Source of the DNA: a virus
Reading direction: 5' to 3' (one strand)
DNA: 28,000 bases
Virus record (IMG/VR): IMGVR_UViG_3300036846_000486
Location: 1 to 28,000 of that record
In this document: one piece after another, positions 1-28,000 of the stretch
Position numbering within the stretch: the stretch's first letter is position 1
Layout: each line of letters begins with the position of its first letter
Program-made: the position numbers and the translations under genes
Notes under the pieces: model-generated
The model's input: only the letters and a program-made list of their open reading frames with translations
The model's database searches: none
Told to the model about the DNA's origin: nothing

Positions 1-634
1 TTTGAAGCGTGCCGCGCGTGCTGCGCGCCAGTTGGTTGATCGCGGAATCATTGGCCATCACCAGGCTGATGTTGGCCTTGCCGTCGGCGATCGCGCGCAC
101 GAGCTGCGGCAGCGAGGTGCATTCGCCTTTCCACGCGTTCGCCGTGCTGATGCCCGCCGCGCGCTGAAATGTCGACGGCGGCGGTTCATGCACTATCACC
201 GGCAGCGGTTCGGCGCACAGTGCGGCAACTTCCTCGGCGTCCGCGCCGGAAGCTTCCGCTTCCTCGATCTCGCGTTCGCGCTGCTGCGCGGCCAGCGCGC
301 GGGCTTCGGCTTCGGCCTTCGCTTGCGCCTCGGCCTCGATCCGCCGCTGCTCCATTTCGTAAGCGCCGATGGCTTGCTTCAAAATTCGCTGGGCCTCAAG
401 CACCGGACCAAGCAGTTTCTTCTCTGCTGCGATCACCGATTGCCACGCTGCATAACTCTTTGCCTTGGGGTCTGCGTGGTGATCGACGACTTCAATTTCT
501 ACTGACTTCAGCCTGCGCAGCCACCCGGCGCCGAGTTCATAGCTCGGCTGGTCGCAGATCTTGAGACTGCGGGCCTCGTCGGCCAGCGTGACCGTGCGCC
601 GTTCCAGATCCGTTGTGACGATCGTAGGATTCAT
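1..634 (-). CDS. Conserved phage coiled-coil protein, early/recombination operon (3' end cut by window)
   Basis: This frame runs from an ATG at 634 and is still open at base 1, so at least 211 residues are present and the C-terminus is missing. The start overlaps the stop of the 51-residue gene as ATGA (631-634), which implies translational coupling. The N-terminal ~50 residues are followed by a segment with VEIEVVDHHADPKAK, then a long charged helix rich in Ala, Glu, Arg and Gln (about residues 75-140) that should form a coiled coil. After it come a Pro-rich linker, GISTANAWKGE, and a C-terminal segment with LPQLVRAIADGKANISLV. I recognise this overall plan, a coiled coil followed by an AGIST..W-type domain, from conserved unknown phage proteins encoded beside recombination genes. 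No biochemical function is known to me. The neighbouring exonuclease suggests an early DNA-metabolism role. The coding call is secure; the function is not. Confidence 0.8.
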   Translation of the reverse strand, partial: MNPTIVTTDLERRTVTLADEARSLKICDQPSYELGAGWLRRLKSVEIEVVDHHADPKAKSYAAWQSVIAAEKKLLGPVLEAQRILKQAIGAYEMEQRRIEAEAQAKAEAEARALAAQQREREIEEAEASGADAEEVAALCAEPLPVIVHEPPPSTFQRAAGISTANAWKGECTSLPQLVRAIADGKANISLVMANDSAINQLARSTRGTLQ

Positions 635-786
635 TTGGCGTTGTTCTCCTGGAAGACCGTGAACCAGTCCTCGACGGCCTGCTGAATGTCGCCGGCCAGG
701 TTCTGGGCGTCTTCATCCTGGTAGGGATGGTCGGCGAGAAAATACCGGGCCAGTTCTTCGCATTTGGAATCGTATAGAGTCTTCAT
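631..786 (-). CDS. Small acidic phage protein, 51 aa, unknown function
   Basis: This short gene encodes 51 residues starting MKTLYDSKCEELARYFLADH. Its ATG overlaps the stop of the exonuclease gene (ATGA, 783-786) and its TGA overlaps the start of the next gene (ATGA, 631-634), so it sits as a coupled link in a tightly packed operon. The protein is acidic and predicted helical, with DIQQAVEDWFTVFQENNAK at its end. It has no signal peptide or membrane segment. Small proteins with a CEELA.YFL...LA..IQ..VEDW pattern recur in phage early operons, in my recollection without a known function. The double overlap, sensible amino acid composition and intact frame support it as real. It could be an accessory factor or inhibitor acting with the exonuclease, but that is only inferred from position. 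Confidence 0.75.
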   Translation of the reverse strand: MKTLYDSKCEELARYFLADHPYQDEDAQNLAGDIQQAVEDWFTVFQENNAK

Positions 787-1394
787 AGCCCCTCCATTCG
801 GTGGTATAAATCGAGCGCCAAGCGAAACGTGTCAAAGTCTCGCTCGTACGTCCCCGTTTCAAAGCCGATGACTCTGTAAGTGCCGTCGGCGTGAACTTCA
901 ACGCATTGCCGGCGCCTGCACCTCGGATGCTCCAGACACGCGGCGTAGGCCGCAAGCTGATAGCGCACCGCGGGCGGCGCAATGCCTGACTTGATGTCAA
1001 GGATGAGTTCATGCCCATGCCTGACATAGCCCGTCCGGTCGAGCGTGCCCGCGTAGCCGAGCCGCCGATGGCATACCCGCTGCTCGATGCGGTTCGGTTG
1101 GAATCCGTAATCGCGCCGGAAGCTGCGCCAGCCGGCGACGTAGCCCAGGATCTCTTCTGACTCTTGGCTTTCGTCCAGCCGGCCCTCGTCATCGGCATGC
1201 GTCGCCTGATGGACCTTGCGCCCGCGCTCCAGGTAAAAGAAGCGCCTCTCGCCGAGGAACCTGTAATCGATCATGCCGGTCGATTCCAACACGCGCGTGA
1301 CTCCAGGGACTGGCTTGCCATCCAGCGTGTAGAGATGGGCGGCTTCGTCGAAGATCAGATCCGCCAGCGCTTCCGCAGTTGTCACTTCCGTCAC
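783..1394 (-). CDS. PD-(D/E)XK family exonuclease (RecB/Cas4-like phage nuclease)
   Basis: This is probably a metal-dependent DNA exonuclease of the PD-(D/E)XK superfamily, of the kind phages use to resect ends for single-strand annealing recombination. From the GTG at 1394 it is 203 residues. Visible motifs in order are: FDEAAHLYTLDGKPVPGVTRVL near the N-terminus; ERGRKVH (His ~62), as in RecB/Cas4 nucleases; an acidic residue E~104; GTLDRT with D~119; and the core ILDIKSG with D~133 and K~135. The core is followed by QLAAYAACL, whose Gln and Tyr match motif QxxxY of this family. I chose the GTG at 1394 because it overlaps the upstream TGA as GTGA. A GTG at 1433 in the same frame is an alternative that would add 13 residues. 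The next gene starts inside its stop codon. No annealase gene is visible in the window. Family call strong; exact substrate inferred. Confidence 0.83.
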   Translation of the reverse strand: MTEVTTAEALADLIFDEAAHLYTLDGKPVPGVTRVLESTGMIDYRFLGERRFFYLERGRKVHQATHADDEGRLDESQESEEILGYVAGWRSFRRDYGFQPNRIEQRVCHRRLGYAGTLDRTGYVRHGHELILDIKSGIAPPAVRYQLAAYAACLEHPRCRRRQCVEVHADGTYRVIGFETGTYERDFDTFRLALDLYHRMEGL

Positions 1395-1606
1395 CCTCGC
1401 TTTCTGAGTTCGAACACATATTGGGCGGCGCACCTGGCGCAGGCAAAGCTGTCGCCGTCGAGGTAGCGCACCGACGCCTTCTCGTGGCAGAAGTCGCAGC
1501 GCGCCCCGGGCTCTACGATGCGGCTGCCTTCATGCTTCGGCTCAACAGCTGTTGCTGCGGCTTCGCTTGGACGTATTGCTCCACTGCTTCCCTGTAGATT
1601 CGGCAT
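1391..1606 (-). CDS. Small CxxC...CxxC zinc-binding protein, 71 aa
   Basis: The protein has 71 residues with an unstructured, Ala/Pro/Glu-rich N-terminal half. The C-terminal treble-clef or ribbon-like motif has Cys37-x2-Cys40 and Cys55-x2-Cys58 flanking SVRYLDGDSFACARC. Four correctly spaced cysteines point to one structural zinc ion. Its function is unknown; small zinc ribbons in phage early operons may bind DNA or act as partners of nucleases. It overlaps the preceding RHH-like gene by 94 nt and its stop overlaps the GTG of the exonuclease as GTGA. There is no clear Shine-Dalgarno sequence before the ATG at 1606, so translation probably depends on reinitiation, or a shorter form from a non-standard start exists. 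The long overlap makes the start uncertain, but the Cys motif makes the frame believable. Confidence 0.65.
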   Translation of the reverse strand: MPNLQGSSGAIRPSEAAATAVEPKHEGSRIVEPGARCDFCHEKASVRYLDGDSFACARCAAQYVFELRKRG

Positions 1607-1749
1607 AACTTGACATCAGCCCCCTCTAGTTCGTGGCGTGCGTTGCGGATCGCTTTCATGGCTTCGTGAAGCGGCTCTGGGATCTGGGTGGTGGCGCGGA
1701 CGGTGCCCGCAACCGGCGGGCGCGGCGCTGCTTTCGATTTCTTACGCAT
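1513..1749 (-). CDS. Small ribbon-helix-helix-like DNA-binding protein, 78 aa (first gene of early operon)
   Basis: This is the first gene after the minus-strand promoter at 1836-1864. The 78-residue product starts with a basic tail (MRKKSKAAPRPP). It then has VRATTQIPEPLHEAMKAIR, which resembles the strand plus first helix of ribbon-helix-helix (MetJ/Arc) repressors, and KLCRIYREAVEQYV, which resembles the second helix. If it is RHH-like it would dimerise and bind short inverted repeats. The repeat array at 1906-1955 lies just upstream of its promoter and is the obvious candidate target, suggesting autoregulation. A GGAGG lies 11 nt before the ATG. The insert between the helices is longer than in Arc, so the fold call is tentative. 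An alternative reading is a plain small helical phage protein. Confidence 0.6.
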   Translation of the reverse strand: MRKKSKAAPRPPVAGTVRATTQIPEPLHEAMKAIRNARHELEGADVKLCRIYREAVEQYVQAKPQQQLLSRSMKAAAS

Positions 1750-1835
1750 CTAGGGACACTCCTCCCCTTCGCATTTGAAAGGGCTATTAATTCGTGCTGG
1801 TTGGGTGCGCCTGCATCGTGGCGAACCCAGGAAGA

Positions 1836-1864
1836 ATGTTATCGCTGCATTATTAGAATGTCAA
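1836..1864 (-). promoter_or_regulatory. Sigma70-type promoter for the early/recombination operon
   Basis: On the minus strand a perfect -35 hexamer TTGACA (1859-1864) is separated by 17 nt from TAACAT (1836-1841), which matches the -10 consensus at four of six positions. It lies about 87 nt upstream of the RHH-like start at 1749 and points into that operon. The inverted-repeat array at 1906-1955 sits roughly 40-90 bp upstream of the -35, a position suited to an activator or upstream operator. The remaining leader (1750-1835) shows no other structure that I can support. Confidence 0.6.
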
Positions 1865-1905
1865 ACCGGGAATTCCCCCTAACTCCATGAGCCGGTTGGA
1901 CTTAC

Positions 1906-1955
1906 AGCACTGTTGCGGTGTTGTTGTAGCACTGCTACGGTGCTACAACAGTGCT
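1906..1955. repeat. Nested inverted/direct repeat array, candidate operator
   Basis: Two inverted repeats are nested here. The outer pair is AGCACTGTTG (1906-1915) with CAACAGTGCT (1946-1955). The inner pair is TGTTGTAGCAC (1922-1932) with GTGCTACAACA (1940-1950), 11 bp around a 7-nt centre. The same block is also an imperfect direct repeat, GCACTGTTGCGGTG versus GCACTGCTACGGTG. Such dense symmetry in non-coding DNA next to a promoter is typical of operators for small dimeric repressors or of iteron-like sites. Nearby RHH-like proteins (the 78-residue protein and the RHH-PAS protein) are candidate binders. Confidence 0.7.
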
Positions 1956-2001
1956 ATAAAAATGCTGAGAAGAACCCTGAAGGGCTGGGGTAAGAGTGGT
2001 T

Positions 2002-2679
2002 TCAGGCAGTGGCGCCGGCCATCAGCATCGGGCGCGTCGGGTCTGCGCCGACGACTTCGTTGAGCGTGCCGACGTAGCCAGCAAAGGTCCCGTCGGCGTG
2101 GAAGCGAGGGCGGGCAAGATCAATCATGTGCAGGTAGACGCCGTCGCTCCGCCGGAAACGGTAGGCAAACTCAAACGGCTCGTGGGTAGCGAAACGTCGC
2201 ACGCAGAAATCCATGGTCTTGACGCGGTCGAAGGGGTGGAGAAAGTCCGACCAGCCAAGCACCAGGAATGCAGCCGGGGGTCGGCCCGCCAACGCAGCGA
2301 GCGCTGGACTCACACGCAGATTTTCGGTGTTCCGCCCAGCCCTCCAGACGAGCATCTCAGTCTGATCTATTCGTCTATCCAGCGCGGCATCGTCCGCAAA
2401 CTGCTCATAGCTTTTTGATTCACCGAAGACTGGAAGATTAGCCGTGAATAGAACCGTGGGCGCAGCAGCGGCGGATTGCGGCCTGGGCTGTCCCGTTGTC
2501 ATGTCGATCGATGGGAGGTGGGTCTCAAGGGCTTCCTGGCAGATGCCGGAAACGGTTCTGGCGCCAGGGGCGTTGGTAGCTATGCGAGCGGCGGCGACTG
2601 CTTCCGCCCAATCATGCAGGGCCCTGGGCAAATAAACGTTGTACGGGCGTTTCCTCGGCGGCTTCGATTCATCAGGCAT
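2002..2679 (-). CDS. Ribbon-helix-helix-like/PAS-domain fusion regulator, 225 aa
   Basis: This is a probable one-component signal-responsive regulator. Residues ~10-56 (RPYNVYLPRALHDWAEA ... TVSGICQEALETHL) look like a small ribbon-helix-helix or CopG-type DNA-binding segment, with a strand PYNVYLP and a second helix preceded by Ser. A Pro/Ala linker follows. Residues ~100-212 form a PAS_3-like fold, with LRVSPALAALAGRPPAAF, the DFLHPFDR signature after it, and FEFAYRFRRSDGVYLHMIDLARPRF ... DGTFAGYVGTLNEV at the end. No kinase, GGDEF or other output follows, so the DNA-binding part would be the output. I chose the ATG at 2679 because GGGGAGAAAGCT precedes it; upstream in-frame codons lack a ribosome site and look non-coding. 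The gene lies divergent to two XRE repressors, in what appears to be the switch region. The PAS ligand is not evident. PAS call good, RHH call moderate. Confidence 0.75.
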   Translation of the reverse strand: MPDESKPPRKRPYNVYLPRALHDWAEAVAAARIATNAPGARTVSGICQEALETHLPSIDMTTGQPRPQSAAAAPTVLFTANLPVFGESKSYEQFADDAALDRRIDQTEMLVWRAGRNTENLRVSPALAALAGRPPAAFLVLGWSDFLHPFDRVKTMDFCVRRFATHEPFEFAYRFRRSDGVYLHMIDLARPRFHADGTFAGYVGTLNEVVGADPTRPMLMAGATA

Positions 2680-2806
2680 AGCTTTCTCCCCAACCCCAAC
2701 CGGCCATCCCCAATAGCCGAGTGGCGCTCGACAGTAAGAATTCTGAAGGAAAAGACTACCATAGAAGATGGCATAGTTACGGCGCAGTGCAAACATTTCT
2801 GCGGCA

Positions 2807-2836
2807 TTGTGAGATAGAACACCGCGCGCGTATAAT
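2807..2836 (+). promoter_or_regulatory. Sigma70-type promoter driving the tandem XRE genes
   Basis: A perfect -10 TATAAT (2831-2836) is preceded at 18 nt by TTGTGA (2807-2812), four of six matches to the -35 consensus, oriented toward the XRE pair. The predicted transcript has a ~130-nt leader before the ATG at 2972. The octamer TGCGGCAT occurs at 2800-2807, touching the -35, and again at 2880-2887 downstream, so it could mark repressor sites. The leader also contains AT-rich blocks (TTTTGCCATATTTTGCGG, 2867-2884). No convincing matching promoter for the divergent PAS gene was found by eye. Confidence 0.6.
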
Positions 2837-2971
2837 GTTTCGCTCCGCAAACGCGCGGCGAGAGGATTTTGCCATATTTTGCGGCATATATCAGGCCCAG
2901 GCCGCTCCTATATACCGTGGAGTTTTAAACCGTAGATAAGCGAGGTATTCACCTGCCACCCTAAACCAACA

Positions 2972-3241
2972 ATGGATCAACCGGATCGCGGCCAACTGCG
3001 CCGGGTTTTCGGCGTCACGTTGCGCACGCTCCGTTCCCGCGCGGGATATGCTCAGGAGAAATTCGCCTTGGATGCCGGCGTGGATCGAAGCTATGTGGGC
3101 AAGCTAGAGCGTGGCGAAAGCACACCGACGCTCGAAACCGTGTTCCACTTCCTGCCGCTATTGGGGATTTCGTTCGAGCAGTTCGCCGCGGAGTTCGAAA
3201 GCGAACTGCGCCGCGACCGCCGGTCACGCCGCCGGGTATAA
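2972..3241 (+). CDS. XRE/Cro-type HTH repressor, first of a tandem pair (89 aa)
   Basis: This 89-residue DNA-binding protein is almost entirely one HTH_XRE domain. FGVTLRTLRSRAGYAQEKFA gives helices 1-2, LDAGVDRSYVGKLERGEST the recognition helix and the ExG signature, and PTLETVFHFLPLLGISFEQF the last helices. An Arg-rich tail follows. It lacks the LexA/CI-type peptidase domain, so any induction would be by a partner or anti-repressor rather than self-cleavage. It is transcribed away from the phage structural and regulatory genes, and its stop overlaps an ATG of the next gene as TAATG. No good Shine-Dalgarno sequence precedes the ATG at 2972. A role as a lysogeny repressor or Cro-like regulator is inferred from position and family. 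Confidence 0.85.
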   Translation: MDQPDRGQLRRVFGVTLRTLRSRAGYAQEKFALDAGVDRSYVGKLERGESTPTLETVFHFLPLLGISFEQFAAEFESELRRDRRSRRRV

Positions 3242-3300
3242 TGGCGTGCCAATTTACGGCGTGGCATTATAGTGGCGCGACTTGGCAGTATCGCTGTTGG

Positions 3301-3564
3301 ATGCAGAAAGCCATCGAAAAGCGGCATCTCGGAGCGGCGTTTGGCATGACGGTGCGTGCGCTGCGCCTGCGGGCGGGATTGTCGCAGGAAGCCCTGGCGC
3401 TCGAAGCGGGCGTCGGGCGCGCTTACATGAGCGCGCTAGAGCGCGGGCTGCACAACGCCACGATCGGCATGGCGTACCGCCTGCTGCCGTACCTGAACGT
3501 CAGCTTTGTGGAGTTCGCCGCGGAGTTCGAGCGCAGCCTGCGGGTCGCGCGACGCAAGCCGTAG
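3301..3564 (+). CDS. XRE/Cro-type HTH repressor, second of the tandem pair (87 aa)
   Basis: This is a paralogue of the preceding gene. FGMTVRALRLRAGLSQEALA, LEAGVGRAYMSALERG and LLPYLNVSFVEFAAEFERSL line up along the whole length, and an 18-nt stretch is identical (3181-3198 and 3513-3530), which supports tandem duplication. I chose the ATG at 3301 because it places 13 residues before the FG that begins the domain, like the paralogue. The frame is open back to an ATG at 3241 that overlaps the first gene's stop (TAATG), giving 107 residues; that coupled start is a real alternative. It converges on the 111-residue structural gene with a 16-bp gap and no visible terminator. Two repressors of similar fold may form homo- or heterodimers on the shared control region; this is inference. 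Confidence 0.82.
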   Translation: MQKAIEKRHLGAAFGMTVRALRLRAGLSQEALALEAGVGRAYMSALERGLHNATIGMAYRLLPYLNVSFVEFAAEFERSLRVARRKP

Positions 3565-3580
3565 GCCGGCGCCACCGCTT

Positions 3581-3916
3581 CTAGAAGAACGTGCCAACCA
3601 CGCCCTCCACCGCCGCCTGGAGCGCCGCGTCGTCAATGCCGCTGCCCGCCGACTGGACGGCGGGGTCCAGAACCGTGGGATTTTGAACCTGTCCAGCAAC
3701 CTGATCCGGCTGCACGTAGCAGTTCTGCGCCCAGCGCAACCGGGAGGTATGCGCCGGAACGGTGCTTGCCTCGTCCTGGATCGACGTCGCGAACTTGAGG
3801 CACGCCACTTTCACGCGGCCCCGGAAGGTGTAATCGGTTGTCAGTTGGGCGGACTGATCGTAAGAGAGTTCCGTGGCTGGCGGGGTCGGTACGATCTCGC
3901 GCGGTGTTGGCATCAT
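3581..3916 (-). CDS. Conserved phage protein downstream of the tail fibre, 111 aa
   Basis: This is the last gene of the morphogenesis operon, 111 residues, with AAGGAGG a suitable distance before ATGATG (3911-3916; either Met could be used). The central part reads YTFRGRVKVACLKFATSI, then ASTVPAHTSRLRWAQNCYVQPD, and the end has DPAVQSAGSGIDDAALQAAV. I recall similar RVKVACLKFA ... VPAH..RLRWAQ ... PAVQ..G..I.D..LQ proteins in other phages near tail genes, without a defined function. There is no signal peptide, membrane segment or enzymatic motif. Position after a fibre suggests a fibre accessory or minor virion protein. It is probably co-translated with the fibre, whose stop is 16 nt upstream. 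Confidence 0.75.
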   Translation of the reverse strand: MMPTPREIVPTPPATELSYDQSAQLTTDYTFRGRVKVACLKFATSIQDEASTVPAHTSRLRWAQNCYVQPDQVAGQVQNPTVLDPAVQSAGSGIDDAALQAAVEGVVGTFF

Positions 3917-3932
3917 GAGTAAGTTCCTCCTT

Positions 3933-6900
3933 TTAGTCGGGTTTCTTTGCTTCGAGCGCCGCCAACCTGCGGCTCAGTTGCTGCACGGCTAGGATCAATT
4001 GCGCCGTGATCTGCATCGGGTCGAAAGTCAACAGATCGACGGGTTCGGCGTCCTCTGGATATAGTTTCGTGGCAACCGTTTCGACGGCATCCGGCAGAAT
4101 TGCTGCGAGTTCCTGCGCGATGATGGACGCCGAACGCTGGCCCTTCGTTTTCCCACACGCACCGTTATATTCGAAGGCCACGGGCCGCAGCCGCTCGATG
4201 ATGGACACCCCGCCGGTAAGATCCGTGACGTTTTGCTTCATGCGGATGTCGGATGCGGCGCTATAAGAAACCGTGGTGTACGTGCTGCTGTTATTGGTGT
4301 ACGTGACAAACATGCCGCTGCCAGCCGCGAAGCCAAGCTGCGTGACGCTATTAACCTGCGGCCCGCCGACATTGAGCGCCAGAGAGGTCATGCCAGAAGT
4401 TGTCGGGAGAGCCACCCCATTGACTCTAAAGGCCCCTGACACGTTGCAGTCGCCCGCGATGTCGCACTTATAGCCTGGACTTCCAGTTCCCACGCCAAAA
4501 TTGCCCGAGGCGCTTGATACCGTCAGCCGCCGCAAACCCAACGTTATATCATCAAGCAACCAATCTGGGTTGGCTCCGCCTGCTAATGCAATGCCATAGG
4601 TCTTTGCTGGACTCGTACTCTCGAATTTCACGTAGTATATCCCTGGAGTCGAGGTTATGTGCAATTGCGCGGATGGGTTCGTGGTTCCCAGCCCGACCTT
4701 GCCGCCGATAAGATACATGGTATTTTGCACCGCCCCTGCGCGAATGAGCGCAAAAACGCTGCCTACGGACCCGTAACAGCCGATAGAGAAGTTACCAGAC
4801 GCATCTGAGACTAGCTCCGACGTCTGGCCTTGCACGCCTAATTCAAGGTATGATCCGTAGCCCGAAGGACAGGTAAAGCCCGCAGCGATATTCCCCGCTG
4901 GATTGTAGGCCTGAAATGTCCAGCCAGAGGCAATACTCGTCAGGTTAATGCCGACCTGTCCGCTGCCGATAATGCTCATTACGTTCGCGCCCGCCGCAAG
5001 CGACTGACTGGAGCCGTTCTGACAGATGAAATCAAACGCAGTCTGTCCCCCTCCGCTTGCCCGGCATGAGATGCCAGCGAAGGTAGGGGAACCGACGGTC
5101 CCCCACCCGACAGCGTTATAGTCGCCGATGGCGGTAAAGGTTGTGTCCAGGCGCAGCATGCCTTGGGTATTGTTTTTCAGGCCGACGATGTTTACCACTG
5201 TCTGGGGATTTTCTGTCCCGATGCCCAAGAACTGGCCACTTGGCTGCAACGTGATATTCGCGCCCGCCGAGGCAACCGTGTTGGTGTAGCCCTGCAATCC
5301 GCCTACGTTGTTATAAGTCAACGTCGCGATAGCGCCGCTGTTATTGCCAAAGATGGCCTGCACGACCGTGGCGGCTGAACTAAAAACCTCAAGGAGCTTG
5401 TGGGGCGTGTCGGTGTTGATGCCAACATTGCCAGCCGCAGTAAAGGCCACCCGATCCCCGCCGCTTCCGGTATAGAACCTCAGATCGCTGGAGTTTGCCG
5501 GAATATAAAGTTCATAGTCGTTAGTGCCCGGAGATGTTCCAAACATAAGACCTGAATTTTGCGCGGCGTTCGTAGAGCGCACCAGCGCCAATCCAGGGTC
5601 ACCTGGCGGCACTGATACCGTCAGAATGGCGCTACCAAACGCGGTTGGCGTCCCGATGCTGACGAAGCCGCCGGAAGCGATGTGCAGGCATTCGGCCAGA
5701 CCCGAACCATTATTTGTGTAAAGGCCGAGAAATCCGTTGGTTCCGGTAGCCGCTTCGATGCCGGAAAATATAAGACCCGTCCGTTTTTCCGCCCCCGTAA
5801 AAGCGTAGTTTGCAAACCCAAGGCCACCGACAATACCGCCTGCCGTCGTCGTGTTGCCAACGCAGGTGACCTCGCCTATAGTAGAGCCGCTGGCGGTCGG
5901 GCCGACGACCAGTTGGATAGCGTTATCAGCGGTCGGCAATGTCGCCAAGGAATTGCCGATGCCGACGTTGCCTGTATTGAGTAGCCGAAACCCCGCCGCT
6001 TGAATATCCTGCACCCAAGGCGTCTGGCCGACGCCTGAAGGCACCCCTGTAATCTTGTTCCAGGCAAGGGCGGTGATCCAGGCCGGATCAGCGTAGGCTT
6101 GCGTGTCATCCACCGCATTGGTAACCTGCGCTGCCGCAAGCCGCGTTCCGGCGATGCGATAGAATCCTGAGCAGTTGATGTCTCCGGCAGTATCGATGGC
6201 GTAGGCCGGGGTCGCCACACCGACGCCAAGATATCCGAGATCGTTCATCGTGTAGATCCCGGGCGTCTGTCCGACGCACTGGAACGTCAGAACGTTCGTA
6301 CCTGGAGTGGTCGGGCTTGATGTACCGGTTAGAGTCCACTGATTCGAGCCGGTGCCTGCGATGACGACCTGCGGCGGATTGTTATTAAAAACGTTGACGC
6401 TGGCCGTAACCGATCCCGATACAGTCAACCCGGCGGCGTCATTGACCATTGCCATTGTGATGCCGTTGGCTTGCAGGGTGATCGCCGAACCTGCCCCCGG
6501 CGCGTTGATCGTCAGACCGCTGCCCGGTGGGGCCTGGATCACGGGAATGTTGCTCAATGAGAAGCTCGCAGCGTCGATGTTGGTCGCCCAAGGAGTTTGC
6601 GAGCCGCCGCCACCCGTGCCCGTGGCCCAGACCACCCCCAGTCCATTCGCCGCAGCGGAACTGGCCGTCAATACCTGACCATCCAGTCCGACGGGTAAGC
6701 GTGTTACCTGCGCAGCCCCGCGCACAAGCAGATCGCCCTTGGTCGTTGTGGGATCGCCAAGACCGCTGGTAGGCCCAGCGGTCGTGACGGTTATCGTTGT
6801 CATGGTGCTGCTGGTCGCGGTCCCTGTGATCGTAGTGTTATTTCCTGCGACAACGTTCAGGTTAAAGGTGCTTTGAACCAGAGTGCCGTTCACGTAGAAC

Positions 6901-8201
6901 GCGGGCGGCTGTGACGGCGGCGGCGCTTGCCACGCCAGCGTAGCCGCAGCGCCTGTAGTTTGCACCGTCAGAACGTTGCCCACCGCTGCCGGTTGCCCAG
7001 CCGCCGAAAGGATCTGCCATCCGGCGCTCTGCTTCCACACCAGCAAATCCCCGCCGTATTGTCCTCCAGGGACGGTGACGGGCGCAGCGCCCCAGCGCAC
7101 GCCCAGCAATTGCGTATTATCCGCGATTAGTGCGGTGCCATTGGCTCCGACGGGAAGGCGCGCGATTGCGGCTCCGCGCACAATCAGATCGCCCTTCGCC
7201 GTAGTTGGATCTTGAATGAAGGCCGGTGAAGGCAGGTTGATGATCTTCCCCCAACTGAGAGTCGTAAGCCATGCTGGATCGGAGTAAGTCTGCGACTGAT
7301 CAACCGCGTTGGCGATCTGCGCGGCGGTGTAGTCGTTTCCTGCGACTATCGCGCCGGTCCTGCCGAAGACGCTCGTGACCGGGGCGTTGCTGGGAGCCGT
7401 CCCCCATCGAACCCCAAGACCCCCGCTAGCCGACGTGCTATCCGCGATCAGCACCATGTTGTCAGAGCCGACGCCTAGGCGCGTAGTCCCGCCGGAACCG
7501 TGAACGATAAGATCGCCCGTGGTCGTTGTGGGATCTGTCATTCCGGTCCCGCTGCCGGAAGCGGCGATAGTTACATCCACGCGGTTCGGGGATGCCGAAG
7601 TATTGTCCGTTACGGCTATGGTGATGTTCTGGCCGCTGATGAAGTTGACGTAATGCCGCGTGGACTTTACCGCCCCGCCCTGTGAAAACTGAAGCTGTTG
7701 AGTCGGATCTCCCGGTATCACGCTTAAATTGAGATCCGCCGAAAGATTGCCGCCGCCAGTCAGCCCGCTTCCAGTCTGGGTATTGACCGCGCGCGTCTGT
7801 ATGACGCCCTGGGCGCCGGTAATATCATTGGGCGTGAGCGTGACCGCGCCAGTGCGCCCAAATACGCTGGCGACGGCGGCATTCAGGGTCACGTTGCCAG
7901 TGAGCGCGCCGCCGCCGGTCAGGCCCGGACCTGCGATCACCTGAACCGTGCTTGGAACCGCTCCGGTGATCTGTGCGACGGTGTAGTCTCCCGCTACAGC
8001 TACCACATCGCCCGTGCGGCTGAAGACGCTCGTGACGGCTGTCGCCGCACCGGCAGCGGCTACTATATTGACGTTGCTCAACGTGTAGCCGCCGCCGTTG
8101 ACGTCGCCTCCCCAAGTGCGTTGGTCATTGGCGAGGTTATTCAGGTCACTGGCTTGAACGTAGTCGCTGCCGGTGAAGTTATTACGGGACAGCCATGCCA
8201 T
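3933..8201 (-). CDS. Tail fibre/spike with C-terminal intramolecular chaperone (peptidase S74)
   Basis: This 1422-residue receptor-binding fibre ends in a self-cleaving S74 chaperone. The C-terminal ~106 residues start at SDIRMKQNV, with Ser1317, Asp1318 and Lys1322 matching the catalytic SDxRxK signature. They continue through LRPVAFEYNG and SIIAQELAAILPDAV and end in a trimer-forming helix (QLILAVQQLSRRLAALEAKK). By analogy with known S74 fibres, cleavage should occur just before Ser1317 once the trimer has folded. The N-terminal ~550 residues contain modular repeats: SVF(S/G)RTG..V....DYT three times (about residues 58, 113 and 278) and DPTT..GDLIV.G....RLPVG three times (about 223, 330 and 483). 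The middle is Gly/Asn/Thr-rich beta structure with GNVGI and FLGIGT-type turns. AAAGGAG precedes the ATG. The fold and maturation call is firm; the receptor is unknown. Confidence 0.92.
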   Translation of the reverse strand: MAWLSRNNFTGSDYVQASDLNNLANDQRTWGGDVNGGGYTLSNVNIVAAAGAATAVTSVFSRTGDVVAVAGDYTVAQITGAVPSTVQVIAGPGLTGGGALTGNVTLNAAVASVFGRTGAVTLTPNDITGAQGVIQTRAVNTQTGSGLTGGGNLSADLNLSVIPGDPTQQLQFSQGGAVKSTRHYVNFISGQNITIAVTDNTSASPNRVDVTIAASGSGTGMTDPTTTTGDLIVHGSGGTTRLGVGSDNMVLIADSTSASGGLGVRWGTAPSNAPVTSVFGRTGAIVAGNDYTAAQIANAVDQSQTYSDPAWLTTLSWGKIINLPSPAFIQDPTTAKGDLIVRGAAIARLPVGANGTALIADNTQLLGVRWGAAPVTVPGGQYGGDLLVWKQSAGWQILSAAGQPAAVGNVLTVQTTGAAATLAWQAPPPSQPPAFYVNGTLVQSTFNLNVVAGNNTTITGTATSSTMTTITVTTAGPTSGLGDPTTTKGDLLVRGAAQVTRLPVGLDGQVLTASSAAANGLGVVWATGTGGGGSQTPWATNIDAASFSLSNIPVIQAPPGSGLTINAPGAGSAITLQANGITMAMVNDAAGLTVSGSVTASVNVFNNNPPQVVIAGTGSNQWTLTGTSSPTTPGTNVLTFQCVGQTPGIYTMNDLGYLGVGVATPAYAIDTAGDINCSGFYRIAGTRLAAAQVTNAVDDTQAYADPAWITALAWNKITGVPSGVGQTPWVQDIQAAGFRLLNTGNVGIGNSLATLPTADNAIQLVVGPTASGSTIGEVTCVGNTTTAGGIVGGLGFANYAFTGAEKRTGLIFSGIEAATGTNGFLGLYTNNGSGLAECLHIASGGFVSIGTPTAFGSAILTVSVPPGDPGLALVRSTNAAQNSGLMFGTSPGTNDYELYIPANSSDLRFYTGSGGDRVAFTAAGNVGINTDTPHKLLEVFSSAATVVQAIFGNNSGAIATLTYNNVGGLQGYTNTVASAGANITLQPSGQFLGIGTENPQTVVNIVGLKNNTQGMLRLDTTFTAIGDYNAVGWGTVGSPTFAGISCRASGGGQTAFDFICQNGSSQSLAAGANVMSIIGSGQVGINLTSIASGWTFQAYNPAGNIAAGFTCPSGYGSYLELGVQGQTSELVSDASGNFSIGCYGSVGSVFALIRAGAVQNTMYLIGGKVGLGTTNPSAQLHITSTPGIYYVKFESTSPAKTYGIALAGGANPDWLLDDITLGLRRLTVSSASGNFGVGTGSPGYKCDIAGDCNVSGAFRVNGVALPTTSGMTSLALNVGGPQVNSVTQLGFAAGSGMFVTYTNNSSTYTTVSYSAASDIRMKQNVTDLTGGVSIIERLRPVAFEYNGACGKTKGQRSASIIAQELAAILPDAVETVATKLYPEDAEPVDLLTFDPMQITAQLILAVQQLSRRLAALEAKKPD

Positions 8202-8205
8202 TGAG

Positions 8206-8532
8206 TTACTCCTTTGCGTGTTTGACTTGCTGCTTTGCGGCGGGACCGTTGAGCACTACAGGTTCGGCTTCGGAAGCCGTCGGCATATCGGGCAGGCTCA
8301 CAATGAGCGCGCCGTTCTGCGCTCTCGCGTTGTCGTACCGCTCAACGCCGCGCGTCGAAAGAGCCTGCCGGATCAGCATCCGTTGCCGCTCTGCCGCAGT
8401 GTCGAGGTTTTTGCGCGCTTGTTCCATGTCGAGCGAAAGCGCGCCCACCACGGCCAGAGCCTGCGTGCGCTCCTGGTCCGCAGCCTGAAACAGGCCCGCT
8501 TCGCGTTGATCGAGTTGATACGTCTTTTCCAT
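8206..8532 (-). CDS. Small helical protein between two fibre genes, 108 aa
   Basis: This 108-residue protein starts MEKTYQLDQREAGLFQAADQ and is mostly helical and charged up to about residue 65. It has heptad-like spacing through ALAVVGALSLDMEQARKNLDTAAERQRMLIRQAL, followed by a less ordered C-terminus ending KQQVKHAKE. AAAAGGAGAC precedes the ATG, and the stop is 4 nt from the start of the S74 fibre, so the genes are co-transcribed and probably coupled. No family was recognised. Position between two giant fibres suggests a fibre assembly chaperone or a small baseplate linker, but the sequence alone does not show it. Confidence 0.75.
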   Translation of the reverse strand: MEKTYQLDQREAGLFQAADQERTQALAVVGALSLDMEQARKNLDTAAERQRMLIRQALSTRGVERYDNARAQNGALIVSLPDMPTASEAEPVVLNGPAAKQQVKHAKE

Positions 8533-8543
8533 AAGTCTCCTTT

Positions 8544-11500
8544 TTACGCAATGCTGGTGATGATTCCACCCGTAACCGTAACCGTCTTCCCGTTGGCTGT
8601 CGTGAAGCTGCCACTTGTGCCGTTCGAGCCACCCTTGATCCCAAATCCTGAAGCTACCACCGCCCCAGCAGTGCTCACCGCGCCGATGTATATGTTGTCA
8701 TTGCCAATAAGCGCCTGCGGAGAATTGTTCATCCACAGTTGATTGCAAGTAACCTTGTTGCAGTTGACGCCGCCGTTGGCGTTGCAGTTAATGGCGGTGT
8801 CGTTGCTGCTTGTCACCGTCAGCAGATTGCACTCTACCCCGCTGGAGCCGGTTTGCAGCCCAAGGCAACTGATGACCGACGAGCTATTCACGGACCCTGT
8901 AACCGTACCCGTGACCGTCCCCGACACATTACCCGTGACCGTACCCGAAACAGTGCCAGTGACGTTGCCTGCGACGGTGCCATAAACCCCACCGTTGGCG
9001 TTAAGCTTCCCGGTGACGGTAGCATCCCCCGTACAGTTCAGTAGGGGACACTTGACTCCACCGGTGCCGGTATCCACTCCGAAGCCAACATATATCCCCT
9101 TGTTGTTGATGACTTGGGCGTTGAATAGGCTCGAAGCGATGTCGAAGCCGGTCGCCGACGTGATATCACTGCTGGCGTTGAGAGCAACGCAAGAGATGTT
9201 CCCGTTGTTGCTGGGGCTTAATGCATTCGCCGTGCAGGTTATGCCGGAACACCCGACGCCCCAAGATGTTATGACACCCTGCCCCACAAACTGCCCGTAG
9301 GTATTGATAACAACGGTGTCGCCGAGATTACTCGACAGGATATTAAACTGCGTGGCCTGGATCTCGCCAGCGCCTGTTAGGGCATGGCCCGCGCCAGCAA
9401 TTTCCCCAGTCCACGGCGACTGACTGCCGCCGCCGCCCGAAGCGATGGGCTGGCCCACCCAGTGCCCGCCACTGTCAATGACAAGATTGTTTCCACTGGG
9501 ATTGGTGTAACCGTAGATCGCGTACTGGTTCGCCTCGATTGGCGCTCCGTTGATCCCTTGCAGCGCGCCCGCCACCTGGAACGTGTTGCCGTCGATGTCC
9601 ACCCAGAATTTGCGGTTGCCGTTCTTATCGAACATCGTGAAGTATGGATTGTCGCTGGCCGTGGACCCGGCGGCGAGGTCGATGGTGAGCGGGAAGCTGT
9701 TGGTGGCGGAACTGAAGCCGGGGCAATACATGGTCAGTTCGCCATAAAACTTAGGCGAATCCTGGCCGGTGGGGTTGCCGTTATAAGACACCAGCGAGAC
9801 GAGCACTTCGTACTGCTGATTCTGCGTACCGCGCAACACCATGCCGCGACTGATGAAGGTCGCGCCGAAATTGTTGCTGACGTTGTCTACCTCATAGATG
9901 TGCAGACCGGGAAAGACCCACGTTCCCTGCGCCAGACCCGCCGCCATCCAAACCGAGTTGCCGATGTCCACCCGGTATTCGTTGTTGAAGTAACCGGCGG
10001 GTGCGGAATTGTACGGGTAGTCGATAGTCAACAACGCAATGTTGCGCATCTGGAAGTTGCTTCCCAGCGGGTTGGTCGGCGACGGCGCAATGAGAATGTT
10101 CCAGTTCGTCAGGCTGCTTCCGCCCACCGCAAGCTGCGTAAACCACGCGCCCGCTGTCAATTGCGGCGGGTTGCCGCCGGTATTGTCGCCGGGTGATCCG
10201 CTGTTCACGCTGATCTGCGCCCCGATGCGGCCCATTTCCAGGCCGGTCTGATCGCGTATCGAGAGATAGGGGTACTTTGCTCCTTGCTGCGCGGCGATTC
10301 CGCCGACCTCGATGATGCCCTGCGTGTCGATCCACAGCGGCGCGGTCAGCGGATCATTGCCGCCAACCCACAATTGCTTAAACCATGCGCCGTAGAGCGG
10401 AGCGCCTTTGCCTTGCACCGGCTGCTGCATCCCGATCCACCCAATGGTTTGCACTGTTTGGGTGGCGTCTCCAGGCATTACGCCCATCACGGCGATCTGA
10501 CCGTTATCCTGGCCGCTAAAGCTCACCGGGCCGCCGCCGACAACCAGCGTCTTGCCAACCTGGATAATGCTGGCGCTGAACGCCTGCCCTTGAAACTGGC
10601 CGCTTGTGTCCCAAGCGAACTGATTCGGATCGAACCAGCCCGTCCGCGCCGGAATGATCGCGCCTGCTTTCGGCGAGTAGTTGTAGGGGATCTCTGGCGT
10701 CGTGCCTTGGATGAGGTCGTTCTCATGGCCCTGCGGATCGTGGCTGACGATGTAGAAATTGACCGCAACTGGAAGCCCGCCTACCGTGCCCATCGTGGGG
10801 ATGGCTGGCGTAGTGAACGAGGTCGCGCCGTTCGGCAAGTCCCAGAAGATCGGGTGATTGACATCGTGGTTGACGATCATGGCTATCCGCGCGCCGCCGA
10901 ATTGCGGGTCTGTCGGGTTCGTCCATGAGCCGACCGCGAACGATACCATCCGCACGCCATCCGCTGAATTGGTTTCGGTCGTCGTCACTGTTGCGCCGGA
11001 ATTGATGGTGACGAGCGGCGCATACTCCTGGCCGCTGCCCGCACTGCCGGGTTGCGGAGGCCCAACCGTCCATTGCACGGTCGGCGAATGGAATGGCGGG
11101 GTAGCGCCACTCACGCCATACTTCGCCGGATCGTCGGAGGGAGAGCCTTGCGGGTTCACGCTGATCGCAGCAATAGTCCACGTCTCGTCGTTGGCGGGAA
11201 TAATCGCGCCCATGCCGTTAGGGATCTGCGCGACAAGTCCGACTTCTATGTTTGGCTCTTGTGCGGTAAGCGGCTGCGGGAACTTACTCAGCGGGGCCGT
11301 CCCGGTGACATCGACTAAATATAGAATGACTCCCGCGTACTGTGCGGGCGCGGACGAAGAGCACTGAGCGGAACCCGGCAGCGACCAGGAGAACGTAGCC
11401 TGATTTACGAAGGAGCCGTCAGCCAGCCACACAGTCTCTGGATTCGTTATCAGGAAGTTGCATACGTCGGACGCGGGCGTCAGCGGCGGAATCACCGCCG

Positions 11501-12629
11501 TGTCATAGGGCGTGACGCCCTCGACCAGAGAGTTGATATCGCCCAGCGTGTCTTGAGAGCAGAAGTAGCAGCGGAACGAATTCCCCGCGACCGGCGCGGC
11601 GGGATTGTAGACGGGCTGTTTAAAGCCCGCCGCCCACTGGGACGGCACGAAGAGGCCGGTGTCACTGACGCCCTTAACTGTGCTGCCGAATTGCGGATTG
11701 CCTTGGGCGTCAACCGGCACAAAGATGATGCGGCAACCGGCGAATGGTTGCAGGTTTGCCGGGATCGGAGTAGCCGGATCGGGCGGCGTGTAGGCAAATG
11801 TCAGATAGAAGTTCGGGTCGGGCCGGTCATAGTCGATTACGACGGTCACCTTCGGATCGGTGACCAGGAAGGCATACTCCATGCCGACCTGCCCGTTCGT
11901 CTTGCTGGGCACGGGAGCCGTAATGTTGGGCGTGGGGTTCGGCTGGTTGGCGCGGACCAGCTTCTCCTGCGTGTTCGGCCCGTAGGCTGCGAGATAGATG
12001 CGAACCTCGCGCGCCGCGGCCTGCTCATCGAGCACAACCGACGCCGGGGATTTGGTCGAGTTGCCCGCAGGCGACGGTTGCCACGCGCCGCTGACTTGCG
12101 CGCTGCCGTCGAGCGGCGTCGTACCATCGAGCGGCGCCTGCGTGCCCGAAGAGATATCGGGGTCTTCGACAAAGACCTTCACGCCAGAGAAATTGGAGGC
12201 GTTCGCGCTGGCGTTGGGCGTCCATGCCACATCGATCTCAACCTTGCCGTTGTCCCTGAGGAGCACCTCCGCAGGCGGATTGATCGTGACCGGCGGCGCT
12301 GACGGGATGGAAACTCCCGCGCCGCCGCCCTGCCCGCCTGAGTTCACATAGGCCGGTGACGCGCCATTCGCGGGGATGCGGATGTACACCGTGTGCGTCG
12401 TGTCATCGAGCGTGATCGCGGTCGAGCCATCGGCTAGCAGGAAATCGTTGGGGCCGTTCGTTAAGTCCGTCTGAACAGTGACCGTGTTGCCGTCGCCTTG
12501 GCTGGTCTTCTGGACCTCATAGGGTGCGTTGGGCGTCTGAGCGAACGGCAGGAGGGTAACGGTCCAGCTATCGCCCGTTGTATCGAATCGAAGCAGCCGG
12601 TCGGTGACTTTGACGGTGTAGTATTGCAT
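8544..12629 (-). CDS. Large tail fibre/central tail protein, 1361 aa
   Basis: This 1361-residue structural protein begins one base after the stop of the tail-tip gene (TGA-G-ATG), so it is translated in series with it. Residues ~1-90 form a small beta-rich head (MQYYTVKVTDRLLRFDTTGD). Next come several beta-sandwich, fibronectin-type-like segments to about residue 640, with WTPNASANASNFSGVKVFVED and similar repeats. A long shaft domain follows, in which FDKNGNRKFWVDIDGN and LVIDSGGHWVGQ recur as typical fibre turns. Near the end lies a GTV.G.VTG repeat run encoded by 12-nt units (8893-8983), then a final SFTTANGKTVTVTGGIITSIA-like C-terminus of the type that ends many phage fibres. It has no enzymatic motif. 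It probably attaches to the tail tip and carries or spaces the S74 fibre; receptor binding is inferred. Confidence 0.87.
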   Translation of the reverse strand: MQYYTVKVTDRLLRFDTTGDSWTVTLLPFAQTPNAPYEVQKTSQGDGNTVTVQTDLTNGPNDFLLADGSTAITLDDTTHTVYIRIPANGASPAYVNSGGQGGGAGVSIPSAPPVTINPPAEVLLRDNGKVEIDVAWTPNASANASNFSGVKVFVEDPDISSGTQAPLDGTTPLDGSAQVSGAWQPSPAGNSTKSPASVVLDEQAAAREVRIYLAAYGPNTQEKLVRANQPNPTPNITAPVPSKTNGQVGMEYAFLVTDPKVTVVIDYDRPDPNFYLTFAYTPPDPATPIPANLQPFAGCRIIFVPVDAQGNPQFGSTVKGVSDTGLFVPSQWAAGFKQPVYNPAAPVAGNSFRCYFCSQDTLGDINSLVEGVTPYDTAVIPPLTPASDVCNFLITNPETVWLADGSFVNQATFSWSLPGSAQCSSSAPAQYAGVILYLVDVTGTAPLSKFPQPLTAQEPNIEVGLVAQIPNGMGAIIPANDETWTIAAISVNPQGSPSDDPAKYGVSGATPPFHSPTVQWTVGPPQPGSAGSGQEYAPLVTINSGATVTTTETNSADGVRMVSFAVGSWTNPTDPQFGGARIAMIVNHDVNHPIFWDLPNGATSFTTPAIPTMGTVGGLPVAVNFYIVSHDPQGHENDLIQGTTPEIPYNYSPKAGAIIPARTGWFDPNQFAWDTSGQFQGQAFSASIIQVGKTLVVGGGPVSFSGQDNGQIAVMGVMPGDATQTVQTIGWIGMQQPVQGKGAPLYGAWFKQLWVGGNDPLTAPLWIDTQGIIEVGGIAAQQGAKYPYLSIRDQTGLEMGRIGAQISVNSGSPGDNTGGNPPQLTAGAWFTQLAVGGSSLTNWNILIAPSPTNPLGSNFQMRNIALLTIDYPYNSAPAGYFNNEYRVDIGNSVWMAAGLAQGTWVFPGLHIYEVDNVSNNFGATFISRGMVLRGTQNQQYEVLVSLVSYNGNPTGQDSPKFYGELTMYCPGFSSATNSFPLTIDLAAGSTASDNPYFTMFDKNGNRKFWVDIDGNTFQVAGALQGINGAPIEANQYAIYGYTNPSGNNLVIDSGGHWVGQPIASGGGGSQSPWTGEIAGAGHALTGAGEIQATQFNILSSNLGDTVVINTYGQFVGQGVITSWGVGCSGITCTANALSPSNNGNISCVALNASSDITSATGFDIASSLFNAQVINNKGIYVGFGVDTGTGGVKCPLLNCTGDATVTGKLNANGGVYGTVAGNVTGTVSGTVTGNVSGTVTGTVTGSVNSSSVISCLGLQTGSSGVECNLLTVTSSNDTAINCNANGGVNCNKVTCNQLWMNNSPQALIGNDNIYIGAVSTAGAVVASGFGIKGGSNGTSGSFTTANGKTVTVTGGIITSIA
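8893..8983 (-). repeat. 12-nt imperfect repeat encoding GTVxGxVT shaft motif
   Basis: Within the large fibre gene, about seven imperfect 12-nt units of the type GTCACGGGTACG on the coding strand encode alternating GTV, GNV, SGT and TGT tetrapeptides. The length of one unit equals four residues, as expected for a repeating beta-strand rung in a fibre shaft. Unit-number change by slippage would keep the frame. Confidence 0.7.
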
Positions 12630-12630
12630 C

Positions 12631-15600
12631 TCAAGCCGCCATGGTCGTAGTGCCCTGGACGCCGGGAATAAACAACATTCTCACGCAGGCATCGGCGTCG
12701 TCTATGATGGTCCCTTCGTTGTCGATCGTCACGCCTTCGAGGAGCAGCGCCAGACCGTGATAGTTGTTGATCTCGACAGCCGAGTTCGTCGTCTGCGACG
12801 GATCGGCGTTGTTGAGGACTACGTCCTTGTGATAATTCCATCCGGGGTCGCACACGATCCAGACGGAGGTGGCGTCGATGGGCAGCGGCTGATCGAGCGT
12901 GTAAGCGGTGGCGGTGTTGCTCACGATCTTGGCCGACATGCCGCGTGACTTGCCCTTGATCACCCTGATCATGCGGCCAATACGGTTCGGATCGTTCGGG
13001 GTTTCGCCGGCGAATGGCGTCGGATTGTTGGAGTTGGCGATGCCGGGATCGCCGACCACATACGGATTGGCTGAGTTATCCGCGCCGAGGAAGCAGACCG
13101 CGAAGATGTCGCCAACCTGGACGGCATCGACATCGGTTGTTGCAACGGTCGGGTCGCGGTCGAGCGTATACGTGCCGGTGGCCGCATCCCAGGCCGTGAT
13201 GTTGAAGTGCGCGAACGGCCCGTAGCCCCCATTCTGCTGGCGTCCGATGATGGCTAGCACGCGGCCTGCCCAGTTATCTTTGCCCGTCGTGTCTATCGTC
13301 TCGTGGCTGACGATGGTCGTAGATGTCAGCGAGTCCACCCCCGCGCCCAGGACGCCGCCGTGGATCAATACCTGGGCGCGCAGGCGCAGGATATTCACGT
13401 CGTAATCCGGCACCGAATAGGTCTGGCGCGCGACGGGCCCGTTGAACGCGATCGAGTCCGGCAGGCCGTCGCCGGACCGCTGGCCGCAGATCAGATCCTC
13501 GATTTCGTTGGCGAACAGCACCCAGGCGTTCAAAGCGGCGACCGGCGGCCACTTGATGTTGTTGATCGTCACCGTATTGGTATCAGTACCGACTGGAACC
13601 TGCAGCACCAGAATCTCGGACGGCGGGCTGTATTGCTGGACGACTGTTCCGGTCGAGTCCACGATGGCTGCGCAAATCTGCACGAATAGCGTCGTGCCGC
13701 CGGGGATGAAGCCTCCCGTCGAGGACCAGGAGACGCTTCCTTTCTTGCAGTCGGGCGCGCCGCAGTTGGGCACGAACTGATTGACCGGAAGGCAACCGGC
13801 CAGGACCGCGGAAGTGCCCAACTTACCGTCGCCATCATAGGCGAAGGTTTGTTGAAGGTTGAAGGTCCATTCATTCGGATAGAGCGCGTCATTGGCGCCG
13901 GCCTGAATCTGATACGGCGCCCACTGGCCCAAGGGTTCAGGGTAATACATCACCGGCAGTGGCCGCGGCCCCACGCCCTGCGGCTGCGGGCCGACCTCCA
14001 AGTCATACATCGAGTCGACGCAGGAACGCGCCAGGATGCTGACCGAATAGTCGGAATGCAGCATATACTTCTCGATGCGGAAAGGCCAGGTGTTGGCTGC
14101 GAACGCGCCGTTGCTGCCGGATCTGCTGGCCGGGTGCGCGCCTGGGTAGGTCGGCAGATCGGGGTGCTGGACATCGATGACCTGCCCGACTTCGTTGTTC
14201 AGCGCCAGCAGCGTGGACTTGAAGGAAATGCGCTTGTTGTTGTCCCACTCGATGTGCGCATTGGTCGTTACGTCAGGTTGGAGGGTGCCCGACGCATCCG
14301 TGTACGGAACGCCGCGCATGATGCCGCCGATCTCCTCGCGCGTGCGCGACACCGCGATGCGCAAACCCTGCGAGAGCGTCGAGCAGCCCACCGAGCGCAT
14401 GTCGGACGTCAGCGGCGAGCCGGCGCGGTTGTAGTAGGCCGCGTGATCCTTGTCCTGGTATTCGGCGAGATCGTTTTGCCACTGCAATTCGACATTGGCG
14501 AAGCTGACCTTGAGGTATTCAAACGCAGGGGAGATCGGCGTGATCGTAAGTGACTGATAGAGCATCGAGCCGAGCGTGAACGAATCCGTCGGTACGGCGC
14601 TGTAGCGGATGCCCATTTTGAGCTTTCCGAATTCGAAGCACCAGTAGCCCAGGCAGCAGTTCAAAATCTCGTTCATCCAATCCCTGAAAGGTTTGAACTC
14701 CGCGAGCGCGCCTTGAAACTGGAATTGCAACTCCTTCCCCGGCTGGCTCGAAAGCTGGATGAACCCGCCTGTCTCCGCGGCGGTGAGACTCATCGCGACC
14801 GTCTGGCCGTTGCTCGTGTCCTGGTAGGTGAACGTGTTGTTGTAGAGGTCGAGATTGAAGAATTGGAGGGCCTGACCCGAGGGCGTGATATCGTAGGCCG
14901 CGACCGCCGTGCCGACGATGGGGTCGACCCACTGGTCCGCAATATCCGCGCAGCCCATGCCGTTGGTGCTGGTAATCGAATCGAGCACGAGATAGGAAAG
15001 CTGCGTCGTGGCGTCCGCGAAGCCGAGGCCGAGCGCACGCAGGTAGGTATTGGCCGCGACCCAGAACGGGTTGATGACGCCTTGGGAGAGCGTGCGGTTG
15101 CCGCTCGCATCGAAGACGCTCCCGGTCAGGCCGAAGCGGATCGGCACCGACATGTTGTGCGATTCAGCCGTCGTAGGCGTGAGGCCGGTCCCCGAGGGTT
15201 TCTGATAGCGGATCTCGCAGAGCGCCGTGCCCGCCGCATAGGGGATGATCGAATACTTCACGCCGTCGTTGGAATAGTTGTAATCGAGATTTTGCTCATC
15301 CCACCGCTGCGGCGTTCCCTGGCCGAGCGAGAACGCATCTACTCCCTCGAAGGGCGTCTTCCCGAGGTACGCGGGATCGTTGCCCACCGATTCCCGCAGG
15401 CCGAGCTGCGGCTGGTAGCCGGTGATGTTCAGGTTGCCATTGACTTTGAATCCTTGCGGAGGATAACCATCGGCCATCGGCGCCACGATGAATTTATATC
15501 CGTCGGCATTGGTCTGAATGCTCATGCCCTCGAATTGGCCCAGAGGACCCGCGCCGACGATCCCCAGCACGTCCTCGAAATCGGACTCGTCGCGCACCGC

Positions 15601-16872
15601 AGCCACCAGGGCGTTGGCGAAAAACGCCCGCTGCGGCGAGCCGAGGTAGTTGCACCAGATCTCGGGCAGCGGATTGCCCCAAATGCTGTCCGAGAGGATC
15701 GAGGTCGAGGTCACGGTCGAGCGGAAAAACCCGCCGATGATCCCGGTCCCGTTATCTTTGATCACCACGCTCTGCGGCTGCTCGGGATGGCCACCGAAGT
15801 ATTGACTCATGCCGTGCGCCAGACACCCGTTGGCCGAGGTGTAGAAGTAGTCGCAGGAAGTGGGATCGCCGCCGCTGCCCGCCGTCGAATACGGGCAGGG
15901 CGTGTAACCGGGCAGGATCGCCGTATTGAACGGCTTCCAGCATTGCCGGCTGACTGTGCGCGGCGGGTAGGCCTGCGTGATCGGATAGAGGCCATCGGAG
16001 CACTGCACGCTCATCACCGCCGAGCCGTCGATCTGCCAGGAGAGGATGACGCCTTTCCAAAGCTGAATCAGAGTGCCGGTGTTGACGTGGAAGAAACTCA
16101 GATCGATCTGCGCGAAGTCGATGGCGCAATCGTTGACCAGGGCCGACAGCGCCCGGTCCGCATTCCCGAATTTAAAGCTCACGTTCTCGGCCCGCCCGTC
16201 GATCGACTGCGACATGATCACATCGCCGGTTCCTGGAGCGCCGATGCCGATCAGGCGCGGCAGAAACGTGGTCGGAGACGGCGCGCCGGGGAAGCCGCTG
16301 AATACCGCGCGCCGGTCGCTGAAGTAGATATCCGGCACGCCGCCCGTCCGCACCTTGATGTGCACTAACGGAATAATGATCTGCACCTCGGAAGCGAGGG
16401 CCTGCGCCAGAGCGTCAGTCGGAAAACGCGTGACGACGGAGCTAACGGCGTAGGCCGGCGCTTTCGCCGGATCGAGGATCTCGAGGAACGTCAGGCCGGT
16501 CTGGGCGCGGTTCTGCAGTTCGGTGATGGAAAGTGGCGGCGCGTCGAAGATCACGGTGAAGTTGGTGAAGGTCTGGCGGTCATCGTTCGGGGCCGGGTAG
16601 ATGAACGACTGATACGGTCCTTGGACCTGGTCGTAGAAATTGAGCAGATCCGCGCGGTCGCAGGGATCGAGATCCGGCTTTGCAAACTGGAAGCGACGCG
16701 CTCCGGCGCCCACGGCATAGCGTTGCACCGAAAGAGTCGCGAGTTCACCAAACCTGTGTTCCACGATTTTCCAATCGCGCGTCATCCCGTAGCCGTACAG
16801 GCTCACTAGCGGAAACTTTGCGCCCGATTGGACCGGTGCCGGGACGGTGATTCTGCCGATGGTATCCGCCAT
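12631..16872 (-). CDS. Giant tail-tip protein with M-, L- and J-like regions, 1413 aa
   Basis: This is the central tail-tip/hub protein that likely replaces several separate lambda proteins. The region to ~150 (FQFAKPDLDPCDRADLLNFYDQV, then GPYQSFIYPAP) resembles minor tail domains of the gpM/DUF2460 type. Around residues 200-360 is a gpL/BR0599-like part with four spaced cysteines, C311, C326, C340 and C350, the last ahead of LAHGMSQYFGG. In lambda gpL such cysteines hold an iron-sulphur cluster. Residues ~700-930 look like the phage-tail_3/gpJ hub, including EFKPFRDWMNEILNCCLGYW and CFEFGKLKMGIRYS, then ISFKSTLLALNNEVGQVIDV. The last ~450 residues are beta-rich and of unknown role. The ATG at 16872 overlaps the last base of the M-like gene's stop. 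The fusion reading is inference from motif order. Confidence 0.85.
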   Translation of the reverse strand: MADTIGRITVPAPVQSGAKFPLVSLYGYGMTRDWKIVEHRFGELATLSVQRYAVGAGARRFQFAKPDLDPCDRADLLNFYDQVQGPYQSFIYPAPNDDRQTFTNFTVIFDAPPLSITELQNRAQTGLTFLEILDPAKAPAYAVSSVVTRFPTDALAQALASEVQIIIPLVHIKVRTGGVPDIYFSDRRAVFSGFPGAPSPTTFLPRLIGIGAPGTGDVIMSQSIDGRAENVSFKFGNADRALSALVNDCAIDFAQIDLSFFHVNTGTLIQLWKGVILSWQIDGSAVMSVQCSDGLYPITQAYPPRTVSRQCWKPFNTAILPGYTPCPYSTAGSGGDPTSCDYFYTSANGCLAHGMSQYFGGHPEQPQSVVIKDNGTGIIGGFFRSTVTSTSILSDSIWGNPLPEIWCNYLGSPQRAFFANALVAAVRDESDFEDVLGIVGAGPLGQFEGMSIQTNADGYKFIVAPMADGYPPQGFKVNGNLNITGYQPQLGLRESVGNDPAYLGKTPFEGVDAFSLGQGTPQRWDEQNLDYNYSNDGVKYSIIPYAAGTALCEIRYQKPSGTGLTPTTAESHNMSVPIRFGLTGSVFDASGNRTLSQGVINPFWVAANTYLRALGLGFADATTQLSYLVLDSITSTNGMGCADIADQWVDPIVGTAVAAYDITPSGQALQFFNLDLYNNTFTYQDTSNGQTVAMSLTAAETGGFIQLSSQPGKELQFQFQGALAEFKPFRDWMNEILNCCLGYWCFEFGKLKMGIRYSAVPTDSFTLGSMLYQSLTITPISPAFEYLKVSFANVELQWQNDLAEYQDKDHAAYYNRAGSPLTSDMRSVGCSTLSQGLRIAVSRTREEIGGIMRGVPYTDASGTLQPDVTTNAHIEWDNNKRISFKSTLLALNNEVGQVIDVQHPDLPTYPGAHPASRSGSNGAFAANTWPFRIEKYMLHSDYSVSILARSCVDSMYDLEVGPQPQGVGPRPLPVMYYPEPLGQWAPYQIQAGANDALYPNEWTFNLQQTFAYDGDGKLGTSAVLAGCLPVNQFVPNCGAPDCKKGSVSWSSTGGFIPGGTTLFVQICAAIVDSTGTVVQQYSPPSEILVLQVPVGTDTNTVTINNIKWPPVAALNAWVLFANEIEDLICGQRSGDGLPDSIAFNGPVARQTYSVPDYDVNILRLRAQVLIHGGVLGAGVDSLTSTTIVSHETIDTTGKDNWAGRVLAIIGRQQNGGYGPFAHFNITAWDAATGTYTLDRDPTVATTDVDAVQVGDIFAVCFLGADNSANPYVVGDPGIANSNNPTPFAGETPNDPNRIGRMIRVIKGKSRGMSAKIVSNTATAYTLDQPLPIDATSVWIVCDPGWNYHKDVVLNNADPSQTTNSAVEINNYHGLALLLEGVTIDNEGTIIDDADACVRMLFIPGVQGTTTMAA

Positions 16873-17312
16873 CAGGCCACCTCCACCAGCAGCAGCGAAG
16901 GGACCACATGCCGGCTAAGTTGCCCTTGCTGCGACCAATCGCCTCGAAAGAAACAGGTCACCCGGCCCTGCGTGTTATCGCCGGTCGGATCGAAGTTGGA
17001 GCCGATTTCCTGGCCGGGAAGCACGTCCCATGGATCGTAGAAATAGAACGGGTAGAGACCGCCCTGGACTGTCGTCTCCCAAAAGTTCCGCAACGTGGCC
17101 AGCTGCGCCGCGGTGAGCCGCTGCGCCTGCGCGTAGGTTCGCAGCCAGCGCGGCGCATTCACTCCGTCCTGAATCAGCGACTGCTCGATGGTGCCGTCGT
17201 TGTAGCTGGTCGAAAGCACTGGATACAGGCGGGTATCGACGAAGGACGCGCTCAACGACTTCGGGAACACAGTCCCGGCTGCGACCGTGGCTGGCGAGAG
17301 GTTATAAGGCAC
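16872..17312 (-). CDS. Minor tail protein (gpM/distal-tail-like), GTG start, 146 aa
   Basis: This minor tail protein is encoded directly after the tape measure, where lambda has M. The protein has 146 residues. LRNFWETTVQGGLYPFYFYDPWD is the typical core of these proteins, and CFFRGDWSQQGQ lies in the C-terminal barrel. It should connect the tube/tape-measure end to the tip. The start is GTG at 17310-17312, with AGGAGG at 17320-17325 and an ideal 7-nt spacing. This start region lies in a perfect 13-bp stem-loop (see 17304-17337), so translation may be controlled by RNA folding. The stop shares one base with the ATG of the tail-tip gene. No cleavage site or signal peptide is seen. Confidence 0.8.
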   Translation of the reverse strand: MPYNLSPATVAAGTVFPKSLSASFVDTRLYPVLSTSYNDGTIEQSLIQDGVNAPRWLRTYAQAQRLTAAQLATLRNFWETTVQGGLYPFYFYDPWDVLPGQEIGSNFDPTGDNTQGRVTCFFRGDWSQQGQLSRHVVPSLLLVEVA

Positions 17313-17337
17313 GGCAAAACCTCCTGCCGTGCCTTAT
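17304..17337 (-). promoter_or_regulatory. RNA hairpin with Shine-Dalgarno in loop and GTG start in stem
   Basis: ATAAGGCACGGCA (17304-17316) and TGCCGTGCCTTAT (17325-17337) are perfect 13-bp inverted repeats around an 8-nt loop. In the minus-strand mRNA the loop reads GGAGGTTT, exposing the ribosome binding site, while the GTG start codon of the M-like gene (17310-17312) is base-paired in the 3' arm. There is no U-tract after it, so it is not a standard terminator. It is a candidate translational control element. Confidence 0.8.
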
Positions 17338-17413
17338 TGCCTTACCTTGCCTTGCCCGAGCCGTGCCGTGCCCAGCCACGCCCAGCCTAACCGCGCGTCG
17401 CCTCGCCATGCCC
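17325..17413 (-). repeat. Degenerate pentanucleotide repeat (NGGCN on mRNA strand)
   Basis: Between the tape measure and M-like genes about 17 consecutive 5-nt units follow the pattern NGGCN on the transcribed-sense strand, for example GGGCA, TGGCG, AGGCG, CGGCA and AGGCA, with two small phase breaks. The block is non-coding and its 3' end merges into the stem of the M-gene hairpin. GG doublets every 5 nt could form two-layer G-quadruplexes or serve as a protein-binding tract. Confidence 0.75.
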
Positions 17414-17418
17414 AGGCT

Positions 17419-17430
17419 GAGAATATTCTC
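17419..17430. repeat. Perfect 12-bp palindrome GAGAATATTCTC
   Basis: A perfect dyad lies in the short non-coding gap just downstream of the tape measure stop. It is much more AT-rich than its surroundings. It could be a dimeric protein site or a small mRNA stem; it may also be chance. Confidence 0.5.
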
Positions 17431-17449
17431 CACCATAATTCACGCAACC

Positions 17450-20400
17450 TCAAGAGACGATAGTTCCCGGTTCGGACATCATGAGCGCCTGCGGCACCCG
17501 CCCGTTCGAGTTTTGCATCGCCGTCGCGTATTGCTGCTGCACCATGGAGGGGCTCACCACATTGCCCGCCAGGAACGAGGCTGCGTCCTGGCCCCCGATA
17601 TTCAGCGACAACTGCATTCCGCCGCCCGGTGCGCTCAGGACGTGCGTCGGCTGGCCACCGTAAACCGGCAGATTGGACGAGTAAGTATAGGGGTTGCCGT
17701 ACTGATAGGTGGCCTGCTGTTGAAGCATGCCGCCCGCTTCCACGAGCGATGCGCCGTGCGCTTGATCGAGGCCGGCTGGAAACTGATTCGCCTGCCCGGT
17801 TCCGGCTGCATAGACGCCGAGCATTTGACGCACTTGCGGCGAGCGCATCGCGACGCCCACGTTGCCGCCGAAGCTCTGCTGGGCGAGATTGGCGATCGCA
17901 TCCGCGGTCGCGTTGTTGATATTGATGTGGTATAGCTGACTCGCCAGACGCTTGACTTTGTTGCGCGGCGATTCCACGCCCGCAAGCATTTCCCCCAATC
18001 CGATGCCGAGGCCTGCGGCTGCGCCGATGCCCGCGCCGAGCGCGGTGCCGAAACCCGGCAGAATCATCGTGCCGATGCCCGCGCCGATGCCCGCGCCGCC
18101 AAGCGTGGATTCGAGCATGCCGCCAGCCGTCCCTTGCCGCGTGCCGAAGATTCCAGCCATAGCCAGCGGCATTCCTGCCGCCATATATAGGGACGCCATG
18201 CCTTGCGAACTCGCCACGGACCCGAAGGTGGTGGTACCCGGCAGGTCCGCGCCTTGTCCTGCGGCGGTGCCGATTCCGAAAGACTGCTTGAGGTTAGCGA
18301 TAGTCTTCGCCCAGTTCGCCGCCAGATTCACTCCGGCGCGCGTGGTTGCCGCCGCAGCGCCGCCGCCCGCGAATGGCGCGGTGCCGCCGGGACCGATGAT
18401 GCCCGCCATCCCAAGCGAGGCAAGCGCCTGCTGCGCCTGCGCCGCCTGCGATGCAAAATCCGGCATACCGACAGCCGGGGGCGGGGGACCATATGCTCCT
18501 GGAACCCCGGGCGCATATGCTTCTGCAGGAGGCAAAGGGTATCCCGGCGCCATGAAAGCCGGAAAATCTGCACCAGCGATGGGGACGCTCACAGGACCCA
18601 AAGCGATGCGCGGCTCAGGTCCGGTTAATTGCGCCATCCGGTTCGCTTCACCCTGGCCGTCAAACCCTACTGTAGAACTGGCGCGCGCCGGCGTGTAGAT
18701 ATCCGGCGGCGCCATCGGCGCCCGCGGCGGCATCCCGCGCATCAGCAGCGTGGTTAGAATGCCGCCGCTACGGGCGATCTGCGCCTCGGGCTGTCCGTAG
18801 CCCGCCGCCTGGGTAGCGATCTGCCCCAGCTCCGTGCTGAAGATGTTCCGCGCCTCGCCCAACAACTCTTTCTTGAATATGTCGGCGATCGCCTTGCCGA
18901 TGTCCTTCGACTTGCCGGTGAGCGCATCGAAGATTTGATCGAACAGGCTCTTGAAGTTGTCGAAAACGCGTTTCTGATCTTCGATGATGGCGTCGTTCGC
19001 TTTCTTCCAGCCCTGCAGCCGATAGACCTGTTCCTCGTCCATAGCCTTCTCGTTGATCACCTTCTGCTTGGCTAGCATCTCCTGCCGGCGATCCTCGATG
19101 GCCTGATCTACGTTCAACCCCGCTTTTACCCACTCATCGCGATGCGCGTTCAACGCCGCTTTCTGTTGATCAAATGTATCTTGCAGCCGTTGATACTCCA
19201 GCCGCTTTACAGTCTCAGCGGATTCGACGCGTAACTGCGTAATGCGGTCGATCCCGGCAACCTTTTTGCGAAGGTCCTGTTCATCCAGAGCTTCGATGTA
19301 TGCGATCTGAGCGTCGTAGGAACCTTTGGTTTTCTGGATCTCATATTTGGCGCTCTCGTCGATCATGGTCTGTTGTTTCTTGAACCGTGCAGCCTCGATT
19401 TCCGCCGTTTTGCCCGACTCCAGCGCATCCTTAATCGCCTGTTGCTGCCCCGTGGTGAGGAACTTGATCTTGTCTTGCAGGTCGGCGAACAACTGCGTGT
19501 ACTTGATCTCGACCGCTTCGACAGGCGAGGCCAGCGCCTTCAAGAGCGTCTGCTGCGCGGTGGTCGCCGTCTTTTGCACCTCGGCCAGCAGTTTCTGGAA
19601 TAACTCCTCCTGCTTCTCTGGGTCGATGATGTTGCCCGCTGCAATTTTGTCCGGGTGAAAGATCTTGTTCAGCGCGTCGGTGAAGCCTTTGCCTTTGGCT
19701 ACCAATTCGTCGAACTGCCCTTTGAGCCCGTCTACAAAAGTTTTTACCTGCGGCACTGTTTTGTAGAGGATGGTTCCGATTCCCGCGATGCCCCCTACCA
19801 CCGTGAGAATTTCCGGCAGCAGCCCGATGAGGCCGGCGATAACGCCGATGAGTGGCGTGAAGATCGCCGCAAGCGCCGCGAAAGCGGTTGCCGCAGCGAG
19901 CACCGCCGCCCCGATAGCGCCCCATTTAACGATGGCGTCTTTCGTCGGTTCATCCAACGCTTCCAACGCCTTGATGAGGCCCCCGATCGGCGCCAGAACC
20001 TTCTCGATATCCCCGGCCAGTTTGGCGAACGCAGGTCCGAACCCCTCAGGACCGAATAGTTCCGCAAAGGCGCTCTCGGCGGCGTCGCCCAGGTTTTTGA
20101 ACGCGAGCGAGGCGTCATCGAGCATTTTGCCGAACCCCGTCCTGCCCATGTTCTCGGTGAGCACGCGGATGGTCTGCATGGGTTCGAACAGTCCCTCTTT
20201 AATCGCCTGCTGCACGTCTCCCTTGGCAATCGGGATCTTGAGGGACTTTTCAAGTTCAGCTTGAAACGCTTTCATGACAGGCACGCCCTCGGCGGGCAGC
20301 TTGCGCATTATGTCCATCGCGCCGACGACATTCTTTTCCATGATTCGCCCGAAGAGCGTCACAATGCTGTTCACGTCCTCGATCGTGCCGCCCATCGCGG

Positions 20401-20857
20401 CCACCTGGTCGGTGATGGCGCGGATCACGGTCGGCACCTGTTTGGCGTTCATGCCGAATGCGAGCAACTCCCGCGCCGTCTCTTGCAGTTCCCTGAAGTG
20501 AAACGGGCTTTGCGCGGCGATGATGCGCACCTGCTCAATCACTTTGCGGGCCTCTTCCGCGCTTCCGGCAAACAGCGTGATGGCCTGCCGCGCGCGGCTG
20601 TACTCGCTTGCGGTCTGAATTACGCCCGCGAGCATGCGCGTCAACCCCAGGCCGGCCAGCGCCGTGGTCAGTTCGGCAAAGGCGCGCGTTGTCTGCTGAA
20701 CCGATACCTGAACCGTCGAGAGCGCCTGCGTAGTCTGCTTGGAGCTCTTCTCGGCGGTCGGGCCGGTGCTCGCGATGGCCTGGTTCAGCGCGTTGACGTT
20801 CTGCTGCGCGCTGCTGCTGTTGAGGTCGACCTGGATGTAGATGTTGTTAGCGGCCAT
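17450..20857 (-). CDS. Tail tape measure protein, 1135 aa
   Basis: The tape measure sets tail length, occupies the tube lumen and is ejected with the DNA. The N-terminal ~300 residues carry the usual tape-measure domain (DLNSSSAQQNVNALNQAI, SEYSRARQAITLFAGS, ELQETARELLAFGM, RIMEKNVVGAMDIMRKLPAEG). Residues ~305-365 are strongly hydrophobic (GAAVLAAATAFAALAAIF and PLIGVIAGLIGLLPEI). Residues ~395-660 form a charged coiled-coil rod. A Gly/Ala/Pro-rich part follows, and residues ~915-959 form a glycine zipper (GAGIGAGIGTMILPGFG and similar) suited to membrane insertion. At a rough 1.5 angstrom per residue the tail would be about 170 nm if the whole protein is extended; that figure is an estimate from the family rule. 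The start overlaps the end of the GT frame by 11 nt, as expected for tape measure genes after G-T. Confidence 0.93.
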   Translation of the reverse strand: MAANNIYIQVDLNSSSAQQNVNALNQAIASTGPTAEKSSKQTTQALSTVQVSVQQTTRAFAELTTALAGLGLTRMLAGVIQTASEYSRARQAITLFAGSAEEARKVIEQVRIIAAQSPFHFRELQETARELLAFGMNAKQVPTVIRAITDQVAAMGGTIEDVNSIVTLFGRIMEKNVVGAMDIMRKLPAEGVPVMKAFQAELEKSLKIPIAKGDVQQAIKEGLFEPMQTIRVLTENMGRTGFGKMLDDASLAFKNLGDAAESAFAELFGPEGFGPAFAKLAGDIEKVLAPIGGLIKALEALDEPTKDAIVKWGAIGAAVLAAATAFAALAAIFTPLIGVIAGLIGLLPEILTVVGGIAGIGTILYKTVPQVKTFVDGLKGQFDELVAKGKGFTDALNKIFHPDKIAAGNIIDPEKQEELFQKLLAEVQKTATTAQQTLLKALASPVEAVEIKYTQLFADLQDKIKFLTTGQQQAIKDALESGKTAEIEAARFKKQQTMIDESAKYEIQKTKGSYDAQIAYIEALDEQDLRKKVAGIDRITQLRVESAETVKRLEYQRLQDTFDQQKAALNAHRDEWVKAGLNVDQAIEDRRQEMLAKQKVINEKAMDEEQVYRLQGWKKANDAIIEDQKRVFDNFKSLFDQIFDALTGKSKDIGKAIADIFKKELLGEARNIFSTELGQIATQAAGYGQPEAQIARSGGILTTLLMRGMPPRAPMAPPDIYTPARASSTVGFDGQGEANRMAQLTGPEPRIALGPVSVPIAGADFPAFMAPGYPLPPAEAYAPGVPGAYGPPPPAVGMPDFASQAAQAQQALASLGMAGIIGPGGTAPFAGGGAAAATTRAGVNLAANWAKTIANLKQSFGIGTAAGQGADLPGTTTFGSVASSQGMASLYMAAGMPLAMAGIFGTRQGTAGGMLESTLGGAGIGAGIGTMILPGFGTALGAGIGAAAGLGIGLGEMLAGVESPRNKVKRLASQLYHININNATADAIANLAQQSFGGNVGVAMRSPQVRQMLGVYAAGTGQANQFPAGLDQAHGASLVEAGGMLQQQATYQYGNPYTYSSNLPVYGGQPTHVLSAPGGGMQLSLNIGGQDAASFLAGNVVSPSMVQQQYATAMQNSNGRVPQALMMSEPGTIVS

Positions 20858-21787
20858 GCTGTTTCTTCATCAGGTCGCCCTGATAGCGGGCGCGCTCCTC
20901 GGAGAGAACGCGCAGCAACAAAAACTCCGGGTACGAAATCTCCTGGAGGCTAACCGTCACTCCCGCCCGCAGCGCGAAATCGAGGGTCAGCGTCTGCTGG
21001 ATCAGTTGACCCTTGGGCGAAGCCAGATAGTCGTCGAGCAGCGTGGCGGGACATTCCTCGCAGCGCCCGCCGGTTCCCTCCTGCCACGCATACGGGCATT
21101 CGTCGGCGCCGGGGCAAAGCTCGTCGCGGCGCATCATGCGGTGCAGGATGAAGCGCGGCGACGGCGATTCCGGCCAGCCGCCGCCGGCTAAAAATTTCCC
21201 TCGCCATAGTTCGCCGACGCCTCGTTCTCTATCGCCTGGATGACCGCGCGGATCGCCACGTCCTTGTAGATGATCGGCACCGGCCCCTCGCGCCCTTCGA
21301 CGCGCCCGCCGCACTTATCCCATAGCGCGGCGCTCGACTCCATGCTGGTGCGGATCTCCTGCACGTTGTTGGGGAGCGACATCAGCTTGTTGGTCTTTTG
21401 CAGCGCGCGGATCTCGTCCATGTTCGGAATGCGGACGGTGTGTTTGGCCTCGCCCGCCAGCGTCTCAAGCTGCACCTCCGCGTCGTCATCGCGCAACTCG
21501 ACATTCATCACCGTGCAGCGGTTGATTTGTTTAATGAGGAACGAGGCCTCGCCCACCGTGAGCGCCGGCGCGCCGTCCATTTTAATGGACTCATATAGCT
21601 TGGCGTCGGCGTCGCCCGTTTCGAGATCGCTCTGACCTACGCCCCGGCCAAAATTGCGCTGAAACAGCTTGGTTCGCTTATGGTGCGCGCTCCACTCCTG
21701 ATCGGAGGGCCAGCGGACGACGATATCCCGCTTGCCTTCTTTGGTGCGAAACCCGCCGATCGTTACCGTAAAGTCTGGCTCAAACAT
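20847..21787 (-). CDS. Tail assembly chaperone GT, -1 frameshift fusion (~313 aa)
   Basis: This is the longer chaperone predicted from a -1 ribosomal frameshift at the end of G. The downstream frame (to 20847) lies in the -1 phase relative to G. It overlaps G's end and has no ribosome site of its own; the first usable ATG, near 21137, has no Shine-Dalgarno sequence. After the slip the protein reads ...GEGKFLAGGGWPES and continues for about 115 residues. This T part has a Cys cluster (LCPGADECPYAW ... RCEECP) that might bind zinc, and then LQEISYPEFLLLRVLSEERARYQ. In lambda, GT binds the tape measure through T and the tube protein through G, and neither ends up in the virion. This gene pair occupies the exact lambda position between tube and tape measure genes. 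Frameshift efficiency is unknown. Confidence 0.78.
21188..21787 (-). CDS. Tail assembly chaperone G (unshifted product), 199 aa
   Basis: G is the normal-frame product, 199 residues, starting MFEPDFTVTIGGFRTKEGKR and ending ...ASANYGEGNF. It contains mixed alpha/beta sequence with VRIPNMDEIRALQKTNKLMS in the second half and no signal or membrane segment. Gene order (tube, G, T, tape measure) and the slippery site two codons before its stop identify it as the lambda G counterpart, although direct sequence similarity to gpG is not obvious by eye. GGGATAA sits just before the ATG at 21787. The gene starts only after the plus-strand moron, so the polycistronic mRNA must read through ~550 nt of antisense gene. 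Confidence 0.8.
   Translation of the reverse strand: MFEPDFTVTIGGFRTKEGKRDIVVRWPSDQEWSAHHKRTKLFQRNFGRGVGQSDLETGDADAKLYESIKMDGAPALTVGEASFLIKQINRCTVMNVELRDDDAEVQLETLAGEAKHTVRIPNMDEIRALQKTNKLMSLPNNVQEIRTSMESSAALWDKCGGRVEGREGPVPIIYKDVAIRAVIQAIENEASANYGEGNF
21191..21200 (-). other. Programmed -1 frameshift slippery sequence (GGGAAATTTT)
   Basis: On the coding strand the last codons of G are GAG GGA AAT TTT TAG. G-GGA-AAT fits the X-XXY-YYZ rule and differs from lambda's G-GGA-AAG only in the last base. The overlapping A-AAT-TTT also fits the rule, so two consecutive slip options exist. The stop codon follows immediately. Downstream GC-rich sequence (GGCGGC pairing with GCCGTC) could form a stimulatory stem. 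Confidence 0.78.
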
Positions 21788-21880
21788 GGTTTATCCCATT
21801 CATCCGGCAGCACTTAGGGCACTCGCATACAATGGTATTGTTATGTACGGATTCAGATTTCTTGCTACCGGAAGCACCCA

Positions 21881-22342
21881 ATGAAAGGCTGTTTGGGTTG
21901 TCTTGGCATTCTTTTGTTTTCGGCTATGTTGGTCACTGTTGGCACTTATATTTGGCGCGTAAGGAATCCCGCCGAGGCTGCGGATTATGATGCCCGTGAG
22001 GCGAAGATTGACCGGGAGAATGCCGCGCGACGGGCACGCCTGGCCCGCGACCCGCTTGCCGGCGACGAATTCAAGATGTGTAAACTGCTCGAAGACAACG
22101 TGCGGGACAGGCTCGTCGCTCCCTCCACGGCAGACTTCGAAAGCTGCGTCTGGCATCAGCCGATCACCTACAAAGGCAGCGGCGTTTATGACGGCGGCTT
22201 CTATGTCGATGCCCAGAACGGATTCGGCGCCAAGATCCGCAGCTATTGGACGGGAACAGTGACTGAAACCAAGGACAGTCCCGATCCCGCCGATAGGCAC
22301 TTTACCTACAAGATCGATTCTCTGGAAGAGTTGCCGCATTAA
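21881..22342 (+). CDS. Moron-like membrane-anchored protein, opposite strand, 153 aa
   Basis: This 153-residue gene is transcribed against the structural operon, between the tube and chaperone genes. Residues ~5-25 (CLGCLGILLFSAMLVTVGTYIW) form one transmembrane segment. A charged linker rich in Arg, Glu and Ala follows. The C-terminal domain carries VRDRLVAPSTADFESCVW and a later YVDAQNGFGAKIRSYW; I recognise the APSTA.F ... YVDAQN.FG pattern from many unannotated membrane-linked bacterial and prophage proteins. Function is unknown; superinfection exclusion or envelope change in the lysogen is a hypothesis. GGAAG lies 7 nt before the ATG, and a possible -10 (TACAAT) lies at 21828-21833. Its TAA and the tube gene's TAA are the two strands of one TTAA (22339-22342). 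The 5' part uses more AT-rich codons than its neighbours. Confidence 0.78.
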   Translation: MKGCLGCLGILLFSAMLVTVGTYIWRVRNPAEAADYDAREAKIDRENAARRARLARDPLAGDEFKMCKLLEDNVRDRLVAPSTADFESCVWHQPITYKGSGVYDGGFYVDAQNGFGAKIRSYWTGTVTETKDSPDPADRHFTYKIDSLEELPH

Positions 22343-23484
22343 AGCCCCAGAATGCCGTCCTGCGTCGTAGTCGCCGACATGGTGATGATAGGCGTCACGC
22401 CATCGGTCGGTTGCAGCGCCGTGACGCCGCACTGCACGGTCACGATGTTGTTGTCGTCTCCGTTCACGACCGATAGCATGCGCGTGCGCGGCAGACTGAT
22501 CGAGAAACTGTGATAGGCGGTGCCGCTGATCAGCGGCCCCTGCACGCCGAACGTCGCCGGCCCTTCGACTCCGCTGATCAGGTTGTTGTACTCCTGAGAG
22601 CCCTTTTGCGCGCGGGCGACGAAGCTGAGCGTCATCTCGCGGATGCCGTATTCCATGCGCCCGCGCACAGCATAGCCGTTTTGGGTGCCGCTGCCTGGAT
22701 ACAGGCCGGTGTCGAGGCGCACGTTGTTGTTCCACCGCATTTCCAGGCTCATAAACGATTGCGACATCACGTAATCGATGCCGTTGATGTTGATCGAAGC
22801 GCCCGCCGCATTCAGAAAATGCTCCAGCGTCAGCGTCGGCAGCGGCGTCAGGCCGGGTGTCTGCACCCGTCCCGATCCCGGCAGCGTGCAGGCGACGCGG
22901 CAGTTGGCGCGCCCCGGCCCGCTCGACATGGTGAGCGTCCATTCGCCGACCACGCAGCCGATGAGCGCACGGTCGACAACCGAGTTCGGCTCGGCGCGGA
23001 TCAATTCGTCCCAGGTGAAGCACGGCAAATTGATACAGTCCACGCTCGGATCATTCGGCACCGCGGCGTAGGTCAAGCCGGCGCCAGCCGTCCCCGTCTT
23101 GGTAGCTTTGCCGGTCGTGAAGCAGAACAGCCACGCGAGGAATTCGCTCGACACGTATTTTTCCAGCGCCACGCTGGCGTCCTGGTAGGACGGGAAGACC
23201 TGGCTCGGGAATTCATTCATCTTTCCGATGTCCAAGGCGTTGGTTTCGTTGACCGGATTGACCACGCTGAGCGCCGGATTGACCTTGGTCAGGCTCCACA
23301 TCACGGTAAGCGGGTTGGCGGTCGCCACGTCGGTCTGCGGCGCGTAGCCGAACGCGATCTGCGTTTCCTGGATATTCGCAGGACAGGACGTGGTCGCCAG
23401 CGGCGTGGCTCCGCGCGGCGGCGGTGTGGCGAGCGGCTGCGGTAGCTGCGGTGCGGTGGGCGGTTGCGTCGGTTGCGTTGCCAT
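22339..23484 (-). CDS. Major tail tube protein, 381 aa
   Basis: This is probably the tail tube subunit, placed between the tail terminator candidate and the tail assembly chaperones. After a Pro/Gln/Thr-rich leader of about 30 residues come ETQIAFGYAPQTDVATANPLTV and EFPSQVFPSYQDASVALEKYVSSEFLAWL, which resemble the N-terminal part of long-tailed phage tube proteins. Later segments (VGEWTLTMSSGPGRANCRVACTL, SFMSLEMRWNNNVRLDTGLY, GYAVRGRMEYGIREMTLSFVA) have the alternating beta pattern of the tube barrel. A strong AAGGAGG lies upstream of the ATG. The length is greater than that of lambda gpV (246), so an extra surface domain is likely. Gene position and fold pattern give good confidence. Confidence 0.82.
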   Translation of the reverse strand: MATQPTQPPTAPQLPQPLATPPPRGATPLATTSCPANIQETQIAFGYAPQTDVATANPLTVMWSLTKVNPALSVVNPVNETNALDIGKMNEFPSQVFPSYQDASVALEKYVSSEFLAWLFCFTTGKATKTGTAGAGLTYAAVPNDPSVDCINLPCFTWDELIRAEPNSVVDRALIGCVVGEWTLTMSSGPGRANCRVACTLPGSGRVQTPGLTPLPTLTLEHFLNAAGASININGIDYVMSQSFMSLEMRWNNNVRLDTGLYPGSGTQNGYAVRGRMEYGIREMTLSFVARAQKGSQEYNNLISGVEGPATFGVQGPLISGTAYHSFSISLPRTRMLSVVNGDDNNIVTVQCGVTALQPTDGVTPIITMSATTTQDGILGL

Positions 23485-23499
23485 GGTCTTTAAACCTCC

Positions 23500-23961
23500 T
23501 TATGGATACGGCCAGTCTCCTGTTTCAGCCGTCTCCGTCAAGATCACTCCGTAGTCGACGCCCTCGGTGTCGGTGCGCCGGCCAATATCCACTACCTCAG
23601 TGGGGTACACGCCCGCCATCAGCGGACAGTTGCGCCATACCATGCCGTCGCCGGGATTCGGCACGCCGGCCACGATGAGGTCTTCGAGCTCCATGTCGGA
23701 TTCATCCGGCAGGGAGCGGCACAGAATTTCAATCGCGTGCGACCACTTGCTCATCTCGCCCTTGGTGAGCCGGGTCGAGATCCAGATCACCAAGATCTGC
23801 CCCGGCTGCATCTGGTACGTCCACTTGTCCACCGAATTCATGGTCGGGTTCGAATCGATATAGGGCACGATCGGATCAGTGGGCGCGAGGACGGCCACGA
23901 GTTCGGGCACGTTGCCCAAGGTCGTGGCCATCGCATTCACCAGGTCGGCTCGGCGGATCAT
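23500..23961 (-). CDS. Candidate tail terminator / neck protein, 153 aa
   Basis: This 153-residue protein begins MIRRADLVNAMATTLGNVPE. The ATG at 23961 overlaps the stop of the preceding gene as ATGA, which decides the start; longer versions to 24030 lie inside that gene. It includes PGQILVIWISTRLTKGEMSKWSHAIEILCRSL, a beta strand followed by a helix as in small tail terminators, then a C-terminal part with GVYPTEVVDIGRRTDTEGVDYGVI. It lies immediately before the tube gene, where lambda has U. I cannot identify a specific family, so the role is inferred from gene order and size. Confidence 0.7.
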   Translation of the reverse strand: MIRRADLVNAMATTLGNVPELVAVLAPTDPIVPYIDSNPTMNSVDKWTYQMQPGQILVIWISTRLTKGEMSKWSHAIEILCRSLPDESDMELEDLIVAGVPNPGDGMVWRNCPLMAGVYPTEVVDIGRRTDTEGVDYGVILTETAETGDWPYP

Positions 23962-24437
23962 GCGCGCGGCCCCATAGCCGACGGTCTGCGCTCTTGCGGG
24001 CCGATCGGAATCCATGCCCGCTGCACCCACTGGCCGTATTGCGCCTGCGTCTCGTCGAAGACCACCTTCGCGTCGGTGAGGGCGAACCCGATCATCTGGT
24101 CGTAGCTGTTGGCGCGGCGCGCGTGCAGCCGCGCGAGGCGCGTGGTGTTCTCGGCGCGGATCACGCCGTCCGCGGCTTTGCGCAGCGTGAAGTTTTTGAC
24201 CAGCAGCCCGGTCATCGCGTTATCGCGGATAGACCGCTTGTGCAGCACGGCCTGCTTGATGATGGCGTAGCGAACCGAGAGCTTGGCCGCAGGCTGGCCG
24301 GCTGCGTCGATGCTCTTCGACCAGCGGTCCTTCTGCGCCGCGACCATCGCATCGCCGATGATCTTCAATTGCGGGTCGCTCAGGTTCGGACCGCGGACGC
24401 GCCCGCTCTTGACCGTCGTTTTCATGCTGTTCGCCAT
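23958..24437 (-). CDS. Phage virion morphogenesis/tail completion-like protein, 159 aa
   Basis: This 159-residue basic protein is in the neck region of the operon. Residues ~30-80 (RWSKSIDAAGQPAAKLSVRY, then TGLLVKNFTLRKA) recall the D..G..W..L...Y...K ... TG.L pattern of the phage virion morphogenesis (Mu gpG/P2 gpS) or HK97 gp10 families, in which these residues are part of a conserved core. The match is partial. The protein is rich in Arg and Lys, as expected for contact with DNA or the portal. It is 4 nt from the preceding gene and overlaps the next by ATGA. A head-tail completion role is likely; the exact family is uncertain. Confidence 0.68.
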   Translation of the reverse strand: MANSMKTTVKSGRVRGPNLSDPQLKIIGDAMVAAQKDRWSKSIDAAGQPAAKLSVRYAIIKQAVLHKRSIRDNAMTGLLVKNFTLRKAADGVIRAENTTRLARLHARRANSYDQMIGFALTDAKVVFDETQAQYGQWVQRAWIPIGPQERRPSAMGPRA

Positions 24438-24441
24438 TGAA

Positions 24442-24834
24442 TCAGGCCTCGCAAACGATGTATTCCATCAGCGCCGTCGCGCTGGATACGACTGCCGGCG
24501 CAGTCACGCCGGTATCGAAGCGGCCTTGCGCCATTTCTCCCGGCAGCAGCGTAATGAACGCCACGCCCGCCACATCGGGCAGGACGCTCAGGTTATTCGT
24601 CCCGTCCAGGTTTTTGATGGAAAAGCGCCCGAGCACGCCCCCAGCCAGCGCCCCGAGAGCAATGACGGCGGCGGTAGTGGTCACCGACTGGATTCCGCTC
24701 GATACGCCGCTTCCGGTTTGCTGGATCTTCGATGCGGCCATGGATACCGTCTTAGGGCTGGATGGAACCCCTGGCGCCGGCGGCGTGATGGCGTGGGTCA
24801 AAGAGAGGCTTTCCGTAATGTTAGGCGAAGGCAT
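24442..24834 (-). CDS. Small virion-associated protein, 130 aa, unknown
   Basis: This 130-residue protein lies between the head-tail joining candidate and the completion protein. AAAGGAGACG precedes the ATG. The first ~55 residues are Ser/Thr/Pro-rich and flexible. The rest is a compact beta-rich domain with GRFSIKNLDGTNNLSVLPDV and LLPGEMAQGRF, a pattern (NLD.TN ... LLPGE.A..R) that I recall from small unnamed phage structural proteins. It is probably a capsid, neck or decoration component. No motif gives a function, and no membrane or signal segment is convincing. Confidence 0.65.
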   Translation of the reverse strand: MPSPNITESLSLTHAITPPAPGVPSSPKTVSMAASKIQQTGSGVSSGIQSVTTTAAVIALGALAGGVLGRFSIKNLDGTNNLSVLPDVAGVAFITLLPGEMAQGRFDTGVTAPAVVSSATALMEYIVCEA

Positions 24835-24859
24835 GATGAATCGTCTCCTTTCGATAGAG

Positions 24860-25195
24860 CTACAGCGTCGGTCCTGCTTCTTTCAGCACGATCACCGAAT
24901 AGCCGGTGATCAAAGCCTCGACGCGTACTACCTGATAGGTCTTGCCGTTGCTTTGGACGGTATCCCGCGCCGCCGGCGCCGTCGGCAGATCGGCGTTCTG
25001 CACGTCCATATGGCTATAGCGCCCAGGCGAGACGTCTTCGTCTGACGCGCCCTCTTTCCAGAGCACTGAGATGGTGACGCCTTGGGCGATATCGCCCTGC
25101 GGCAGATAGACCACCTGCCGGCCAAAGGTCGCGATCTGCGCCGGCCAGAACATCCCAGGCAAATAGGAATTGATGAACGGATTCGACGTCGCCAT
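24860..25195 (-). CDS. Head-tail joining protein candidate (gpFII-like), 111 aa
   Basis: This is the first gene after the major capsid gene. Its 111 residues are close to the size of lambda FII (117). The end reads ARDTVQSNGKTYQVVRVEALITG and then YSVIVLKEAGPTL, which fits the small beta-barrel stopper proteins in which the incoming signal is a conserved Gly..Y.V..... pattern. The middle PGRYSHMDVQNADLP may be the loop that contacts the tail. A GAGG lies just before the ATG. The assignment depends on order and size more than on a clear signature. Confidence 0.6.
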   Translation of the reverse strand: MATSNPFINSYLPGMFWPAQIATFGRQVVYLPQGDIAQGVTISVLWKEGASDEDVSPGRYSHMDVQNADLPTAPAARDTVQSNGKTYQVVRVEALITGYSVIVLKEAGPTL

Positions 25196-25260
25196 CTCAA
25201 CCTCGCTTTTGCCGCGCCCCCGAACCCCCAGTGCGCTGATGGCCCGAAGACGCGGCGTAT

Positions 25261-25281
25261 TTCCGTCCTGGCACGACGGAA
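25261..25281 (-). other. Hairpin directly after major capsid stop codon
   Basis: TTCCGTC (25261-25267) and GACGGAA (25275-25281) form a perfect 7-bp stem with a 7-nt loop. It starts one base after the capsid TAG in the transcribed direction. No run of T follows on the minus strand, so it is unlikely to be a complete intrinsic terminator. It could stabilise the capsid mRNA's 3' end or cause partial attenuation to raise capsid over downstream products. Confidence 0.5.
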
Positions 25282-25282
25282 G

Positions 25283-26305
25283 CTAGAGCACCTTCGCCAT
25301 GAACGACGCGTTCGGGCGGAAAGGCACCATGATCGGCGCGGATTGCAGCATCACGTAGCGCACCGCCGGGTCCGGTTGAATCCAGGACTTGACATAGTAA
25401 GGAACCGGCTGCAAGCCGATCTCTTCATCGCGGATGGCGCCGAAGGCCTGCACGCCTTCCAGCGCCGGCGAACACATGAGCACCGTGCCGGCAGGCAGGA
25501 TCGGGACCTCGACGCCGGTGCCGGGGTCGACGTACCACCCGCTGTAGACCCAAATATTGAAACCTTCAAGCTGCCCCATCTGCACGCCGCCCTCGGTCAC
25601 CTGAGCCATCGGCATCACGCTGGGCAAGTCGGTGTACTTACGGAAGACGTTCAACACGTTAGTCACGCCGGCGTCGGCGCGGAAGATCTTCCACACGTCG
25701 ACCGTCATGATCACGTCACTCGGGAACACACCGGTGTCTTCCAGACAGATCTGCGCCCAGTCCTGCAGGTTATTCAGGATCGGCGGCGTGGCCGCGGACC
25801 ATAGCGGATTCGCGGTGATCGTGTGAGTCGCGCTGCGCTGGAAATCCACCACCTGCGTCGGGTACTTATCGCCAGTGATGGTCGATTTGCCGGTCGCCAG
25901 CACCTCGCCGCACATGACCTCCAGGCGCCTGCGGAACATGTTCAGTTGGTCTTGCATGTCAAAAGCAATTAACGCTCTGATGCGATCCGCCGGCGTCATC
26001 GTGCCGCCGATTTGCTCTCCTGGCATGCGTTTCAACGGCCTATTCATATCGAAGACTCTTTTGTCCTTTATATAGGCCGGCGTGAACGTGTTGGTCACAA
26101 AGCCCTGGCTTGCGACCACCTGCCCCTCGACCAGCGGCGAGACAAACGGAGAAATCCTACGCTTGCCTTGAATCACGTCGAAATGGATTTGCTCAGAACT
26201 CTCAGCCTGAGTGATGCCGAAAAAGCGGTCCAAAAGGAACTGCGGGTTGCCCAACAGACTCTGGAGCACGGCTGTCAGCACGTCCGTACTAAAGACATCA
26301 GCCAT
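25283..26305 (-). CDS. Major capsid protein (lambda gpE family), 340 aa
   Basis: This protein builds the icosahedral shell. It has 340 residues, against 341 in lambda gpE. Recognisable parts are the N-terminal region (LLGNPQFLLDRFFG, then EQIHFDVIQGKRRISPFVSP); the P-loop-like stretch SQGFVTNTFTPAYIKDKRVF; the spine region (PADRIRALIAFDMQDQLNMF and RRRLEVMCGEVLATGK); and the C-terminal portion with VRYVMLQSAPIMVPFRPNAS. The RIRALIAFDMQDQ...MRRLE signature places it in the gpE group. It lies immediately downstream of the gpD-like gene, the same order as in lambda. CGGAGG lies 10 nt from the ATG. No frameshift or truncation is seen. Confidence 0.93.
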   Translation of the reverse strand: MADVFSTDVLTAVLQSLLGNPQFLLDRFFGITQAESSEQIHFDVIQGKRRISPFVSPLVEGQVVASQGFVTNTFTPAYIKDKRVFDMNRPLKRMPGEQIGGTMTPADRIRALIAFDMQDQLNMFRRRLEVMCGEVLATGKSTITGDKYPTQVVDFQRSATHTITANPLWSAATPPILNNLQDWAQICLEDTGVFPSDVIMTVDVWKIFRADAGVTNVLNVFRKYTDLPSVMPMAQVTEGGVQMGQLEGFNIWVYSGWYVDPGTGVEVPILPAGTVLMCSPALEGVQAFGAIRDEEIGLQPVPYYVKSWIQPDPAVRYVMLQSAPIMVPFRPNASFMAKVL

Positions 26306-26394
26306 GGTGGCTAGCCTCCGGTCGCACTGGGAAAGTTAATGTCTGCGGCCCGCCGTCTGTACCAGAGATTGGCGAGCCGCGCTTCGGAATGCGG

Positions 26395-27267
26395 TTAGTG
26401 CGTACCGGAAATGACCGGGTTCTTAGCCGGCTTAGGGTCGGCGGCGATTTCCTGCTGCTGCGCCGCGCTGATCGACTGTGCGGCTTGCTGGGCCAACTGT
26501 TGGCGCTCTGCGTCCTGCTTCTGCGCGAGATCGCTCATCTGCTGCGATTGCTCGGCTCTCAGCTTGTTAAGCTCCTCAGTCTGCTTGGCGACGAGTTCGT
26601 CGATCTGCTCCGCGGCGTTTTCCTCGGCCTGTTCGACCGGCGTCGGCTTGGATGTTCCGAACGCCGCCTGCGCCCAGGCTGGCTGCGCGCCGCGCGGCGG
26701 CGGCGGCGCTGGCGGGACAAAGCTCCCAGGCTGGAAGGCATGCATCGCTGCCTGGATGGCCTTGACCTCGTCGTCCGTCGCTTGCTTGGCGTCCTTGGCG
26801 GGGAGCGCCTGCGGCAGCGGCCCGCCCGTCGCCGGCAGCTTCATCATCGGCACCAGGAGCCCGCTGCGTTGCTGCACGGTGAGCACGTAGATGCCGAAAT
26901 CCCAGAGTTGCGCCACGTCGAGAGCCGCGCCCTGCGAGGTGAAGGTCATGGCGGTATCGAGGAACCTTCCCTGCGAATACACCACGCCGGTGACTTGACC
27001 ACCGGAGGTGTCGATGTCCTGCGCCAGGATGAAGCGCGCAGTGGCGCCGGTTACCACGGTCGTCAGCAGAGTGGCTTGCGTCACTGCCACGTTTTGCAGC
27101 GGGCCGCAAAGCACCGTGCCGCGCGGAAGAACCGAACCGACGGCGTTGAGCCCGCCGGCGATGTTCGCGCTCTGCGAGATCGTGTCATAGGCGTAGAGCG
27201 GATCGAACGTGTAAGTGTTCGAAATAAAACTCGCTTTCGAAATCGGGAAAGTCGGAAGTGCTCCCAT
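26395..27267 (-). CDS. Head decoration protein (gpD-like) with long coiled-coil extension, 290 aa
   Basis: Residues ~1-150 resemble lambda gpD-like decoration proteins. They include RGTVLCGPL, ATARFILAQDIDTSGG and VTGVVYSQGRFLDTAM, the typical LA.D.D..G......Y..G.F pattern. Such proteins form trimers on the capsid and lock it after expansion. Lambda gpD has only 110 residues; this one adds a linker with PPAPPPPRG and a charged Gln/Glu/Ala helix (residues ~205-275) with coiled-coil heptads such as LVAKQTEELNKLRAEQSQQM. AAAGGAGAACT precedes the ATG at 27267. The extension may project from the head surface or act during assembly. The next gene is the capsid. Confidence 0.85.
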   Translation of the reverse strand: MGALPTFPISKASFISNTYTFDPLYAYDTISQSANIAGGLNAVGSVLPRGTVLCGPLQNVAVTQATLLTTVVTGATARFILAQDIDTSGGQVTGVVYSQGRFLDTAMTFTSQGAALDVAQLWDFGIYVLTVQQRSGLLVPMMKLPATGGPLPQALPAKDAKQATDDEVKAIQAAMHAFQPGSFVPPAPPPPRGAQPAWAQAAFGTSKPTPVEQAEENAAEQIDELVAKQTEELNKLRAEQSQQMSDLAQKQDAERQQLAQQAAQSISAAQQQEIAADPKPAKNPVISGTH

Positions 27268-27280
27268 TTAAGTTCTCCTT

Positions 27281-28000
27281 TCAATTCACGCGCGCGTGTT
27301 TACGCACGCGGTCTTGGGGGACAAAGGCCAGAACGCGCTGCACCTCGGCGGTGACCGAATCATCAGCTTGGTGATCGCCGGGTACGCCGATCCTGGGGTT
27401 CGATAGCGCGCTCATGCGCGCATCGAGCGCATTCGTTTTGGTCGCGACGGGCGCAGCCAAGAGGATCTTCTTGGCGGCGTCGACGCTGGTTTCCGTTTCC
27501 AGAGCAAGCGTCTGAGCCAACGTTTCGCGGCCCTTTGCTTCCTCGCAATTCAAAATTGCAGCGATTCGCTGCCGTTCTTCCACTGGCGTCATCTCGACAC
27601 CTCCTCTCGGAATAGAGCTATCGTCGGGTTCCTGTTCGGTTCCTTCGGACTCATCACCGTCTTCGTCGCCGTCCTCATCACCGTCTTCGTCGTCATCTTC
27701 GTCCTGGCACTGGGTGTCGGGAGGACAATTCGCCGGGTCACTGTTCAAATTGGTTTCGTCGGTTTCGTCCTCCAACTCCTGCTCGTCGAAGGGATCTGCT
27801 ACGGCTGGTACGACTGCTGCGCCGGCGACGCGCAGACCGGGCTTGTCGCGGATATCGCGCACGGGCGCGCCCAACCCGTCCGCGTTCTGAATCAGACCTT
27901 GCAGCGAACCGAGTGAATCCGCCATCCCGATATTCACGGCGGATTGGGCGCTCATGACCGCGCCGCGACCGAACTCGCGCTCAACGCGCTCTTCGGTGGT
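27281..28000 (-). CDS. S49-family prohead protease/scaffold (N-terminus outside window)
   Basis: The frame enters at the right edge, so the N-terminal catalytic part is missing and only about 239 residues are visible. The first are TTEERVEREFGRGAVMSAQ, then SAVNIGMADSLGSL. This matches the end of the S49 peptidase domain (SppA/lambda gpC type), in which ...GR..(S/T)A..A...G(M/L)AD.... closes the fold. After it comes a very acidic segment (residues with repeated DEDG, ~27640-27720). A C-terminal helix-rich part follows (VEERQRIAAILNCEEAKGRE, ALDARMSALSNPRIGV), like phage S49 proteins in which the tail serves as the internal scaffold. An internal ATG at 27955 is not the likely start since upstream codons fit the family. 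The catalytic serine and lysine cannot be checked. Confidence 0.82.
   Translation of the reverse strand, partial: TTEERVEREFGRGAVMSAQSAVNIGMADSLGSLQGLIQNADGLGAPVRDIRDKPGLRVAGAAVVPAVADPFDEQELEDETDETNLNSDPANCPPDTQCQDEDDDEDGDEDGDEDGDESEGTEQEPDDSSIPRGGVEMTPVEERQRIAAILNCEEAKGRETLAQTLALETETSVDAAKKILLAAPVATKTNALDARMSALSNPRIGVPGDHQADDSVTAEVQRVLAFVPQDRVRKHARVN
27650..27691 (-). repeat. Tandem 24-nt repeat coding for an acidic DEDG run
   Basis: An 18-nt sequence occurs identically at 27650-27667 and 27674-27691, 24 nt apart, and further degenerate copies flank it. The coding strand reads repeated GATGAGGAC-type codons producing DEDGDEDG. Slippage could change the number of units without altering the frame. 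Confidence 0.6.

Follow-up and report, generated by a model that had tools for sequence, protein, structure and literature searches.

A phage protein of the early control region that joins a ribbon-helix-helix-like segment to a PAS_3 domain

The window analysed here is the whole stretch (positions 1 to 28,000) of a 28-kb IMG/VR virus record from a metagenome, IMGVR_UViG_3300036846_000486. A gene on its minus strand (2002-2679, ATG start) encodes a protein of 225 amino acids, RHH-PAS, in which an N-terminal ribbon-helix-helix (RHH)-like segment is followed by a C-terminal domain with a PAS fold. The gene is the first of the early genes, and 292 bp separate it from two divergent genes encoding XRE-type repressor-like proteins. 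RHH-PAS may act as a one-component transcription regulator in this early control region and bias the choice between lysis and lysogeny, a reading to which we assign a probability of about 0.55.

Starting at the major capsid gene (25283-26305, phrog_29), the late genes of the window lead leftward through the tail genes to p111 (3581-3916, minus strand), which is the last gene ahead of the switch region and serves as a marker of synteny. Past p111 lie the two rightward genes of the XRE type, the first encoding 89 amino acids (2972-3241, plus strand, HTH_3 E 7.8e-10) and the second 107 amino acids (3241-3564, plus strand, HTH_3 E 2.7e-11), with a true start perhaps at 3301. These Pfam matches bear out the preliminary description, which had placed the gene divergent to two XRE repressors. 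RHH-PAS follows on the minus strand and leads into rhh78 (1513-1749, minus strand), a separate small RHH-like gene without a match in Pfam, a short zinc-ribbon-like gene (1391-1606) and a phage exonuclease belonging to the early module for recombination (783-1433, minus strand, phrog_298 E 9e-19). Further small genes of RHH-like appearance lie near the rhh78 position in relatives (L086:8465-8707 and L101:10221-10457) and are too divergent for the RHH profile. Four of the larger related records carry a tyrosine integrase, and in two of them, G031 (L092) and G023 (L090), an XRE gene is present at this place as well. The integrases support the view that the phage group can be temperate; the 28-kb window contains no integrase, and its phage is probably a temperate siphophage.

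A sister phage, represented by a 14.7-kb fragment of which a part (L106) was found by scanning with rhh78, encodes a homologue of RHH-PAS. The homologue (L106:3068-3748) shares 45% identity over its full length, which implies that the RHH part, the PAS domain and the conserved linker motif TANLPxFGES belong together, and it heads the early genes in the same orientation and position. The gene order is also the same, with an XRE gene, the RHH-PAS homologue, rhh78 (93% identity), the zinc-ribbon gene and the exonuclease (81%). The XRE gene of L106 is the counterpart of the second of the tandem genes in the window (87% identity) and the first has none, so that one copy has been gained or lost. A good ribosome-binding site, GGGGAG, can be read directly ahead of RHH-PAS in the window (2686-2691, minus strand), and its equivalent in L106 is AGGGGGAG. 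Comparison of the two RHH-PAS genes gives a dN of 0.51, a dS of 1.27 and a dN/dS of about 0.40; a homologue of 45% identity at the same place with such a ratio identifies a real gene under purifying selection. The RHH part (dN 0.73) diverges faster than the linker and PAS domain (dN 0.43), as a changed DNA specificity would give. At the same time the dS of RHH-PAS exceeds that of its neighbours rhh78 (0.38), the second XRE gene (0.24) and the exonuclease (0.79), which suggests that the cassette has been exchanged between phages.

The distribution of the gene is narrow. Exact-peptide scans with the RHH-PAS protein itself returned no viral homologue, and among viral contigs, phage records, plasmids and genomes L106 encodes the only homologue of the whole protein, all other matches being to the PAS part alone. 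The bacterial side of this search covered plasmids and a sample of the phylum of Pedobacter, and in the 51 genomes of that phylum every match was to the PAS part, in frames of at least 534 amino acids. Fifty phage records that contain a related capsid gene gave no match to the protein, and a search of 21 records for PAS_3 gave matches only in the window and in the records of L106 and L105. The last of these is a 56.6-kb phage record with two tyrosine recombinases in which no related capsid gene was found; it encodes a 159-residue PAS_3 protein without a recognisable DNA-binding part (L105:3734-4213), and the gene lies directly upstream of one that resembles a Bet/RecT recombinase by eye. The best match in BFVD, A0A6J5NY05, is a 205-residue PAS protein of an uncultured phage with 199 columns aligned to the predicted model of RHH-PAS, and on this structural comparison it may share the RHH-PAS layout. 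In the eleven other relatives in which the slot was read (L103 incomplete) none has an RHH-PAS gene, and L085 carries an XRE gene and homologues of rhh78 (62% identity) and the zinc-ribbon gene without it. That most relatives do without RHH-PAS counts against its role as a one-component regulator of the switch.

The slot is occupied differently in L097 (record G011), where p111 is followed by a gene (L097:11001-11984) for a 327-residue AraC-type regulator with an AraC_binding_2 domain (E 1.4e-12) and an HTH_18 match just under the cut-off; no XRE homologue was found at this slot. Two types of sensor in three phages, RHH-PAS in the window and L106 and the AraC type in L097, form the basis for a tentative and rather doubtful generalisation, namely that this group of siphophages has a sensor slot between its repressor and recombination genes, and that one-component regulators are exchanged there, so that a shared switch is tied to differing signals of the host from one related phage to the next. 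A different explanation for the sporadic occurrence of RHH-PAS is that it is a moron-type regulator which acts on host genes during lysogeny, its position next to the XRE genes being a mere place of insertion. This would agree with the presence of the gene in no more than two of the surveyed relatives, with the elevated dS of the cassette, as if it had been swapped by recombination, and with a PAS domain that is closest to those of host-type sensor kinases. In both carriers, nevertheless, the gene has the same orientation and stands first among the early genes, a divergent control block beside the XRE promoter is common to the two, and the remaining early genes follow directly after, so that we consider a moron unlikely.

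The PAS_3 domain extends over residues 103-209 (2053-2373, minus strand) and is recognised by Pfam, by the AlphaFold2 model and by Foldseek. The Pfam match to PAS_3 (PF08447) covers residues 121-205 with an E value of 7.5e-10 and 39.4 bits against a curated cut-off of 25.6, and the L106 homologue reaches 46.6 bits. The model is a monomer prediction (mean pLDDT 65) run on an alignment of four rows without separate RHH rows, and it shows the PAS order of strands and helices over residues 110-208, with blocks of pLDDT of about 69-87 over the PAS domain and 67-83 in the N-terminal helices. From the N-terminus the model consists of a strand (15-16), two helices (19-35 and 43-57), a stretch of low confidence (63-93), a further helix (97-106) and the PAS domain to residue 208. 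The linker or PAS N-cap (residues 75-105; 2365-2457, minus strand) is conserved between the window protein and the L106 homologue in TANLPxFGES and the helix that follows. The matches listed by Foldseek are PAS or LOV proteins, including 3h9w (E 4e-7) and the PAS domain of NifL, 2gj3. Pfam finds no further domain above its cut-off and no other output domain is present, in agreement with the initial claim that the protein lacks a kinase or any other output.

PAS domains of the PAS_3 type are common in bacterial sensor kinases, in which a DIT motif leads into the C-terminal output. In RHH-PAS the DIT-type motif at the end of the domain is replaced by EVV in the window protein and by YLT in the L106 homologue, and this degeneration fits an output on the N-terminal side. 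The flavin-binding cysteine motif of LOV domains, GXNCRFLQ, is absent from both sequences when these are read directly, which makes a light sensor of the LOV type unlikely; light was one of the signals that the preliminary description had suggested, beside redox state and a small ligand. Neither a helix-turn-helix, as in the VqmA-type layout in which it follows the PAS domain, nor the C-terminal nickel-binding regulatory domain of NikR occurs in the protein, the C-terminal domain of which is PAS_3. The loss of the DIT motif and the fact that no known cofactor motif is seen could also mean that the PAS domain senses nothing and provides a module for dimerisation or protein contact, in which case RHH-PAS would be a constitutive repressor or activator, or would bind the XRE protein and so act as an antirepressor. 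PAS domains often dimerise, and VqmA requires its PAS domain to form dimers (PMC8284805). On the other hand, the window protein and its homologue, at 45% identity, agree in the positions of the PAS core and the domain evolves more slowly than the DNA-binding part, and a PAS domain without a sensory role appears improbable.

The N-terminal segment (residues 12-57; 2509-2646, minus strand) is predicted by AlphaFold2 to form the short strand and the two helices given above, and is putatively DNA-binding. It has no call in Pfam, NCBIfam or the PHROG collection, the RHH models of Pfam and NCBIfam having been searched up to E values of 1-10, and because no such model matches it is classed as RHH-like and not as a member of RHH_1. 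The evidence for the fold comes from a comparison of profiles, in which the RHH side consisted of 20 sequences (18 PF01402 matches from unrelated genomes, CopG and Rv0298). In hhalign the N-termini of the window protein and its L106 homologue match this RHH_1 profile with a probability of 15% and an E value of 1.8e-3, in register from the strand through the end of the second helix, and when two rows of rhh78 are added the values become 86% and 4.8e-6. For comparison, the rhh78 relatives alone give 39%, the positive control ORF56 gives 96% and a piece of the PAS domain 0.4%. In 300 column shuffles no score was as high as any of the three real ones, those of the N-termini, of the pool with rhh78 and of rhh78 itself, and 215 tiles of sixty residues taken from other proteins of the window all stayed below the score of the window N-terminus alone. 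The spacing of hydrophobic positions fits an RHH, and the turn between the helices is about eight residues longer than in ORF56 (2k9i), which we take to be an RHH plasmid protein. Residues 15-56 align with the start (VY-I/L-P-x-x-x-HD) and the end (S-x-x-C-x-x-A-I/L) of ORF56. The segment is therefore probably, though not certainly, an RHH with an unusually long turn between its helices. An earlier profile of four sequences was discounted as circular, its positive result depending on ORF56, which had itself been picked by the analysis's own profile; with ORF56 removed it also failed to find ORF56 and thus had no power, and the set of 20 was used instead. The idea that the RHH part arose as a duplicate of rhh78 was dropped because the evidence did not bear it out (E 7.6 in BLASTP; 0.9% in direct comparison of the profiles).

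In the PDB, the profile pooled with rhh78 matches the ORF56 chain 2k9i weakly over the whole segment (E 0.64), and without rhh78 the N-terminal profile finds nothing. The N-terminal part modelled in isolation is of low confidence (pLDDT 55) with no defined strand and has no fold match in the PDB, being too weak a model for a fold search. Such a model, the lack of a match to any curated RHH model and the PAS_3 protein of the different phage L105 would suit an N-terminus that is a helical hairpin contacting another protein, with RHH-PAS as a PAS adaptor that does not bind DNA, but this is the least probable of the alternatives given the in-register match of the profiles, unreached by shuffles or tiles, and the weak match to ORF56. 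The original proposal that an RHH-like segment (about residues 10-56) is joined to a PAS_3-like sensor (about 100-212) accordingly stands for the PAS domain and is probable for the RHH; of the profile searches it had suggested, that for PAS_3 succeeds and that for RHH_1/CopG yields no match above the cut-off.

The divergent region between RHH-PAS and the XRE genes (2680-2971) contains no clear sigma-70 promoter for RHH-PAS and no strong palindrome. It does contain a block conserved with L106 (about 2737-2813) that is a candidate operator or promoter and the likeliest place for the XRE protein or RHH-PAS to bind. Within the block lies a 15-mer, TGCCGCAGAAATGTT (2792-2806), which abuts the -35 element of a sigma-70-like promoter directed toward the XRE genes (2807-2836, plus strand, TATAAT at 2831-2836), the latter recognised by match to the consensus. 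The 15-mer occurs exactly only in the two phages that carry RHH-PAS and in none of 12 other relatives scanned; the nearest other copy, with one mismatch, is in L089, far from the slot. A second group of signals lies on the other side of the gene, where a sigma-70-like promoter ahead of rhh78 (1836-1864, minus strand) consists of TTGACA, which is conserved in L106, a spacer of 17 and TAACAT. Here an array (1902-1967) holds two copies, one with a mismatch, of the 17-bp palindrome AGCACYGNNNCRGTGCT placed 22 bp apart. The palindrome precedes the rhh78 homologues of L085 (L085:11180-11196) and L106 (L106:3807-3845) as well, and among 1.38 Mb scanned perfect copies are found in the window and L085 only, in both cases just before rhh78. 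Since L085 keeps it without an RHH-PAS gene, the array is assigned to rhh78, of which the palindrome is likely to be the operator, and was rejected as an operator of RHH-PAS; the region 1750-2000, put forward in the preliminary description for binding assays, is thus better assigned to rhh78 as a candidate site. An intrinsic terminator at the same place was also rejected, as no run of T follows the palindrome on either strand.

In the mechanism that we propose for RHH-PAS as a one-component regulator, the N-terminal RHH segment would dimerise and contact DNA through its paired strand, and the C-terminal PAS_3 domain would hold the oligomer together. A signal, perhaps a small molecule of the host or a protein partner, would alter the binding to DNA in the way that the metal-binding domain of NikR does. 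The likeliest site of binding would be the divergent region 2680-2971 common to the RHH-PAS and XRE repressor genes, from which RHH-PAS could act on its own promoter and on the early operon, and possibly on the promoter of the XRE genes as well. The outcome would be a bias in the choice between lytic growth and lysogeny.

Phage decisions on lysis that read a host signal are known in few cases, which include VqmA and LuxR-type receptors, arbitrium and the response to DNA damage. The closest in kind is VqmA of phage VP882, which is both a receptor of the PAS type and a transcription factor; it recognises DPO, a signal of the host, activates qtip, which encodes an antirepressor, and triggers lysis (PMC8284805, PMC12802170). 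Like RHH-PAS it is a phage-encoded one-component regulator with a PAS domain, but in VqmA the PAS domain comes first and a helix-turn-helix after, whereas RHH-PAS has its RHH-like part at the N-terminus and a PAS domain of the PAS_3 subtype. VqmA has the partner Qtip, while no Qtip-like partner was identified for RHH-PAS, and RHH-PAS gave no sequence match to phage records. No description of an RHH-PAS regulator was found in the full text of open-access papers. The initial view that no well-described phage switch has this architecture holds for the RHH-PAS layout and is too strong as regards the kind, since a PAS regulator controlling phage lysis is already known in VqmA, from which RHH-PAS is set apart by its DNA-binding fold, the order of its domains and the subtype of its PAS. 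The arrangement of domains is that of NikR, in which a flexible linker leads from an N-terminal RHH to a C-terminal domain for sensing and oligomerisation (PMC7949043). NikR is encoded on the chromosome and its sensor domain binds metal, in place of which the phage protein has a PAS domain, and the two parts of RHH-PAS are separated in the model by about 30-40 residues of low confidence, compared with the flexible linker of NikR. ORF56 and CopG (1b01) are small repressors that consist of nothing but an RHH; they lack a sensor domain, and a shorter turn joins their helices. The best matches to RHH-PAS in sequence and fold are PAS_3 domains of the same subtype in bacterial multi-PAS sensor kinases and cyclases (such as 3h9w), which unlike RHH-PAS are long multidomain proteins with C-terminal outputs.

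If the proposed role is correct, RHH-PAS adds a domain architecture to the phage regulators of this kind and, as a compact protein, allows a direct search for its ligand. The AraC-type gene at the slot in L097 makes the general idea testable that whole sensors are swapped in front of one early operon. RHH-PAS may give the phage the means to adjust its own gene switch in response to a signal.
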